The translations under genes and the position numbers were made by a program. The notes under the pieces are model-generated. The model was not told the origin of the DNA. It saw only the letters and a program-made list of their open reading frames with translations, and searched no databases. A DNA stretch of 64,000 nt from the NCBI RefSeq assembly GCF_036227265.1, contig NZ_CP109446.1, positions 5,214,001 through 5,278,000 of the forward strand, written 5' to 3'. Origin of the DNA: Streptomyces sp. NBC_01476 (GTDB lineage: Bacteria; Actinomycetota; Actinomycetes; Streptomycetales; Streptomycetaceae). Of the stretch, positions 1-64,000 are shown piece after piece (the first letter of the stretch is position 1; every line of letters starts with the position of its first letter).

Positions 1-672
1 CACCTCCCGCGGGCTGTCCGCCCCGACGACGGAGACCGCCCGGGTCAGATACGCCGCCAGGACGTCCTCGCCGAGCACGTCCCAGCCCTCCTCGGCCAGC
101 GGCACCCCCGCCAGCGGGCCGACGGCCGCGATCCCGGCGGCGATCTCCGCGTCGGCGGGCGGCACGATCTGCGAGCCGTCCCCGAGGTAGACCTTGTAGC
201 CGTTGTCCTGCGGCGGGTTGTGGCTTGCGGTCACCATCACACCGGCGTCGGCGCCCAAGTGCCGTACGGCATAGGCGAGTACGGGAGTCGGCAGCGGACG
301 CGGCAGCAGCGCGGCCCGCAGCCCGGCGCCGGCCATGACGGCCGCGGTGTCCCGGGCGAAGTCGTACGACTTGTGCCGGGCGTCGTAGCCGATGACCACC
401 AACTCGCCCTGCCGGGCCCGCAGGTACCCCGCCAGACCGGCGGCGGCCCGGATCACCACGGCCCGGTTCATCCGCATCGGGCCGCCGCCGAGCGCCCCGC
501 GCAGGCCGGCGGTGCCGAACTCCAGCGTCCCGGCGAACCGTTCGGCCAGTTCCGCGGTGGCGCCGGTGTCGCCCGCGTCCGCCGCCCGCAGCAGTGTCTC
601 CAGTTCGCCGCGGGTCTCCGGGTCCGGGTCCTCGGCGATCCACGCCTGCACCTGGGCGAGTACGTCGGCCAT
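1..672 (-). CDS. Phospho-sugar mutase (phosphomannomutase/phosphoglucomutase), C-terminus outside window
   Basis: Interconverts hexose 1- and 6-phosphates in the cytoplasm through a phosphoserine intermediate. The visible 224 residues begin MADVLAQVQAWIAEDP and contain the active-site loop VTASHNPPQDNGYKVY, with the catalytic serine inside TASHNP, plus the N-terminal GTAGLRG motif. About 550 residues are usual for this long PGM/PMM subfamily, so well over half is missing past base 1. The ATG at 672 has GGAGGA just upstream. It lies 58 bp downstream of the purine nucleoside phosphorylase gene on the same strand, probably one operon; the product ribose 1-phosphate or deoxyribose 1-phosphate is a substrate type for this subfamily. 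Sugar specificity cannot be read from this fragment. Confidence 0.9.
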   Translation of the reverse strand, partial: MADVLAQVQAWIAEDPDPETRGELETLLRAADAGDTGATAELAERFAGTLEFGTAGLRGALGGGPMRMNRAVVIRAAAGLAGYLRARQGELVVIGYDARHKSYDFARDTAAVMAGAGLRAALLPRPLPTPVLAYAVRHLGADAGVMVTASHNPPQDNGYKVYLGDGSQIVPPADAEIAAGIAAVGPLAGVPLAEEGWDVLGEDVLAAYLTRAVSVVGADSPREV

Positions 673-730
673 CGCTTCCTCCAGCTCTCCGTGCTTTACC
701 TGACGTCGGACGCGAACGGGCGCCTGGCGG

Positions 731-1540
731 TCAGAGCCGCCCCAGCACCTCGCCCAGCAGCGCGCCCATCCGGGTCGCCGACTCCCGGCCGGCCTCCAGG
801 ACCTCTTCGTGATTGAGCGGCTCACCGGTCATCCCGGCGGCCAGATTCGTCACGAGGGACAGGCCCAGCACCTCCGCGCCGGCCTCGCGGGCGGCGATGG
901 CCTCCAGTGCGGTGGACATGCCCACGAGGTCCCCGCCTATCGCCCGGACCATGCCGATCTCGGCGGGTGTCTCGTAGTGCGGGCCGGGGAGCTGGACGTA
1001 GACGCCCTCTTCGAGGGAGGGGTCCACCTCGCGGCACAGCGCGCGCAGCCGCGGGGAGTAGAGGTCGGTGAGGTCCACGAAGTTCGCGCCGACGATGGGC
1101 GAGGTCGCGGTCATGTTGATGTGGTCGCTGATCAGGACGGGCTGACCCGGGCGGAAGCCGGGGCGCAGGCCGCCGCAGCCGTTGGTGAGGACGACGGTCT
1201 TGCAGCCCGCGGCGATCGCGGTGCGTACCCCGTGCACGACGGTGGCGACGCCCCGGCCCTCGTAGAGGTGGGTGCGGCCGAGGAAGACCAGGGCGCGGAC
1301 CCCGCCGATCTTCACGGACCGCACCTGGCCGGCGTGGCCCGCGACGGCGGGGGCCGGGAACCCCGGGAGGTCGGTCACCGGGAACTCGTGGTCGGGCTCG
1401 CCGAGACCGTCGGCGGCGGGCACCCAGCCCGAGCCCATGACGAGGGCCACGTCGTGTGTTTCGGCGCCGGTCAGCTCGCGCAGGCGTTCGGCAGCGGCGT
1501 CGGCCGCGGCGTACGGGTCGGGGTTCACGGAAGCGTTCAC
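731..1540 (-). CDS. Purine nucleoside phosphorylase
   Basis: Phosphorolysis of purine (deoxy)nucleosides to base plus (deoxy)ribose 1-phosphate in purine salvage. The protein has the trimeric PNP hallmarks: phosphate-binding GSGWVP, HAGQ, a GRTHLYEG loop, the NGCGGL segment, [10 protein letters not shown] and VGMSTALE, then a TNLAAGM region. The 269-aa length fits the family. A GTG at 1546 would add two residues, but the GTG at 1540 is preferred because TACCCT ends exactly 7 nt upstream, the spacing of a -10 box for a leaderless mRNA. The gene is upstream of the phospho-sugar mutase in the same direction. Family call is firm; base preference is not determined. Confidence 0.93.
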
Positions 1541-1547
1541 GCGCACG

Positions 1548-1553
1548 AGGGTA
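1548..1553 (-). promoter_or_regulatory. Candidate -10 box (TACCCT), leaderless start of PNP gene
   Basis: TACCCT on the minus strand, 7 nt before GTG 1540. No ribosome binding site separates them and no clear -35 box is seen. Confidence 0.5.
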
Positions 1554-1630
1554 ACCTGTCACGGCCTACGCGCGTAGACGGTCCCCCGGTCTGCGGTTCT
1601 TTTCGGCCCTCCCCTTGCCCTGCGGGGCCC

Positions 1631-1778
1631 GTTGCCGGGTGCGGCCGGGTGAGGGGTTGCTCGCGCAGTTCCTCGCGCCCCTTCGGGGTGCGTTCGGCCA
1701 TCCGGGTGTGCCCCGTCAGGGGCGCTGGGGGCACCCCCGGACGGAGTCTGGGGGAGGAACTGCGCGAGGAACCCACCA
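1631..1778. repeat. Dispersed palindromic intergenic repeat (member 1)
   Basis: Contains two oppositely oriented copies of the module GCGCAGTTCCTCGCGCCCC or its complement, plus GGGGGCACCCCC and the arm CGGACGGAGTCTGGGGGAGG. The same modules recur at 4985, 5929, 16599, 33365, 41600, 52905 and 60711. It fills the space between the PNP and gamma-glutamylcyclotransferase genes and can fold into GC-rich hairpins. No gene is seen in 1547-1842. Confidence 0.85.
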
Positions 1779-1842
1779 CCGGCGGAAGGTCCGGGAACCG
1801 GCGCCCAGGGGCTGGGCGGGCGGGCCCGGTGCGGCCCCGCGC

Positions 1843-2280
1843 CTAGCACGGCCGCTTGCGCAGCTCCATCACATAGTCGTACGGCGCCCCCGCCGATTCC
1901 GCCGCGTCAGCCAGTTCCCCCAGGTAGCGCGCCGACGGCAACCCACCCTCGTAGTCGTTGAGGACATAGAGCCACGCCGCCACCTCCCCCTCCAGCGTGT
2001 CGACCCGGACGGTGAGCCGCCGGTACATGGCCAGCGGCACCCCCTCCCAGTTGTCCATCGACTCCTCGTCCACCGGCGCGATGTCGTACAGCGTGACGAA
2101 GACCTGGCTGCCGGGGTCCTCCACCACCGTGGCCAGCGCCCCCTCCCACCCCATCTGCTCACCGCCGAAGGTGAGCCGCCAGCCGTCGAGCCACCCGGTG
2201 CCGCGCAGGGGGGAGTGAGGGGCGCGGCGGGTCATCAGCCGCGCGTCGAGGTTGCTTCCGTAGGCGGCGTAGAGCGACAT
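1843..2280 (-). CDS. Gamma-glutamylcyclotransferase-like protein
   Basis: A 145-aa protein of the gamma-glutamylcyclotransferase (GGCT/AIG2-like) fold, which releases 5-oxoproline from gamma-glutamyl amines or peptides. The diagnostic substrate-binding motif YAAYGSNLD is at the N-terminus (YGSN), followed by DIAPVDEESMDNWEG and a C-terminal YLGELADAAE segment as in short bacterial members. A GTG two codons earlier (2286) is possible; the ATG at 2280 is preferred because TACCCT ends 7 nt upstream. It is divergent from lpdA. Actinobacteria use mycothiol rather than glutathione, so the real substrate is unknown. Confidence 0.8.
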   Translation of the reverse strand: MSLYAAYGSNLDARLMTRRAPHSPLRGTGWLDGWRLTFGGEQMGWEGALATVVEDPGSQVFVTLYDIAPVDEESMDNWEGVPLAMYRRLTVRVDTLEGEVAAWLYVLNDYEGGLPSARYLGELADAAESAGAPYDYVMELRKRPC

Positions 2281-2287
2281 GGACACG

Positions 2288-2293
2288 AGGGTA
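2288..2293 (-). promoter_or_regulatory. Candidate -10 box (TACCCT), leaderless start of GGCT gene
   Basis: TACCCT on the minus strand, 7 nt before ATG 2280. The same hexamer and following CGTG occur before the PNP gene start. Confidence 0.5.
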
Positions 2294-2385
2294 CGGGAGC
2301 GCGATCGGCCCGGCGTAAGGACGCGAGCCGGTGCCGCCCGGACGAGTCACACCGACCCCTGGCAGGAGAAGCTTGGCGCGTGCGG

Positions 2386-2391
2386 GACAAT
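2386..2391 (+). promoter_or_regulatory. Candidate -10 box (GACAAT), leaderless start of lpdA
   Basis: GACAAT followed by 7 nt and the GTG at 2399. The same GACAAT-N7-GTG arrangement precedes the small gene at 37829. Confidence 0.45.
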
Positions 2392-2398
2392 GGGGTAC

Positions 2399-3835
2399 GT
2401 GACTCGGATCGTGATCATCGGTGGCGGACCCGGCGGCTATGAGGCAGCGCTCGTTGCGGCGCAGCTCGGCGCTGAGGTGACCGTCGTGGACTGCGACGGC
2501 CTCGGCGGCGCGTCGGTGCTCACCGACTGCGTTCCGTCCAAGACGCTCATCGCCACCGCCGAGGTGATGACCACCTTCGACTCCTCCTACGAGGAGCTGG
2601 GCATCGTCGCCGACGACACCCCGCCGCTGGAACGCGCCTCCCGGGTGGTCGGCGTCGACCTCGGCAAGGTCAACCGCCGGGTCAAGCGCCTCGCGCTCGC
2701 CCAGTCCAACGACATCACCGCCTCCGTGACCCGGGCCGGCGTCCGGGTGCTGCGCGGCCGTGGCCGGCTGGACGGCCCGCAGACCGCCGACGGCACCAGG
2801 TCCGTGGTGGTGCGCTCCGCCGACGGCACCGAGGAGCGGCTGACCGCCGACGCCGTACTCGTCGCCACCGGTGCCCGCCCCCGCGAGCTGGAGGACGCGC
2901 TGCCGGACGGCGAGCGGATCCTCAACTGGACCCAGGTCTACGATCTCGACGAGCTGCCCGAAGAGCTGATCGTGGTGGGCTCCGGGGTCACCGGCGCCGA
3001 GTTCGCCGGCGCGTACCAGGCGCTCGGCTCCACCGTGACGCTGGTCTCCTCGCGGGACCGGGTGCTGCCCGGTGAGGACCCGGACGCCGCCGCCGTCCTG
3101 GAGGACGTCTTCCGCCGCCGCGGTATGAACGTGATGGCCCGCTCCCGCGCCCAGTCCGTCAAGCGGCTCGGCGACCGGGTCGAGGTCGCGCTCGCCGACG
3201 GCCGGGTGATCAGCGGCACGCACTGCCTGATGGCGGTCGGCGCCATTCCCAACACCACCGGGATGGGTCTGGAGGAGGCCGGCGTCAAGCTCACCGCCTC
3301 CGGCCACATCAAGACCGACCGGGTCTCCCGCACCAGCGCGCTCGGCGTGTACGCGGCAGGTGACGTCACCGGCGTCTTCGCGCTCGCCTCGGTCGCCGCG
3401 ATGCAGGGGCGGATCGCGATGTACCACTTCCTCGGTGACGCGGTCGGCCCGCTCAACCTCAAGACGGTCTCCTCCAACGTCTTCACCGACCCGGAGATCG
3501 CCACCGTCGGCTACACCCAGGCCGACGTGGACAACAAGCGCATCGAGGCGAATGTCGTCAAGCTGCCGCTGCTGCGCAACCCGCGGGCCAAGATGCAGGG
3601 CATCAGGGACGGCTTCGTGAAGCTCTTCTGCCGTCCCGGCACCGGGATCGTGGTCGGCGGTGTGGTGGTCGCGCCCAAGGCGAGCGAGCTGATCCACCCG
3701 ATCTCGATCGCGGTCGACAACAACCTGACGGTGGAACAGATCGCGAACGCCTTCACGGTGTACCCGTCGCTGTCCGGCTCGATCGCCGAGGTGGCACGGC
3801 AGTTGCACAACCGGAAAACGGCGGATCAGGACTGA
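2399..3835 (+). CDS. lpdA: NAD(P)H:quinone reductase of the lipoamide dehydrogenase fold (LpdA-like)
   Basis: FAD-dependent oxidoreductase of the flavoprotein disulfide reductase family. It starts VTRIVIIGGGPGGYEAALVA (FAD-binding GGGPGG), has a second dinucleotide-binding motif VVGSGVTGAEFAG and a GVYAAGD FAD motif. The redox-active Cys pair is broken: where true lipoamide dehydrogenases have CxxxxC, this protein reads S39-VLTD-C44. That matches Mycobacterium tuberculosis LpdA (Rv3303c) as I recall it, a quinone reductase rather than a lipoamide dehydrogenase. Start: GTG 2399 gives the same VTRIVI beginning as the mycobacterial protein; ATG 2390 and an open frame back to 2279 are alternatives. 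478 aa. Likely monocistronic and cytosolic. Confidence 0.88.
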   Translation: MTRIVIIGGGPGGYEAALVAAQLGAEVTVVDCDGLGGASVLTDCVPSKTLIATAEVMTTFDSSYEELGIVADDTPPLERASRVVGVDLGKVNRRVKRLALAQSNDITASVTRAGVRVLRGRGRLDGPQTADGTRSVVVRSADGTEERLTADAVLVATGARPRELEDALPDGERILNWTQVYDLDELPEELIVVGSGVTGAEFAGAYQALGSTVTLVSSRDRVLPGEDPDAAAVLEDVFRRRGMNVMARSRAQSVKRLGDRVEVALADGRVISGTHCLMAVGAIPNTTGMGLEEAGVKLTASGHIKTDRVSRTSALGVYAAGDVTGVFALASVAAMQGRIAMYHFLGDAVGPLNLKTVSSNVFTDPEIATVGYTQADVDNKRIEANVVKLPLLRNPRAKMQGIRDGFVKLFCRPGTGIVVGGVVVAPKASELIHPISIAVDNNLTVEQIANAFTVYPSLSGSIAEVARQLHNRKTADQD

Positions 3836-4042
3836 CGCCGGGTTGGCTGCCGCGGGGCCCTTGGTTTTCCGGGCCGGTCCGCGGCCTGTTCGGACCCCCG
3901 GGCATTACGCTGCGTACTTCTCGCGCGGTCCAAACCTTTTCCGGGTGCGAACGCACGGTCGGTGCATAGCACTTCCCGGTCTCTTTCACGCACGACTTCC
4001 GTCATCCGGCGCAAAACGCTGAAAGCAGACGGTCGTTGGGGT

Positions 4043-4048
4043 TACTGT
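4043..4048 (+). promoter_or_regulatory. Candidate -10 box (TACTGT), leaderless start of DeoR-type gene
   Basis: TACTGT, then 7 nt, then GTG 4056. Nothing like a ribosome binding site lies between them. Confidence 0.45.
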
Positions 4049-4055
4049 CGGTTTC

Positions 4056-4967
4056 GTGTTCGCTGCAGAACGTCGCCAATTGATCCTGGAAATGGTGCGG
4101 GCGAACGGAGCCGTCAGTCTCCGTGAGCTCGCCCGGGTCGTCCAGACCTCCGAAGTGACCGTGCGCCGCGACGTACGCGCTCTGGAGGCCGAAGGACTGC
4201 TGGACCGCCGGCACGGCGGTGCGGTGCTGCCGGGTGGCTTCACCCGCGAGTCCGGCTTCCCGCAGAAATCCCATCTAGCGACCGCGGAGAAGACGGCCAT
4301 CGCCGATCTCGCCGCCGGTCTGGTCGAAGAGGGCGAGGCCATCGTGGTCGGCGCCGGCACCACCACCCAGGAGCTGGCCAGACGGCTGGCCCGGGTGCCG
4401 GGGCTGACCGTGGTGACCAACTCGCTGCTGGTCGCGCAGGCACTCGCGCACGCCAACCGGGTGGAAGTGGTGATGACCGGCGGCACCCTGCGCGGGTCCA
4501 ACTACGGCCTGGTCGGCAGCGGCGCGGAGCAGTCCCTGCAAGGGCTGCGGGTCTCACGGGCGTTCCTGTCCGGCGCGGGGCTCACCGCGGAACGCGGCCT
4601 GTCCACGTCCAACATGCTCGCGGCGAGTGTGGACCGCGCGCTGGTGCAGGCGGCGGCGGAGGTGGTGGTCCTCGCGGACCACACGAAGCTCGGGTCCGAC
4701 ACGATGTTCCAGACGGTGCCGACCGATGTGATCACGCATCTGGTCACCGATGAACCGCCGGCCGACGACGAACGCGCCGGTACGGAGTTGCAGGCGCTCG
4801 CCGATCGCGGGGTGCAGATCGTGGTGGCGCCGGTGCCGGTCGCTGACGCGGCGGTGGCGGGGCGGCCGCGGCGCGAGGCCCCGCTGCCGGGGCCCCGGCG
4901 GCCCCAGTCGTTGCGCACTGCGGAGCCGGGGGGGACGCCCCGGCTCGCGGATGTCCGCCGGAGGTAG
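4056..4967 (+). CDS. DeoR-family transcriptional regulator
   Basis: Cytoplasmic repressor-type regulator of sugar or nucleoside metabolism. The N-terminal winged helix begins FAAERRQLILEMVRANG and contains the family signature SEVTVRRDVRALEAEGLLDRRHGGA (residues about 32-56). A DeoRC effector domain follows, with the sugar-phosphate isomerase-like VVGAGTTTQELA, VVTNSLLVAQAL and MTGGTLR motifs. The last 50 residues are Pro/Arg-rich and look disordered, so 303 aa is longer than the usual 250-260. Phosphorylated sugars are the normal ligands of the family; the targets here are unknown. Neighbouring genes do not form an obvious sugar operon. Confidence 0.9.
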   Translation: MFAAERRQLILEMVRANGAVSLRELARVVQTSEVTVRRDVRALEAEGLLDRRHGGAVLPGGFTRESGFPQKSHLATAEKTAIADLAAGLVEEGEAIVVGAGTTTQELARRLARVPGLTVVTNSLLVAQALAHANRVEVVMTGGTLRGSNYGLVGSGAEQSLQGLRVSRAFLSGAGLTAERGLSTSNMLAASVDRALVQAAAEVVVLADHTKLGSDTMFQTVPTDVITHLVTDEPPADDERAGTELQALADRGVQIVVAPVPVADAAVAGRPRREAPLPGPRRPQSLRTAEPGGTPRLADVRRR

Positions 4968-4984
4968 TTCCAGCGGAGCGGGGC

Positions 4985-5191
4985 GCCGTTGCGGGGTGCG
5001 GGGTGCCCGCGGGGCGCCGTTGCCGGGTGCGGGCCGGTGGACGGTTGCTCGCGCAGTTCCTCCCCCAGACTCCGTCCGGGGGTGCCCCCAGCGCCCCTGA
5101 CGGGGCACGTTCTGCCCGTAGGGCTGCGTTGCCGGCTGCGGGCAGCCGCTAGTTGCTCGCGCAGTTCCTCGCGCCCCTGACGGGGCACGTT
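4985..5191. repeat. Dispersed palindromic intergenic repeat (member 2)
   Basis: Two tandem modules, each with TTGCTCGCGCAGTTCCTC; the first carries CCCCCAGACTCCGTCCGGGG and the second CGCGCCCCTGACGGGGC. It occupies the whole convergent gap between the DeoR and TetR genes, so it may end transcription from both sides. Confidence 0.85.
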
Positions 5192-5231
5192 CGTTGCGAC
5201 GCACTGAGAGAAGGCGCCCCCTGGCCGACGG

Positions 5232-5792
5232 CTACTGGGCGGTGAGGGAGGGGGTGCGGGTGCGGAGGCCGTCGGTCATGAGGGACATGAGGCGGTCGAA
5301 GAGGTCGGGGTCGTCCGCGTTGCGCTCCGCGCTGACCACGATCGCGTAGGTGAGCTTCAGCAGGTCGCCGATCCCGATGTCGCTCCTGACCCCGCCGGAC
5401 TCCTGGGCCCGGTGCAGCAGCGCGGTGCCGGCGGCCGGCATCTTCGTACGGCAGGCGGGCATCCTGTCGTCACTGGCCTCCGTGATCGCGGCGGCCAGCC
5501 CGCGGTAGGACGCCGAGTGCACGGCCACCGCCCGGAGCCACTGCAGCAGCGCGTCGACCGGATCGGCCTCGGCCAGCAGCTCGCGCCCCCGCTGGGACAG
5601 GGCCTTCACTTCCTGCTCGAAGACCGCGTTCATCAGCGCGTAGCGGTCGGGGAAATGCCGGTAGAGCGTGCCGACGCCGACCTCGGCGTGCCGTGCCACG
5701 TCCTCCAGGGCCACGTCCGTGCCGTGCAGCAGGAACGCCTGCCTGGCCTCGTCGAGCAGCCGGTCGTAGTTGCGCTGCGCGTCAGCCCGCAT
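5232..5792 (-). CDS. TetR-family transcriptional regulator
   Basis: 186-aa one-component repressor. The N-terminal HTH is visible as RNYDRLLDEARQAFLLHG, DVALEDVARHAEVGVGTLYRHFPDR (residues about 8-47), the typical TetR recognition helix ending YRHFP. The C-terminal ligand domain is all-helical. The ATG at 5792 is chosen because GGGAGG lies 9 nt upstream; the frame stays open further upstream but only through repeat DNA. Two identical 15-bp palindromes lie just upstream, suggesting autoregulation. There is no divergent gene beside it, so other targets are unknown. Efflux or detoxification control is usual for the family, but nothing here proves it. Confidence 0.9.
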   Translation of the reverse strand: MRADAQRNYDRLLDEARQAFLLHGTDVALEDVARHAEVGVGTLYRHFPDRYALMNAVFEQEVKALSQRGRELLAEADPVDALLQWLRAVAVHSASYRGLAAAITEASDDRMPACRTKMPAAGTALLHRAQESGGVRSDIGIGDLLKLTYAIVVSAERNADDPDLFDRLMSLMTDGLRTRTPSLTAQ

Positions 5793-5852
5793 GCCGTGAT
5801 GCCTCCCGCTCTGGGCCCGTACCGTTCTTCGCCCCCGAAGAGATGGTAAATC

Positions 5853-5891
5853 CGGAGGCGACCTCCGTATAGTTAACGGAGGCAACCTCCG
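5853..5891. promoter_or_regulatory. Double palindromic operator upstream of TetR gene
   Basis: CGGAGGCGACCTCCG (5853-5867) and CGGAGGCAACCTCCG (5877-5891) are 15-bp palindromes with the same 6-bp arms, 24 bp apart centre to centre. Between them lies TATAGTTAA, which can supply a -10 element. Spacing and symmetry fit two TetR dimers. Confidence 0.7.
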
Positions 5892-5928
5892 CTTACCGCT
5901 CTCCGCTGGAGGCTTGCTTTCGCTTCCT

Positions 5929-6096
5929 CGCGCCCCTTCGGGGCACGTCGTCCCCTGCGGTACGGGAGTTCGTGCCCCGTCAGGGGCGCGAGGAACTGCG
6001 CGAGCAACCGGCCACCGGGCGGGGGCCGGGGATGGTGCCCCGTGGGGCAGGTCGTGCCCCGTCAGGGGCGCTGGGGGCACCCCCGGCCGGTGGGGG
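5929..6096. repeat. Dispersed palindromic intergenic repeat (member 3)
   Basis: Modules CGCGCCCCTTCGGGGC, CCCCGTCAGGGGCGCGAGGA with ACTGCGCGAGCAAC, and CCCCGTCAGGGGCGCTGGGG. It lies immediately 3' of accA2 and continues toward the TetR promoter; several hairpins are possible. Confidence 0.85.
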
Positions 6097-6115
6097 GTGG
6101 GCGGGCGGTCGGGGG

Positions 6116-7876
6116 TCAGTCCTTGATTTCGCAGATGACCGCGCCGGAGGTGACGGACGTGCCGACGTCCGCGGTGAGCCCGATCACCGTGCCGGAGCGG
6201 TGCGCGTTGATCGGCTGTTCCATCTTCATCGCTTCGAGGACGACGATGAGGTCGCCCTCGGTGACCTGCTGGTTCTCCTCGACCGCGACCTTCACGATGG
6301 TGCCCTGCATCGGGGAGGCCAGCGCGTCACCCGACGCCGCCTTCGTGGCCTTCGACGCCGCCCGCCGTTTCGGCTTCGCACCGCCGGCCGCCGCGGTCCG
6401 CGCCAGGGTCATCCCCAGCGAGGCCGGCAGAGAGACTTCGAGGCGCTTCCCGCCGACCTCGACCACCACCGTCTCCCGACCCGGGACCTCGTCCTCATCC
6501 ACCGCGGGCCCCGCGAACGGCGCGATCGTGTTCACGAACTCCGTCTCGATCCACCGGGTATGAATCGTGAACGGCCCCCCGTCCCGGGGATTGAACGCCG
6601 GGTCGGTGACCACGGCGCGGTGGAAGGGAATCGCGGTGGCCATCCCCTCCACGGTGAACTCACCCAGCGCCCGCGCCGCACGCTGCAAGGCCTGCTCGCG
6701 GGTCGCACCGGTGATGATGAGCTTGGCCAGCAGGGAGTCCCACGCCGGCCCGATCACCGACCCTGACTCCACCCCGGCGTCCAGCCGCACCCCCGGCCCG
6801 GTGGGCGGCTGGAAGAGGGTCACGGTGCCGGGTGCGGGCAGGAAATTCCGCCCCGGGTCCTCACCGTTGATCCGGAACTCCAGGGAGTGGCCGCGCAGCG
6901 GCGGGTCGTCGTAGCCGAGGGCCTCGCCGTCGGCGATGCGGAACATCTCCCGCACCAGGTCGATACCCGAGACCTCCTCCGTCACCGGGTGTTCGACCTG
7001 GAGGCGGGTGTTGACCTCCAGGAACGAGATCGTGCCGTCCTGCCCGACGAGGAACTCACACGTGCCCGCGCCGACGTAGCCGGCCTCGCGGAGGATCGCC
7101 TTCGACGCCGCGTACAGCTGGGCGTTCTGGTCGTCGGAGAGCCAGGGTGCGGGGGCTTCTTCGACGAGTTTCTGGTGGCGGCGCTGCAGGGAGCAGTCGC
7201 GGGTGGAGACCACGACGACGTTGCCGTGGGTGTCGGCCAGGCACTGGGTCTCGACGTGGCGGGGGCGGTCGAGGTAACGCTCGACGAAGCACTCGCCGCG
7301 GCCGAACGCGGCCACCGCCTCCCGCACCGCGGAATCGTAGAGCTCGGGGACTTCTTCCAGGGTCCTGGCGACTTTGAGTCCGCGTCCGCCGCCGCCGAAG
7401 GCGGCTTTGATGGCGATGGGGAGGCCGTGTTCCCTGGCGAAGGCGACGACTTCGTCGGCGCCGGTGACGGGGTCGGGGGTGCCGGCGACCAGGGGTGCGC
7501 CGGCGCGCTGGGCGATGTGACGGGCCGCCACCTTGTCGCCGAGGTCGCGGATGGCCTGCGGCGGGGGGCCGATCCAGGTCAGGCCCGCGTCCAGGACCGC
7601 CTGGGCGAACTCGGCGTTCTCGGAGAGGAAGCCGTATCCGGGGTGGACCGCGTCCGCGCCGGACTCCGCGGCGGCGGTCAGGACCTTGCCGGCATCGAGG
7701 TAGCTGGTGGCAGGGGTGTCACCGCCCAGCGCGTACGCCTCGTCCGCGACACGGACATGCACCGCGTCCCGGTCGGGATCGGCGTAGACGGCCACGCTGG
7801 CGATCCCCGCGTCCCGGCAGGCACGGGCAACACGGACTGCGATTTCACCGCGGTTGGCGATGAGCACCTTACGCAC
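6116..7876 (-). CDS. accA2: Acyl-CoA carboxylase alpha chain: biotin carboxylase plus biotin carboxyl carrier
   Basis: 586-aa alpha subunit that carboxylates biotin with ATP and bicarbonate and carries it to the beta subunit, making malonyl- or methylmalonyl-CoA. Biotin carboxylase domain starts [15 protein letters not shown], with the ATP-grasp glycine loop GGGGRGLKV (161-169), the metal-binding segment [20 protein letters not shown], and [11 protein letters not shown]. The C-terminal carrier domain has EAMKMEQP with the biotinylated Lys near 551. GTG 7876 is chosen: GGGAG sits 8 nt upstream and the protein then begins exactly at the conserved [10 protein letters not shown]. The beta and epsilon subunit genes lie 2 kb upstream on the same strand, separated by a gene on the other strand. 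Confidence 0.95.
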
Positions 7877-8259
7877 GATGACTCCCTTCTTGAAACAAGC
7901 CGAGTTTAGGTACTGGCCACACTCGATGCCGAGGAGCCCCCGCACGTGAGCTTGCCCACACGAAGGGTGACCCATGGGCCTGAAATACCGGTGAAAGCCT
8001 GCTCAGTCCACGGTACGACCCGGCCGGGGCCGATGTCCCGCACTGCCCGGTGTGGGGCGGATCTCGGTTCGGATCGGGTCCCTCGTTCGGCGTTCTTTTG
8101 TGGAAACCCCACCAATAGACCGGGGAAAGTTTGCCGCCGCGACCCGCCGAACGAGTGGTGGCGCCGCGCCTCTTGTCCCGGGCTTTACCCGTGAGTAGCC
8201 TGCATGACGCGAAGTACCGGGGGTAACGGACCCCGCGGCGGGGACCGGAGGGGGAGCGC
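7877..8259. other. Intergenic region between divergent accA2 and a membrane-protein gene
   Basis: 383 bp with no convincing gene. It should hold the accA2 promoter (minus) and the promoter of the membrane protein (plus). No palindrome strong enough to name an operator was seen. Confidence 0.5.
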
Positions 8260-8712
8260 ATGCGCAGAGGGATAGCCATCGGCACGGTCGTGGCGCTGGT
8301 CCTCGAAGCTCTCACGATCGGCTTCGTCAACTGGGTGCTCGGCCTTGCCGTCCAGCACCAGAAGATGTCCCTCGCCGGGCTCGACACGAACGCGATGGCG
8401 GTCGGATCGTGGGTGGGCGGCGGGGTGTTCGGGCTCTTCCTGCTCGGCTGCGCGCTGCTGGTGGCCCGGATCGCCTGGCGCGACCGGATGACCGGGCGGT
8501 TGGCGCGGATCGTGCTCATCGCCTGCGCGGTGGTGCACGGAGTGGTGGGCGCGGCCGTGGTCGGCCTGGTCGGCTGGTGGGCGTTCGTGGTCCTGATGGT
8601 CATCCTCGGGCTGCTCGTCGCCACGCTGCTGCTGTACGCGCCGGAGGACCAGCGGGAGCCGGTGGAGGCCGCGCCGGGCCCCGGCGAGATCTCGCCACCG
8701 GCGACCGCGTGA
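8260..8712 (+). CDS. Small four-helix membrane protein, unknown function
   Basis: 150 aa. Hydrophobic stretches are visible at about 4-30, 46-70, 85-108 and 110-127, so four membrane spans are likely, followed by an acidic, proline-rich tail on one side of the membrane. The start ATG follows a strong GGAGGGGGAG ribosome site. No enzymatic motif is seen. It sits between accA2 and maf on the opposite strand; conserved position near the carboxylase genes in Streptomyces is from memory. I do not recognise a function. Confidence 0.7.
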   Translation: MRRGIAIGTVVALVLEALTIGFVNWVLGLAVQHQKMSLAGLDTNAMAVGSWVGGGVFGLFLLGCALLVARIAWRDRMTGRLARIVLIACAVVHGVVGAAVVGLVGWWAFVVLMVILGLLVATLLLYAPEDQREPVEAAPGPGEISPPATA

Positions 8713-8833
8713 CCGTCGGAACCGCCCGCACCCTCCAAACCGCCCGCACCCTCCGAGCCGGCTGAGCCGCCCCCACCGTCCGAACCTGCCGCCCTGCCCG
8801 AGCCGTCCGCGCCCCGCGGGACGCCCCGCACGG

Positions 8834-9430
8834 TCACGCCCACAGGTCGGTGACGCGGACGTCCAACTCGGCGAGCAGGCGGCGCAGCAGCGGCAGGGAG
8901 AGGCCGATGACGTTGCCGGGGTCGCCGTCCACGCCGTCGACGAAGGGGGCCGAGCGGCCGTCGAGGGTGAACGCGCCCGCCACATGGAGCGGTTCGCCGC
9001 TCGCCACGTAGGCGGCGATCTCCGCGTCGTCCGGCGTGCCGAACCGTACGGTGGTGGAGGCGGTCGCGGAGACCTGGCGGCCGGTGGCGGTGTTGATCAC
9101 GCAGTGGCCCGTCCGGAGGATCCCGTCGCGGCCGCGCATCGCCTGCCAGCGGGCGGTCGCCTCGGCGGCGTCCTTGGGCTTGCCGAAGGCCAGGCCGTCC
9201 AACTCCAGGACGGAGTCGCAGCCGACCACCAGTTCGCCGCCGACGAGTTGTCCGCTGCCGGCCACGGCCTTCGCCTTCGCCTCCGCCAGGACGCGGGCCA
9301 GGTCGCCGGGGGTGGGAGCGGTGATGGCCTCCTCGTCCACCCCGCTCACGACGACCTGCGGGTCGAAGCCGGCCTGCTTGAGCAGGGCCAGGCGGGCGGG
9401 GGAGGCGGAGGCGAGGATCAGCGTGGTCAC
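8834..9430 (-). CDS. maf: Maf-like nucleotide pyrophosphatase
   Basis: 198-aa house-cleaning pyrophosphatase that hydrolyses non-canonical or canonical nucleoside triphosphates. Family motifs: N-terminal [18 protein letters not shown], the [10 protein letters not shown] acidic loop, the GKPKD segment and the C-terminal GDPGNVIGL. The start is set at GTG 9430 ([11 protein letters not shown]), because a TACGAT box ends 6 nt upstream and the protein then begins at the conserved LILAS strand; the frame runs on upstream without family sequence. The pccB-pccE-small membrane gene series lies upstream on the same strand. Confidence 0.93.
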
Positions 9431-9436
9431 CGCCCT

Positions 9437-9442
9437 ATCGTA
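9437..9442 (-). promoter_or_regulatory. Candidate -10 box (TACGAT), leaderless start of maf
   Basis: TACGAT on the minus strand, 6 nt before GTG 9430, giving maf its own promoter inside the carboxylase gene series. Confidence 0.5.
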
Positions 9443-9574
9443 GGGACCCCGCGGCCTCCTCCGCCCGGCCCCTGCCCGGTCCCGCCCGGCCCCCCGCCGG
9501 CCCGCGCACACGGGCCCTGGCACCTCCCGGCCGGCGGGAGCGGAAGGCGCGGAAGGCGCGGACCGGTCACCGCG

Positions 9575-9709
9575 CTACGCGCGCCACGTGGCGATGGCCA
9601 TGACGAGGACCGCGGCCAGGGCGATGACGAGCATCGCCCGGCGGAGCTTCGTCTGGGCGCGGCGGATGTCGTCCGGGGGACCGGGGGGTTGATCGTCGGA
9701 CCAGAGCAT
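9575..9709 (-). CDS. 44-aa single-pass membrane protein, MmpB-like
   Basis: Reads MLWSDDQPPGPPDDIRRAQ, then TKLRRAMLVIALAAVLVMAI, ending ATWRA. A charged, proline-rich N-terminal 24 residues precede one transmembrane helix (about 26-41). The MLWSD start and the DxRxAQ segment resemble the small proteins annotated in Streptomyces as morphogenic membrane protein MmpB, which I recall lying beside this carboxylase locus; this identification is from memory. The gene lies between pccE and maf on the same strand (85 bp and 144 bp gaps). No clear ribosome site was found. Confidence 0.72.
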   Translation of the reverse strand: MLWSDDQPPGPPDDIRRAQTKLRRAMLVIALAAVLVMAIATWRA

Positions 9710-9794
9710 GGGTTCAAGCGTGCGCCCGGGCGGGGGCCCGCGCCTGAGTACGCGTACTCAGAAGCGGAACCCGCACCTCACCCGTACCAGTGGT

Positions 9795-10001
9795 TTACGT
9801 GGGCCACGCGGAGGTGCGCCAGGCGCCGGGGCCGGGCCGGGGAGTGCGGCGGGTGAGGGCGCGGGCGGGGTCGGACCAGGCGGCGGTGGTGCGGGGGGCG
9901 GCCTCGTCGGGCTCCACCGCGGCGATACGCGCCTGGACCAGGGCCACGACGGCGGCCAGTTCTTCGGGGGTGGGTCTGCCGCGCTCCACTTTGATCACCA
10001 T
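9795..10001 (-). CDS. pccE: Acyl-CoA carboxylase epsilon subunit
   Basis: 68 aa, the small actinobacterial subunit that binds between alpha and beta chains of acyl-CoA carboxylase and raises activity. It starts MVIKVERGRPTPEELAAVVA, the typical VxRGxPTxEELAAL pattern, and ends in a WSDPAR...PGPGAWRTSAWP segment characteristic of AccE/PccE proteins. The start is 14 bp beyond the pccB stop on the same strand, so the two are translated from one mRNA. The middle is Pro/Ala-rich and probably unstructured. Confidence 0.92.
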   Translation of the reverse strand: MVIKVERGRPTPEELAAVVALVQARIAAVEPDEAAPRTTAAWSDPARALTRRTPRPGPGAWRTSAWPT

Positions 10002-10015
10002 GGGTGGCTCCTCTC

Positions 10016-11605
10016 CTACAGCGGGATGTTGCCGTGCTTCTTGGGCGGCAGGCTTTCCCGCTTGTTGCGCAGGGTCCGCAGGGCTTTGACGAGTTGTCCG
10101 CGGGTTTTGGAGGGCTCGATCACCGCGTCGACGTAGCCGCGTTCGGCGGCGACGTAGGGGTTGAGGAGGGTGTCCTCGTATTCGGTGATGAACCGCTGGC
10201 GCAGTTCCTCGGCCTCTTCGGGGGTGGCGGCTTCGGCGATGGTGCGGCGGTAGAGGATGTTGACGGCGCCCTGGGCGCCCATGACGGCGATCTGGGCGGT
10301 GGGCCAGGCGAGGTTGAGGTCGGCGCCGAGGTGTTTGGAGCCCATGACGTCGTAGGCACCGCCGTAGGCCTTGCGGGTGATGACGGTGATCAGCGGGACG
10401 GTGGCTTCGGCGTAGGCGTAGATGAGTTTGGCGCCGCGGCGGATGATGCCGTCCCATTCCTGGCTGGTGCCGGGCAGGAAGCCGGGGACGTCGACGAAGG
10501 TGATGACGGGCACGTTGAAGCTGTCGCAGGTGCGGACGAAGCGTGCCGCCTTCTCCGAGGCGTTGATGTCGAGGGTGCCGGCGAACTGCAGGGGCTGGTT
10601 GGCGACGATGCCGACCGGGCGGCCCTCGACGCGTCCGAAGCCGGTGATGATGTTGGGTGCGAACAGGCTCTGGGTCTCCAGGAACTCGCCGTCGTCGAGG
10701 ACGTGTTCGAGGACCTTGTGCATGTCGTAGGGCTGGTTCGCGGAGTCCGGGACGAGGGTGTCGAGTTCGAGGTCCTCGTCGGTGACCGCGAGGTCGGCTT
10801 CGGTGGTGAAGGCGGGGGGCTCTTCGAGGTTGTTGCCCGGCAGGTAGGAGAGCAGGGCCTTGACGTACTCGAAGGCGTCCTTCTCGTCGCCGGAGAGGTG
10901 GTGGGCGTTGCCGGAGGTGGTGTTGTGGGTGCGGGCGCCGCCGAGTTCCTCCATGCCGACGTCTTCGCCGGTGACGGTCTTGATGACGTCGGGTCCGGTG
11001 ATGAACATGTGGGAGGTCTGGTCGACCATGATCACGAAGTCGGTGATCGCGGGGGAGTAGACGGCGCCGCCGGCGCAGGGGCCCATGATGAGGCTGATCT
11101 GCGGGATGACGCCGGAGGCGTGGGTGTTGCGGCGGAAGATCTCGCCGTACATGCCGAGCGAGGTGACGCCTTCCTGGATGCGCGCGCCGCCGGAGTCGTT
11201 GATGCCGATGACGGGGCAGCCGGTTTTCAGGGCGAAGTCCATCACCTTGACGATCTTCTCGCCGTAGACCTCGCCGAGCGCGCCGCCGAAGACGGTGAAG
11301 TCCTGGGAGAAGACCGCGACGGGGCGGCCTTCGACGGTGCCGTAACCGGTGACGACACCGTCGCCGTAGGGGCGGTTGGCGGCCAGGCCGAAGTTGGTCG
11401 AGCGGTGCCGGGCGAGCTCGTCCAGTTCGGTGAACGATCCTTCGTCCAGGAGGAGTTCGATCCGCTCACGGGCGGTCAGCTTGCCCTTTTCATGCTGCTT
11501 GTCGACCGCGCGGCCGGAGCCGGCGTGCGTCGCTTCCTGGATGCGGTGGCGCAGATCGGCGAGCTTCCCCGCGGTCGTGTGGATGTCGTACTCCGGCTCG
11601 GCCAT
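10016..11605 (-). CDS. pccB: Acyl-CoA (propionyl-CoA) carboxylase beta subunit
   Basis: 529-aa carboxyltransferase that moves the carboxyl group from biotin to propionyl-CoA or acetyl-CoA. Crotonase-fold halves are visible: N-terminal [33 protein letters not shown], the oxyanion segment [16 protein letters not shown], and C-terminal [20 protein letters not shown] followed by [17 protein letters not shown]. Asp/Ile at the [12 protein letters not shown] region tunes substrate size in this family, so propionyl-CoA is likely. First gene of the pccB-pccE series; AGGAG lies upstream of the ATG. It is divergent from biotin ligase, an apt partner because the alpha chain needs biotin. Confidence 0.95.
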
Positions 11606-11745
11606 GGAGGCGGCTCTCCTGCTCTCGGCGGATCCAACGGTGATGCCCCCCGCGGTCTTATGACCGGCGGGTAACGCTGCTGAGTAGCGTAGTGGCGACG
11701 CTTCGATACGGGCACTGCGTCGTTCGCCACACCGTGGCCTGCTCG

Positions 11746-11751
11746 TAGGGT
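11746..11751 (+). promoter_or_regulatory. Candidate -10 box (TAGGGT), leaderless start of birA
   Basis: TAGGGT followed by 6 nt and ATG 11758. The 152-bp gap from pccB also holds the pccB promoter. Confidence 0.5.
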
Positions 11752-11757
11752 GAGGTC

Positions 11758-12657
11758 ATGACGCGCAGCCGCTGGTCCGATCTCGACCGCCCGCCTCTGA
11801 ACGCCGCCGCACTGCGCCGGGCGGTGGTCGTTCCGGGCGGTCTGTGGACCGGACTGGACGTGGTGGAGGCGACCGGCTCCACCAACAGCGACCTCACCGC
11901 GCGGGCCGGGCAGGGCGCCGCCGAGGGCGCCGTACTGGTGGCCGAGGAACAGACCGCCGGACGTGGCCGGCTGGACCGCAGGTGGAGCGCGCCGGCCCGG
12001 TCCGGTCTCTTCTTCTCCGTACTGCTCCGTCCGGGTGAACCCCGTACCGTCCCCGCGGACGAGCCGGCCGCTCCGCCGCTGGACCAGGGGCCGGTGCCGG
12101 TCAACCGCTGGGGCTGGCTGCCGCTGCTGGCCGGCGTCGCGACCGCCACCGCGCTCTCCCGGGCGGCCGGTGTCGACACGGCACTCAAGTGGCCCAACGA
12201 CCTGCTGCTCACCGTCGAGGGCGAGGAGCGCAAGGCGGGCGGCATCCTCGCCGAGCGGGTCGGCACCGCGGTGGTGGTCGGGGTCGGCATCAATGTGTCG
12301 CTGCGGGCCGGTGAACTGCCGGTCCCCACCGCGGCCTCGCTGGCCCTGGCCGGCGCCAAGGGCACCGACCGCGATCCCCTGCTGCGGGCCGTGCTGCGGT
12401 CGATCGCCGACTGGTACGGCCTGTGGCGCGCGGCCGACGGCGACCCGGCCGCCTCCCGCCTCCAGCAGACGTACGGCGCCGGGTGCGCCACCCTGGGCCG
12501 CCAGGTGCGGGCCGAGCTGCCCGGCGGCAAGGAGCTCTCCGGCACGGCGGTGGCCGTGGACGGGGACGGCCGGCTGGTGATCGCCGGACCCGACGGCGAG
12601 CAGGCGGTGGGCGCCGGCGACGTCGTCCACCTGCGCCCGGACGCGGGTGAGGGCTGA
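11758..12657 (+). CDS. birA: Biotin--[acetyl-CoA-carboxylase] ligase
   Basis: 299-aa enzyme that makes biotinyl-AMP and attaches biotin to the Lys of carrier domains such as that of AccA2. It has the BPL signature STNSDLTARAGQG, GRGRLDRRW (about 66-74) and KWPNDLLL (about 144-151), GGIL and GVGINV, plus a C-terminal SH3-like cap (GRQVRAELPGG, GDVVHLRPD). There is no N-terminal winged-helix domain, so it is the monofunctional type and not a biotin-operon repressor. A loop with EPRTVPADEPAAPPLDQGP in the middle is longer than in E. coli. Confidence 0.94.
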   Translation: MTRSRWSDLDRPPLNAAALRRAVVVPGGLWTGLDVVEATGSTNSDLTARAGQGAAEGAVLVAEEQTAGRGRLDRRWSAPARSGLFFSVLLRPGEPRTVPADEPAAPPLDQGPVPVNRWGWLPLLAGVATATALSRAAGVDTALKWPNDLLLTVEGEERKAGGILAERVGTAVVVGVGINVSLRAGELPVPTAASLALAGAKGTDRDPLLRAVLRSIADWYGLWRAADGDPAASRLQQTYGAGCATLGRQVRAELPGGKELSGTAVAVDGDGRLVIAGPDGEQAVGAGDVVHLRPDAGEG

Positions 12658-12794
12658 CCGGTCCGGTGGGAGTGGACCGGGTGAGAGTGAGCTGAGGCAC
12701 ACCTGCCGTATCTTTGAGGAGCTGCGTCGTCTCGATGATCGGAAGGGCAGTGCGCAGGGATTCTTCTGGTTCTTCTGGGGCCGGGCGGTAGCGC

Positions 12795-13973
12795 GTGGAG
12801 AACGACGGCGCTTTGCCGGACCGGCCGTCCGCACCGGATCCGGGCAGCCACCCGGGTGCGGCACGTGGCGTTCCCGGCGATTCGCTGCCCTCGATGGGTT
12901 TCGTCGACCCGGGGGAGGGCGGCGAACCGGACGGCGGGGAGTACCCGGACACCGGTGAGCACCCGCTGGCACTGCGGCTCGAACAGCTGATCCTCGGCGC
13001 GCCCCGCCGCTACACGCCCTTCCAGGCGGCCCGGGCGGCCGGCGTGTCGATGGACCTGGCGTCCCGCTTCTGGCGGGCGATGGGCTTCGCCGACATCGGG
13101 CAGGCCAAGGCGCTCACCGAGGCGGACGTCCTCGCGCTGCGCCGGCTGGCCGGTCTGGTCGAGGCGGGTCTGCTCAGCGAGTCGATGGCGATCCAGGTGG
13201 CCCGCTCCACCGGCCAGACCACCGCCCGGCTCGCCGACTGGCAGACCGACTCCTTCCTGGAGGGCCTCACCGAGCCGCCGGAGCCCGGGATGACCCGCGC
13301 CGAGGTGGCGTACCCGCTGGTCGAGCTGCTGCTGCCGGAGCTGGAGGAGTTCCTGATCTACGTCTGGCGGCGCCAGGTCGCGGCGGCCACCAGCCGGGTC
13401 GTCCAGTCCGACGACGAGGAAGCCGTCGACCGGCGGCTCGCGGTCGGCTTCGCCGATCTGGTGGGCTTCACCCGGCTCACCCGCCGTCTGGAGGAGGAGG
13501 AGCTCGGCGAGCTGGTCGAGGCGTTCGAGACCACGGCGGCCGATCAGGTGGCCGCGTACGGGGGCCGGCTGATCAAGACCCTCGGTGACGAGGTGCTCTT
13601 CGTCGCCGACGACCCTGGGACGGCCGCGGAGATCGGGATGCGGCTGATCGAGACGATGACCGGCGACGAGTCGATGCCGGCGCTCCGGGTCGGCATGGCC
13701 TTCGGCACCGTCACCACCCGGATGGGCGATGTCTTCGGCACCACGGTGAACCTCGCCTCCCGGCTGACCTCCATAGCGCCGCGCGACGCCGTCCTGGTGG
13801 ACGGCGACTTCGCCGAGGCGCTGGCCGAGGCGGGCGACGCGCCCATCTCGGAGGCGGACGTCGACGCCGGCTCCGCGGAGAAGTACCGGTTCGCGCTGCA
13901 GCCGATGTGGCGCCGCCCGGTCCGCGGGCTCGGTGTGGTGGAGCCCTGGCTGCTGACGCGGCGCGAGCGCTGA
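12795..13973 (+). CDS. cya: Class III adenylate cyclase
   Basis: 392 aa, expected to make cAMP. The first ~55 residues are Gly/Pro-rich and acidic. A regulatory helical region follows (about 58-190), including an HTH-like RRYTPFQAARAAGVSMDLASRFWRA stretch. The C-terminal cyclase homology domain (about 205-370) contains the metal-binding FADLVGFTRLT (first Asp), the GRLIKTLGDEVLFVAD segment with the second Asp and the substrate Lys/Asp region, and GTTVNLASRL. Only one cyclase domain is present, so it must act as a homodimer. GTG 12795 is uncertain: no clear ribosome site or -10 box fits; a later ATG at 12894 is possible. Position after birA matches S. coelicolor cya as I recall it. Confidence 0.9.
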   Translation: MENDGALPDRPSAPDPGSHPGAARGVPGDSLPSMGFVDPGEGGEPDGGEYPDTGEHPLALRLEQLILGAPRRYTPFQAARAAGVSMDLASRFWRAMGFADIGQAKALTEADVLALRRLAGLVEAGLLSESMAIQVARSTGQTTARLADWQTDSFLEGLTEPPEPGMTRAEVAYPLVELLLPELEEFLIYVWRRQVAAATSRVVQSDDEEAVDRRLAVGFADLVGFTRLTRRLEEEELGELVEAFETTAADQVAAYGGRLIKTLGDEVLFVADDPGTAAEIGMRLIETMTGDESMPALRVGMAFGTVTTRMGDVFGTTVNLASRLTSIAPRDAVLVDGDFAEALAEAGDAPISEADVDAGSAEKYRFALQPMWRRPVRGLGVVEPWLLTRRER

Positions 13974-14016
13974 CGGTCCCTTTCCCGTGCCCGGGCGGTG
14001 TCCGGTGCAACCGCCC

Positions 14017-14063
14017 GTCTGACGCGTTAGACAAAGTTCGTCAGACTGTCTAATGTGTCAGAC
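14017..14063 (+). promoter_or_regulatory. Promoter and palindromic operator of TetR gene at 14064
   Basis: TTAGAC (14027-14032) and TAATGT (14051-14056) are spaced by 18 bp, with TAATGT ending 7 nt before ATG 14064: a full promoter for a leaderless mRNA. Overlapping it are inverted copies of one 7-mer: TTAGACA (14027) with TGTCTAA (14047), and GTCTGAC (14017) with GTCAGAC (14040, 14057). Binding by the TetR product would block polymerase. Confidence 0.75.
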
Positions 14064-14651
14064 ATGAGTGGTGCGGCACCGGACATCGACGACGACCCCA
14101 AACGCGCGGCGGTGCTCGCCGCCGCCCTCGGGGTGTTCAGCAGGTACGGATTCCAGAAGACCTCGATGGAGGCGGTCGCCAAAGCGGCCGGCATCTCGCG
14201 GCCGGGGCTCTACCTGCTCTTCCCGAACAAGGAGCAGCTCTACCGCGCCACGATGCAGGGCGTCATGGAACGCGGCCAGCGGGCCATGGAGAAGTGCTTC
14301 GCCGACGAGTCGCTGAGCTTCGAGGACCGGGTGGTGTCCGCGCTGGACGCGCTGGTGGGCCAGTACATCGGCAGCCAGGTGGCCAGGGACCTGGCCGAAC
14401 TGCTGGAGAACAGCGGGCCGCAGCTCGGCTCGATGTTCCACGACCACCAGGAACTGGCCCGGGCGACGATCGCCGCGCGGATCGCGGAGATCGCGCCGCC
14501 CGGCGTGCTCGGCGGCGGACTCGGCGCCGAGGACGTGATGGACGTGCTCTTCTCCGCGGCGCTGACCTGGAAGGCGACCTCCGCGGACCGGGACGAGTTC
14601 CGGGAACGGGCCAGGCGGGCGGTCCGGCTGATCTGCCGGACACCGGGCTGA
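14064..14651 (+). CDS. TetR-family transcriptional regulator
   Basis: 195 aa. HTH region KRAAVLAAALGVFSRYG, KTSMEAVAKAAGISRPGLYLLFPNKEQLY (about 14-58) with a variant recognition helix ending YLLFPNK. ATG 14064 is preferred over GTG 14055 because a complete promoter places the transcript start at this ATG. It very probably represses itself. The SDR gene lies 109 bp downstream in the same direction and is the likely co-regulated target, followed by an enoyl-CoA hydratase. Ligand unknown. Confidence 0.9.
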   Translation: MSGAAPDIDDDPKRAAVLAAALGVFSRYGFQKTSMEAVAKAAGISRPGLYLLFPNKEQLYRATMQGVMERGQRAMEKCFADESLSFEDRVVSALDALVGQYIGSQVARDLAELLENSGPQLGSMFHDHQELARATIAARIAEIAPPGVLGGGLGAEDVMDVLFSAALTWKATSADRDEFRERARRAVRLICRTPG

Positions 14652-14760
14652 CCCCGGCGGCCCGTCGCCGCACCCCACCCCCTCACCACCACCGGCCGCG
14701 CCGCGGTGACCCACCGCGCCGGGCGCCGCTTCCGCACACCCCTTTTCCGGAAGGACAGCC

Positions 14761-15711
14761 ATGTCCCCTGTCACCACATCCTTCACCGCCCGGTCCACCG
14801 CGGACGAGGTGCTGACCGGCGTCGCCCTCACCGGCAGACGGGCCGTCGTCACCGGCGGCGCGTCCGGGATCGGCCTGGAGGCCGCCCGTACGCTGGCCGC
14901 GGCCGGCGCCGAGGTGACCCTGGCGGTACGCGACACCGAGGCCGGCGAGCGCGCCGCCGCGGACATCCGGGCCGGCGGCCGTGACGTACGCGTCGCCCGG
15001 CTCGACCTGGCGGACCGGGCGAGCGTCGACGCCTTCGCCGCGCACTGGACCGGGCCGCTGCACATCCTCGTGAACAACGCCGGGATCATGGCGCTGCCCG
15101 AGCTGACCCGGACGGCGGAAGGCTGGGAGACGCAGTTCGCGGTGAACCATCTGGGCCACGCCGCCCTCACCTTCGCCCTGCACGACGCGCTCGCGGCGGC
15201 CGGCGGTGCGCGGATCGTCGTCGTCAGCTCGTCGGCGCACCAGATGTCCCCGGTCGTCTTCGACGACATCCACTTCACCCGGCGGCCCTACGATGGCTGG
15301 TCGGCGTACGGCCAGTCGAAGACGGCCACGATCCTGTTCACCGTGGCGCTCGCCAAGCGGTGGGCCGCCGACGGCATCACCGCCAACGCGCTGCACCCCG
15401 GCGGCATCATGACCAACCTCCAGCGCCACCTGGACGAAGGGCAGTTGCGGTTCGTCGGCGCGCTGGACGAGCAGGGGCGCCGGCCGGCGGTGCCGCCGGG
15501 CTGGAAGACCCCGCAGCAGGGCGCGGCGACCACGGTGCTGCTGGCCGGATCGCCGGAGGTCCAGGGGGTGACCGGGCGGTACTTCGAGGACGCCAACGAG
15601 GCGGCGGTCGTCACCGGGCAGGGGGACGGCAGGAGCGGGGTCGCCGCGTACGCGCTCGACCAGAACGACGCCGACCGGCTCTGGGAACTGACGGTCCGGC
15701 TGGCAGGATGA
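14761..15711 (+). CDS. Short-chain dehydrogenase/reductase (WWOX/retinol dehydrogenase-like)
   Basis: 316-aa NAD(P)-dependent oxidoreductase. Rossmann motif VVTGGASGIGLEAA (about 30-43), NNAGIMA, then catalytic Ser in VVVSSSAHQ and Tyr/Lys in YGQSK, in the classical order. Length and HPGGIMTNLQRH place it in the group close to retinol dehydrogenase/WW-domain oxidoreductase-like bacterial SDRs. GGAAGGA precedes the ATG by 6 nt. Downstream of, and probably controlled by, the TetR gene. Substrate cannot be inferred from sequence. Confidence 0.9.
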   Translation: MSPVTTSFTARSTADEVLTGVALTGRRAVVTGGASGIGLEAARTLAAAGAEVTLAVRDTEAGERAAADIRAGGRDVRVARLDLADRASVDAFAAHWTGPLHILVNNAGIMALPELTRTAEGWETQFAVNHLGHAALTFALHDALAAAGGARIVVVSSSAHQMSPVVFDDIHFTRRPYDGWSAYGQSKTATILFTVALAKRWAADGITANALHPGGIMTNLQRHLDEGQLRFVGALDEQGRRPAVPPGWKTPQQGAATTVLLAGSPEVQGVTGRYFEDANEAAVVTGQGDGRSGVAAYALDQNDADRLWELTVRLAG

Positions 15712-15749
15712 GGGGAGGTTTACGTGCGTTAACCCGGAAGGACGGCGTG

Positions 15750-16547
15750 ATGGACGAGGAGCGGTACGGGGAGTTCGTGGTGGTACGGCGGCACGGCGAG
15801 CGCGTGGCCGAGCTGGTGCTCGACCGGCCGGCGGCCATGAACGCGGTCTCCACGGCGATGTCCGCGAGTATCGCGGCGGCCTGCGGGGCGCTGGCGGCGG
15901 ACCGTGCGGTGAGCGTGGTCGTGCTGACCTCGTCCAACGAGAAGGCGTTCTGTGTGGGCGCGGACCTCAAGGAGCGCAACGCGCTGAGTGACGAGGAGCT
16001 GGGGCGGCAGCGGCCGCTGTCCCGGGCCGGCTACACCGGGGTGCTGGAGCTGCCGATGCCGGCGGTGGCGGCGGTCCACGGGTACGCGCTCGGCGGGGGG
16101 TTCGAGCTGGCGCTCTCCTGCGATCTGATCGTGGGCGACCCCACGACGGTGGTGGGGCTGCCGGAGGTGTCGGTCGGTGTCATCCCGGGCGGCGGCGGTA
16201 CGCAGTTGCTGCCGCGGCGGGTGGGGGCGGCGCGGGCGGCGGAGCTGATCTTCACGGCGCGGCGGGTGCCGGTGGGGGAGGCGGTGGCGCTGGGGCTGGT
16301 CGACCGGCTCGCGGCGCCGGGGGAGGACGCCAGGACGGCGGCGCTCGCGCTGGCGGAGACGATCGCGGGGCACTCGCCGGTGGGGCTCCGGGCGGCGAAG
16401 CGGGCGCTTCGGCTGGGGCAGGGGGTGGACCTCCGGGCGGGGCTTGAGGTGGAGGATGCGGGGTGGAGGACCGTGGCGTTCTCTTCTGACCGTGCGGAGG
16501 GGGTGGCCGCGTTCACGGAGTCCCGCCGCCCCATCTGGCCGGCGTGA
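15750..16547 (+). CDS. Enoyl-CoA hydratase/isomerase family protein
   Basis: 265-aa crotonase-superfamily enzyme of fatty-acid or related CoA-ester catabolism. Oxyanion-hole motifs AFCVGADLKERN (about 63-74) and HGYALGGGFELALSCDLI (about 104-121) are present, with Glu in LPEVSVGVIPGGGGTQLLPR as the catalytic base. Start ATG 15750 has GGAAGGA 8 nt upstream; a GTG one codon earlier is possible. It begins 38 bp after the SDR stop, likely the same transcript. Exact reaction undetermined. Confidence 0.9.
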   Translation: MDEERYGEFVVVRRHGERVAELVLDRPAAMNAVSTAMSASIAAACGALAADRAVSVVVLTSSNEKAFCVGADLKERNALSDEELGRQRPLSRAGYTGVLELPMPAVAAVHGYALGGGFELALSCDLIVGDPTTVVGLPEVSVGVIPGGGGTQLLPRRVGAARAAELIFTARRVPVGEAVALGLVDRLAAPGEDARTAALALAETIAGHSPVGLRAAKRALRLGQGVDLRAGLEVEDAGWRTVAFSSDRAEGVAAFTESRRPIWPA

Positions 16548-16598
16548 CCTTCCCCCTCCGGGCGGTCCCCTCCTGCGGGTGCCACAGTGCCGCTACGT

Positions 16599-16832
16599 CG
16601 TGGCTGGTCGCGCAGTTCCTCCCCCAGACTTCGTCCGGGGGTGCCCCCAGCGCCCCTTCGTGGCCCGATCCGTCGGTGGTCAAGCGTCCGCCGGTGGTGG
16701 GTTGCTCGCGCAGTTCCTCCCCCAGACTTCGTCCGGGGGTGCCCCCAGCGCCCCTTGGGGCCCGACCCGTCGGTGGTCAGGCGTCCGCGGGTGGTGGGTT
16801 GCTCGCGCAGTTCCTCGCGCCCCTGACGGGGC
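16599..16832. repeat. Dispersed palindromic intergenic repeat (member 4, three tandem copies)
   Basis: Three successive units, each GCGCAGTTCCTC followed by CCCCAGACTTCGTCCGGGGG (first two) or CGCGCCCCTGACGGGGC (third), joined by the linker GGTGGTGGGTTGCTCGCG. The longest run of this repeat family in the window, directly downstream of the enoyl-CoA hydratase gene. Confidence 0.85.
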
Positions 16833-17057
16833 TCGGCTGCGCCCGCATGACGCCGGGGGTTACGCCGGTAGCCAGCGAGCCGAAGGGCGCGCCGGTGTCG
16901 AAAGGGAGAACGCGCGCAGGGAGCGAGGAACGAGCGAGCGAGCACGATCGACCGTCGACATCGGATTTAAGCGCCCGGAGGCGAGAGGGCGGCAAAAAAA
17001 GGGGAAAGGGCGGTGCCCACACGGACAACGGCACCGTGGACCAGGGCACGTCCGCCT
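16833..17057. other. Gene-free segment with purine-rich, A-tract sequence
   Basis: No gene supported. Contains GAGCGAGGAACGAGCGAGCG near 16920, a lower-GC TCGGATTTAAG and an A7-G4 run near 16995, which differ from the surrounding high-GC intergenic DNA. Confidence 0.4.
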
Positions 17058-17150
17058 CCGCCCCGCACCCCCTTCCCGCACCCCCTTCCCGCACCCCCTT
17101 CCCGCACCCCCTTCCCGCACCCCCCTCCGCCCCGCACCCCCTCCGACCCC
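17058..17150 (+). repeat. C-rich tandem repeat upstream of diguanylate cyclase gene
   Basis: The 13-mer CCGCACCCCCTTC is repeated about four to five times in a row, then continues as degenerate CCGCACCCCC and CCCCACC runs up to about 17185, followed by an A7 tract. One strand is almost only pyrimidine. No coding potential. Confidence 0.75.
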
Positions 17151-17236
17151 CCACCCCCCACGGCGCCCCACCCCCTCCCCCCGAAAAAAACCCTCGTTCG
17201 CTCGCGGGCCAGCGGTCGGTGGGGGGGAAAGCTCCT

Positions 17237-17242
17237 TAGCCT
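17237..17242 (+). promoter_or_regulatory. Candidate -10 box (TAGCCT), leaderless start of GGDEF gene
   Basis: TAGCCT, then six G residues, then ATG 17249. Confidence 0.5.
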
Positions 17243-17248
17243 GGGGGG

Positions 17249-18412
17249 ATGGGTGACGGGACGGCGGCTGACGTGCGGCTTCGGGCGGTCGTCGAGCTGG
17301 CTCAAGCGCTGGCGACCGCGCAGACGCCGCGCGGTGCCGTGCGGGCCGGGGCGCGGCGGGCGCGGCTGGCGATGGGCGGGTCCTTCGCCGCGATCTCCGC
17401 GTGGGAGCGGGAAGCCGGCCGGCTGCGGGTGCTGGTCAACGACGGGGTGCTCGCCCCCGGCGAGGAGCCGGAACCCGCCGACGAGTCGTACTCCGTGCAC
17501 GACTTCCCGGAGATCGCCGAATTCCTCCACGGCGCCTGGGCCGCCGGCGGCGAACCGCACGCCTGGGTGGAGGCCGTGGACGGCACCGGGTCCCCGCCCG
17601 GCGGGGACAGCTGGGGCCGTACCGCCGCCCTGCGCCGCCGCGGCCGGGGCAGCTGCGTGGTCGCTCCGATCGTCGTGCACGGCCGGGCGTGGGGCGAGTT
17701 GTACGTGGCCCGGCAGGTGGGCGAAGCCGCCTTCGGCCGGGACGACGCCGACTTCGCCAGTGTGCTGGCCGCCCTGCTCGCCGCCGGCATCGCCCAGACC
17801 GAGCGCCTGGCCGAGGTGAAACGGCTGGCCTTCACCGACCCGCTGACCGGCCTCGGCAACCGGCGGGCCGTCGACGTGAGGCTGGAGCACGCGCTGGAGC
17901 GGCACCGGGCGGAGGGCGTGGTGGTCAGCCTGGTGGTGTGCGACCTGAACGGGCTGAAGCGGGTCAACGACCTGCTCGGCCACGCCGTCGGGGACCGTCT
18001 GCTGGAACGGTTCGGCTCGCTGCTCTCGCTCTGCTCCGCGATGCTCCCCGGCAGCCTCGCGGCCCGTCTCGGCGGCGACGAGTTCTGCATCGTGGCCGTC
18101 GGCCAGGACGTCGCCGAGGTGGAACGCGCGGCCGACGAGGTGTGCCGGCGGGCCGCGGAGCTGGAGGTCGGCGAGGGCGTCGCGGTCGGGGTCGCGTCCA
18201 CCGGTGACGCGATCGGCCCGGTCCGTTCCGCCCGCCGCCTCTTCCGGCTGGCCGACGCCGCCCAGTACCGCGCCAAGGCGCTGCGCGCCCGGCACCCTGT
18301 GGTCGCGGGCCGCGAGGCCCCCGACGACCCGGTGGTCCGGCTCGCCGACTCCCCGCCGGCCGGCGAGACCCCCACCCCGGAGCGCCGCAGCCTGCGCGGC
18401 CGGCAGCCCTGA
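17249..18412 (+). CDS. cdgE: GAF-GGDEF diguanylate cyclase (CdgE-like)
   Basis: 387 aa, expected to make cyclic di-GMP, which controls Streptomyces development. A GAF-like sensory domain (about 10-185) leads through a helix into the GGDEF domain (about 190-360) beginning LAFTDPLTGLGNRRAVD. The active-site motif is canonical, RLGGDEFCIV (GGDEF at 275-279), and the nucleotide-binding DLNGLKRVNDLLGHAVGD is intact, so catalysis is likely. The inhibitory I-site RxxD, normally just before GGDEF, reads LPGS, so product inhibition at that site is not expected. No membrane span. The position next to hutH and the domain order match CdgE as I recall it; the symbol is from memory. Confidence 0.88.
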   Translation: MGDGTAADVRLRAVVELAQALATAQTPRGAVRAGARRARLAMGGSFAAISAWEREAGRLRVLVNDGVLAPGEEPEPADESYSVHDFPEIAEFLHGAWAAGGEPHAWVEAVDGTGSPPGGDSWGRTAALRRRGRGSCVVAPIVVHGRAWGELYVARQVGEAAFGRDDADFASVLAALLAAGIAQTERLAEVKRLAFTDPLTGLGNRRAVDVRLEHALERHRAEGVVVSLVVCDLNGLKRVNDLLGHAVGDRLLERFGSLLSLCSAMLPGSLAARLGGDEFCIVAVGQDVAEVERAADEVCRRAAELEVGEGVAVGVASTGDAIGPVRSARRLFRLADAAQYRAKALRARHPVVAGREAPDDPVVRLADSPPAGETPTPERRSLRGRQP

Positions 18413-18459
18413 CAGGTGCCGCGTGACAGGTTGGGATTCAGTGCTTAGGGTGCGTGAAT

Positions 18460-20031
18460 ATGGATATGCAGAGCGTGGTGGTGGGGGCTGAGGGGACGAC
18501 GGCCGAGGATGTCGTCGCCGTGGCCAGGGGAAATGCCGAGGTCGTGCTGAGCCCGGACGCGCTGGCGGGGATCGGCCGGGCCCGCGCTGTGATCGACGCC
18601 CTGGCCGCGAAGCCGGAGCCGGTCTACGGGGTGAGCACCGGATTCGGCGCGCTGGCCGTCCGGCACATCAGCCCCGACCTGCGGGCACAGCTCCAGCGCA
18701 GCCTCGTACGGTCGCACGCGGCCGGCATGGGCCCGCATGTCGAGCGGGAGGTCGTACGGGCGCTGATGTTCCTGCGGCTGAAGACGCTCGCCTCGGGCCG
18801 TACCGGGGTCCGCCCGGTCGTCGCCGAGACCATGGCCGCGCTGCTGAACGCCGGCATCACGCCCGTCGTCCACGAGTACGGCTCGCTCGGCTGCTCCGGC
18901 GACCTCGCGCCGCTCGCGCACTGCGCCCAGGTGCTGATGGGGGAGGGCGAGGCGGTGGGCGCCGACGGTACGGTCCGCCCGGCCGCCGGACTGCTCGCCG
19001 AGGCCGGCATCACCCCCGTCGTGCTGCGCGAGAAGGAGGGCCTGGCCCTCATCAACGGCACCGACGGCATGCTCGGCATGCTGGTGATGGCCTGCGCCGA
19101 CCTGGCCCGGCTCTTCACCGCCGCCGACATCACCGCGGCGCTCACGCTGGAGGCGCTGCTCGGCACCGCCAAGGTGCTCGCGCCCGAACTCCACGCCATC
19201 CGCCCGCACCCCGGCCAGGCGGCCAGCGCCGGGAACATGCGCCGGATGCTCGCCGGTTCCGGCCTGACCGGGCACCACCAGGACGCGGCGCCGCGGGTGC
19301 AGGACGCGTACTCGATCCGCTGTGCCCCGCAGGTGGCCGGCGCCGGCCGGGACACCCTCGCGCACGCCCTGCTGGTCGCCGACCGCGAACTCGCCGCAGC
19401 CATTGACAACCCGGTGGTCCTGGTCGGGGCCGAGGGCGCCGGGGACGAGCGGGTCGAGTCGAACGGCAACTTCCATGGCGCGCCGGTCGGTTACGTACTG
19501 GACTTCCTCGCCATCGCCGCCGCGGACCTCGGCTCCATCGCGGAGCGCCGTACCGACCGGCTGCTGGACAAGAACCGCTCGCACGGCCTGCCGCCGTTCC
19601 TCGCCGACGACCCCGGTCTCGACTCCGGTCTGATGATCGCGCAGTACACGCAGGCCGCTCTGGTCAGCGAGATGAAGCGGCTGGCCGTACCGGCTTCCGT
19701 CGACTCGATCCCGTCCTCCGCGATGCAGGAGGACCACGTCTCGATGGGGTGGTCGGCGGCGCGCAAGCTGCGTACCGCGGTGGACAACCTGGCCCGGATC
19801 ATCGCGGTGGAGCTGTACGCGGCCACCCGCGCGCTGGAGATCAGGGCCGCGTCGGGCGGCCTGCGGCCGGCGCCCGCCTCGCAGGCGGTTCTGGCGGCGG
19901 TCCGCGCGGCCGGGGTGCCGGGTCCTGGCCCCGACCGTTTTCTCTCGCCCGACCTGGAGGCGGCCTACGCGTTCGTCCGGGACGGGTCGCTGGTCCGCGC
20001 GGCCGAGTCGGTCACCGGCCCGCTGGCGTAG
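18460..20031 (+). CDS. hutH: Histidine ammonia-lyase
   Basis: 523-aa first enzyme of histidine utilisation: L-histidine to urocanate plus ammonia. It starts MDMQSVVVGAEGTTAEDVVA. The MIO prosthetic-group loop reads GSLGCSGDLAPLAH, so the cyclising tripeptide is Cys145-Ser146-Gly147 rather than the textbook Ala-Ser-Gly; I recall the same in other Streptomyces HutH. Further family motifs: YGVSTGFGAL, EGLALINGTDGML, QDAYSIRCAPQV and SSAMQEDHVSMG. ATG 18460 is chosen over GTG 18454; TAGGGT lies 8 nt before it. No other hut genes are adjacent, as is usual in Streptomyces. Confidence 0.95.
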   Translation: MDMQSVVVGAEGTTAEDVVAVARGNAEVVLSPDALAGIGRARAVIDALAAKPEPVYGVSTGFGALAVRHISPDLRAQLQRSLVRSHAAGMGPHVEREVVRALMFLRLKTLASGRTGVRPVVAETMAALLNAGITPVVHEYGSLGCSGDLAPLAHCAQVLMGEGEAVGADGTVRPAAGLLAEAGITPVVLREKEGLALINGTDGMLGMLVMACADLARLFTAADITAALTLEALLGTAKVLAPELHAIRPHPGQAASAGNMRRMLAGSGLTGHHQDAAPRVQDAYSIRCAPQVAGAGRDTLAHALLVADRELAAAIDNPVVLVGAEGAGDERVESNGNFHGAPVGYVLDFLAIAAADLGSIAERRTDRLLDKNRSHGLPPFLADDPGLDSGLMIAQYTQAALVSEMKRLAVPASVDSIPSSAMQEDHVSMGWSAARKLRTAVDNLARIIAVELYAATRALEIRAASGGLRPAPASQAVLAAVRAAGVPGPGPDRFLSPDLEAAYAFVRDGSLVRAAESVTGPLA

Positions 20032-20114
20032 CGGGGCCCCCGGGCGGGCCCGGATCAGCCCAGACCGGCCCCGATCGGCACCTCCCGGCACGGACTCGCG
20101 GCGGCCGGCCCGGC

Positions 20115-20136
20115 CGGACCGGTTCTGTCCGGTCCG
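20115..20136. terminator. Hairpin between convergent hutH and LADTG-protein genes
   Basis: CGGACCGG, loop TTCTGT, CCGGTCCG: a perfect 8-bp stem between two convergent stop codons. No U-tract, as is common in high-GC actinobacteria. Confidence 0.6.
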
Positions 20137-20137
20137 T

Positions 20138-20428
20138 TCAGACCGCGGAGGCGCGGGAGCGGCGGCCCGCGTTGAAGACCAGCCCCGCCCCCGCCACCAG
20201 GAACGCGGCGCCCCCGATGACATACGGCTTGGTGTCGACGCTGCCGGTGTCGGCCAGACCGCCGAGCTGGTCGGCGGAGTTGTCGACGGTGGTCACCTGG
20301 CTCGTGGTGGTGTGGGCGGGGGCGGCCGGCGCGTTGTCGGTCGTGCTGGCGCTGGCGGACGGAACGAAGTACAGCGCGGCGAGCACGGAAGCGGCGGCCG
20401 CGGCGACGTAAGGGCGGGGCGAGGTCAA
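20138..20428 (-). CDS. Short cell-wall sorted protein with LADTG sortase signal
   Basis: 96 aa. N-terminal signal peptide (about 1-28, ending SASA), a Thr/Ala-rich middle, and a C-terminal sorting signal: LADTG (58-62), a hydrophobic helix IGGAAFLVAGAGLVFNA (about 71-87) and a tail with two Arg pairs. Class E sortases of Streptomyces prefer LAxTG, so this product is probably anchored to peptidoglycan by SrtE. The start codon is TTG at 20428, preceded by GGGGGA at a proper distance; no ATG or GTG fits the signal peptide. It is convergent with hutH and divergent from the L,D-transpeptidase gene. Function unknown. Confidence 0.8.
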   Translation of the reverse strand: MTSPRPYVAAAAASVLAALYFVPSASASTTDNAPAAPAHTTTSQVTTVDNSADQLGGLADTGSVDTKPYVIGGAAFLVAGAGLVFNAGRRSRASAV

Positions 20429-20711
20429 CGTATCCCCCAAGCGAGAGCGGTGACTTGACCGTGAGGGCTGATGGTAGTGACTCGGCACGGCCCGTGTGAA
20501 GTCAAGTCCCGGGCGCTCACGGTCGGTGTGGAATAAATTACACAGGTCGTATGCCCGGTGACGTGCGTTACATCCACGGGTGCGTGTGAAAGGCCACATT
20601 TCCCGGCAGAAAGGACCACTTCGTCCGGTGTTCCTGTTTTGATGAATGAGGGAACTGAGGAAGAAGAGGACCGAGCTCGCCATCCGACCGCCCCCACGGG
20701 TCGACGCAGCC

Positions 20712-20759
20712 CCGCGCACATCCCCGCGCACATCCCCGCGCACATCCCCGCGCACATCC
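20712..20759 (+). repeat. Four tandem copies of a 12-mer before the L,D-transpeptidase gene
   Basis: CCGCGCACATCC repeated four times without change, followed by CCGCGAGCC, ending 31 bp before the GTG of the transpeptidase gene. It lies in the 5' leader and could form a slipped hairpin or bind a regulator. Confidence 0.85.
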
Positions 20760-20790
20760 CCGCGAGCCCCCGAAGCCATTGGAGACCTGC

Positions 20791-22167
20791 GTGACGCCGT
20801 CCGACGCCGGAAAGACCCCCACCCCCCGGTCGCGTTTCACCCGCCGCCGCACGCTCGCGGCCGTAGCGGTCGTTGTCGGCGGCGCCATAGGCGTGGCCGC
20901 CTGCGGCGGCCACAGCGGGGGCAGTGACGCGGGCAAGGCCGCCGCTAGCGGTTCCGCCAGTTCCTCGGCGACCGCCCCGCAGACTCCGTCGCCGGCCGGC
21001 ACGCCCAGCGCCACCGGCACGACGGCCAACACGCAGGCCCGCCAGGACGCCAACGCCGCGGAGAACGCCTCGGACGCGAAGATCACCATCGCGCCGCACG
21101 CCGGCAGCACCGGCGCCAGCATCAACAAGGGCACCAAGGTCAGCGTCACCGGCGGCACCCTCACCTCCGTCACCATGAAGGCGAAGCCCACCGGGGACCG
21201 GGTGGCCGGCACCATATCCGCCGACGGCACCCGCTGGACGCCGGACGGGAAGCTCGCGCGCGGCACCCAGTACGTGATATCCGCTGTCGCCAAGGACGCC
21301 AAGGGCCGGGTGGCCGCGGCGAATTCGACCTTCGCCACGCTCTCCGCGGCCGACAGCTTCATCGGCTACTTCACGCCCGAGGACGGCTCCACCGTCGGCG
21401 TCGGCATGCCGGTCTCGGTCAACTTCGACAAGGCCATCGCGAAGAGCGACCGGGCCGCCGTGCAGAAGGGCGTCACGGTGAACTCCAGCAGCGGCCAGAA
21501 GGTCGTCGGCCACTGGTTCAGCGCCACCCGGCTCGACCTGCGCCCGCAGCACTACTGGGTGGCCGGCTCGCATGTCTCGCTGACCCTGAAGCTCGACGGG
21601 GTGAAGGGCGCGGCCGGCATCTACGGCGTCCAGGACAAGACCGTCGGCTTCACCGTCGGCCGCTCGCAGATCTCGACGGTCGACACCAGCACCGACGAGA
21701 TGACGGTCAGCCGTGACGGCAAGGTGATCAAGACCATCCCGGTCTCGGCCGGCGCCCCCGGACACACCACGTACAACGGCCAGATGGTGATCTCGGAGAA
21801 GGACCAGACCACCCGGATGAACGGGGCGACGGTCGGTTTCACCGACGACGACGGCAAGGGCGAGTACGACATCCCCGACGTCCCGCACGCCATGCGGCTG
21901 AGCAGCTCCGGCACGTTCATCCACGGCAACTACTGGGGCGACCCGTCCATCTTCGGCAACGCCAACACCAGCCACGGCTGCGTGGGTCTTGAGGACGCCA
22001 AGGGCGGCAAGGACCCGAACACCCCGGCCGCGTGGTTCTACAACCACTCGCTGGTCGGTGACGTGGTCGTGGTGAAGAACTCGCCGGACAAGACCATCCA
22101 GCCGTCCAACGGCCTCAACGGCTGGAACATGAGCTGGTCCCAGTGGCTCGCGGGGTCCGCGATCTGA
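20791..22167 (+). CDS. L,D-transpeptidase lipoprotein (YkuD domain)
   Basis: 458-aa lipoprotein that forms 3-3 cross-links in peptidoglycan. Lipobox GVAAC with Cys38 after an Arg-rich start RFTRRRTLAAVAVVVG, which could use Tat or Sec. A Ser/Thr/Ala linker (40-95) is followed by two Ig-like repeats (about 98-175 and 180-290), then the YkuD catalytic domain with HGNYW and SHGCVGL (Cys397 nucleophile). This is the actinobacterial Ldt layout. GTG 20791 is chosen: GGAG lies 6 nt upstream; a TTG four codons earlier is less likely. Acts outside the membrane. Divergent from the LADTG wall protein. Confidence 0.93.
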   Translation: MTPSDAGKTPTPRSRFTRRRTLAAVAVVVGGAIGVAACGGHSGGSDAGKAAASGSASSSATAPQTPSPAGTPSATGTTANTQARQDANAAENASDAKITIAPHAGSTGASINKGTKVSVTGGTLTSVTMKAKPTGDRVAGTISADGTRWTPDGKLARGTQYVISAVAKDAKGRVAAANSTFATLSAADSFIGYFTPEDGSTVGVGMPVSVNFDKAIAKSDRAAVQKGVTVNSSSGQKVVGHWFSATRLDLRPQHYWVAGSHVSLTLKLDGVKGAAGIYGVQDKTVGFTVGRSQISTVDTSTDEMTVSRDGKVIKTIPVSAGAPGHTTYNGQMVISEKDQTTRMNGATVGFTDDDGKGEYDIPDVPHAMRLSSSGTFIHGNYWGDPSIFGNANTSHGCVGLEDAKGGKDPNTPAAWFYNHSLVGDVVVVKNSPDKTIQPSNGLNGWNMSWSQWLAGSAI

Positions 22168-22314
22168 CCCCGGCGGTGCCCTCGCCGGGCGGGCCTGTCC
22201 GGAGCCGCCTCGGCCGTACTCGCTGCCGCCGGGTGGCTCCCTGACGGGCCGGTTCTCGGTGGGCCCGCTCTTGCCGGGCGGGGCCCGTCGGGCCCGCTCC
22301 CGCCCGGCGCGCGC

Positions 22315-23520
22315 TCAGCGGGCCGGTTGCCGGTGGGGGCGCGGGAAGCTGTTGATCCAGGTGACCGGGTCGTCCAGCACGGTGCGGACCGCGCTGTAGG
22401 CGGCGCCGCGCAGGACGCCGTCGCGGCCGAGGCGTGAGGTGACCAGGTCCTCCGGGCGCCACTGGCGGTCGGTGACGCGGGCGGCGAGTTCGCGGCGCAC
22501 GCCCGGCAGCAGCCAGGGGGTGAGGTCGGCGAGCGGGCCGCCCACCACCACGGCCTGCGGGTCCAGGAGATTCACCGCACCGCTCAGCGCGATGCCCAGC
22601 GCGGCGCCGGCCTCGGCGAGGGCGCGCACCGCGGCGGGGTCCCCCCGCCGGGCGGCCCCGCGGAGCGCGGCCGGTCCCTGGCCGGGGATACCGGCCGCCC
22701 GCAGCAGCGCCTCCTCGCCCGCGTAGGTCTCCAGGCATCCGTTCGCGCCGCACGAGCACAGGGGACCGTCCGGCCGGACCGGGACATGGCCGAGTTCGCC
22801 GGCGAAGCCGCGGGCGCCGCGGAAGAGCCGGCCCTCCACCACGAGGGCGGCGCCGATGCCGATCTCGGCCGAGACATGGACGAAGTCGGCGAGCTTCTCG
22901 TGGCCGCCGAGCCAGAGTTCGGCGAGGGCGCCGAGGTTCGCCTCGTTCTCCACGACGGTCCGCTCACCGAGGGCGGCGACCGGGACGTCCTCCCAGCCGA
23001 GGTTGGGGGCGCGCAGGACCGTGCGGCGGTCCTTGCCGACCAGGCCGGGGACGGCGACGGTGGTGCCGACGGGGTGGAGGCCGGCCTCCTCGGCCTCCTC
23101 GGTGACCCGGGCGGTGAGCACCGCGAGGTCGGCGAGGACGGCGGGGGCCGGGCGGTCGCGGTTGGCGGCCGGCGACGCGGCGCGGCAGCGGATGATGCCG
23201 TGCAGGTCCACGACGCAGGCGGCGAGGTGGTCCACCCCGATCTCGGCGCCGATGCCCGCCGGGCCCCGCGCGGACAGGGCCAGCGCGGTGCCGGGGCGCC
23301 CCACGGTGCCGGGGCGCTGCGCGCCCTGCTCCTCCACGAGGCCGGCGGCGAGGAGTTCGTCCACGAGGGTGGAGACGGTGGCGCGGGTCAGGCCGACCTC
23401 CGCGGCCACCGCCGCGCGGGTCACTTTCTCGCCGGCGGCCAGGGCGTTCATGACCAGCGCCATGTTGCGGCGCCGCAGACCCGCCTGGGCCCCGCTGCGT
23501 GCGCCTGTTCCTCGTTCCAC
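22315..23520 (-). CDS. xylR: ROK-family transcriptional repressor of xylose genes
   Basis: 401 aa. N-terminal MarR-like winged helix (RRRNMALVMNALAAGEK, AAVAAEVGLTRATVSTLVDELLAAGLV, about 16-63) plus a ROK sugar-binding domain with the zinc motif CSCGANGCLE (about 256-265), GxGAALV and GELGHVPV. The family uses free sugar as inducer. It lies 55 bp downstream of xylB on the same strand, and xylA is divergent from xylB, so it is named XylR by context. GTG 23520 has GGAGGAG just upstream. The recognition site is not certain; see the xylA-xylB intergenic region. Confidence 0.88.
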   Translation of the reverse strand: MERGTGARSGAQAGLRRRNMALVMNALAAGEKVTRAAVAAEVGLTRATVSTLVDELLAAGLVEEQGAQRPGTVGRPGTALALSARGPAGIGAEIGVDHLAACVVDLHGIIRCRAASPAANRDRPAPAVLADLAVLTARVTEEAEEAGLHPVGTTVAVPGLVGKDRRTVLRAPNLGWEDVPVAALGERTVVENEANLGALAELWLGGHEKLADFVHVSAEIGIGAALVVEGRLFRGARGFAGELGHVPVRPDGPLCSCGANGCLETYAGEEALLRAAGIPGQGPAALRGAARRGDPAAVRALAEAGAALGIALSGAVNLLDPQAVVVGGPLADLTPWLLPGVRRELAARVTDRQWRPEDLVTSRLGRDGVLRGAAYSAVRTVLDDPVTWINSFPRPHRQPAR

Positions 23521-23575
23521 CGGCTCCTCCGTCCCTTCCGCCCTCAGTATGTGCGGGCCCCTGGGGGCAGCCCCG

Positions 23576-24985
23576 TCAGCCCGCCAGGGGCAGGGCGGCC
23601 GACAGCCGGGCGAGGGTGTCGTCGTCGCGGGGGACGGGGTCGTAGAGGGTGCCCTTGGCGGTGGACCAGCGGTGGGCGATGTCGGTGGGGGCCTCGCCGG
23701 TCAGGAGGGACGCCGCCTGGACCGCCGCGCCGAGGGCGACCAGCTCACCGGCCACCGGCACCTGCACCGCCCGCCCGGACAGCCGCCGTACCGTCTCCCG
23801 CCACGCGACCCCCCGGGCGCCGCCGCCGATCAGCAGCAGGGGTTCGCCGGACGGCGCCCCGCCGTCCACCGCGAGTACCTCGTCCAGCGCCCGCAGCAGC
23901 GCCCAGACCGCTCCGTCGTACGCCCCCTGGAGCACCTGCCCCGCCGTGGTCTCGTGCCGCAGGCCGGTCAGCAGCCCGGACGCGTACGGCAGGTTCGGGG
24001 TCCGTTCGCCGTCGAGGAACGGCAGGAAGGCCACCGACCCGCCGGCTTCCACCTCCTCGCGCCCGCGCCCCAGCAGCTGCGCGACCTTGTCCACCGCCAG
24101 CGTGCAGTTGAGCGTGCAGGCCAGCGGCAGCCAGCCGCCGCCGGCCGCGGCGAACCCGGCCACCGTCCCGGTCGGGTCGGTCGGCCGCTGCCGCGACACC
24201 GCGTAGACGGTGCCCGATGTCCCCAGGCTCAGCACCGCCCGGCCGGGCGTCAGCCCGAGCCCGAGCGCCGCCGCCGCGTTGTCCCCGGTGCCGGCCGCCA
24301 CCAGCGCGCCCGCCCGCAGCGGGAGCCGTTCGCGTACCGTCCCGGCGCCTTCGCCCGGGCCCAGGACGGTCGGCAGCCGCTTCGGGTCGAGGCCGATCTC
24401 CGCCAGCAGCGCCTCGTCGTACTCCTCGGTCTCCGAGGCCCACCACCCGGTGCCCGAGGCATCGCCGCGATCGGTGACCGCCACCCCGCTGAGGCGTTCG
24501 GTGAGGAAGTCGTGCGGCAGCCGTACGCCCCAGGCGCCGGCCGCCGCCTCCGGCTCGTGCGCGCGCAGCCACTCCCACTTGGTGACCGTGAAGCTCGCCC
24601 CGGGCACCGATCCGAAGCGCTGTGCCCACCGCCCGGCGCCGTACCGCTCCACCAGCGCGTCGGCCTGCGGCGCGGACCGTACGTCGTTCCAGAGCAGGGC
24701 GGGGCGCAGCGGCCGGCCGGCCGCGTCGAGGACGACCAGCCCGTGCTGCTGTCCGCCGACCGAGACCGCGTCGGCGCGGCCGGCGTACTCCCCGAGCTGC
24801 CCGAAGGCGTCGAGCAGCGCCTGCCACCACTCCTCCGGGTCGCTCTCCCGGCCGGCGCCGCCGGTGACCGTGTGCGGGGCCTGGCCGCGGGCCAGCACCT
24901 CGCCGGTCTCCACCTCGACCGCCAGCACCTTCGTGGACTGGGTCGAACTGTCCACCCCGAGGACGACCTGCCCCTGCGACGTCAT
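23576..24985 (-). CDS. xylB: Xylulokinase
   Basis: 469-aa FGGY-family kinase that phosphorylates D-xylulose with ATP. Motifs: N-terminal phosphate loop GVDSSTQSTKVLAVE, VGGQQHGLVVLD, LWNDVRSAPQ, the actin-fold GTGDNAAAALGLG, SLGTSGTVYAVS and the C-terminal GGGARGVAWRETVRRL. ATG 24985 (MTSQGQVVLGVDSS) is chosen; the frame continues upstream but without family sequence. Transcribed with xylR and divergent from xylA, giving isomerisation plus phosphorylation of xylose to xylulose 5-phosphate. Confidence 0.95.
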   Translation of the reverse strand: MTSQGQVVLGVDSSTQSTKVLAVEVETGEVLARGQAPHTVTGGAGRESDPEEWWQALLDAFGQLGEYAGRADAVSVGGQQHGLVVLDAAGRPLRPALLWNDVRSAPQADALVERYGAGRWAQRFGSVPGASFTVTKWEWLRAHEPEAAAGAWGVRLPHDFLTERLSGVAVTDRGDASGTGWWASETEEYDEALLAEIGLDPKRLPTVLGPGEGAGTVRERLPLRAGALVAAGTGDNAAAALGLGLTPGRAVLSLGTSGTVYAVSRQRPTDPTGTVAGFAAAGGGWLPLACTLNCTLAVDKVAQLLGRGREEVEAGGSVAFLPFLDGERTPNLPYASGLLTGLRHETTAGQVLQGAYDGAVWALLRALDEVLAVDGGAPSGEPLLLIGGGARGVAWRETVRRLSGRAVQVPVAGELVALGAAVQAASLLTGEAPTDIAHRWSTAKGTLYDPVPRDDDTLARLSAALPLAG

Positions 24986-25109
24986 GTGATCCCGGTCCCT
25001 TCGTGCTCTTCCCGCGGCCTGAAGCGCCCTTCTCCGGGTGCCCCCACTTCCCATCATCGGTCTCGCATACTAATTTGTTCAACAGTCTGACGAATAGGAG
25101 CCGACCACC
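24986..25109. promoter_or_regulatory. xylB-xylA divergent control region
   Basis: 124 bp carrying both promoters. A lower-GC core at about 25068-25090 reads ACTAATTTGTTCAACAGTC and contains the small inverted repeat TGTT-C-AACA, the best candidate for XylR binding. AGGAG lies 9 nt before the xylA ATG. Confidence 0.55.
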
Positions 25110-26315
25110 ATGACTTCCGCCACGCCCACGCCCACCGGTTCCGGGGACCCGTACGCCCCGGCCCCCGAGCACAAATTCACCTTCGGTCTGTGGACGGTCG
25201 GCTGGCAGGGCCGCGACCCGTTCGGTGACGCGACCCGCGCCGCGCTCGACCCGGTGGAGAGCGTCAACCGCCTCGCCGAACTGGGTGCCTACGGGGTGAC
25301 CTTCCACGACGACGACCTGATCCCCTTCGGCTCCTCCGACGCGGAGCGCGACAGCCACATCAAGCGCTTCCGGCAGGCGCTGGACAGCACCGGCCTGGTC
25401 GTCCCGATGGCCACCACCAACCTCTTCACCCACCCGGTCTTCAAGGACGGCGGCTTCACCGCCAACGACCGTGAGGTGCGGCGCTTCGCGCTGCGCAAGA
25501 CCATCCGCAACATCGACCTCGCGGTCGAGCTCGGCGCCAAGATCTACGTCGCCTGGGGCGGCCGGGAGGGCGCGGAGTCCGGCGGGGCCAAGGACGTACG
25601 GGTCGCGCTCGACCGGATGAAGGAGGCGTTCGACCTGCTCGGCGAGTACGTCACCGAGCAGGGCTACGACCTCCGGTTCGCGATCGAGCCCAAGCCGAAC
25701 GAGCCGCGCGGCGACATCCTGCTGCCGACCGTCGGCCACGCGCTGGCGTTCATCAACTCCCTGGAGCGGCCCGACATCGTCGGCGTCAACCCCGAGGTCG
25801 GCCACGAGCAGATGGCCGGGCTCAACTTCCCGCACGGCATCGCGCAGGCGCTGTGGCACGGCAAGCTCTTCCACCTCGACCTCAACGGCCAGACCGGCAT
25901 CAAGTACGACCAGGACCTGCGCTTCGGCGCCGGTGACCTGCGGGCCGCGTTCTGGCTGGTGGACCTGCTGGAGACGGCGGGCTACGAAGGCATGCGGCAC
26001 TTCGACTTCAAGCCGCCGCGGACCGAGGACTACGACGGCGTCTGGGCGTCGGCGGCCGGCTGCATGCGCAACTACCTGATCCTCAAGGAGCGGGCCGCCG
26101 CCTTCCGCGCCGACCCGGAGGTCCAGGAGGCGCTGCGCGCGTCCCGCCTGGACCAGCTCTCGCTGCCCACCGTGGCGGCCGGCGAGACCCTCGCCGACCT
26201 GCTGGCGGACCGCAGCGCGTACGAGGACTTCGACGTGGAGGCGGCCGGCGCCAAGGGCATGGCCTTCGAACGCCTCGACCAGCTCGCCATGGACCACCTC
26301 CTGCGCGCCCGCTGA
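25110..26315 (+). CDS. xylA: Xylose isomerase
   Basis: 401 aa, converts D-xylose to D-xylulose (and glucose to fructose) with two divalent metals. Actinobacterial class I type: [18 protein letters not shown], catalytic His66 in [12 protein letters not shown], metal-binding [30 protein letters not shown] and the HLDLNGQ / RHFDFK segments. The start is preceded by AGGAG. An N-terminal extension of about 20 Thr/Pro/Ser-rich residues precedes the usual beginning. Divergent from xylB and followed by a perfect terminator hairpin. Confidence 0.97.
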
Positions 26316-26324
26316 CCCACCCCT

Positions 26325-26360
26325 GACCGAGGGCGGCCCCTTCCGGGGCCGCCCTCGGTC
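26325..26360 (+). terminator. Perfect 16-bp hairpin terminator after xylA
   Basis: GACCGAGGGCGGCCCC, loop TTCC, then the exact complement, starting 9 bp after the xylA stop. Very stable; no T-run follows. Confidence 0.85.
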
Positions 26361-26475
26361 GCGTCCGGGGCCCGGCGGGCGGGACGGAGCGTGAGCGGGT
26401 GGGCGTGGGGCGGGTGGGGGAGGGGTGGTGAAACGACTTGTCGTGGTAACGCAAGAAGTTGACGTACTGGCGTAG

Positions 26476-26506
26476 TTCGCAACCAAAGTTGCGAAATCAT
26501 TTCGCA
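26476..26506 (+). promoter_or_regulatory. Two overlapping palindromes upstream of secreted hydrolase gene
   Basis: TTCGCAAC-CAAA-GTTGCGAA (26476-26495) overlaps TGCGAAAT-C-ATTTCGCA (26490-26506). Both are perfect 8-bp inverted repeats sharing one TTGCGAA half-site. They sit 80 bp before the ATG in a locally AT-richer stretch, where a repressor or activator site is expected. The second is reminiscent of CGAAAnTTTCG elements of Streptomyces glycan-hydrolase genes. Confidence 0.7.
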
Positions 26507-26585
26507 GTGGCCTTGTGGAGCCGGACTCCGGGCCCTAATGTCACCTCACCCTGATGGCGTCAGACCCGAGAGAAACGAGCTTTCG

Positions 26586-28649
26586 ATGTCACGGAGCATC
26601 ACAGGTGCTGCGACGAGACACTCCGGTGGCCCCCGGCGAAGAGCCGCCATGGCGGTCGCCTCGCTCACCGCGGCCGCAGCGGGCCTCAGCATGCTGGCGA
26701 GCGGCACGGCCGCCGCCACCGCGCCCAAGGGCGCGACCGCACAGCCCGCCGCCACCCGCGCCGCCCTCGCCCCGTCGCTCGTCGCGGGCGCCGGAGCAGG
26801 CGTCGGCTTCGCCGAGCAGGAAGCCGAGCACGCCAGGACCACCGGCACCGTCATCGGCCCGGGCCGCGCCGCGTACACCCTGCCCGCCGAGGCGTCCGGC
26901 CGCAGCGCCGTCACCCTCCAGCCGGGCCAGTACGTCGAGTTCACGCTGCCCAGCACCGCCAACGCGATCAGCGTCCGCTACAGCGTCCCGGACGCGGCGA
27001 ACGGCGGCGGCATCACCTCACCGCTCGACGTCACCGTCAACGGCGGCGCCAAGAAGACCCTGACGCTGACTTCGCAGTACGCCTGGCTCTACAACCAGTA
27101 CCCGTTCTCCAACGACCCGGGCGCCGGCCTGCTGCACCCCGGGGACTGGATCACCGAGTGCGCCTGCGTGCCCAACCAGACCACCCCGGAGCCGACGGTC
27201 ACCACACCGTTCCGCCCCAACCACTTCTACGACGAGCAGCGCCTCGCGCTCGGCCGTACGTACAAGGCGGGTGACACCGTCCGGCTGACCGCGCCGGCCG
27301 GCGCCGCCCCCACCACGATCGACCTGCTCGACTCGCAGCAGGTGGCCCCGCCGAAGATCGACCTGCTCGCCGCCAACGTGCTGCTCTTCGGGGCCGACCC
27401 GACCGGCCGCCGCGACTCGGCCGGCGCCATCGACAAGGCCATCGCCTTCGCCCGGGCCACCCACCTGAAGGTCTACATCCCGCCGGGCACATACCAGGTC
27501 AACCGGCACATCATCGTGGACAACGTGACCATCGAGGGCGCCGGCAACTGGTACACCACCATCAAGGGCCACGAAGTCGCGCTCAGCACCCCGGCCCCCG
27601 ACGGCTCGGTGCACACCGGCGTCGGCTTCTACGGCAAGGACGCCTCGGCGGGCGGCAGTTCCAACGTCCACCTGTCCGGCTTCGCGATCCAGGGCGACGT
27701 ACGCGACCGCATCGACACCGACCAGGTCAACGGCATCGGCGGCGCGCTGAGCGACTCCACCATCGAGGGCCTCTACATCCAGCACACCAAGGCCGGCATG
27801 TGGTTCGACGGCCCGATGAAGAACCTGCGGATCACCGGGAACGAGATCGTCGACCAGACCGCCGACGGCATCAACTTCCACACCGGTGTGACCCGTTCGG
27901 TGATCGCGGACAACTTCATCCGCAACACAGGTGACGACGCCATCGCCCTGTGGTCGGAGAAGACCGAGGACACCGGCAACACCATCGACCACAACACCGT
28001 GCAGACGCCGGTACTCGCCAACGGCATCGCGATCTACGGCGGCACCGACAACACCGTGTCGGCCAACCTGATCGCCGACCCGATCCGCGAGGGCAGCGCC
28101 ATCCAGGCCGGCTCCCGGTTCGGCGCCGAGGCGTTCACCGGGCACCTGTGGATCACCGGCAACACCACGGTCAGGGCCGGGACGTACGAACTCAACTGGA
28201 ACATCGGCCTCGGCGCGATCTGGCTGTACGCACTGGAGAAGAACATCGACGCGGACATCGAGGTGACCGGGGACAGTTTCCTCGACAGCACCTACAACGC
28301 GATCATGCTCGTCTCCGACTTCCCGGTGAAGGACCTGTACTCCATCACCAACGTCCACTTCAAGGACATCAAGGTCGACGGCACCGGTACGTCGGTGCTC
28401 AGCGCCCGGGTGGCCGGCGGCGCCAGCTTCCAGAACGTGGACGCGCGCAACGTCGGTGCGGTCGGCATCAACAACTGCGGCTCGTTCAACTTCACCCCGG
28501 CCGGCTCGGAGTTCGCCGTCACCGACCTCGGCGGCAACGACGGCGGCGGCACCACCGGGGACTGGCTCGCGCCGTGGGAGCTGCCCAACACGATCACCTG
28601 TGACGACCGCCCGGCGGTGACCCCGCCGCCGGCTCCTTCCCCGTGGTGA
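26586..28649 (+). CDS. Secreted right-handed beta-helix glycan hydrolase/lyase-like protein
   Basis: 687 aa. Signal peptide: Arg-rich RRRAAMAVASLTAAAAGLSM ending near ATA (about 1-46). Residues about 80-260 form a beta-sandwich-like domain (LQPGQYVEFTLPSTANAISV, TSPLDVTVNGG). From about 265 a pectate-lyase-like parallel beta-helix begins at LFGADPTGRRDSAGAIDKAI, with VYIPPGTYQVNRHI and VTIEGAGNWYTTIKG, then repeating turns such as LRITGNEIVDQTADGINFHTG and FIRNTGDDAIALWS; paired Asp in GDDAI and DGI are the likely catalytic area. The layout resembles GH87 mycodextranase/alpha-1,3-glucanase or GH28-related proteins; which one is unsure. ATG 26586 places the signal peptide correctly. Confidence 0.8.
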   Translation: MSRSITGAATRHSGGPRRRAAMAVASLTAAAAGLSMLASGTAAATAPKGATAQPAATRAALAPSLVAGAGAGVGFAEQEAEHARTTGTVIGPGRAAYTLPAEASGRSAVTLQPGQYVEFTLPSTANAISVRYSVPDAANGGGITSPLDVTVNGGAKKTLTLTSQYAWLYNQYPFSNDPGAGLLHPGDWITECACVPNQTTPEPTVTTPFRPNHFYDEQRLALGRTYKAGDTVRLTAPAGAAPTTIDLLDSQQVAPPKIDLLAANVLLFGADPTGRRDSAGAIDKAIAFARATHLKVYIPPGTYQVNRHIIVDNVTIEGAGNWYTTIKGHEVALSTPAPDGSVHTGVGFYGKDASAGGSSNVHLSGFAIQGDVRDRIDTDQVNGIGGALSDSTIEGLYIQHTKAGMWFDGPMKNLRITGNEIVDQTADGINFHTGVTRSVIADNFIRNTGDDAIALWSEKTEDTGNTIDHNTVQTPVLANGIAIYGGTDNTVSANLIADPIREGSAIQAGSRFGAEAFTGHLWITGNTTVRAGTYELNWNIGLGAIWLYALEKNIDADIEVTGDSFLDSTYNAIMLVSDFPVKDLYSITNVHFKDIKVDGTGTSVLSARVAGGASFQNVDARNVGAVGINNCGSFNFTPAGSEFAVTDLGGNDGGGTTGDWLAPWELPNTITCDDRPAVTPPPAPSPW

Positions 28650-29059
28650 TCAGCCCGGCCTGTCCTTTTCCGGCCTGTCCTTTTCCGGCCCGTCCTGTTC
28701 TGACCTGACCTGACCTCTGACCTGACCTCCCGCCGGCCGCCCGAGCCTCCCCGCCCGGACGGCCGGCCTGCCCGCGGCGCCGCCGGGGCGTTCCGCAGCC
28801 CGGCGTCCGGCCGTGCCGTGACCAGCCGGATCCGCGCGGCCATCGGTGGACGGGAGTCGTACGGGGAGGGGTCGTCGGCCGGCAACTCGGCCCGCAGCTT
28901 GGCCGGTTCGGCCTTCCGGACCGGTTCGGCTCCCCGACCGGATCGGCCGGCAGATGCCGGGAACCGCCGCAGAACTCGCCGGCCGGCGGCAGCAGGGCCG
29001 GCGCTGGTCACGCCGTGTGCCGGCGCATTCCGTGGTTTCCGGCGGCTACCCTCGGGCCC
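28650..29059. other. 410-bp intergenic region before metB
   Basis: No gene supported. At 28671-28735 it has short degenerate direct repeats (CCTTTTCCGGCC; CTGACCTGACCT) just after the hydrolase stop. The rest is plain high-GC sequence; TACCCT at 29047 is the likely metB -10 box. Confidence 0.5.
29047..29052 (+). promoter_or_regulatory. Candidate -10 box (TACCCT), leaderless start of metB
   Basis: TACCCT, 7 nt, ATG 29060; no ribosome binding site in between. Confidence 0.5.
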
Positions 29060-30238
29060 ATGAGCCATCAGCACAGCGGTCAGCACGACCCCGGGCACCA
29101 CAGCGAGCACTTCGAAACCCTCGCGATCCACGCCGGCCAGCCCGCCGACGCGGGCACCGGGGCGGTGGTGACGCCGATCTACCAGGTGTCCACGTACAAG
29201 CAGGACGGCGTCGGCGGCCTGCGCGGCGGCTACGAGTACAGCCGGTCCGCCAACCCCACCAGGTCCGCCCTGGAGCGCAACCTCGCCGCGCTGGAGGGCG
29301 GCAGCCGCGGCCTCGCCTTCGCCTCCGGCCTCGCCGCCGAGGACTGCCTGCTGCGGACCGTGCTGTCGCCGGGCGACCACGTGGTGATCCCGAACGACGC
29401 CTACGGCGGCACCTTCCGGCTCTTCGCGAAGGTGGTGGAGCGCTGGGGTGTGAGCTGGTCGGTCGCCGACACCTCCGACCCGCGGGCGGTACGGGACGCG
29501 GTGCTGCCCGAGACCCGGCTGATCTGGGTGGAGACCCCGTCGAACCCGCTGCTGGGCATCTCCGACATCACCGCGCTGGCGTCGGTGGCGCAGCAGGCCG
29601 GGGTGCGCCTGGTGGTGGACAACACCTTCGCCAGCCCCTACCTCCAGCAGCCGCTGGCGCTCGGCGCTGACGTGGTGGTGCACTCCACCACGAAGTACAT
29701 GGGCGGGCACTCCGACGTGGTCGGCGGCGCGCTGATCACCGCGGACAGCGCGCTCGGCGACGAACTCGCCTACCACCAGAACGCGATGGGCGCGATCGCC
29801 GGGCCCTTCGACGCCTGGCTGGTCTCGCGCGGCCTGAAGACGCTCGCGGTCCGGATGGACCGGCACTGCGCCAACGCCGAGCGGATCGCCGGGATGCTGG
29901 CCGCCCACCCGAAGGTCACCCAGGTGTACTACCCCGGGCTGCCCGAGCACCCCGGGCACGAGGTCGCCGCCAAGCAGATGAAGGCGTTCGGCGGCATGGT
30001 GTCCTTCCGGGTCGAGGGCGGTGAGCAGGCGGCGGTCGCGGTGTGCGACCGGGCGCGGCTGTTCACCCTCGGTGAGTCGCTGGGCGGTGTCGAGTCGCTG
30101 ATCGAGCACCCGGGCCGGATGACGCACGCCTCGGTCGCGGGCTCCGACCTGGAGGTGCCCGCGGACCTGATCCGCCTGTCGGTCGGCATCGAGCAGGTCG
30201 ACGACCTGCTGGCCGACCTCAAGCAGGCCCTGGACTAG
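29060..30238 (+). CDS. metB: Cystathionine gamma-synthase (trans-sulfuration PLP enzyme)
   Basis: 392-aa Cys/Met-metabolism PLP-dependent enzyme that joins an O-acyl-homoserine with cysteine, or runs the reverse gamma-lyase direction. Motifs: ETLAIHAGQPADAGTGAVVTP, YEYSRSANPTRSALE, FASGLAAED, VVDNTFASPYLQQPL, and the PLP Lys in VVHSTTKYMGGHSDVVGG; the C-terminus has SLGGVESLIEHPGRMTH. The His-rich start (SHQHSGQHDPGHHSEH) is unusual. ATG 29060 fits a leaderless start. Synthase and lyase cannot be separated by sequence alone. Confidence 0.92.
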   Translation: MSHQHSGQHDPGHHSEHFETLAIHAGQPADAGTGAVVTPIYQVSTYKQDGVGGLRGGYEYSRSANPTRSALERNLAALEGGSRGLAFASGLAAEDCLLRTVLSPGDHVVIPNDAYGGTFRLFAKVVERWGVSWSVADTSDPRAVRDAVLPETRLIWVETPSNPLLGISDITALASVAQQAGVRLVVDNTFASPYLQQPLALGADVVVHSTTKYMGGHSDVVGGALITADSALGDELAYHQNAMGAIAGPFDAWLVSRGLKTLAVRMDRHCANAERIAGMLAAHPKVTQVYYPGLPEHPGHEVAAKQMKAFGGMVSFRVEGGEQAAVAVCDRARLFTLGESLGGVESLIEHPGRMTHASVAGSDLEVPADLIRLSVGIEQVDDLLADLKQALD

Positions 30239-30369
30239 GCCGGGTACGACAACATCCCGCCTGCCCCGCGGTGTCCGGCACGCACGCTCGCACCCGCCTG
30301 ACGCCGCGGGTCCCGCGCCGCGGGCGGACGGCGCTGTAGGTCGGACGGTCAGAAACGGCCCATCCGCAC

Positions 30370-30639
30370 TCAGCGTCCCATCGGGGACCACCAGGTGCCG
30401 TTCGACGGCACGTCGGGGGTTGCCGGGTCGTGCGGCCAGAGCATGACGGCCAGCACGATCCCGGCGACCGACGCGGCGGCCAGCAGCACCCAGAGCACCA
30501 GGTGCAGGACCCGGCGGCGGCGGACGATGAGACGCCCGCGCTGCTGCGCGCGGGTGCCGAGGTCCACCGGCACCGCCGGGTGCGGGGTGTCCAGCAGGCG
30601 CCTGACCTCGTCGTCACGGCGGTTGGGAACCGGGCTCAC
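30370..30639 (-). CDS. Small membrane protein coupled to sigma-like factor
   Basis: 89 aa: a charged N-terminal part (VSPVPNRRDDEVRRLLDTP) with RRRR, one transmembrane helix LVLWVLLAAASVAGIVLAVM (about 50-69), and a short outside tail ending in WWSPMGR. GTG 30639 overlaps the stop of the upstream sigma-like gene by four bases (GTGA), so the two are translationally coupled. By position it could be an anti-sigma partner, but it is much shorter than known anti-sigma factors and has no zinc HxxxCxxC motif. Confidence 0.7.
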   Translation of the reverse strand: MSPVPNRRDDEVRRLLDTPHPAVPVDLGTRAQQRGRLIVRRRRVLHLVLWVLLAAASVAGIVLAVMLWPHDPATPDVPSNGTWWSPMGR

Positions 30640-31247
30640 GGCGCCACCCCCTGGACGGGCCGCGGCTCTTCCGACGGCTCGCCGTAGACCTCGCGGGGGG
30701 CGTCCTGGTGGAGCGCCGCGGCACCCTGGGCGCGGGCCTCGGCCACCGACCGGGGCGCCGCCTGCAGCGCGGGACCGGCCGCGGCCGGTCCGGCGCGCCG
30801 GGCCCCGGCGGGCCCGGCGGGATCGAGCCGCCGGCTGCGCAGCGTGGCCGTCGCCCGCGCACCGATCACCCGCACCCGTTCCGGCGGCAGACCCAGCTGC
30901 GCCGCGGTCTGCTCCTCGGCGACGCCCTCGAAGAACCGCATCGTCACGATGAGCCGCTCCTGGCCGCTGAGCCGGTCGAGGACGCCGCCGCGCGGACGCC
31001 GCCACCAGGGCCGGTGGGCGAACCGGCGGACCAGTTCGCAGCGGGCCTGCTCGTACGGGTCCTCCGCGCGCATCCGGAACCAGTCGGCGTAGACCCGGGC
31101 CAGGGTCGCGGTGAGGAGCTTGTCGGCCGCCGCGCGGTCACCGGTCAGCAGCACGGCGGTGTGCAGCAGGCGTCCGCCCGCGCCCGCGGTGAACGCCGTG
31201 AATTCGGCGTCCCGTCGGAGTTCCGCTGTTGCCCGGCGCTTCCCCAC
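30636..31247 (-). CDS. RNA polymerase sigma-70 family (ECF-like) protein
   Basis: 203 aa. Residues about 10-70 look like a sigma region 2 helix bundle (EFTAFTAGAGGRLLHTAVLL, ADKLLTATLARVYADWFRMR). Region 4 is visible at about 95-140: LSGQERLIVTMRFFEGVAEEQTAAQLGLPPERVRVIGARATATLR. This resembles SigE-family ECF factors of Streptomyces. The C-terminal 60 residues are Ala/Pro-rich and look disordered. Start GTG 31247 is inferred from the beginning of homology; no strong ribosome site. Overlaps the downstream membrane-protein gene by 4 nt. Promoter targets unknown. Confidence 0.75.
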   Translation of the reverse strand: MGKRRATAELRRDAEFTAFTAGAGGRLLHTAVLLTGDRAAADKLLTATLARVYADWFRMRAEDPYEQARCELVRRFAHRPWWRRPRGGVLDRLSGQERLIVTMRFFEGVAEEQTAAQLGLPPERVRVIGARATATLRSRRLDPAGPAGARRAGPAAAGPALQAAPRSVAEARAQGAAALHQDAPREVYGEPSEEPRPVQGVAP

Positions 31248-31279
31248 GCGGCCATGGGACGGCAACCGGGCGGGCCGGG

Positions 31280-31849
31280 TCAAGCCTTTTGCGCATCCCC
31301 CTGCGACCCGCTGTTCCCGGCGGCGCCGGGGGCCCCATCCGTCCCGGCCGGGGGCTCCGCGGGCGCCGCGTCGTCGCGCTGGCCCGCCCCCGCGTGCCAG
31401 TCCGAGAGCGCGGAGTTGAAGCGGACCAGCAGCTCGGTGAAGATCTCCCGTTCCGCCGGGGTCCAGCCGGTGGTGACCTCGGCCATCAGCCGGCGCCGGG
31501 AGTCGCGTACCTCCTCCAGGCGGCCCCGGCCGCGCGGCGACAGGGCGAGGACGACCGCACGTCCGTCCTCGGGGTGCGAGGTGCGTTTGACCAGACCGGT
31601 GTCGACCAGCGGCGCGACCTGGCGGGTCACCGTGGAGGAGTCGATTCCCATGGCCTCGGCGAGTGCCTTGACACCCATCGGGCCCTCCCGGTCGAGCCGG
31701 TTGAGCAGGAGATAGGCGGCACGGTCCATCGAGTTGCGCGCCCTGCCGACGCCGCCGAGGCGGGTCTGTTCGGCGCGGCGGGCGAAGAGGGCAACCTGGT
31801 GCTGGAGCCGCTCGAGGAGTTCGGCCGAGGTCTCCGGAGGGTTGGACAT
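31280..31849 (-). CDS. MarR-family transcriptional regulator
   Basis: 189 aa. Typical MarR winged helix: AAYLLLNRLDREGPMGVKALAEAMGIDSSTVTRQVAPLVDTGLVKR (about 44-89) followed by the wing SHPEDGRAVVLALSPRGRGRLEEV. The C-terminal helix for dimerisation is present; the last 35 residues are Ala/Gly-rich and extra. It lies 32 bp upstream of the sigma-like gene on the same strand, so the three genes may be one operon. Divergent from ilvA across 238 bp. Confidence 0.9.
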   Translation of the reverse strand: MSNPPETSAELLERLQHQVALFARRAEQTRLGGVGRARNSMDRAAYLLLNRLDREGPMGVKALAEAMGIDSSTVTRQVAPLVDTGLVKRTSHPEDGRAVVLALSPRGRGRLEEVRDSRRRLMAEVTTGWTPAEREIFTELLVRFNSALSDWHAGAGQRDDAAPAEPPAGTDGAPGAAGNSGSQGDAQKA

Positions 31850-32087
31850 GACCTGGAAGCTCGCGTTCTGTCGGTCCTGTTAAGGGGGGCGGGCGGCGGG
31901 AAGTTGGCAGAAGAGTACGCGGACCGGCAGGCCCCGGGGCCGTTCCCGGCGAAACCGCGGCCCGCCGCAGGGCGCCTCGCGGCCCCCTTGTCAAGGGTGC
32001 GTCGGCCGGTACGGGACAAGGGCGGAGACGTACGCGCTGGTGAGCGCCGTGGAACCGGTCCTGTGGCGGAACTGCGAGACTGGGGCC

Positions 32088-33308
32088 ATGGAATCCAGGC
32101 CGTCGCCCACGATCACCCTCGACGATGTGCGCGGTGCGCACAAAATGCTCTCCGGGGTCGCCCGGATGACCGGCATGGAAGGCTCCCGCCATCTGTCGTC
32201 GCTGGTCGGGGCACCTGTGCACCTCAAATGCGAGAATCTGCAGCGGACCGGCTCGTTCAAGATCCGCGGCGCGTACGTGCGGATCGCCGGTCTGAGCCCC
32301 GAGGAGCGCGCGGCCGGTGTGGTGGCGGCCAGCGCCGGCAACCACGCCCAGGGTGTGGCGCTCGCCGCCTCGCTGCTCGGGGTCCGCTCGACGGTCTTCA
32401 TGCCGGTCGGCGCGCCACTGCCGAAGGTCGCCGCGACCCGGGAGTACGGCGCGGAGGTGCGGCACCACGGCGCGGTGGTGGACGAGACGCTGCGGGCGGC
32501 GATCGACTACGCCGAGCAGACCGGCGCGGTCTTCATCCACCCCTTCGACCACCCGGACATCATCGCCGGGCAGGGCACGGTGGGCCTGGAGATCCTGGAA
32601 CAGTGTCCCGAGGTGCGCACGATCGTGGTGGGCATCGGCGGCGGCGGGCTCGCCGCCGGGATCGCGGTCGCGGTCAAGGCGCTGCGGCCGGAGGTGCGGA
32701 TCGTCGGGGTGCAGGCGGCCGGTGCGGCGGCGTACCCGCCCTCGCTGGCGGCCGGGCGGCCGGTGGCGCTGGACTCGGTGGCCACGATGGCCGACGGGAT
32801 CATGGTCGGGCGGCCTGGCGACATCCCGTTCGCGGTCATCCGGGACCTGGTGGACGAGATCGTGACGGTGTCGGAGGACCAGCTGTCGTCGGCGCTGCTG
32901 CTGTGCCTGGAGCGGGCCAAGCTGGTGGTGGAGCCGGCCGGGGCATCGCCGGTGGCGGCGCTGCTGGCCGCGCCGGAGTCCTTCGAGGGGCCGGTGGTGG
33001 CGGTGCTCTCCGGGGGGAACGTGGACCCGCTGCTGCTGCAGCGGACGCTGCGGCACGGGATGTCGGCGGCCGGGCGCTATCTGTCGCTGCGGCTGCGGCT
33101 GACCGACCGGCCGGGGGCGCTGGCGACGCTGCTGGGGGTGCTGACGCTGGTGGACGCGAATGTGCTGGACGTCAGCCATGTGCGGACGGATCCGCGGCTG
33201 GGGCTCACCGAGGCGGAGGTGGAGTTGCATCTGGAGACGAAGGGGCCAGAGCACTGTGACTCCGTCAGGGGGGCGCTGGAGGGGGCGGGGTACGTCGTTA
33301 TTCGTTGA
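32088..33308 (+). CDS. ilvA: Threonine ammonia-lyase
   Basis: 406-aa PLP enzyme: L-threonine to 2-oxobutanoate plus ammonia, first step to isoleucine or in threonine catabolism. PLP Lys in CENLQRTGSFKIRGAYVR, SAGNHAQGVAL, the glycine phosphate cup GIGGGGLAAG, and EPAGASPVAALL. One C-terminal ACT-like domain (YLSLRLRLTDRPGALATLL, about 328-406) follows, as in shorter TdcB/IlvA enzymes with a single regulatory domain. ATG 32088 is chosen; GTG 32040 would add 16 atypical residues. GAGACT ends 6 nt before ATG 32088, a weak -10 for a leaderless start. Confidence 0.92.
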   Translation: MESRPSPTITLDDVRGAHKMLSGVARMTGMEGSRHLSSLVGAPVHLKCENLQRTGSFKIRGAYVRIAGLSPEERAAGVVAASAGNHAQGVALAASLLGVRSTVFMPVGAPLPKVAATREYGAEVRHHGAVVDETLRAAIDYAEQTGAVFIHPFDHPDIIAGQGTVGLEILEQCPEVRTIVVGIGGGGLAAGIAVAVKALRPEVRIVGVQAAGAAAYPPSLAAGRPVALDSVATMADGIMVGRPGDIPFAVIRDLVDEIVTVSEDQLSSALLLCLERAKLVVEPAGASPVAALLAAPESFEGPVVAVLSGGNVDPLLLQRTLRHGMSAAGRYLSLRLRLTDRPGALATLLGVLTLVDANVLDVSHVRTDPRLGLTEAEVELHLETKGPEHCDSVRGALEGAGYVVIR

Positions 33309-33364
33309 GCGGGGCGTGCGGGGCGCGGTGCGGGTGCGGGTGCGGGGCGGCGCCGTAGTGCCTC

Positions 33365-33460
33365 TCGCCGTTGCCGGGTGCGGCGCCGTCGTGGCTTGTC
33401 GCGCAGTTCCTCCCCCAGACTTCGTCCGGGGGTGCCCCCAGCGCCCCTTCGGGGTGCGGC
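33365..33460. repeat. Dispersed palindromic intergenic repeat (member 5)
   Basis: GTTGCCGGGTGCGGCGCCGT, then GCGCAGTTCCTC, CCCCAGACTTCGTCCGGGGG and GCGCCCCTTCGGGG. It lies just past the ilvA stop, as at most other sites. Confidence 0.85.
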
Positions 33461-33493
33461 TCCGTGCCGCGGGTCGCGATAGGGGGTCATCGC

Positions 33494-33522
33494 TTGACGC
33501 GATATATCGCGTCTGGCATTGT
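33494..33522 (+). promoter_or_regulatory. Promoter with 18-bp palindromic operator before ABC exporter genes
   Basis: TTGACG (33494-33499) and CATTGT (33517-33522) are spaced 17 bp. GACGCGATATATCGCGTC (33496-33513), a perfect 18-bp palindrome, covers the -35 box and the spacer. A dimeric repressor bound there would block the promoter. No regulator gene is adjacent to the exporter. Confidence 0.8.
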
Positions 33523-33618
33523 CCCGTCGTACGAGGTCCCGGGCGGCCGATGAGTTTCGGGCGTGCGGGCGGTCAGACCCACGACAGCGCACCACAGCAA
33601 CGGAACGGGAGCGAAGAC

Positions 33619-34614
33619 ATGGCGGGCGCCATCTACGCCGAAGGTCTCGTGAAGACCTTCGGCGATGTCAGGGCACTGGGGGGAGTGGATCTCGACGTAC
33701 CGGAGGGCACCGTTCTCGGCCTGCTCGGCCCGAACGGAGCGGGCAAGACCACCGCCGTCCGGGTCCTGACCACCTTGCTGCAGCCCGACAGCGGCACAGC
33801 CGTCGTCGCCGGCATCGACGTACTGAAACACCCCAACGAGGTACGCCGCCACATCGGCCTGTCCGGCCAGTTCGCGGCGGTGGACGAATATCTGACCGGC
33901 CGGGAGAACCTCCAGATGGTCGCTCAGCTCTACCAGCTGAACGGCAAGGCGGCCAAGGCCAGGGCCAATGAGCTGCTGGAGCGGTTCAACCTGGCCGACG
34001 CCGCCGACCGCACCGCCAAGACGTACTCCGGCGGGATGCGCCGCCGGCTCGACCTGGCGGCCGCGCTCGTGGTCAGCCCGCCGGTGATGTTCATGGACGA
34101 GCCCACCACCGGGCTCGACCCGCGCAACCGGCAGCAGTTGTGGGAGGTCATCCAGGAACTGGTCGCGGGCGGCACGACGTTGCTGCTCACCACCCAGTAC
34201 CTGGAGGAGGCCGACCACCTCGCGCACGACATCTGCGTCATCGACCACGGCAAGGTCATCGCCCGCGGCACCTCCGACCAGCTCAAGGCGCAGACCGGCG
34301 GCGAGCGGGTCGAGGTCGTGGTGCACCAGCGGGACCGGATCGAGGACGCCTCCCGGCTGCTGGCCCGGCACGGCAAGGGCGGCACCAAGATCGAGCAGCA
34401 CACCCGGAAGATCACCGTCCCGGTCACCGGCGGCGCCAAGCTGCTCGCCGAGGTGATCCGCGACCTGGACGCGGACGGCATCGAGATCGACGACATCGGT
34501 CTGCGCCGCCCCACCCTCGACGATGTGTTCATCTCACTGACCGGCCACGCCGCCGAGGTGCGCGAAAACGCCGACGAGAGCGCCGAGCCGGCCGTACAGG
34601 AGGCTGTGAAGTGA
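33619..34614 (+). CDS. ABC exporter ATP-binding protein (DrrA family)
   Basis: 331-aa ATPase of a daunorubicin-resistance type exporter. Walker A GPNGAGKTTAVR (about 32-43), Q-loop GQFAAVDEYLTG, signature SGGMRRRLDLAAAL (about 136-149), Walker B VMFMDEPTTGLD, H-loop TTQYLEEAD. The C-terminal DUF4162-like extension (about 225-305) ends RRPTLDDVFISLTGHAAE, typical of the family. ATG 33619 has GGGAGCG upstream; an in-frame ATG at 33550 is possible. Its stop overlaps the permease start by 4 nt. Substrate is unknown; members export antibiotics or lipids. Confidence 0.94.
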   Translation: MAGAIYAEGLVKTFGDVRALGGVDLDVPEGTVLGLLGPNGAGKTTAVRVLTTLLQPDSGTAVVAGIDVLKHPNEVRRHIGLSGQFAAVDEYLTGRENLQMVAQLYQLNGKAAKARANELLERFNLADAADRTAKTYSGGMRRRLDLAAALVVSPPVMFMDEPTTGLDPRNRQQLWEVIQELVAGGTTLLLTTQYLEEADHLAHDICVIDHGKVIARGTSDQLKAQTGGERVEVVVHQRDRIEDASRLLARHGKGGTKIEQHTRKITVPVTGGAKLLAEVIRDLDADGIEIDDIGLRRPTLDDVFISLTGHAAEVRENADESAEPAVQEAVK

Positions 34615-35450
34615 CCGCCGTGACCACCCTCGCGCCCACCGCCCGCGGCGGCCTCCTCGGGTCGGCCCACGACTCGCTGGTGGTCGCCAAGCGGAATCTG
34701 CTGCGGATGATGCGGATCCCCGAAGTGGTGATCTTCGGGCTCTTCCAGCCGATCATGTTCGTGGTGCTCTTCAGCTATGTCTTCGGCGGCTCGGTCCGGG
34801 TCGGCGGCTCCTTCAGCGCCGCGGACTACCGCGAGTTCCTGATGGCCGGCATCTTCGCCCAGACCGTCACCTTCGCCACCGCGGGCGCCGGCGCGGGCAT
34901 CGCCGACGACATGCACAAGGGCCTGATCGACCGGTTCCGCTCGCTGCCGATGTCGCGCGGCGCGGTGCTCACCGGCCGCACCCTCGCGGACCTGGTGCAG
35001 ACCCTGCTGACCGTGATCGTGCTGGCCGTGGTCGGCGTCCTGGTCGGCTGGCGGATCCACCACGGCGTGCCGAAGATGCTCGGCGCCTTCCTGCTGCTGC
35101 TCCTGCTCGGCTACGCCTTCTCCTGGATCGGCGCGCTGATCGGCCTGACGGTGCGCACCCCCGAGGCGGCCACCTCGGGCGGCCTGATCTGGCTCTTCCC
35201 GGTCACCTTCGTCTCCAACGCCTTCGTGGACCCGTCCGGGATGACCCCGTGGCTGCGGCACGTCGCCGAGTGGAATCCGTTCAGCGCGACCGTCCAGGCG
35301 TGCCGGGTGCTCTTCGGCAACCCGGGCGCGGTGCAGTCCAGTGCCTGGCCGATGGAGCACCCGGTGTGGGCGTCGCTGGCCTGGTCGGTGGTGATCATCG
35401 CGGTCTTCCGGACGCTGGCGGTCCGCAAGTACCGGTCGGCGACGGCGTAG
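34611..35450 (+). CDS. ABC-2 type transporter permease
   Basis: 279-aa membrane subunit with six predicted spans (about 38-58, 75-98, 120-145, 150-172, 183-203, 250-270) and the ABC-2 signature region GLIDRFRSLPMSRGAVLTGRT before span 3. GTG 34611 overlaps the ATPase stop codon (GTGA), so the two proteins are coupled. Together they form a half-transporter pair of the DrrAB kind, used for drug or glycolipid export. Confidence 0.92.
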   Translation: MTAVTTLAPTARGGLLGSAHDSLVVAKRNLLRMMRIPEVVIFGLFQPIMFVVLFSYVFGGSVRVGGSFSAADYREFLMAGIFAQTVTFATAGAGAGIADDMHKGLIDRFRSLPMSRGAVLTGRTLADLVQTLLTVIVLAVVGVLVGWRIHHGVPKMLGAFLLLLLLGYAFSWIGALIGLTVRTPEAATSGGLIWLFPVTFVSNAFVDPSGMTPWLRHVAEWNPFSATVQACRVLFGNPGAVQSSAWPMEHPVWASLAWSVVIIAVFRTLAVRKYRSATA

Positions 35451-35558
35451 GTCACCGCCGCCTGAGCGGGCGAGCCCCGGCTCCCGGAGTCACCTCCGGC
35501 GGCCGGGGCCCGTTCGTCCACCCGGTTGCCCGGTCCGCCGGAGCGTGCCCGGCGGCCG

Positions 35559-36056
35559 CTAGCCCCGGTACGGCTTCACGTCGAGGATCTTCACCGACGC
35601 CGTCTTGCCGTTCGGCAGTTCGTACGTCGCGTCGTCACCGGTCCGCTTGCCGGTCACCCCGGTGCCGAGCGGCGACTGCGGCGAGTACGTCTCCAGGTCG
35701 TCGGCGACACCCTCGCGCGAGCCCAGCAGGAAGGTCACCGTGTCGTCGGGGTCCCCGTCGAACGCGATGGTGACGATCATGCCCGGCGCCACCACGCCGT
35801 CGTCGGCCGGCGCCTCGCCCACCTTGGCGGTCTCCAGGATCTGGTTCAGCTGGCGAATCCGCAGCTCCAGCTTGCCCTGGTCCTCGCGCGCCGCGTGGTA
35901 ACCCGCGTTCTCCTTGAGATCGCCTTCCTGGCGGGCTTCCTCGATCTTGGCGACGATCTCGGCGCGTGCCGGACCAGACAGATTCTCCAGCTCGGCCTTG
36001 AGCTGGTCATACGCCGCCTGGGTCAGCCAGGTGACGTTGTCGCTGGTCTGGGTCAC
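35559..36056 (-). CDS. greA: Transcription elongation factor GreA
   Basis: 165 aa. The N-terminal coiled coil inserts into the RNA polymerase secondary channel and rescues backtracked complexes by transcript cleavage. Coiled coil: WLTQAAYDQLKAELENLSGP to LRIRQLNQILETA (about 9-82), with tip acidic residues in EARQEGDLKENAGY. C-terminal FKBP-like domain has DDTVTFLLGSRE and SPLGTGVTGKRTGD. GTG 36056 is preceded by GAGGAG. Located downstream of a DUF4307 gene on the same strand. Confidence 0.95.
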   Translation of the reverse strand: MTQTSDNVTWLTQAAYDQLKAELENLSGPARAEIVAKIEEARQEGDLKENAGYHAAREDQGKLELRIRQLNQILETAKVGEAPADDGVVAPGMIVTIAFDGDPDDTVTFLLGSREGVADDLETYSPQSPLGTGVTGKRTGDDATYELPNGKTASVKILDVKPYRG

Positions 36057-36243
36057 AGGTGCTCCTCGTCGGTACTGTTCATGCCGTGTGCTTCCCCCGC
36101 GAGCCGGTACGGGCACATCCCCGGTGAACAATTGCATTGCCACCGGCCGCAGGGACGAAACCACGAGCCTAACAATTACCGGCCGTGGACGGGAGCAACC
36201 GGCGCGCTCACGGACGTTTCCCCGGCTTCCCGGCGCCCCTTGA

Positions 36244-36333
36244 TCGGGTCCTTGAGTCGGGTCCTTGAGTCAGGTCCTTGATTGGGTCCTTGAGTCAGGC
36301 TCTTGGGTCAGGTCCCTGGGTCAGGTCCCTGGA
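36244..36333. repeat. Degenerate 14-15 bp tandem repeat between greA and DUF4307 genes
   Basis: About six imperfect units of GGGTCCTTGAGTCAG, drifting to GGTCCCTGGGTCA toward 36330 and ending at the DUF4307 stop codon. Not coding. Confidence 0.75.
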
Positions 36334-36789
36334 TCAGCTCCCGGACGCGGTCTCGCAGCTCACCAGCTCGCCGGTCGCGCCGAGCGCGGTGGTCTTCACC
36401 GTCACCACCGTGTCCACCTGCTTGGCGTGCTGGCTGAGCCGGACGTCCTTGCGGCCGACCTCGTTGTGGTCCGCGTCCTCCGACCGGAGTGTGCACACCG
36501 CCGTGTCGCCCGCGCCCTTGTGCACTTCCAGGTGGATCTCGACCGCCTGGTCGCTGACCACCTTGAAGGCGACGACCTGCGCGCTGACGCCGCTGGCGGT
36601 CACATAGCTGTAGCCGTACCAGCCGAGGAGCACGGCCGCCACCGCGCCCACTACGATGGCTGCGGCCTTCAGTCTGCGGTCCGCGCGGGCGTCCGCGCCC
36701 GGGCTGTGGAGCCGGTCCTGGCGGCCGTAGCGGCCCTCGGGCAGGGAGGGCGACGGGGAGTCCGGCGGGCCTGACTGCACGGCCGTCAT
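36334..36789 (-). CDS. DUF4307 single-pass membrane protein
   Basis: 151 aa. Disordered N-terminal 35 residues, one membrane helix AAAIVVGAVAAVLLGWYGYS (about 42-61), then an outside beta-rich domain (VVAFKVVSDQAVEIHLEVHK, CTLRSEDADHNEVGRKDV) with two Cys that could form a disulfide. This is the actinobacterial DUF4307 family, whose gene lies beside mca and greA in most relatives (recollection). ATG follows GGGAGGA. Divergent from mca. Function unknown. Confidence 0.85.
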   Translation of the reverse strand: MTAVQSGPPDSPSPSLPEGRYGRQDRLHSPGADARADRRLKAAAIVVGAVAAVLLGWYGYSYVTASGVSAQVVAFKVVSDQAVEIHLEVHKGAGDTAVCTLRSEDADHNEVGRKDVRLSQHAKQVDTVVTVKTTALGATGELVSCETASGS

Positions 36790-36940
36790 GATCGTTCCTC
36801 CCGTTCGGGGACCACGGAATTATTCGTCCCCTCGCTCGGTCACTATAGAAGGCGCCTTCCCGACCGGTGTGAGGGGGCCGAGGCAGGACCGGAGACCTGA
36901 TGCGGCCCACCAGGACCACGAATACGACGAGGACACAGCG

Positions 36941-37807
36941 TTGACTGAACAGCTGCGATTGATGGCCGTGCACGCCCACCCCGACGACGAGTCGAGCAAG
37001 GGCGCGGCCACCATGGCCAAGTACGTGTCCGAGGGGGTGGACGTCCTGGTGGCGACCTGCACCGGGGGCGAGCGCGGCTCCGTACTCAACCCCAAGCTTC
37101 AGGGCGACCCCTACATCGAGGAGCACATCCACGAGGTGCGGGCCCGCGAGATGGACGAGGCCCGGCAGATCCTCGGCGTCAAGCAGGCCTGGCTCGGCTA
37201 TGTGGACTCGGGGCTCCCCGAGGGCGACCCGCTGCCGCCACTGCCCGAGGGCTGCTTCGCCCTGCAGGAGATCGAGGTCGCGGCCGGCACGCTGGTGAAG
37301 CTGATCCGCGAGTTCAAGCCGCAGGTGATCACCACCTACGACGAGAACGGCGGCTATCCGCACCCCGACCACATCATGACCCACAAGATCTCGGTGGTGG
37401 CCTTCGAAGCCGCCGGCGACCCGGACCGCTATCCGGAGGCCGGTGAGCCCTGGACCCCGTCGAAGCTCTACTACAACCAGGGCTTCAACCGGCCCAGGAC
37501 CGTCGCCCTCCATGAGGCACTGCTGGCCCGCGGCCTGGAGTCCCCGTACGAGGAGTGGCTCAAGCGCTGGGAGGAGTTCGCCCGGCCGGAGCGCAATCTC
37601 ACCACGCACGTGCCGTGCGCCGACTTCTTCGAGATCCGGGACAAGGCGCTGCTCGCGCACGCCACCCAGATCGACCCCGACGGCGGCTGGTTCAAGGTCC
37701 CGATGGAGATCCAGCGCGAGGTCTGGCCCACCGAGGACTACGAACTCGCCACCTCCCGCGTCGATGTCTCGCTCCCCGAGGACGACCTCTTTGCGGGCCT
37801 CAGGTAG
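36941..37807 (+). CDS. mca: Mycothiol S-conjugate amidase
   Basis: 288-aa zinc hydrolase that cleaves mycothiol S-conjugates to a mercapturic acid and GlcN-Ins, detoxifying electrophiles; mycothiol is specific to actinobacteria. LmbE/PIG-L fold: zinc motif AHPDDES (about 12-18), CTGGERGS, TYDENGGYPHPDH with a further zinc His. The start is TTG 36941: GAGGA lies about 9 nt upstream and the product begins TEQLRLMAVHAHPDDE, as in other Mca proteins; there is no better ATG or GTG. Mca is preferred over MshB by the EEFARPERNLTTHV region and length. Confidence 0.93.
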   Translation: MTEQLRLMAVHAHPDDESSKGAATMAKYVSEGVDVLVATCTGGERGSVLNPKLQGDPYIEEHIHEVRAREMDEARQILGVKQAWLGYVDSGLPEGDPLPPLPEGCFALQEIEVAAGTLVKLIREFKPQVITTYDENGGYPHPDHIMTHKISVVAFEAAGDPDRYPEAGEPWTPSKLYYNQGFNRPRTVALHEALLARGLESPYEEWLKRWEEFARPERNLTTHVPCADFFEIRDKALLAHATQIDPDGGWFKVPMEIQREVWPTEDYELATSRVDVSLPEDDLFAGLR

Positions 37808-37815
37808 GCCTGGGT

Positions 37816-37821
37816 GACAAT
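37816..37821 (+). promoter_or_regulatory. Candidate -10 box (GACAAT), leaderless start of small gene
   Basis: GACAAT, 7 nt, GTG 37829, the same arrangement as before lpdA. It gives the small gene its own promoter 9 bp after mca. Confidence 0.5.
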
Positions 37822-37828
37822 GGTGGGC

Positions 37829-38098
37829 GTGAACCAGACCCACGCCCTCCACCAGCTCGCGCCGCTCGCCGCCGAGCTGGACGACAACAAGGTGACGCCG
37901 GGGCTCCTCGGATTCGTGATCTTCGCTGTTATCGCCCTCGGACTGTGGGCGCTCATGAAGAACATGGGCAAGCAGATGAAGAAGATCGACTTCGAGGAGC
38001 AGCCGGACGGCGCGGTCCCGGCCGCGGACGACCAAACCCGCCGGGTCGCCGCGGCTCCGGTGCCGGCCGGCACCGAACCGAAGGCCCCGGAGGCCTGA
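37829..38098 (+). CDS. 89-aa single-pass membrane protein, unknown function
   Basis: Starts VNQTHALHQLAPLAAELDDN, one transmembrane helix LLGFVIFAVIALGLWALMKN (about 25-44), then a basic KQMKKIDFEE motif and a disordered Ala/Pro-rich cytoplasmic tail. GTG 37829 is preferred over ATG 37820 because of the GACAAT box at leaderless spacing. Downstream neighbour of mca, a conserved actinobacterial arrangement as I recall. No known domain. Confidence 0.75.
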   Translation: MNQTHALHQLAPLAAELDDNKVTPGLLGFVIFAVIALGLWALMKNMGKQMKKIDFEEQPDGAVPAADDQTRRVAAAPVPAGTEPKAPEA

Positions 38099-38240
38099 CC
38101 GGGACGTCCCGGGTGCCCCGCGGGGCCCGTTGTGAGGCGACCCGCCGGGCCCGCTGACGGGTACCCCGCGGGGCCTGCTGACGGGAGCGCTGCCGGGTGC
38201 CGCACCGGGCCCGCTGTCCGGCGGCCCGGCCGCCGTGCCT

Positions 38241-41200
38241 TCAGTGCCCGTCGCGCGGCGCCGGGGCGGTGAGCAGTTCCCGTGAGGAGCGGCGCGGTGT
38301 CATGCCGAGCTGCCACGCGTCCCAGGTGCCGCCCGGTGTGACCGAACCCCGCTCCAGCAGCAGCGCGTACGCCTCCGCGTACTCCTCCAGCTCCGGATCC
38401 CGCTCCGGATCCCGCTCCGGATCCCGCTCCGGATCCCGCGCCGGGTCGGCGGCGCCGAGCAGCGCGGTCAGCTCCTGCCGGGCCTGCCCGGTGCCCTCCT
38501 CGGTGAGCAGCGGCAGGATCGTGGCCCGCAGGAAGGCCGCCCAGTCCGCGCCCCGCCGGTCGCCCAGCCGGGTGAAGAGCCCGGCCGCCTCCTCCAGCAG
38601 GGTCAGCGCCTCCAGCAGCCGCCCGTTGCCCGCGTCGATGACCGCCAGCTCCACACAGGACCACGCCTCGCCGTGCTCCACCCCGATCCGGCGGAAGTCC
38701 TGCCGCGCGTCCTGCAGCAGCTGCCGGGCGAACCCGCTGTTGCGCAGATTGCCGGTACGGGCCGCCCGCTGGTCGCGGGTGACCCGCGCCGAGTGGTGCC
38801 GGGCGCAGGCCAGCCCGAAGACGTCCCGCATCCGGGAGAACATGCTCCGCGACCGCTCCAGCGTGCGCAGCGCCGCGTCGGTGTCACCGCTCTCCTCCAA
38901 CGCCTGCCCGAGGTAGTACAGCGTCCACGCCTCACCGCGGGCGTCCTCGCTCGCCCGGTGCCGCTGCAGCGCCTCGTCCAGGTCGCGGGCCGCGTCCCGG
39001 GCCTGCCCGCGCAGCAGCAGGGTCCGCGCCAGCTGGGTCGCGGTCCACGCGGTGCCGCGGCCGTCACGGGCCAGCGCGTACGCCTGCCCGGCCGCCCGCA
39101 GCTCCGCCTCCCCGTCGTCCAGCCGGCCCAGCAGCAGATACACCTGGCCCAGCTGGAGGTGCGCCCACGCCTCGCCCTGCACGCTCTCGTTCTCCCGGTG
39201 CAGCGCCAGCGACTCGTGCAGCAGCTCCAGCGCCTCACCGAGCCGGCCCATGTCCCGCAGCACCGCGCCGAGCGCGTGCAGCGTCCAGGCCCGGTCCTCG
39301 TCCAGCTCCGGCGCCCGCTGGATCTCCAGCGCTTCCCGCAGCTTCTGCTCCGCCTCCCGCAGATTGCCCTGGTGGTGCAGCGTGATGCCGAGGCTGTCCA
39401 GCGCGCGGGCCGCGCCCACCGGGTGCTGGGCCTCGAAGTACAGGTCCACCACCGAACTCAGCGTGGAGCGCGCCTTGTCGAGCTCGCCGAGCTGCCGGGC
39501 CGCGATGCCGGTACGCCACTGCACCGAGCGCACCAGCACCGAGCGGTCCTCGTCCGGGCCCTTGCGGCCGCCCGCGCCGGCCTGCTGCGCGTGCGCCAAC
39601 TCGCTGATCTCGCCCAGCCGGTAGAGGTCGCCGCGCAGCAGGCAGTAGTCGCACAGCGCGCCGAGCAGCGCCTGTACGGCCGTCTTGTCGACGCCCTCGG
39701 TCTCGCGCAGCGCGGCGGTGATGAAGCTGGACTCCTCGTCCAGCCAGCGCAGCGCCGACTCCAGCGAGGCGAATCCGTGCGACCCGAACCGCCCGGCGCG
39801 GGTCGAGGTCTTCCCCTCCACCAGCCGTATCACGGTGTTGGCGAGATCCGCGTAGGAGCGGATCAGCCGTTCGTGGGCGGCGGCCCGCTCCACCGGGTCC
39901 TCCTCGTCCAGCAGCCGCGCGCCGGCGAAGGCCCGTACCAGGTCGTGCGGGCGGTAGCGGTGGCCGCGGACGTGTGCCAGCAGGCCGGCGGCGGTGAGTT
40001 CGGCGAGCCGGCGGGCGGCCTCGCGCTCGTCGGTGGCGAGCAGTGCGGCGGCTGCCGCGGCGCCGAAGCTGGCCCGGCCGGCCAGCGCGAGGCGGCGCAG
40101 CAGCCGGCGGTTGGGCTCGGCCAGGTCGTGGTAGCGCAGCGCGAGAATCCGGTCCAGCGGGTCCTGCGGGCCGAACATCTCGATGTCGGCGGCGAGCCGG
40201 GCGGCGCCGCCGTGCTCGGCCAGGGCGGTCCCGGCGATCCGCAGCGGCAGCGGGAGGCCGGTGCACAGGGTACGGAGCCGGTCCGCGTCGGCGTCGGTGG
40301 GACGCGGGGTGTCGGCGGGCCCGTCGCCCTTCCGGGTGCGGCCGGCCGCGGTCTCGGCCAGCAACTCCCGTATCTCGCCGGTTTCCAGCGCGCCCACCTC
40401 CAGGAAGTGCACGGCGGCGCCCGGCAGGTGCAGGTCGAACGGCTCGCGGGCGGTGACCAGCACCAGCGACTCGGAGCGCTCCGGCACCAGATCCCGGATC
40501 TGCCCGGCGTCCGTCGCGTCGTCGAGCACGATCACCACGGGTACGCCGGTGAGGTGCTGGCGGTACTGCTCGGTGAGGCGGCGCAGGTGCTGCTCGTGAT
40601 TCTGCCGCTCCCGGAAGAGGAGTTGGTCGCGCGGGGCGCCCAGCCGGTTCAGCAGGTGCAGCAGCGCGTCGCGGACCGGCAGCGGGGCCCGGCCGTCGCC
40701 GGCGCCGCGCAGGTCCACCACGCACGCGCCCCTGAACTGGTCGCGCAACTGCTGTGCGGCGCGCACCGCGAGGGTGCTGCGGCCGCTGCCGGGCGGGCCG
40801 TGCAGCACAACGACCGTGGCCCGCACCTCCGTTGACGCCCTGGCCTGGTGCACCCACTGGGTGATCCGCGCCATGTGCCGGCGCCGGCCAGTGAACGGGC
40901 CCTCGGCAGCCGGGAGATGGGCGAAGGACTGGTCGAGCAGGGCGCGGGTGCGGGCCGCGGCGCTGCGGTCGCCGCCGCCCGGGCGGCGGGGCGGTGGGAT
41001 ACGGGGCTGCGCGGGCTTCCTCACGGGGGCGGTCTCGGCCCGTTCCTCGTCGAGGAACGGGCGGATGCCGCGCCGTTCGACCGCGGCGAGCCACAGCAGC
41101 CGGGACTGCTCGGGCCCGCCGGGGGCGCCGACGCCGCCGCCGTGCCGGTCGCGGCCGGCCGCGAGGGTCGCGACCCCGGCGGCGCCGACCGCCACGCCGG

Positions 41201-41507
41201 CCACCAGGGCGGGGCCTGCCGCCAGGCCGAACCCCAGGTCCACGCCGAAGGCCACGACGGCGGCGACCCCGGCGGCCACGCCGGGTGCCTGACCCCGGCG
41301 GGCGGGGGGCCGCGCGGCCAGTGCGGCGCGGTAGGCGGCGTACTCCTCGGCCGCCGTGCCGGCGATCTCCTCCAGATGCTCCCGGCCCCGCTTGAGCAGC
41401 GCCTGCGCTTGTGCGTCCTGCCCGGCCAGCTGGGCCACCACCCGTTCCAGCAGCCGCTCCACCTCACCGCGGTCCGCGGCCCGCAATCCGCCCCGACCCT
41501 CCGTCAC
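38241..41507 (-). CDS. STAND ATPase (NB-ARC-like) with TPR repeats, membrane-associated
   Basis: 1088 aa. An N-terminal helical part is followed by an Ala/Gly/Val-rich hydrophobic region (about 75-117, two possible spans). The NTPase domain has Walker A GPPGSGRST (about 237-245), Walker B VVIVLDDATD (about 324-333), and a winged-helix part LALRYHDLAEPNRRLLRRLA. From about 640 onward there are about ten TPR units (e.g. GAARALDSLGITLHHQGN, GEAWTLYYLGQALEESGD). The C-terminus holds four RDPE units. It is built like AfsR without the SARP DNA-binding domain, so it is a signalling or sensor ATPase rather than a direct activator. GTG 41507 is chosen for its GGGGAGGG ribosome site; ATG 41606 is an alternative. 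Confidence 0.87.
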   Translation of the reverse strand: MTEGRGGLRAADRGEVERLLERVVAQLAGQDAQAQALLKRGREHLEEIAGTAAEEYAAYRAALAARPPARRGQAPGVAAGVAAVVAFGVDLGFGLAAGPALVAGVAVGAAGVATLAAGRDRHGGGVGAPGGPEQSRLLWLAAVERRGIRPFLDEERAETAPVRKPAQPRIPPPRRPGGGDRSAAARTRALLDQSFAHLPAAEGPFTGRRRHMARITQWVHQARASTEVRATVVVLHGPPGSGRSTLAVRAAQQLRDQFRGACVVDLRGAGDGRAPLPVRDALLHLLNRLGAPRDQLLFRERQNHEQHLRRLTEQYRQHLTGVPVVIVLDDATDAGQIRDLVPERSESLVLVTAREPFDLHLPGAAVHFLEVGALETGEIRELLAETAAGRTRKGDGPADTPRPTDADADRLRTLCTGLPLPLRIAGTALAEHGGAARLAADIEMFGPQDPLDRILALRYHDLAEPNRRLLRRLALAGRASFGAAAAAALLATDEREAARRLAELTAAGLLAHVRGHRYRPHDLVRAFAGARLLDEEDPVERAAAHERLIRSYADLANTVIRLVEGKTSTRAGRFGSHGFASLESALRWLDEESSFITAALRETEGVDKTAVQALLGALCDYCLLRGDLYRLGEISELAHAQQAGAGGRKGPDEDRSVLVRSVQWRTGIAARQLGELDKARSTLSSVVDLYFEAQHPVGAARALDSLGITLHHQGNLREAEQKLREALEIQRAPELDEDRAWTLHALGAVLRDMGRLGEALELLHESLALHRENESVQGEAWAHLQLGQVYLLLGRLDDGEAELRAAGQAYALARDGRGTAWTATQLARTLLLRGQARDAARDLDEALQRHRASEDARGEAWTLYYLGQALEESGDTDAALRTLERSRSMFSRMRDVFGLACARHHSARVTRDQRAARTGNLRNSGFARQLLQDARQDFRRIGVEHGEAWSCVELAVIDAGNGRLLEALTLLEEAAGLFTRLGDRRGADWAAFLRATILPLLTEEGTGQARQELTALLGAADPARDPERDPERDPERDPELEEYAEAYALLLERGSVTPGGTWDAWQLGMTPRRSSRELLTAPAPRDGH
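38391..38438 (-). repeat. Four perfect 12-bp repeats inside the STAND gene (RDPE units)
   Basis: CTCCGGATCCCG repeated four times without change, in frame, encoding the RDPE series before LEEYAEAY. A recent in-frame expansion, probably variable between strains. Confidence 0.9.
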
Positions 41508-41599
41508 ACGCCCTCCCCGTCCCTCCGCCACAACCCATGGGTGGGTTTGGTGCCCGCCCCGACCCCCCATCAAGCCCCCACCGCCGGAAGTGTCCCCAC

Positions 41600-41725
41600 C
41601 GGACATGGTTGCCCCGCAGGGGCGCGGGGAACTGCGCGCTCAGCCCCCACCGGCGGGTGTGTGCCCACCGGGCGTGGTTGCCCCGTAGGGGCGCGAGGAA
41701 CTGCGCGAGCAACCCCCACCGGCCC
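41600..41725. repeat. Dispersed palindromic intergenic repeat (member 6)
   Basis: Two units with GTTGCCCCGCAGGGGCGCGG or GTTGCCCCGTAGGGGCGCGA followed by GGAACTGCGCG, joined by a CCCCCACCGGCGGGTGTGTG linker. Lies between the ECF42 stop and the STAND gene start. Confidence 0.85.
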
Positions 41726-41754
41726 GCAGAAGGCCCTCCGTCACGCACCGCAGG

Positions 41755-43053
41755 TCACGCACCGCAGGTACCCGCTCGGCCCAAAAGAAAAACCCGCTCC
41801 GCCCCGTTCCGCGTCAGCCCCGCCGCTCGCCGGAACTCGGCGCGAGCCTCCTCCCCCCTCCCCACCCGCGCCAGCAGATCCCCCCGCACCGCCGGAAGCA
41901 AGTGGTAGCCGTCGAGCGTCCCCGTCGCCGCCAGCGCGTCGACCAGGGCGAGCCCGGCCGCGGGCCCCCGGGCCATCCCGACGGCCACCGCCCGGTTGAG
42001 CTCGACCACCGGCGAGGGAGCCCGCACCGCGAGCGCCCCGTAAAGCGCCGCGACCGCCGCCCAGTCCGTCTCCTCCGCCGACACCGCACGGGCGTGGCAC
42101 GCCGCGATCGCCGCCTGCAAGGCGTACGGACCCGGCCCGGCCCCCCGCACCCGCGCCGCCGCGTCCGCCCGGGCCAGCGCGGCGAACCCACGGCGGATCA
42201 GCAGCATGTCCCACCGCCCGCGGTCCTGTTCCGGCAGCGGCACCGGCACGGGCGCCTGGCGGGCCGCCGCCCGCGACGCCTGGATCTCCAGCAGCGCCGC
42301 CAGGCCGTGCACCTCCGGCTCGCGCGGCAGCAGCCCGGCCAGTACCCGGGCCAGCCGCAGCGCGTCCTCGCAGAGCCCCGGCCGCATCCAGTCGTCACCG
42401 GCGGTCGCCGCGTACCCCTCGTTGAAGATCAGGTACACCACCTCCAGCACGGACGCGAGCCGTTCGCCGAGCGCGTCCCCCGACGGCACCTCGAACGGCA
42501 CCCGCTCCCGCGCCAGCGTCCGCTTCGCCCGGACGATCCGCTGGGCCACCGTCGGTTCGGCGACCAGGAAGGCCCGGGCGATCTCGTCCGTGGTCAGTCC
42601 GCCGAGGAGCCGCAGGGTCAGGGCGACGCGGCCCTCGCGGGGGAGTACGGGGTGGCACGCGACGAACACCAGCCGCAGCAGGTCGTCCTCGATCTCCTCC
42701 GGGCCTGCCGGTCCCTCCTGCGCCTCGGCCAGCTCGTGCCCGAGCAGCCGCAGCTTGCGCGCGAAGGTCTCGTTACGGCGGATCCGGTCGACCGCGCGCC
42801 GCCTGGCGGTGGTCATCAGCCACGCCCCGGGGTTGCGCGGCACCCCCTCCCGCGGCCACTGCTCCAGCGCGGCGACCAGCGCGTCCTGCGCCAACTCCTC
42901 GGCGACGCCTATGTCGTGGACGATCCGGGTCAGCCCGGCGATCAGCCGCGGGGACTCGATCCGCCACACGGCGTCGACCGTGCGGCCCACCGACGCGCGG
43001 TCGGCGGCCGCGGGCGGGGGCGCGTCGTCTGCTGTCACGAGCACCCATCTCAC
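41755..43053 (-). CDS. ECF42-type RNA polymerase sigma factor with C-terminal TPR-like extension
   Basis: 432 aa. Sigma region 2 at about 25-95 (VWRIESPRLIAGLTRIVHD, AWLMTTARRRAVDRIRR) and region 4 at about 130-185 (REGRVALTLRLLGGLTTDEIARAFLVAEPTVAQRIVRAKRTL). Then a long helical extension (DUF6596-like; LASVLEVVYLIFNEGYAA through LARVGRGEEARAEFRRA) typical of the ECF42 group, which has no anti-sigma factor and needs this extension for control. The adjacent upstream gene encodes a DGPF protein, the usual ECF42 partner. Start is uncertain: ATG 43053, or GTG 43038 giving VTADDAPPP. Confidence 0.9.
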   Translation of the reverse strand: MRWVLVTADDAPPPAAADRASVGRTVDAVWRIESPRLIAGLTRIVHDIGVAEELAQDALVAALEQWPREGVPRNPGAWLMTTARRRAVDRIRRNETFARKLRLLGHELAEAQEGPAGPEEIEDDLLRLVFVACHPVLPREGRVALTLRLLGGLTTDEIARAFLVAEPTVAQRIVRAKRTLARERVPFEVPSGDALGERLASVLEVVYLIFNEGYAATAGDDWMRPGLCEDALRLARVLAGLLPREPEVHGLAALLEIQASRAAARQAPVPVPLPEQDRGRWDMLLIRRGFAALARADAAARVRGAGPGPYALQAAIAACHARAVSAEETDWAAVAALYGALAVRAPSPVVELNRAVAVGMARGPAAGLALVDALAATGTLDGYHLLPAVRGDLLARVGRGEEARAEFRRAAGLTRNGAERVFLLGRAGTCGA

Positions 43054-43099
43054 CAGGCCCCGGGCGCCCCCGCCAGACGAGCCCCCGCCCCTGCCCCCC

Positions 43100-43450
43100 T
43101 TACGCGGGCTCCTCGATCCGCCGGACCTCCGCGGTCAGCTCCCACGCGTCACCGTGGATCGCCAGGAACCGCGAGGCCCACTCCGCCGCCTCCTCCTGCG
43201 ACTTCGCCTGCAGGACGAAGTACCCGCCGACGACCTCCTTGGCCTCCGCGTACGGCCCGTCCACCACCGTCTGCTTCCCGTCCTTCAGCCGCAGCACGGT
43301 CCCCTCCTCCACCGGCCGCAGCCCCGCGGTGTCCAGCAGCACCCCGGCCCGCGTCATCTCCTCCAGCAGCTTCCCCATCTCCGTCATCAGCTCTTCACTC
43401 GGCCCCGCGGTCACCTCGGGGTCCACCTTCAGCAGCATCATGTAACGCAT
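43100..43450 (-). CDS. DGPF/YCII-domain protein, partner of ECF42 sigma factor
   Basis: 116 aa: MRYMMLLKVDPEVTAGPSEE and the signature VVDGPYAEAKEVVGGYFVLQA, the DGP(F/Y) motif that names the family. YCII-like ferredoxin fold. In known ECF42 loci such genes are co-transcribed with the sigma factor and are its targets. Here it ends 46 bp before the sigma gene on the same strand, so it is first in a two-gene operon. Biochemical role unknown. Confidence 0.9.
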   Translation of the reverse strand: MRYMMLLKVDPEVTAGPSEELMTEMGKLLEEMTRAGVLLDTAGLRPVEEGTVLRLKDGKQTVVDGPYAEAKEVVGGYFVLQAKSQEEAAEWASRFLAIHGDAWELTAEVRRIEEPA

Positions 43451-43588
43451 CGCGCCATCCTCGTCTCTCAGCGGAGCGGGCTTCTTCCCCCTCCCGCCTA
43501 CGCGTCGAACGACCCCCCGCGAAATCGACACCGACCCCGAGATCTTCTGAGAAGAGCCGGCGACCGGAGGTGCCACCCCCGGTATCCC

Positions 43589-44155
43589 TCAGATCGAGGT
43601 GAGGTCGATCTCCACCGGGAAGGGCGCGGCGGCCTTGATCACACCGGTGAACACGTCCGCGTCCCGGTAGTGACCGCTCGCCGGATCGAGCACATACGTG
43701 TAAACGGCACACGTCGCCACGGCGATCTGTTCGACCCGCCAGTAGAAGGGGATCCCGGCCCGGGCGTACTGGTCGGTCTTCACCACCCGGTCGGTGGTCT
43801 CCGACCCGGGGGACACGACCTCTGCCACCAGCAGTACGTGCTCAGGACGCATCGGGTGGAGGTCGATCCGGTCCGCGCGGTAGACGACGACATCGGGGCG
43901 CCGGTTGGTGAGGGGGACGTCCTGCAGCCGGACGTCGAAGTCGGTGTCGGCGTTCCACCCCGGACCCGCGGCGGCGTCCAGGCCGTTGGCCAGGATGCGG
44001 GCGAGCCTGTTGTGCCGAATGGAGGCGCTGGGGCTCACCACGACCATCCCGTCCACTACCTCGATGCCGGCGCACTGCTCTTCCGACCACGAGTCGTACT
44101 GCTCTGCGGTGATCCGTTCGTGCATCCAGGCGGGCGCGACCATCTCGGCGCTCAT
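43589..44155 (-). CDS. Uma2-family putative PD-(D/E)XK nuclease, intact copy
   Basis: 188 aa. Uma2 domain (DUF820): RITAEQYDSWSEEQCAGIEV, PDVVVYRADRID with the metal-binding Asp, VAEVVSPGSETTDRVVKTDQY with Glu and Lys of the nuclease core, and YARAGIPFYWRVEQ. Family members are abundant in Streptomyces and their function is unproven. The ATG has GGGAGG at ideal distance. Codons 1-143 are nearly identical to the pseudogene at 49343-49908; the last 45 codons differ. It marks the left end of the duplicated block that borders the defence-like cassette. Confidence 0.9.
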   Translation of the reverse strand: MSAEMVAPAWMHERITAEQYDSWSEEQCAGIEVVDGMVVVSPSASIRHNRLARILANGLDAAAGPGWNADTDFDVRLQDVPLTNRRPDVVVYRADRIDLHPMRPEHVLLVAEVVSPGSETTDRVVKTDQYARAGIPFYWRVEQIAVATCAVYTYVLDPASGHYRDADVFTGVIKAAAPFPVEIDLTSI

Positions 44156-44369
44156 ACGAACCTCCCGGAGTCCTGTCACGGAGCGCACGGCGGCGCCGAC
44201 CTCAGCGTACCGGCCGGCGAATCGCCAGGAGATCTCCGCCGAGCGGGCGGGCGCATGCGCACAACCCGTGGACTGGTGGCCGTGGGGGGGAGGAGGCGTT
44301 CGGGGAGGCGCGCAAGCGCGGGGTGCCGGTGCTGCTGAGCGTGGGGTACAGCAGTTGTCACTGGTGCCA
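43727..44369. repeat. Direct repeat, left copy (Uma2 5' part plus DUF255 fragment)
   Basis: Part A (43727-44253) matches 49480-50006 at a constant offset of 5753; I see only two mismatches in the Uma2 coding part. Part B (44254-44369) matches 50114-50229 with one missing C and one extra G. The 107 bp between A and B in the right copy (50007-50113) are deleted here. Same orientation in both copies. Confidence 0.93.
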
Positions 44370-44373
44370 GTGA
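44254..44373 (+). pseudogene. Remnant of DUF255 gene start
   Basis: Corresponds to codons of [18 protein letters not shown] through YSSCHWC of the intact gene at 50072. The start codon and first codons are deleted, a lost C and an added G shift and then restore the frame, and the sequence stops at TGA just after HWCQ. Not functional; a scar of the duplication that surrounds the cassette. Confidence 0.9.
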
Positions 44374-44890
44374 ACTCGCGAACCCAGTAGTCCGCGGCCC
44401 TCGTGTCTGTCTGAGGCGCGGGCGACACATTCAGGAGGCGTTGGCTACCTGGAGGTGGCAATACTGAGCCCAAGCGGACCGCGAGTTGACGGATGTGGCA
44501 AGCCGTCCGACACCAGCCGCATCAAAGGGGCGGAGCTGTTGCTGGCCGTAGGTGACGTCGACCGTGCCCTTTCCAGGAGGCTCAAAGGTCGGGCCAGGCC
44601 GCGGCCTGGGGAAAGCTGATCGGCCAGCTGCCCTTCCTGGCGCTCAGGCCCACAGCCGCGCGGAGCACCTCTGCCGCCCAGCGGGAGGATTGTGGACGCT
44701 GACGCCTCGCCAGATAGCGGGAGCTCTGGGGTGGATGTCGGACATCTCCGCAGATGGAAGAGCGAAACCCGGGTGCCGAAGTTCCACCGTCTGAGAGTAT
44801 AGCCGCGGCTAAGCTGGCGCGCCGCTGGAGCGGTGCTCGCTGAGGTCGGCAGGGCCTCGCCAGACATGGTTTGACCGAACGGGAGCCCAG
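44374..44890. other. Gene-free leader region of the AAA/TOPRIM/DUF262 cassette
   Basis: 517 bp without a convincing gene, less GC-biased than its surroundings. A plus-strand frame near 44441-44610 has plausible codons but is interrupted by stops and may be gene debris. The cassette promoter should lie in its last 150 bp; CTGAGAGTATAGCCG near 44790 is the most AT-rich candidate -10 area. Confidence 0.5.
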
Positions 44891-46153
44891 GTGTCCTTGG
44901 AACGGTTCTCGCTTGAGAACTATCGCTGCTTCAGGGAGAGACAGGAGGTGGAGCTTGGAAAGATCACCGTGGTGCTGGGCCGGAACAATTCTGGCAAGAG
45001 TGCGGTCGTGCGAGCACTCCCGCTCCTTTCCCTCGGTATCCGCGGCGACTCCCCTTACCCTCTGGATCTGGACCTGATCCAAGGCTTCACTCCTTCGTTC
45101 GCCGATCTGATCCACGGCTCGTCACCCCATGGGCACATTCGCCTGGGAGCGTCGATCGGGCGCGAGGACGGCGAGACCGTCAGCGCCACCGCCGAGGTCC
45201 AGAACATCGCCAACCAGGGAATTCAGCTGGTCTCCTCGGTACAGATCTCCTGCGGGACGGAGGTCGCGGACCTCTCCTGGATGCCCGGCGTCGACGCCTA
45301 CTCCTCGGGGAAGCGCGCGTATCTTGTCGACGGCCAAGAGGCCAAAGTCGGATTTCGCGGGCTGCTGCCCGATCCGGCCGACTGGCCGGACTCCGTTGGC
45401 GGTGTCAGCGGCGTCACTGGGCTCATTCGGGAAGGCCTCGACGAGATCCGGTATCTGGGTCCGTTCAGGAAGAGCCCGGAGCGCTTCTTCCGGTCTCCGG
45501 CCAGAACCCTGGGCAGCGTCGGCTATCGGGGCGAGAGGGCGCTCGGCATGCTCGCCGCGGACGAGGTGTACGGGCGTGGTCTGATCGGCCGTGAGGTGAA
45601 CACCCTGCTGGAAAGCATCCTGCCCTGGTGGCGCCTCGAAGTCACCGACGTCGGCTCCGGGATGTACATCCCCAAGTTGCGTTCCCTGCGCGATCCCGAT
45701 CTCGTCGTCCACATCGATGACGTCGGCACCGGTGTGGTCCAGTTCCTGCCGATAGTGATCCAGCGGGCCGCGGACCGCGTGGAACCGCCCGCCGGGCCGG
45801 TGATCGAGATCGTGGAGGAGCCCGAACTCCATCTCCACCCTTCGGCGCACGCCGCGATCGCCGATCTCTACGTCGACGCCGTGCAGGAGTCGCAGGTGCG
45901 CTTCCTGGTGGAGACGCACAGCGAGAACTTCCTCCTCAGGCTGCGCCGGCGGGTCGCGGAGCGGAAGCTGGCGCCGGAGGACGTGAAGATCTACTTCGTT
46001 GAGCAGGCCGAGGGGGCCGCCACCCTGCGGAAGATCGAGGTGGACGCCCTCGGCAACCTCGACTACTGGCCGCGGGGGGTCTTCGCGGAGGACTTCGAGG
46101 AGGCGCGCGCCCTCGCGGACGCGCAGGCGAATCGGATCGACGATGCGCGTTGA
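44891..46153 (+). CDS. AAA family ATPase with DUF3696-like C-terminus (OLD/AriA-like)
   Basis: 420-aa ABC-like ATPase of the OLD/RecF type. Walker A GRNNSGKS (30-37), LGPFRKSPERFF (189-200, the LGPxR motif of this family), signature-like DDVGTGVVQFLP (276-287), Walker B IEIVEEPELHLHP (305-317), H-switch ETHSENFLLRLRRR (341-354). The tail VDALGNLDYWPRGVFAEDF (384-402) fits DUF3696. There is no TOPRIM domain in this chain; the next gene appears to supply it, as AriB does for AriA in PARIS. GTG 44891 follows GGGAG. Overlaps the next gene by 11 nt. Presumed sensor/motor of an anti-phage complex; this role is inference. Confidence 0.88.
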   Translation: MSLERFSLENYRCFRERQEVELGKITVVLGRNNSGKSAVVRALPLLSLGIRGDSPYPLDLDLIQGFTPSFADLIHGSSPHGHIRLGASIGREDGETVSATAEVQNIANQGIQLVSSVQISCGTEVADLSWMPGVDAYSSGKRAYLVDGQEAKVGFRGLLPDPADWPDSVGGVSGVTGLIREGLDEIRYLGPFRKSPERFFRSPARTLGSVGYRGERALGMLAADEVYGRGLIGREVNTLLESILPWWRLEVTDVGSGMYIPKLRSLRDPDLVVHIDDVGTGVVQFLPIVIQRAADRVEPPAGPVIEIVEEPELHLHPSAHAAIADLYVDAVQESQVRFLVETHSENFLLRLRRRVAERKLAPEDVKIYFVEQAEGAATLRKIEVDALGNLDYWPRGVFAEDFEEARALADAQANRIDDAR

Positions 46154-47168
46154 GATTCCCGTCGACCTGCTGAAGGGCCGTCAGGGCGACGAGAACGCAG
46201 AGCTCATATTGAAGCTGATCGCGTTCTTCAGGGAGGCGCGGCACGAGTGGGAGATCTCCCCGCGTGATGTGGACGCCGTCCATTCGTTCCTGGAGCGTCA
46301 CCTCCCGGTCCTGGCGCAGAGCTACCTGCTGCTCGCGCAGAAGGCGAGCATGGCGCAGGCCTGGGCGCCGCACGAGGGGACCGCGGGCGTGGTCAGGGTG
46401 GCCGGCGAGACGCTCACGGAGGACATCCGTGACCTGGAGCGGCCGGCCGTGCTGGTCGTGGAGAACGCGATCTATGATTGGCAAATGATCGAGGCGCTCG
46501 CGCGCCTGCTCGGCTGCGAGGATGTCATCGACGCTAAGGCGGGGAGTCGCCTCGGTGTGTACAACGGAGGTGGCAAGGACGGGGCGACCGCGCACGCGGT
46601 CGACCAGGCCGCGCAGTTCTCCCGTACCAAGCGTGTGGCCCTCGTCATCGACAGCGACAGCTTCCACCCCACGGACCGGACCGGCAATCACGAGAAGGCC
46701 GAAGCCGCGGCCCGCGAAGGCGTGAGTGCGCACGTCCTCAGCTTCCGGGAGATGGAGAATTACATTCCCAATCGGGTCCTGGCCCGGCAGCCGAAGAAGA
46801 CCGTCGGAATGTCCTCTATGGCCAAGCGCCTGGAGTCCCTCAAGACCTTCTCGCCCGAGCAGCGAGCCCACTTCGACATGAAGCACGGATTCAAGGGGAA
46901 GCCGCAGAAGGGCGCCGACCAGAAGGGGCGCCACTCCAAGAAGGCGGGGACCACCTACGTCATCCCGCCGCGCCACGGTGATCTGTACGACGAAGTGGCG
47001 GAGCAGGATCTCATCACCCTCCAGGAGGGATTCGGAACGGACTTGCCGGGTCTGTTCCTGCAAGAGGTGATGCGCGGCGGCATATCGGAGCGGGACCTAG
47101 ACGGCCTGGGCCCCGGAGCGAAACAGGAATTGCGATCGATGTTCGAAACGATTCGGGGCGTGATCTGA
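46143..47168 (+). CDS. TOPRIM/DUF4435-like protein, putative nuclease partner of the ATPase
   Basis: 341 aa. After about 100 helical residues comes a TOPRIM-like core: the Glu strand PAVLVVENAIYDWQMIEAL (101-119; E107), a GGGKDG turn (142-147), the Asp motif RVALVIDSDSFHP (164-176; D170, D172), and FREMENYIPN (201-210), the RxxENY element I associate with DUF4435/AriB proteins. The C-terminal third has a Lys/Gly-rich segment HGFKGKPQKGADQKGRHSKK that could bind nucleic acid. ATG 46143 lies inside the end of the ATPase gene, so translation is coupled. ATA, TTG and CAA codons are commoner than in neighbouring genes. Nuclease activity is inferred, not shown. Confidence 0.72.
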   Translation: MRVEIPVDLLKGRQGDENAELILKLIAFFREARHEWEISPRDVDAVHSFLERHLPVLAQSYLLLAQKASMAQAWAPHEGTAGVVRVAGETLTEDIRDLERPAVLVVENAIYDWQMIEALARLLGCEDVIDAKAGSRLGVYNGGGKDGATAHAVDQAAQFSRTKRVALVIDSDSFHPTDRTGNHEKAEAAAREGVSAHVLSFREMENYIPNRVLARQPKKTVGMSSMAKRLESLKTFSPEQRAHFDMKHGFKGKPQKGADQKGRHSKKAGTTYVIPPRHGDLYDEVAEQDLITLQEGFGTDLPGLFLQEVMRGGISERDLDGLGPGAKQELRSMFETIRGVI

Positions 47169-47170
47169 GC

Positions 47171-48844
47171 ATGGGAGACATCGAGGTGGTCAAGGATATC
47201 TCCGTGGTACCGGAGGTCCACTTCCTGGAGCAGGTCCTGGAGCGGATCGCGCAGGGCGAGCTGCGGGTGCCGAAGTTCCAGCGCCCGTTCCTGTGGCGCC
47301 CCGAGCAGATGCTCCAGCTCTTCGACAGCATGGAGCGCGGCTACCCGATGGGCAGCCTGCTCATCTGGGAGACCACCATGCCGCTCGAAAGCCTCGACAC
47401 CATCGGTGGGCGCAGGATCCCGCCGGCACCGGAAGGGGCGAAGATCGCCTACGTCCTGGACGGCCACCAGCGGCTCTCGACGCTCTTCGGCGTCCTCCAC
47501 CGCTCGGCCGACGCCCCGCGGTCCGCGCGCCAGGAGGACTGGATGTGGTGGGTCTACCGGCCGCTCGTCCGGTCGGAACACGACGGCGTGCGCTACCGAC
47601 ACCAGAAGAGCGGCGAGCCGGTGCCCAGCCACTTCCTGCCTATGCGGTCCGTACTGGGGACCCTGGACTTTCTCGAATACGCACGGACGCTGTCCAGCGT
47701 CTCCCACTCCCGCGAGGAGGCCGACCGCCTTACCAAGGAGAGCGAGCGCATCGCGACGCGGGTGAAGAACTACAAGGTCTCCGTGGTGCGTATGGAGGGC
47801 GGCACTCTCCAGCAGGCCATCGAAGTCTTCTCCAGGATCAACAGCAGCGGCCAGAAGATGCGTCCCGACCAGATGGTCTCCGCACTGACCTACGGGACCA
47901 TCGGCTCGGAGACGCTCAGCGACAAGATGGAGGAGATCAAGGGGCGGATCGCCGCTTCGGGCTTCGGAGAAATCCCGATCATGACGATCTTTCAGACCGT
48001 CCTCGCGCTGTCCGGCGAGGAGGATGTATATGGGGACACCTCCTGGGAGACGATGGCCCGCAAGGTCCAGGGTCAGCTCACGACCGCGGTCGAGGACACC
48101 GACCTGATCCTCCAGCAGGTGGTCGAGTTCCTGCGGAAGGAGGTCCGGGTCCCGCTGGCTCGCCTGGTTCCCTACAACATCCAGATCATGCTGCTCGCCG
48201 TCTTCTTCCACTTCTCCGACAAGGTCGAAACGGAGCAGCGGGTCAAGCTCCGGCACTGGTTCTGGACCACGTCCCTGGCGGGCACCTTCGCCGGGTCCAC
48301 CACCACCCAGGTCCGGAAGTTCATCACGGAGATGAAGGCCTTCGCCCAGGGCAAGGGTGGGCTCAGCTACGCCGCTGAGCGGGCCCGTTCCTTCCCCGAA
48401 CGCTTCGACTTGCGCAGCGCGCGCGTGCGCGCCTACCTCCTCTGGGACCTACAGACGTTCCCGGACCGGAAGAACTTCGACGGCGGCACCGCCAACGTGC
48501 TGGAACAGCTGGCGACGACGCACAGCGAGACCTATCGACACGTCATCACCCAAAGCGGGGTCCCCGGGGCTTCCAGTCCCGCCAACCGGATCGTCATGAC
48601 GACGCCGCCGGGTGTGTCGATCCGGCAGGCGCTCGTCAGGCTCGCGGAGGACGGGCGGACCGACATCCTGGACTCGCACGGAGTCAGCCTTGCGTCCATC
48701 GAGCATCTCAAGGCCGACGACTTCACCGAGTTCATTCTCGCCCGGCAGCACGAACTGGCGGCGCGGGAGCGGCAGTTCATCGAGAGCCTGGGTATCAAGT
48801 CGGCCGACAAGGAGGTCGGCGAGACCGACATCGACACCGAGTGA
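47171..48844 (+). CDS. DUF262 family protein (GmrS-like)
   Basis: 557 aa. The DUF262 domain at the N-terminus has VPKFQRPFLW (33-42), LLIWE (63-67) and the NTPase/nuclease motif DGHQRLSTL (97-105; a variant of DGQQR), then EVFSRINSSGQKMRPDQ, the second family motif. DUF262 occurs in type IV restriction (GmrS), SspE and BrxU; these often have a DUF1524 HNH partner, but no HNH motif is seen in this C-terminal half. Starts 2 bp after the TOPRIM-like gene, so the three genes form one tight operon. A direct DNA-defence role is inferred from the family and context. Confidence 0.9.
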   Translation: MGDIEVVKDISVVPEVHFLEQVLERIAQGELRVPKFQRPFLWRPEQMLQLFDSMERGYPMGSLLIWETTMPLESLDTIGGRRIPPAPEGAKIAYVLDGHQRLSTLFGVLHRSADAPRSARQEDWMWWVYRPLVRSEHDGVRYRHQKSGEPVPSHFLPMRSVLGTLDFLEYARTLSSVSHSREEADRLTKESERIATRVKNYKVSVVRMEGGTLQQAIEVFSRINSSGQKMRPDQMVSALTYGTIGSETLSDKMEEIKGRIAASGFGEIPIMTIFQTVLALSGEEDVYGDTSWETMARKVQGQLTTAVEDTDLILQQVVEFLRKEVRVPLARLVPYNIQIMLLAVFFHFSDKVETEQRVKLRHWFWTTSLAGTFAGSTTTQVRKFITEMKAFAQGKGGLSYAAERARSFPERFDLRSARVRAYLLWDLQTFPDRKNFDGGTANVLEQLATTHSETYRHVITQSGVPGASSPANRIVMTTPPGVSIRQALVRLAEDGRTDILDSHGVSLASIEHLKADDFTEFILARQHELAARERQFIESLGIKSADKEVGETDIDTE

Positions 48845-49342
48845 GGGGCTGCGAGTCCAGGCTTGTGTAGCCTCGAAGGCGCAACGCGGCTTTCCTGCCC
48901 TGGAGCGGCGAGCATGGAGGTGACCACATACCTGAGCCCTGCTCCAACCGACATGGCTGCGCGGGATGCCTCTCCATTGTCCCGCACAGCCAGGATCATC
49001 ACACGAGCTTCTCCGCTCGACTCGTGAGAGTCGGCCTACCTTTCCGTTCCCTCCTGTATCGCCGCCGACGGTGAAGTCAGCCCATTAGTGTTGATGAACC
49101 GAAACTGGATACCAGGACTTGGCTCGCTTTTTTGGACGGCTGCCCTGTTGGCGCGGCCGTCCGCCCACGTGCCCTTGAGTAGTTCTTGACCGGGCGCGGC
49201 TGAACGATCGTGTGCGAGCTGGAGTCGCATCCGCACGTGGTGCATCTGGTTCGTAGCCGGAGAATTTCCTGAAGAGTCCGCGAAACACCGTGAAGCGGGT
49301 GCGGATGGTCAAGCGTCGATAGCGGGGCGGCTTCTCGGTACC
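48845..49342. other. Gene-free tail of the cassette
   Basis: 498 bp with lower GC than the flanks and no supported gene. It has a short T6 run followed by GGACGGC...GCCGTCC near 49127-49170. It ends where the divergent 3' end of the Uma2 pseudogene begins. Confidence 0.5.
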
Positions 49343-49908
49343 TTACAAGAGCCCGAGATCGACCGTGATGGAGAAAGGTGCTGTGGCCTTCACCGTGCCG
49401 GTGAACATCTCGCCGTCACTGTAAGTCTTGGTGGCGGGGTCGAGGACGTACGTATAGACGATCGGGACACGGTGGCGGCCTGTTCGACCCGCCAGTAGAA
49501 GGGGATCCCGGCCCGGGCGTACTGGTCGGTCTTCACCACCCGGTCGGTGGTCTCTGACCCGGGGGACACGACCTCTGCCACCAGCAGTACGTGCTCAGGA
49601 CGCATCGGGTGGAGGTCGATCCGGTCCGCGCGGTAGACGACGACATCGGGGCGCCGGTTGGTGAGGGGGACGTCCTGCGGCCGGACGTCGAAGTCGGTGT
49701 CGGCGTTCCACCCCGGACCCGCGGCGGCGTCCAGGCCGTTGGCCAGGATGCGGGCGAGCCTGTTGTGCCGAATGGAGGCGCTGGGGCTCACCACGACCAT
49801 CCCGTCCACTACCTCGATGCCGGCGCACTGCTCTTCCGACCACGAGTCGTACTGCTCTGCGGTGATCCGTTCGTGCATCCAGGCGGGCGCGACCATCTCG
49901 GCGCTCAT
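49343..49908 (-). pseudogene. Uma2-family gene, frameshifted and mosaic second copy
   Basis: Codons 1-143 nearly equal the intact gene at 43589-44155 (one Leu/Pro change in QDVP). After RVEQ the sequence departs: a one-base deletion near 49465-49479 breaks the frame. In the shifted frame it still reads IVYTYVLDPATKTYSDGEMF, then TGTVKATAPFSITVDLGLL and TAA, a different Uma2 C-terminus. So the 3' end came from another paralogue and later lost a base. The unshifted frame runs on as unrelated sequence to 49390. Confidence 0.9.
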
Positions 49909-50071
49909 ACGAACCTCCCGGAGTCCTGTCACGGAGCGCACGGCGGCGCCGACCTCAGCGTACCGGCCGGCGAATCGCCAGGAGATCTCCGCCGAGCGGG
50001 CGGGCGGTGATTCATTGGCTGGTGGGGCAGGGGTGAAGGAACCGGGGGGCGGTACGTGAGAAAGTGGCGGC

Positions 50072-52126
<2,055 letters not shown>

Positions 52127-52187
52127 GCCGGCGCGGGCCGGCCGCGGGCGTCCGGCGGGCGGCGGCGGCCGGCGCTCCCAGACGCTC

Positions 52188-52823
52188 TCAGAAGTCGAGG
52201 CCGTTGCCGACCATCCCGAGGGCCTCGTCGAGCAGCGGCAGCAGATCCTCCTCCTCGCGGCCGTGCTCGACCCAGTACATCGTCGTCTCGTGCAGTACGC
52301 CGAAGACGGCGGCGATGAAGACGCGTACGCCCAGGTCGTCGGTGGGGCGACCGGTGCGTTCGGCGATCACGTCGGCGAGCAGCCTGCCGGTGGCCGACAT
52401 GCTCTCGTGGGACCGGGCCCTGATCGCGGGCACGTCCCGGATCAGCTTCTCCCGCTGGATCAGCTCGGCGCGGCCGGCCTGGTCGTCGAGGACCCTGCCG
52501 AGGGCTTCGTGCATCATGTTCCGCACGGCGGCGAGCGGCTGTTCGTCCAGCGGGCGGGCCCGCAGGAGGGTGGCCATCTCGTCGTCGTACTCGTCCGTCA
52601 GGACGATGTCCTCCTTGGTCGGGAAGTACCGGAAGACAGTGCTGGGGGAGACGTCGGCGGCGGCGGCGATCTGGTCGACCGGGGTCGCGTCGTAGCCCTG
52701 CTCCGCGAAGAGGCGGTAGGCGGCGGCCCGGATCGCGATCCGGGTCTGCACCTTTTTTCTTTCCCGCAGGCCGGTGGGGAGCTTGGGGCCGGTTGCGGGG
52801 GTTTCAGCGACGCGGGCGGGCAT
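52188..52823 (-). CDS. TetR-family transcriptional regulator
   Basis: 211 aa. HTH: RERKKVQTRIAIRAAAYRLFAEQGYDATPVDQIAAAADVSPSTVFRYFPTKEDIV (about 21-76), recognition helix ending FRYFP. The C-terminal domain resembles the AcrR/MftR-like group (MMHEALGRVLDDQAGRAELIQREKLI). ATG 52823 has GGGAG upstream; ATG 52841 six codons earlier has GAGGAG and is equally possible. The MFS exporter lies about 290 bp upstream on the same strand, beyond a repeat block, and is the plausible target. Confidence 0.9.
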   Translation of the reverse strand: MPARVAETPATGPKLPTGLRERKKVQTRIAIRAAAYRLFAEQGYDATPVDQIAAAADVSPSTVFRYFPTKEDIVLTDEYDDEMATLLRARPLDEQPLAAVRNMMHEALGRVLDDQAGRAELIQREKLIRDVPAIRARSHESMSATGRLLADVIAERTGRPTDDLGVRVFIAAVFGVLHETTMYWVEHGREEEDLLPLLDEALGMVGNGLDF

Positions 52824-52904
52824 GTGGCCATTCTCCCGCATACGGGGGGCTCCTCACCAGAACGGAGTGGCTCCGCCGGTGAACGTGGTGCGGCGCCGTC
52901 GTGG

Positions 52905-53129
52905 GTTGTCGCGCGGTTCCTCGCGTCCCCCTGCGGGGGGGCGGACCCGTTGGTCGTCACGCGTCCGCCGGTGGTGGGTTGTTCGCGCAGTTCCTCGCGC
53001 CCCTGGCGGGGCTGCTCCTTCCGGGGGGTGGGTTGGTGCGGCGCCGTTGGGGTTGCTCGCGCAGTTCCCCGCGCCCCTGAGGGGCGCGGGGGGCACCCCC
53101 GGACGAAGTCTGGGGGCGGAACTGCGCGG
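52905..53129. repeat. Dispersed palindromic intergenic repeat (member 7)
   Basis: Three units with GTTGTTCGCGCAGTTCCTCG, GCGCAGTTCCCCGCGCCCCT and GGGGGGCACCCCCGGACGAA. Ends directly at the stop codon of the MFS gene (53130), so it probably terminates that gene. Confidence 0.85.
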
Positions 53130-54716
53130 CTAGCCGGTGACCGGGGGGTGGTCCGGGGACGGCCGCAAGGGGCTGGGGTCGGCGGTGTCGGTGCCCACCC
53201 CCGCGGGAGCGACCCCGTGGGGGTTGGGGAGGAAGAGGCCGACGAGGACCGCTGCCGCCAGCGCAGCGCCCCCGCAGACCAGGAGCGTGAGGTCCATCCC
53301 GTGGATGTACGCCGCGTCCGCGGACGTGGAGAGCGCCGGGTCGGCCAGCGCGTGCGCCGCGATGACGGAGGAGCGGGCCGCATGGGCCGCGGCCGGCGGC
53401 AGCGCGTCGGTGGAGAGGCGGCCGGTGTACCCCGCGGCCAGCACGCTGCCCAGGATGGCGACCCCCACCGCCGAACCGGTCTGCCGGAGCGTCTGCAGCA
53501 GGCCCGACCCGCTGCCCGCCCGGTCCACCGGCAACTGCCCGAGTGCCGCCTCCATCGCCGGCACGATCGCCAGCCCGAAGCCGACCCCGCTGAGGCTGAG
53601 CCAGACCGCCACCGACCCGTACCCGTCCCCGGTCCCGGTCGTGCTGCCGAGGAACGCCGACCCGGCCAGCACCACGAGCCCGGCGACGATCACCGGCCGC
53701 GGCCCGTACCGCTTGACCAGCGGCGCCCCGCCCCGCGCGGCCACCAGCAGCCCGCCCATCATCGGCAGCAGCCGCACCCCCGTGCCGAAGGCGTCGTTGC
53801 CCAGCACCGTCTGCAGGTACGACGGCAGGACGAAGAGCAGTCCGGTGAGGATGAAGGTGACCAGCGTCGCGGCCACCGCGTTCCACAGGAAGCCCCGGCG
53901 CCCCAGCAGCGTCAGGTCGAGCATCGGCCGCTCCACCCCCCGCTCCCGCAGGACGAGCCCGGTGACCAGCGCGACCGCCCCGAAGAGCGAGAGCAGCACC
54001 ACCGGGTCCCCCCAGCCGCGCTCCGGCGCCTCGATGATGCCGAAGACCAGCGCGCCCAGCCCGGCCGCGGCGCACACCGTACTGATCAGGTCCACCCGGG
54101 GCGCCGCCGGATCGCGGGTCTCGGGCAGCAGGAGGACGCAGGCGACGATGCCGATCGCGACCAGCGGAATGTTGACCAGGAAGACCGAGCCCCACCAGAA
54201 GTGCTCCAGCAGCGTTCCGCCGACGATCGGCCCGAGCGGCATGCCCAGCGCCGCGGCGGTGGTGACCGCCGCGACCGCCTTGGTCCGTTCGTCCGGTCCG
54301 AACATCGACGGCAGGACGGAGAGCGCCAGCGGCATCACGAACGCGGCGCCGGTCCCCATCACGGTGCGAGCCGCGATCACCGGCGCCGGGCTGCCCGCGA
54401 AGACGCCGAGCAGCGAGCCGGCCAGGAACACCGCCAGGCCGGCGATGAGCATCCGGCGGCGGCCGAACCGGTCACCGATCAGCCCCGCGGGCAGCATCAC
54501 CGCGGCGAACACCACCGTGTAGGAGTCGACGACCCACTGCATGTCGCCGGTGTCGGCGCCGATCTGCGCGGCCATGGTCGGCAGCGCCACGTTGAGGATC
54601 GTGGTGTCGAAGCTGAGGACGAGCATGCTCGCGACGAGCGCGCCGAGCGCGAGCCAGCGCCGCGGGTCCAACGGGGACGGGTCCAGCTGGGGCGGGCTTT
54701 CGGCGGGTGCGGCCAT
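53130..54716 (-). CDS. MFS drug exporter, DHA2 (14-TMS, EmrB/QacA) family
   Basis: 528-aa proton-driven efflux protein. First helix LALGALVASMLVLSFDTTIL with motif D1-like NVALPTMAAQIGA; motif A GLIGDRFGRRRMLIAG after TMS2; motif C GLPLGP-type GMPLGPIVGGTLLEHFWW in TMS5, which marks drug antiporters; fourteen hydrophobic spans can be counted to VLVGLFLP. ATG 54716 has CGGAG 7 nt upstream. A TetR gene is downstream on the same strand. Upstream DNA has two direct AGTAACTC repeats that may be its operator. Confidence 0.93.
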   Translation of the reverse strand: MAAPAESPPQLDPSPLDPRRWLALGALVASMLVLSFDTTILNVALPTMAAQIGADTGDMQWVVDSYTVVFAAVMLPAGLIGDRFGRRRMLIAGLAVFLAGSLLGVFAGSPAPVIAARTVMGTGAAFVMPLALSVLPSMFGPDERTKAVAAVTTAAALGMPLGPIVGGTLLEHFWWGSVFLVNIPLVAIGIVACVLLLPETRDPAAPRVDLISTVCAAAGLGALVFGIIEAPERGWGDPVVLLSLFGAVALVTGLVLRERGVERPMLDLTLLGRRGFLWNAVAATLVTFILTGLLFVLPSYLQTVLGNDAFGTGVRLLPMMGGLLVAARGGAPLVKRYGPRPVIVAGLVVLAGSAFLGSTTGTGDGYGSVAVWLSLSGVGFGLAIVPAMEAALGQLPVDRAGSGSGLLQTLRQTGSAVGVAILGSVLAAGYTGRLSTDALPPAAAHAARSSVIAAHALADPALSTSADAAYIHGMDLTLLVCGGAALAAAVLVGLFLPNPHGVAPAGVGTDTADPSPLRPSPDHPPVTG

Positions 54717-54746
54717 GGAAAACTCCGGGAGTCGATGCCAATTGGT

Positions 54747-54771
54747 AGTAACTCTCAAAAAAGAGTAACTC
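54747..54771 (-). promoter_or_regulatory. Direct repeats in the MFS gene promoter region
   Basis: AGTAACTC at 54747-54754 and again at 54764-54771, 17 bp apart, separated by TCAAAAAAG; an AT-rich island 31 bp before the MFS ATG. Candidate site for the nearby TetR protein. Confidence 0.6.
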
Positions 54772-54835
54772 CCGCGAGTCGTGCTGGGAAGCCCGGCCCC
54801 GGTTCCGCCCCCTGCCGGGCCCCGCGCACACGAAA

Positions 54836-54864
54836 GAACCCGCACCCTTCCCGGGTGCGGGTTC
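54836..54864 (-). terminator. Hairpin terminator after trhA
   Basis: GAACCCGCACCC, loop TTCCC, GGGTGCGGGTTC: a perfect 12-bp stem 26 bp past the trhA stop. Confidence 0.8.
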
Positions 54865-54889
54865 CTGGCGCGGCTCGGCCGGCCGCCGG

Positions 54890-55588
54890 CTAGGCGTGCT
54901 GGTACGCGACCAGCGAGATCCCGATGAAGTGGACGACGAACGCGGCCAGCGTGAAGGAGTGGAAGACCTCGTGGAAGCCGAACCACCGCGGCGACGGATT
55001 CGGCCGCTTGAAGCCGTAGATGGCCGCTCCTGCGCTGTACAGCAGGCCGCCGACGATCACGCAGACCATCACGGCGACCCCGCCGGTCCGCAGGAAGTCG
55101 GGCAGGAAGAAGACCGCCACCCAGCCGAGCGCGATGTAGCAGGGGGTGTAGAGCCAGCGCGGTGCGCCCACCCAGAAGACCCGGAAGGCGATACCGGCCA
55201 GCGCGCCGCCCCAGACCAGCCAGAGCAGCAGCTCCGAGGTGCCGTCCGGCAGCAGCAGGATGGTGAGCGGCGTATAGGTGCCCGCGATGATCAAGAAGAT
55301 GTTCGCATGGTCAAGTCGTCGCAAAATTCCTGACGCCCGCGCGCCCCAGTTTCCGCGGTGGTACAGGGCGCTGACTCCGAAGAGCGCGCACGCGGTGAGA
55401 GTGAAGACGGCGCATGCGACCCGCCCCCTGGCGCTGTGGGCGGACGCCGTCAGAACGACGCCGGCAATGAGCGCAGCCGGGAACATTCCGGCATGCAACC
55501 AGCCCCTGAGCTTGGGTTTTACGAGCTTCGGGAGGTCGACCTCGTCGACGGCGGGGGACACCTCGCCAGTGTCTTCTACGGCGCTCAT
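54890..55588 (-). CDS. trhA: TrhA/hemolysin III (PAQR) family membrane protein
   Basis: 232 aa, seven hydrophobic spans. Family zinc-site motifs: SALYHRGNW (His, about 72-80), LDHANIFLIIAGTYTPL (Asp/His, about 91-107) and the last-span FHEVFHSFTLAAFVVHF. In bacteria, TrhA adjusts membrane lipid composition; cytolysis by hemolysin III is not expected of this protein. ATG 55588 (MSAVEDTGEV) is chosen; an ATG eight codons earlier is possible. Followed by a terminator, upstream of it 239 bp to pckG on the other strand. Confidence 0.92.
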   Translation of the reverse strand: MSAVEDTGEVSPAVDEVDLPKLVKPKLRGWLHAGMFPAALIAGVVLTASAHSARGRVACAVFTLTACALFGVSALYHRGNWGARASGILRRLDHANIFLIIAGTYTPLTILLLPDGTSELLLWLVWGGALAGIAFRVFWVGAPRWLYTPCYIALGWVAVFFLPDFLRTGGVAVMVCVIVGGLLYSAGAAIYGFKRPNPSPRWFGFHEVFHSFTLAAFVVHFIGISLVAYQHA

Positions 55589-55827
55589 GGCGTCAATCTT
55601 ACCTACGGTCACGTAAGTTACCTGTTAGTAGGAAATTCAGATTCGGAGTGTCGGCCCTCACTCCGGGTGCTCTGGACAGATGCATTTGCCGGGGCTCACA
55701 CTCATATGAGTGCGGTCGGCACCGGATGAGCACCCTCGCAAGCGTCCGGGTCGCAGCCCCCAAGGGGCCGAACCCAACCCTCAATGTGTGACGCCGGTCT
55801 GTGCGGACCCGGCGGGACGGAGCGATC

Positions 55828-57729
55828 GTGGCGCGCGGCTTTGCAGCACCCTCCAGCCTCAGCGAATCCACCCTCACCCCCAGCGAACCCAGCGAACCCT
55901 CCACCCTTCCCACCCTTCCCACCCCTCCCACTCGGCATCGTCAACTCATCGACTGGGTGGGCGAGATCGCCGAGCTCACCCAGCCCGACGCGGTCGTGTG
56001 GTGCGACGGCTCGGAGGAGGAGTACCACCGCCTCGCCGAGGAACTCGTCGCCAAGGGCACCTTCACCAAGCTCGACCCGACCCTGCGGCCGAACTCGTAC
56101 TACGCGGCGTCCGACCCCTCGGACGTGGCGCGCGTCGAGGACCGGACCTTCATCTGCTCCGAGCGCGAGGCCGACGCCGGCCCGACGAACCACTGGAAGG
56201 CGCCCGCCGAAATGCGTGCCGTCTTCACCGGCCAGAAGGGTGAAGGTGGGCTGTTCAGGGGATCGATGCGCGGCCGGACGATGTACGTCGTCCCGTTCTG
56301 CATGGGTCCGCTCGGCTCGCCGCTGTCCGCGATGGGCGTGGAGATCACCGACTCCGCGTACGTCGCCGTGTCGATGCGCACGATGACCCGGATGGGCCGC
56401 CCGGTGCTGGACGAGCTCGGCACCGACGGCGCCTTCGTCAAGGCCGTGCACACCCTCGGGGCGCCGCTCGCCGACGGCGAGGCCGACGTGCCGTGGCCGT
56501 GCAACGCCACCAAGTACATCTCGCACTTCCCCGAGGACCGGGAGATCTGGTCCTACGGCTCCGGCTACGGCGGCAACGCCCTGCTCGGCAAGAAGTGCTA
56601 CGCTCTGCGGATCGCCTCGGTGATGGCCCGCGACGAGGGCTGGCTGGCCGAGCACATGCTGATCCTCAAGCTGACGCCGCCGCGGGGGGAGAGCAAGTAC
56701 GTCGCCGCCGCCTTCCCGTCGGCCTGCGGCAAGACCAACCTGGCGATGCTGGAGCCCACCATCTCCGGCTGGTCGGTGGAGACCATCGGCGACGACATCG
56801 CCTGGATGCGGTTCGGCGAGGACGGCCGGCTCTACGCGATCAACCCCGAGGCCGGCTTCTTCGGTGTCGCTCCCGGCACCGGCGAGCACACCAACGCCAA
56901 CGCCATGAAGACCATGTACGGCAACTCCGTCTTCACCAACGTCGCCCTCACCGACGACGGCGACGTGTGGTGGGAGGGCATGACCGAGGAGCCGCCGGCC
57001 CACCTCACCGACTGGAAGGGCAACGACTGGACCCCGGGCGGCACCACTCCGGCCGCGCACCCCAACGCCCGCTTCACCGTGCCGGCCGCCCAGTGCCCGA
57101 TCATCGCCCCCGAGTGGGAGGACCCGCGCGGGGTGCCGATCTCGGCGATCCTCTTCGGCGGGCGGCGCGCGTCGGCGGTCCCGCTGGTCACCGAGGCGTT
57201 CGACTGGCAGCACGGGGTCTTCCTCGGTGCGAACATCGCCAGCGAGAAGACGGCCGCCGCCGAGGGCAAGGTCGGTGAGCTGCGCCGCGACCCGTTCGCC
57301 ATGCTGCCGTTCTGCGGCTACAACATGGGCGACTACTTCGGCCACTGGATCGAGATGGGCAAGACCCACGACGCCGGGAAGCTGCCGAAGATCTACTACG
57401 TGAACTGGTTCCGCAAGGACGCGGACGGCCGGTTCGTCTGGCCCGGCTTCGGCGAGAACAGCCGCGTGCTGAAGTGGATCGTGGAGCGCCTCTCCGGCCA
57501 GGCGGACGGCGTCACGACGCCGATCGGCATCCTCCCCGCGGAGGGCGCCCTCGACACGGACGGGCTCGACATCTCCCAGGCCGACCTCGACCTGCTCCTC
57601 ACGGTGGACCCGGTGGTCTGGCGCGACGAGGCCTCACTGATCCCGTCCCACCTGGAACTCTTCGGCGAGCACACCCCGCCGGAGCTGTGGGCGGAGTACG
57701 AGGCGCTGGTCGCGCGCCTCGGCCAGTAG
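55828..57729 (+). CDS. pckG: Phosphoenolpyruvate carboxykinase (GTP)
   Basis: 633 aa: oxaloacetate + GTP to PEP + GDP + CO2, the gluconeogenic link from the TCA cycle. Motifs: [45 protein letters not shown], the P-loop [21 protein letters not shown] metal site, [14 protein letters not shown] and [17 protein letters not shown] 55828 is used: GGAG lies upstream and the product begins [10 protein letters not shown]. The first 35 residues include an unusual Ser/Thr/Glu/Pro low-complexity run encoded by short tandem repeats. Convergent with the aminotransferase gene. Confidence 0.96.
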
Positions 57730-57743
57730 CACAGCGGCGCTGT

Positions 57744-57774
57744 GGCACCCCCGGGCGGAGTGTCCGGGGGTGCC
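57744..57774. terminator. Hairpin between convergent pckG and aminotransferase genes
   Basis: GGCACCCCCGG, loop GCGGAGTGT, CCGGGGGTGCC: an 11-bp stem. It is a degenerate arm of the dispersed repeat family, which supports a terminator role for that family. Confidence 0.75.
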
Positions 57775-57828
57775 CCAGCGCCCTGCGGAGTGACCCGTTG
57801 ACGTACAGCTTCACGCACAGCGCGAGCG

Positions 57829-59040
57829 TTACGGCTGGCTGTAGCCGTCCAGGAAGCGGCCGATACGCCCCACCGCCTCGGTGAGGTCGTCCGCGCGCGG
57901 CAGCGTGACGATGCGGAAATGGTCCGGCTCGGTCCAGTTGAAACCCGTACCGTGCACGATCATGATCTTCTCCGCCCGCAGCAGGTCCAGGACCATCTGC
58001 CGGTCGTCCTTGATCTTGTAGACCTGCGGGTCGAGCCGCGGGAAGGCGTACAGCGCGCCCTTGGGCTTCACACAGGTGACCCCGGGGATCGAGGTCAGCG
58101 CCTCGTACGTCGCGTCGCGCTGCGCCAGCAGCCGCCCGCCGGGCAGCACCAGCGAGGTGATCGACTGGTGGCCGCCGAGCGCGGTGGCGATGGCGTGCTG
58201 GGCCGGCATGTTGGCGCACAGCCGCATATTGGCCAGGATCGTCAGACCCTCTATATAGCTGGCCGCGCCCTTCTTCGGGCCGCAGACCGCCAGCCAGCCG
58301 CTGCGGTAGCCGGCCACCCGGTACGCCTTGGACAGACCGTTGAAGGTCAAGGTCAGCAGGTCGGGCGCGATCGCCGAGGTCGGGGTGTGCGTGACGTCGT
58401 CGTAGAGGATCTTGTCGTAGATCTCGTCCGAGCACAGGACCAGCCGGTGGCGGCGGGCGATGTCGGCCAGCCCGCGCAGCATCTCGTCGTCGTAGACGGC
58501 GCCGGTGGGGTTGTTCGGGTTGATGATGACCAGCGCCTTGGTGCGGTCCGTCACCTTCCGCTCGATGTCGGCGAGGTCCGGCATCCAGTCGGAGGACTCG
58601 TCGCAGCGGTAGTGCACCGCGGTGCCGCCGGCCAGCGAGACCGAGGCGGTCCACAGCGGGTAGTCGGGCGCGGGGACCAGCACCTCGTCGCCGTCGTCGA
58701 GCATCGCCTGCATCGACATCTGGATCAGCTCGGAGACACCGTTGCCGAGGTAGATGTCCTCGACGTCGAGCGGGACGCCCTTGGTCTGGTAGTGCTGCAC
58801 CACCGCGCGGCGCGCCGAGAGCAGCCCCTTGGCGTCCCCGTACCCATGCGCGTCACCGAGGGTGCGCAGCATGTCCTCAAGGATCTCCGGGGGGCACTCG
58901 AAACCGAATCCGGCCGGGTTGCCGGTGTTCAGCTTGAGGATGCGGTGCCCGGCCGCCTCCAGCCGCATCGCCTCCTCAAGAACCGGACCCCGGATCTCGT
59001 AACAGACATTCGCGAGCTTCGTGGACTGGATCACCTGCAT
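57829..59040 (-). CDS. Alanine/aspartate-type aminotransferase (class I/II)
   Basis: 403 aa. PLP fold type I: starts MQVIQSTKLANVCYEIRGPV, YGDAKGLLSARRAVVQHY, APDYPLWTASV, IINPNNPTGAVYDDE, PLP Lys in NGLSKAYRVAGYRSGW, and the C-terminal GTGFNWTEPDHFRI with the substrate-carboxylate Arg. This pattern is of the AlaA/AlaT-like branch that transfers amino groups between alanine and glutamate. TAAAGT ends 7 nt before ATG 59040, so the mRNA is probably leaderless. Confidence 0.92.
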   Translation of the reverse strand: MQVIQSTKLANVCYEIRGPVLEEAMRLEAAGHRILKLNTGNPAGFGFECPPEILEDMLRTLGDAHGYGDAKGLLSARRAVVQHYQTKGVPLDVEDIYLGNGVSELIQMSMQAMLDDGDEVLVPAPDYPLWTASVSLAGGTAVHYRCDESSDWMPDLADIERKVTDRTKALVIINPNNPTGAVYDDEMLRGLADIARRHRLVLCSDEIYDKILYDDVTHTPTSAIAPDLLTLTFNGLSKAYRVAGYRSGWLAVCGPKKGAASYIEGLTILANMRLCANMPAQHAIATALGGHQSITSLVLPGGRLLAQRDATYEALTSIPGVTCVKPKGALYAFPRLDPQVYKIKDDRQMVLDLLRAEKIMIVHGTGFNWTEPDHFRIVTLPRADDLTEAVGRIGRFLDGYSQP

Positions 59041-59047
59041 GCGGGTC

Positions 59048-59053
59048 ACTTTA
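59048..59053 (-). promoter_or_regulatory. Candidate -10 box (TAAAGT), leaderless start of aminotransferase gene
   Basis: TAAAGT on the minus strand, 7 nt before ATG 59040. Confidence 0.5.
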
Positions 59054-59116
59054 CGGCGGCGTAACGCGCACCGCGCGGTGTTTTTCACCACGGTCCACCC
59101 CCGTGGGGCGCGGGGG

Positions 59117-60691
59117 CTACCGGGGCGCCGTGCCCGTGCGGCGGACCGAGCGGCCGGCCAGGACGTCGGTGCGGATGCCGCCGTCGATGACGAAGCGGCC
59201 GTCGATCAGGACGTACGGGATGCCGGTGGGCAGCGTCCGCGGCCGGTCGTAGGTGGCGCCCGCGGCGACCGTCCGGGGGTCGAAGAGGACCAGGTCGGCG
59301 CGGTGGCCCTCGCGGACCAGACCGCGGTCGGGCAGACGCAGCCGGGCGGCCGGGCGGCCGGTGAGGTGGGCGACGCACTCCTCCAGGCTGAGGACGCCCA
59401 ACTCCCTTACGTAGTGGCCCAGATAGTGCGGGAAGGTGCCGTACGCCCGCGGGTGCGGCTTGGTGCCGTGCAGGATGCCGTCGGAGCCGCCGGTGTGGAC
59501 GCGGTGCCGCATGATCGTGACGACGTTCCGCTCGTCGCCGACGTGCTGCAGGATCGTGGTCCCCAGCCGGTCGGCGAGCAGCAGGCGGCGGGCGGTGGGC
59601 CAGCCGTCGACCCGGGAGCCGGTGTGCGGTTCGAGGGCCGGGTCGCCCACACCGGAGATCTCGATGGTGGACCAGTCCATCGGCACGCCGTGGCTGCCGT
59701 CCGAGCCGGTGACCTCCAGGTCGTACCGGATCTTCTCGGCGGTCGCGTCGTCCCGCAGCCGCGCCAGCGTCGCCTCGGGCCCGCCCGCCGCCGCCCAGCT
59801 CGGCAGCAGCGCGACGAGCGTCGTACAGCCCGGGGTGTACGGGTACGTGTCCAGGGTGACGTCCGCGCCGCCGGCCATCGCCCGGTCGAGCAGCGTCAAC
59901 AGCTCGGGCGCGCGGCCCTGGTTGACCCCGAAGTTCATCGTGGCGTGCGCCAAGTGCAGGGCGCAGCCCGCGTCTTCGGCGAGCGTCAGCATCTCGGCGT
60001 ACGCCTCCAGCGCGCCCGCGCCGTACGACCGGTGGTGCGGGCAGTAGTAGCCGCCGTACGCGGCCACCACCCGGCACAGTTCGGTGAGTTCGGCGTCCGA
60101 GGCGTACATCCCGGGGGTGTAGGTGAGCCCCGAGGACATCCCGACGGCGCCTTCGCGCAGGCCCTGCGCGACCAGCTCCCGCATCCGCCGCAGTTCCTCC
60201 GCGGTGGCCGGCCGGTCCTCCCACCCCATGACCAGTGCCCGTACGCTGCCCTGCGGTACGAGGTAGGCCGCGTTGACCGCGATCCCGCGGTCCAGCCGGT
60301 CCAGGTAGCCGCCGACGCCGCGCCAGTCGATGTCCACGTCGTGGCCGTCGCCGTTCCACCCCGCGAGCTGCGTCCGCAACTCCTTGAGGGTGCCGTCGTC
60401 GACCGGTGCGTAGGACAGTCCGTCCTGCCCGAGCACTTCCAGGGTGACCCCCTGCGCCGCCTTCGCCTCGTGCGCGGGGTCGCGCAGCAGGGCGAGGTCG
60501 CTGTGCGCGTGCATGTCGATGAAGCCGGGGGCCAGTGCGAGGCCGTCGGCGTCGATGACGCGGGTGGCGCCGAGGCGGGTGCCGGGTGGCCGGATCTCGG
60601 CGATCCGGCCACCGTGGAGTCCTACGTCGGCGACGTACGAGGGTCCTCCGGACCCGTCGACCACGCGTGCGCCGCGGATCACCGTCTCCAT
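59117..60691 (-). CDS. N-acyl-D-amino-acid deacylase (D-aminoacylase)
   Basis: 524-aa amidohydrolase-superfamily enzyme that removes the acyl group from N-acyl-D-amino acids. N-terminal beta part VIRGARVVDGSGGPSYVADV, metal motif GFIDMHAHSDLALL (HxH), ITxx-type VTLEVLGQDGLSYAPV, a GMSSGLTYTPGMYAS loop, CPHHRSYG (metal/substrate), HLAHATMNFG, and the C-terminal Asp region MRHRVHTGGSDGILHG. ATG 60691 has GGGAG upstream. Same strand as the methyltransferase and PLP genes, 180 bp downstream of them across a repeat. Confidence 0.9.
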   Translation of the reverse strand: METVIRGARVVDGSGGPSYVADVGLHGGRIAEIRPPGTRLGATRVIDADGLALAPGFIDMHAHSDLALLRDPAHEAKAAQGVTLEVLGQDGLSYAPVDDGTLKELRTQLAGWNGDGHDVDIDWRGVGGYLDRLDRGIAVNAAYLVPQGSVRALVMGWEDRPATAEELRRMRELVAQGLREGAVGMSSGLTYTPGMYASDAELTELCRVVAAYGGYYCPHHRSYGAGALEAYAEMLTLAEDAGCALHLAHATMNFGVNQGRAPELLTLLDRAMAGGADVTLDTYPYTPGCTTLVALLPSWAAAGGPEATLARLRDDATAEKIRYDLEVTGSDGSHGVPMDWSTIEISGVGDPALEPHTGSRVDGWPTARRLLLADRLGTTILQHVGDERNVVTIMRHRVHTGGSDGILHGTKPHPRAYGTFPHYLGHYVRELGVLSLEECVAHLTGRPAARLRLPDRGLVREGHRADLVLFDPRTVAAGATYDRPRTLPTGIPYVLIDGRFVIDGGIRTDVLAGRSVRRTGTAPR

Positions 60692-60710
60692 GGCCGGCCA
60701 CTCCCTTCGT

Positions 60711-60845
60711 TCCGTAGTTCCTCGCGCGGACCCTGGCGGTGTGCGTCCTGCCCCTGCCTCGCCGTTGCCGTGTGCGGGTGGTGGTGGGTTGCTCGCGCAG
60801 TTCCTCGCGCCCCTTTGGGGCCCTGCCGCGCCGTTGCCGGACGCG
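60711..60845. repeat. Dispersed palindromic intergenic repeat (member 8)
   Basis: TTCCTCGCGCGGACCCTGGC, CCTCGCCGTTGCCGTGTGCG, GTTGCTCGCGCAGTTCCTCG and CGCCCCTTTGGGGCCCTG. Lies between the methyltransferase stop and the D-aminoacylase start. Confidence 0.85.
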
Positions 60846-60871
60846 TCCTTGGGGTGCCGTGGGCCGGGGGG

Positions 60872-61669
60872 TCATGTGGAGGCCGCGGTGAGGAAGAAGG
60901 TGACCGCGTAGGTGAAGCGGCCGGTGCGGACGGCGGTGTCGAAGTCGGTGGTGAAGCGGTCCGCTTCGGAGGGGGTGAGGACGCCATGGGTCGCCGCGGC
61001 GTGCGCCCACGTGCGCAGGCCCATCACGTTGTCCGCCGCCGCGGGATCGCGGACGACCAGGGTCCTGGCCTCGACCGTGACACCGGTCAGCCCGCGCTCG
61101 GCCAACAGGCCGGCGTGCCGGTGGGCCAGGCTGCCGTTGCGGAGGAGGGTGTCCGCGCGGAAGCGGAGGACGCGGCGGGCCAGGTCCTGGTCCTCGATGT
61201 CGAGGACCTGCGTGTCGTAGTCCGGGTCGGCGAGCACGATCCGGCCGCCGGGACGGACCACCCGCAGCATCTCGTCCAGCACCCGCGCGGGCTCCGCGAC
61301 GTGCTGGAGGACCCGGTCGGCCCACACCCCGTCGAAGCGCCCCGCGCGGAACGGCAGGCGGTGCCCGTCGGCGGCGGCGACCCGCCGCACCCCCCGGGCC
61401 CGGGCCTCCGCGGCCATCGTCAGGGAGCTGTCGACCGCGAGGGCCTCCGCCCCGTACCGCTCGCGCAGCGCCCGTACCGCGTCACCCGTGCCCGCCCCGA
61501 CCTCAAGGAAGAGCCCGCCGGGGCGCGCCTGGAGGAGTTCGAGCAGGCGTTCCTTGCCGGCCGCGTAGAACGGTTCGGCGGCCAGCCGGTCCAGCACCTC
61601 CACCCACGCGGCCGGCCGCGGCTGCCCGTCCACCGCGGTGAAGCCGTGGGCGAGCCGGTCGCCGCCCAT
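60872..61669 (-). CDS. Class I SAM-dependent methyltransferase
   Basis: 265 aa. Rossmann SAM-binding motif LFLEVGAGTGDAVRALRERYG (split here: EVGAGTGD about 55-62), motif II AVDSS, ADGHRLPFRAGRFDGVWADR (motif III-IV) and VLQHVAEPARVLDEMLRVVRPGG, a UbiE/Coq5-like Methyltransf_11 domain. ATG 61669 overlaps the stop of the PLP enzyme gene by one base (TGATG), so the two are translated together. The methylated substrate is unknown; the setting suggests a product of D-amino-acid or keto-acid metabolism. Confidence 0.88.
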   Translation of the reverse strand: MGGDRLAHGFTAVDGQPRPAAWVEVLDRLAAEPFYAAGKERLLELLQARPGGLFLEVGAGTGDAVRALRERYGAEALAVDSSLTMAAEARARGVRRVAAADGHRLPFRAGRFDGVWADRVLQHVAEPARVLDEMLRVVRPGGRIVLADPDYDTQVLDIEDQDLARRVLRFRADTLLRNGSLAHRHAGLLAERGLTGVTVEARTLVVRDPAAADNVMGLRTWAHAAATHGVLTPSEADRFTTDFDTAVRTGRFTYAVTFFLTAAST

Positions 61670-62952
61670 CAGAAGAACGTGTGGACGTAGTCCGTCGCCG
61701 TGCCGTCGGCCGTGGTGACGGGGATGAGCGCCCACTTGTCGAAGGTGGTGCAGGGGTGGGAAAGGCCCAGCTCGACCCAGTCCCCGACGTCGAGGGGGTC
61801 GTCCGCCGGGACGCTCAACCACGCGTGCTGGTCGGAGAGCCGTGCGACGGTCAGCCCGTCAGGCGCCGGGCGCAGCCCGCCGGTGCGGGCCGAGCGGACG
61901 ACGGTCGGCCGGGGCAGACCGAGGTCGTAAGGGGCGTCCCGCTTGCCCGCGTTGAGGAACGCCTGGGTGGGGGTGGGGCGGGAGACGACCTGGGCCCACA
62001 GGCGCAGCGCCGGATGGAGACTCCCCTCGGCCGGGACCCTGTTGAAGGGCGTGACCCGGGAGTAGTGGTCGTCGTCGTGCGTGACATACGCGCCGGAGCG
62101 GAGCAACTTCAGCGCGGGGCGGGAGAGTCCGGGGATCTCCGCGAAGACGTCGGCCACCGCGTCGAACCAGGCGGAGCCACCCGCACTGATCACGATCTCG
62201 TCCGCGCCGGCGAACCGCCCGGCCGCGTCGAGGTCCGCCGCGAGCGCCACCAGCCGCCGCAGGAAGGTCCGTACCCGCTCGGGGTCCGCGTCCGGCACCT
62301 CGCCCTCGTAACCGGCCACGCCCACCAGCCGCAGCGACGTCACCCCGGCCACCGCCGCGGCGACGGCCGCGGCCTGCGCCTCGGTACGCACCCCGGTCCT
62401 CGCCCCCTCGCCCGCGCCGAGTTCCACGACGACGTCGACCGGCCGCCGTACGCCCGCCGACCGCAGGGCCGCGTCCATCAGCTCGACCCCGCGGACCGAG
62501 TCGACGTAGCAGAGGAAGCCGAACTCCGGGTCGGCGTCGAGCTGCCGGCCGATCCAGGCGAGGCCGGCCGCGTCCACCACCTCGTTGGCGACGAAGATCC
62601 GGCGTATCCCGAACGCCCTCGCCACCCGCACCTGGTGCGGGACGGCCACGGTGATCCCCCAGGCGCCCTGGGCGAGTTGGCGGGCGAAGAGCTGCGGGGC
62701 CATCGAGGTCTTGCCGTGCGGGGCGAAGGCCAGGCCGTGTTCGGCGGTGTAGCGCTCCAGCAGGCCGAGGTTGTGGTCCAGGGCCTCGGCGGAGAGGACC
62801 AGGACGGGGGTGGTGAACCCGCCGTCGAAGAGGTTGCGGCGCTGGGCGGCGAGCTCGGCGAAGGTCAGGCCCTCGGCGTCCGGCGGTACCGCCTTGTAGC
62901 GGTGGCCGACCCGCTCCTGGTCCAGCGCGGCCACCCGCTCGTCGAGGTCCAT
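61669..62952 (-). CDS. DSD1-like PLP enzyme (D-threonine aldolase / D-serine dehydratase-like, 'amino acid deaminase')
   Basis: 427 aa, alanine-racemase-type barrel. PLP Lys in FAPHGKTSMAPQLFARQ (about 84), NEVVDAAGLAWIGRQ, VVVELGAGEGARTGVRT, SAGGSAWFDAV and LRSGAYVTHDDDHYS; the C-terminal HPCTTFDKW gives the His and Cys metal ligands of the DSD1 family. These enzymes act on D-serine, D-threonine or related D-hydroxy amino acids. ATG 62952 has GGAAGG upstream; TTG 62958 is the alternative. Divergent from the sugar kinase across a palindrome. Confidence 0.88.
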   Translation of the reverse strand: MDLDERVAALDQERVGHRYKAVPPDAEGLTFAELAAQRRNLFDGGFTTPVLVLSAEALDHNLGLLERYTAEHGLAFAPHGKTSMAPQLFARQLAQGAWGITVAVPHQVRVARAFGIRRIFVANEVVDAAGLAWIGRQLDADPEFGFLCYVDSVRGVELMDAALRSAGVRRPVDVVVELGAGEGARTGVRTEAQAAAVAAAVAGVTSLRLVGVAGYEGEVPDADPERVRTFLRRLVALAADLDAAGRFAGADEIVISAGGSAWFDAVADVFAEIPGLSRPALKLLRSGAYVTHDDDHYSRVTPFNRVPAEGSLHPALRLWAQVVSRPTPTQAFLNAGKRDAPYDLGLPRPTVVRSARTGGLRPAPDGLTVARLSDQHAWLSVPADDPLDVGDWVELGLSHPCTTFDKWALIPVTTADGTATDYVHTFF

Positions 62953-62978
62953 GCCCAAGCCTTCCGCCGGCGGTGGAT

Positions 62979-62997
62979 CGTTGCAGCATGTGCAACG
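62979..62997. promoter_or_regulatory. Palindromic operator between PLP-enzyme and kinase genes
   Basis: CGTTGCA-GCATG-TGCAACG, 7-bp perfect arms in a 19-bp site, in a divergent 129-bp gap; ATTGCG follows at 63001. Form and position are typical of IclR or GntR regulators of sugar-acid genes; no regulator gene is visible inside the window. Confidence 0.7.
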
Positions 62998-63081
62998 CTC
63001 ATTGCGTATCCTGCTCCGAGCTGTCTAACATCCACGCCTGCGCCGGGTCAACGCCCGGCCCTGGAGGAAGTGAGGGCTCAG

Positions 63082-64000
63082 GTGACCGCCGACTACGACG
63101 TCGTGTGCCTCGGTGAGTCCATGGTCACCTTCGTCCCCGGCCGGCCCGGCCCGCTCGCGGACGTACCCGACTTCCACCGGGCGATAGGCGGCGCGGAGTC
63201 CAACGTCGCCTGTACCCTTGCCCGTTCGGGCCACCGCGCGCGGTGGATCAGCCGGGTCGGCGCCGACGGCTTCGGCGACCACCTGGTCAGCACGATCGCC
63301 GCGGCCGGCGTGGACGTCAGCGCCGTACAGCGCGACCCGCACCGGCCCACCGGCATCTACTTCCGTACCGCGGGCGAGCGCGCCACCACCGTCGCCGCAC
63401 AGCACGGAAAGGCCGAGGTCGTCTACTACCGCAAGGGCTCGGCCGCCTCCGCCCTGTCACCCGCGCTGGTCCGGCGGCGCGACGCCTGGTCCGGGCGGGT
63501 GCTGCACCTCACCGGCATCACCGCCGCGCTCTCGCCGACCTGCCTCGCGCTGATGCGCCGTCTCACCCACCCCGAGCCGGGCCGCCCGCTGGTCTCCTAC
63601 GATGTCAACCACCGGCCCGCCCTGTGGCACGGCGCCGACCCGTGGCGGCTGGCCGAACTCGCCCGCGGCTGCGACCTGGTGTTCGTCGGCGAGGACGAGG
63701 CGGAGGCGGCCTGGGGACTGCCGGACGCCGACGCGATCAGGGCCGAACTGCCCGAACCCGCCGTCCTGGTGGTCAAACAGGGCGCGGCCGGGGCCACCGC
63801 GTACACCGGCACCGCACGGCTGCACGTCCCCGCGCCGGTGGTGGACGTCGTCTCCCACGTGGGCGCGGGCGACGCCTTCGCGGCCGGCTTCCTCTCCGCG
63901 ACCCTGCGGGAACTCCCGCTGCGCGACCGGTTGCGGCACGGCCACCTGCTGGCGGCCGCGGCCCTGACCGTACCGGCGGACCACGCCGTACCGCCGCCGC
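63082..64000 (+). CDS. PfkB-family sugar kinase, probably 2-keto-3-deoxygluconate kinase; C-terminus outside window
   Basis: 306 residues visible, starting VTADYDVVCLGESMVTFVPG. PfkB/ribokinase motifs: GGAESNVACTLARSG, TGIYFR (substrate loop), YYRKGSAASALSP, SYDVNHRPALW, and the active-site VSHVGAGDAFAAGFLSA (catalytic Asp in GAGD). The YRxGSAA and DxNxRxxLW elements favour a KDG kinase over ribokinase. GTG 63082 follows GGAGGAAG. Divergent from the DSD1-like gene and probably under the same palindromic operator, linking D-hydroxy amino acid and keto-acid use. Confidence 0.9.
   Translation, partial: MTADYDVVCLGESMVTFVPGRPGPLADVPDFHRAIGGAESNVACTLARSGHRARWISRVGADGFGDHLVSTIAAAGVDVSAVQRDPHRPTGIYFRTAGERATTVAAQHGKAEVVYYRKGSAASALSPALVRRRDAWSGRVLHLTGITAALSPTCLALMRRLTHPEPGRPLVSYDVNHRPALWHGADPWRLAELARGCDLVFVGEDEAEAAWGLPDADAIRAELPEPAVLVVKQGAAGATAYTGTARLHVPAPVVDVVSHVGAGDAFAAGFLSATLRELPLRDRLRHGHLLAAAALTVPADHAVPPP

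Follow-up and report, generated by a model that had tools for sequence, protein, structure and literature searches.

The window, as we call the whole 64,000-nucleotide stretch analyzed here, contains a forward-strand operon of three genes (A, B, and C) within what we propose is an inserted cassette, bounded by a partial and an intact copy of a thioredoxin/DUF255-family gene that we take to be yyaL. Two genes that presumably belong to the Uma2 family lie on the opposite strand, one to the left of the proposed cassette and one inside it.

43592..44155, reverse strand: Uma2-type gene, left copy
44254..44369, forward strand: partial duplicate of the 5' coding end of yyaL, without the region around the start codon
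44359..44369, forward strand: left junction core CACTGGTGCCA, at the end of the partial yyaL copy
44370..50229, forward strand: proposed inserted cassette, 5,860 bp (junction geometry, GC)
44891..46153, forward strand: gene A (PDC-M55A), GTG start, 420 aa (ORF, Pfam and PADLOC-DB matches)
46143..47168, forward strand: gene B (PDC-M55B), ATG start, 341 aa, predicted TOPRIM-fold nuclease
47171..48844, forward strand: gene C (PDC-M55C), ATG start, 557 aa, DUF262 NTPase domain and BrxU-like C-terminal region
49355..49908, reverse strand: Uma2-type gene, right copy, with a different reading frame from the left copy in its 3' part
50072..52126, forward strand: intact yyaL-like gene of the thioredoxin/DUF255 family, the insertion target
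50219..50229, forward strand: right junction core CACTGGTGCCA, lying within the intact yyaL gene

By ORF coordinates, A and B overlap by 11 nt (46143-46153), and B and C are separated by 2 bp (47169-47170), the spacing given in a preliminary description of this DNA.

Identity and conservation of the operon

In comparisons with PADLOC-DB 2.0.0 (2023), the products of A, B, and C match PDC-M55A, PDC-M55B, and PDC-M55C over nearly their full length (3.9e-162, 3.8e-98, and 2.4e-244, respectively). These matches identify the operon as a complete copy of the catalogued candidate phage-defense system PDC-M55, and we found no difference between the library candidate and the window operon. The preliminary description had presented the set as undescribed, a claim that falls because all three proteins were already catalogued; its further statement, that no named system has exactly these parts, holds narrowly, but Menshen contains relatives of two of the three. 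We found no anti-phage activity data for PDC-M55 and, among the papers listed, none using that name, and the library gives no mechanism; the present analysis adds the assignment of B as TOPRIM-type and of C as BrxU-like, together with the insertion site in yyaL.

The three genes are adjacent and in the same order in the window and in all 15 related loci from genomes; judged by match position, 11 of the 15 also keep the 11-nt overlap. The arrangement is thus not due to chance, and the earlier reading of an ATPase, a TOPRIM protein, and a DUF262 protein as one set is supported, since the three stay together. C is short, masked, or broken in four of these loci, in one of which A is broken as well. 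The operon is under purifying selection (dN/dS 0.09-0.25 for the window operon against 5 of the 15 related loci). Its presence is patchy: among 150 relatives two matched, namely the genome from which the window comes and one further genome whose match is weak and partial.

The three proteins and systems that resemble them

Protein A carries a Walker A motif (GRNNSGKS), EEPELHLHP, and ETHS, and matches the Pfam families AAA_15 (6.7e-22) and, C-terminally, DUF3696 (5.7e-8), with no TOPRIM match in the Pfam search; from these features we assign it to the ABC/OLD-type ATPases with a C-terminal DUF3696, in agreement with its previous reading as an ATPase with OLD/RecF-type motifs and no TOPRIM. After PDC-M55A, the PADLOC-DB models matched were HEC-03B (4.7e-43) and Menshen NsnB (1.2e-42, covering residues 3-402); the match to AriA (6.4e-24) is far weaker than that to PDC-M55A and probably reflects the shared AAA_15 domain.

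Protein B contains the TOPRIM-like Glu and DxD first noticed in it (E107, D170/D172), as well as the RxxENY motif, which reads REMENY (residues 202-207); E107, D170, D172, R202, E203, E205, N206, and Y207 are invariant in all 24 rows of an alignment of the window protein with 23 of 51 homologues. The best fold matches of its predicted model are the TOPRIM domains of OLD proteins. It is this fold together with the conserved Glu and DxD that marks B as TOPRIM-type, the Foldseek search alone not being significant (no match at E<=0.001 against the PDB and viral libraries), and we predict that B is a TOPRIM-fold, metal-dependent nuclease. A profile of B gave no meaningful match among PDB sequences, PADLOC-DB gave no match at E<=1 except PDC-M55B, and Pfam, searched with B minus its first Met, gave no family at E<=1, DUF4435 included; the label "DUF4435-like" attached to B earlier is not supported.

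Protein C carries FQRPFLW and DGHQR, the latter invariant in 30/30 aligned rows (the window protein and 29 of 120 homologues among the matches listed), and matches DUF262 (4.2e-23). As had been remarked, these motifs come without a visible HNH: DUF1524 gave no Pfam match at E<=1, and the DHIYP nuclease motif is absent from the sequence, the nearest motif, chosen by eye, being YRHVI, with H in 26 of the 30 rows and Q or R in 4. C resembles BrxU along the chain, including the C-terminal region; its PADLOC-DB matches beyond PDC-M55C included HEC-05 (3.7e-20) and Menshen NsnA (2.8e-9, residues 8-243).

Several systems share parts of this plan. PARIS (AriA and AriB), to which the set had been likened, also places ATPase and TOPRIM on two separate proteins, but B has no sequence match to AriB or DUF4435, and the window operon has an extra DUF262 gene. 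The Gabija and OLD nucleases share the ATPase motifs of A and the TOPRIM fold of B, whereas they fuse both in one protein; the window cassette also has no helicase gene. DUF262 (LFDS, DGxQR) is common to C and to GmrSD, BrxU, and SspE, but C lacks the DHIYP motif of GmrSD/BrxU type IV restriction. The PADLOC candidates HEC-03 and HEC-05, compared through the HEC-03B and HEC-05 components only, match A and C far more weakly than the PDC-M55 models do.

The yyaL insertion site

We propose, as a new observation, that the operon belongs to a cassette put into yyaL at an 11-nt core, at about codon 52. Its contents in order are the element left end, A-B-C, the second Uma2-type copy, and a replacement yyaL 5' end. 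GC content is 65.4% at 44371-49380 versus 72.0% in the window, and the 5' part of yyaL was matched in 35/35 genomes of the genus and 200/200 of the family.

Among 41 partial yyaL copies examined, 32 stop at the core (26 of 35 once loci picked by the core itself are left out) and nine stop elsewhere, including one just left of a Gabija pair (L070), which reads CATTGGTTATC. Cargo at the core in other genomes includes Gabija, DUF262, methylase, and PNP-effector genes, in some cases in tandem, and some other cassettes carry no obvious defense genes. A search of 10 genomes with tyrosine and large serine recombinase models (PF00589, PF07508) gave no match inside the arrays of seven of them (G000, G592, G632, G565, G039, G563, and G586); in G019 and G052, the stretch that separates the yyaL pieces was likewise free of matches. 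In G050, a truncated match to PF00589 lies immediately within the left junction (C42:25594-25926). By eye, a decayed serine-recombinase-like gene lies outside the left junction of G050, and locus L069 has ORFs resembling an IS transposase. One candidate for an excised circular element, the phage record MT839133, which ends within yyaL, was dropped because, on inspection by eye, its ORFs resemble chromosomal genes (NusA/RimP). The yyaL 5' end is also matched by 12 plasmid records, with an annotated thioredoxin-domain gene there in four and no feature in the others.

Genomic islands at the 5' end of dusA, as described in PMC4482086, likewise insert at a single site within the 5' part of a conserved protein gene, and their cargo varies; a putative integrase at that site is linked with them, whereas inside the seven yyaL arrays searched neither the tyrosine nor the large serine recombinase model gave a match. 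A tentative and somewhat doubtful reading places the operon, as one module, in a family of small yyaL-core cassettes in Streptomycetaceae that mostly lack their own recombinase. Moved by a recombinase in trans, these cassettes would insert successively and form arrays resembling integrons, in which the immune genes (PDC-M55, Gabija, DUF262 pairs, methylase, and PNP-effector sets) would be interchangeable. Each cassette would bring a replacement yyaL 5' end, so that the host yyaL stays whole. The site, with its single core and single type of element end, offers an easy sequence handle for finding further actinomycete defense modules, and raises a directly testable question, that of the recombinase moving the cassettes.

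Proposed mechanism and competing explanations

The defense role first suggested for the operon is probable. In the account that we favor, and hold to be fairly probable, this PDC-M55 copy sits on a small cassette at yyaL codon ~52, and infection is stopped when sensor C frees nuclease B from restraint by A. The ABC-type ATPase A would bind and restrain B as AriA does AriB in PARIS, where the trigger is a phage anti-restriction protein. C, an NTPase that resembles BrxU and GmrSD but lacks their usual HNH motif, would act as the sensor and probably respond to phage DNA that is modified or replicating; an NTP-driven change in C would release or license B. As a metal-dependent TOPRIM nuclease, B would then cut tRNA or DNA, of either the host or the phage, and this cleavage would halt infection, probably costing the cell its life. 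This gives PDC-M55 a mechanism that can be tested, in which a PARIS-like ATPase/TOPRIM pair works with a seemingly nuclease-dead BrxU-like sensor; if true, it would clearly illustrate the conversion of a restriction enzyme to a regulator.

It is also possible, if unlikely, that the operon encodes a split type IV restriction enzyme, in which phage DNA that carries modifications is recognized by C and degraded directly by A-B, acting jointly as an OLD nuclease in two pieces, while the cell survives. The likeness of C to BrxU, a cutter of modified DNA, is consistent with this, as is the resemblance of A and B together to a single OLD protein split into two parts. B is matched best by OLD TOPRIM domains, and OLD proteins are DNA nucleases according to PMC10568477.

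A variant of Menshen (NsnA, a DUF262 protein; NsnB, a DUF3696 ATPase; and NsnC), with a TOPRIM protein in place of NsnC and the trigger and logic of that system, seems to us quite improbable. Menshen also has three genes, and a genuine NsnA-NsnB-NsnC locus (L037) shows that NsnB is an AAA/DUF3696 protein and NsnA a DUF262 protein, the counterparts of A and, weakly, of C. However, HEC-03B and HEC-05 fit A and C equally well or better, and B has no sequence match to NsnC, for which the PADLOC library holds at least three models. Further, the DUF262 gene comes first in L037 and last here, and the BrxU-like C has 557 aa against the 385 positions of the NsnA model.

Least likely of all is a non-defense function, whether as a module for chromosome maintenance or stress or as a selfish set of the toxin-antitoxin kind that the cassette retains: neighbors are mostly housekeeping-like in eight distant loci (L012-L019, judged by eye), an OLD-family ATPase with a cell-cycle role is described for an archaeon in PMC12796447, and some yyaL-site cassettes have no obvious defense genes, but the patchy presence of the operon, the defense-type genes that other genomes carry at this site, and the membership of all three matched models in a library of defense candidates argue against it.

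Insertion at a single position in yyaL

In the window, the three-gene operon (A, a DUF3696-type ATPase; B, a predicted TOPRIM nuclease; and C, a DUF262 protein with a BrxU-like C-terminal region) is flanked by direct repeats, one stretch of 300 nt with 99% identity and another of 85 nt with 100%. On the upstream side these repeats comprise a partial copy of the 5' end of yyaL, a conserved thioredoxin/DUF255-family gene, and a Uma2-type gene; on the downstream side they comprise the intact yyaL and a second Uma2-type copy.

Features of the cassette (window coordinates)
43592-44155: Uma2-type gene, first copy
44254-44369: partial yyaL copy (5' end)
44891-46153, plus strand: ORF, gene A
46143-47168, plus strand: ORF, gene B
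47171-48844, plus strand: ORF, gene C
49355-49908: Uma2-type gene, second copy
50072-52126: intact yyaL

The island has a GC content of 65.4%, compared with 72.0% in the window, and its left junction (44358-44373) forms the dyad TCACTGG-TG-CCAGTGA. Outside the cassette, an ORF of 1121 aa (38241-41606, minus strand) resembles by eye an NTPase-TPR regulator.

Codon 52 of yyaL, approximately, is a hot spot at which insertion occurs in a single position, the cargo is interchangeable, copies can stand in tandem, and the elements share one kind of end (window and comparison loci L005-L007, L010, L046, L047, L064, and L066-L088). Junction alignment places the end of partial copies at an identical base, where the 11-nt core CACTGGTGYCA is followed by element sequence; in intact yyaL the core is followed by YGT. 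Among 41 distinct partial copies (43 rows, less one split row and one doubly fetched locus), 27 end at the exact core, five at the core with one mismatch, and nine elsewhere. Six of the 41 (from L064, L066, L067, and L068) were retrieved with a search pattern that includes the core, and all end at it; without these, 26 of 35 do so. In none of the 32 core-ended copies does yyaL sequence resume after the core, and elements of differing cargo have in common an end with a consensus near RTGAAcTcgCacAaCCaGGTAGTcCtGacctgg. Tandem stacks with two partial copies occur in L007, L064, L066, and L071, and that of L069 holds three core-ended partial copies (one with one mismatch) plus the intact gene. Of 200 Streptomycetaceae genomes, 48 have more than one match to YyaL residues 1-55, some of these matches being second full genes or decayed pieces; yyaL regions were sampled from 19 of the 48, besides the loci fetched otherwise. 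At the right junctions of L071, L072, and L073, about 20 extra nucleotides carrying TAG or TAA lie at the core of the downstream yyaL and may disrupt the host gene at that point.

No recombinase was seen by eye among the ORFs of the window's cassette, and tyrosine and large serine recombinase models gave zero matches inside seven arrays; remnants at a junction were seen in one genome only (G050). A comparable case is known from dusA, whose 5' end receives islands described with a putative integrase (PMC4482086). The insertion site is a less expected result than the operon and merits study of its own; we found no account of it among the papers listed for yyaL/DUF255, thioredoxin, and insertion sites.

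Diverse cargo at the site

In all seven Streptomyces loci in which B is at least 69% identical (L005-L011), yyaL comes directly after the operon. It is matched almost whole in six of these loci, and in L007 the match covers just residues 1-274; an upstream partial copy is present in four of the seven. Further copies of the operon at yyaL were found in L069 (complete) and L078 (broken reading frames), and a Uma2-type gene adjoins yyaL in several further loci; yyaL is absent from the fetched flanks of all eight distant loci (L012-L019).

Cargo genes at the site amount to 175 ORFs, as rough calls from a GC-bias caller that count in A-B-C and the Uma2-type copies. Seven defence-looking ORFs were scanned with three Menshen proteins as reference, and five of the seven match a defence model or Pfam family. 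In L070 (G632:C4:5162500-5181000), a Gabija pair at 5973-9916 (GajA, 1.6e-244; GajB, 1.7e-209) lies between partial and intact yyaL, the partial copy just to its left being among the nine that stop elsewhere than at the core. Homologous NsnA-like DUF262 genes, each with a partner of ~200 aa without a known family, occur in L067 (7606-9349) and L070 (2945-4649), and possibly represent a separate two-gene system. L073 carries a cytosine methylase. A PNP-superfamily effector is present in L074, and ORF clustering gives it relatives in L075-L077. The set of this effector with a ~650-aa and a ~200-aa gene is complete in L074 and L075 and present in parts in L076 and L077; for its ~650-aa protein, neither PADLOC nor Pfam gave a match. 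By eye, the elements of L072, L075, and L081 hold many genes without an obvious defence role.

The operon as a catalogued defence candidate

The three ORFs are real in the layout of the preliminary description, with A and B overlapping by 11 nt and a 2-bp gap between B and C. Domain scans (Pfam/NCBIfam) identify A as an ATPase of ABC/OLD type that has DUF3696 at its C-terminus and no TOPRIM match, find GmrSD_N (DUF262) in C, and return zero Pfam or NCBIfam matches for B at E<=1. The operon had been proposed as an undescribed system, a claim that falls with a scan of PADLOC-DB 2.0.0, in which the three proteins are PDC-M55A (3.9e-162), PDC-M55B (3.8e-98), and PDC-M55C (2.4e-244), each matched over almost its full length. 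The PDC survey reportedly comes from a 2024 preprint by Payne et al. PDCs are putative defence candidates out of a "guilt-by-embedding" survey, the majority untested (PMC12988326). Because models exist and the name PDC-M55 was not found among the best-ranked literature matches (those with more terms first), PDC-M55 counts as a known candidate whose name does not derive from an activity. The operon is an already known candidate with a mechanism now better founded, and its function is one that we infer.

Of the Menshen models, NsnB matches A (1.2e-42) and NsnA matches C (2.8e-9), whereas the NsnC models do not match B; the PADLOC candidates HEC-03B (4.7e-43 against A) and HEC-05 (3.7e-20 against C) score equal to or above them. 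In a genuine NsnA-NsnB-NsnC locus (L037), NsnC is without a Pfam match. In PARIS, the TOPRIM nuclease AriB, which cuts tRNA, is set free by AriA (PMC12409363). The nearest analogue in function is thus a PARIS-like pair to which a BrxU-like component has been joined. Membership tests do not file the set under Menshen, PARIS, Gabija, or GmrSD.

Conservation and distribution

With B as the query, 51 proteins were found (among the 7,999 best candidates scored). Where a source is named it is mostly Streptomyces; Kitasatospora, Nocardiopsis, and Nonomuraea also occur. The expected co-occurrence of the three genes in other genomes was borne out: A-B-C stand in this order on one strand in all 15 loci found with an alignment of B, a count that takes in defective genes in L007 (C interrupted by a masked stretch), L012 (Streptomonospora) and L014 (Nocardiopsis), where only the DUF262 region of C is left (about 241 and 256 aa), and L018 (A and C in broken pieces). 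By match position, the 11-nt overlap is kept in 11 of 15, and dN/dS of A, B, and C is 0.09-0.25 (against L006, L008, L009, L010, and L011). Distribution is patchy: of 150 relatives, PDC-M55B was found in two, one being the genome of the window itself and the other giving a weak partial match.

By eye, a pyruvate-dehydrogenase-like gene is close to the operon in both L012 and L014, and an ORF resembling a tyrosine integrase (L013, 5377-6546) lies a few kilobases upstream of a distant PDC-M55 copy. The window's own genome has a second C-like DUF262 gene at about 4.466 Mb (L089, 7851-9473; phmmer 2.8e-38 in L001), which adjoins genes resembling, by eye, type I restriction-modification.
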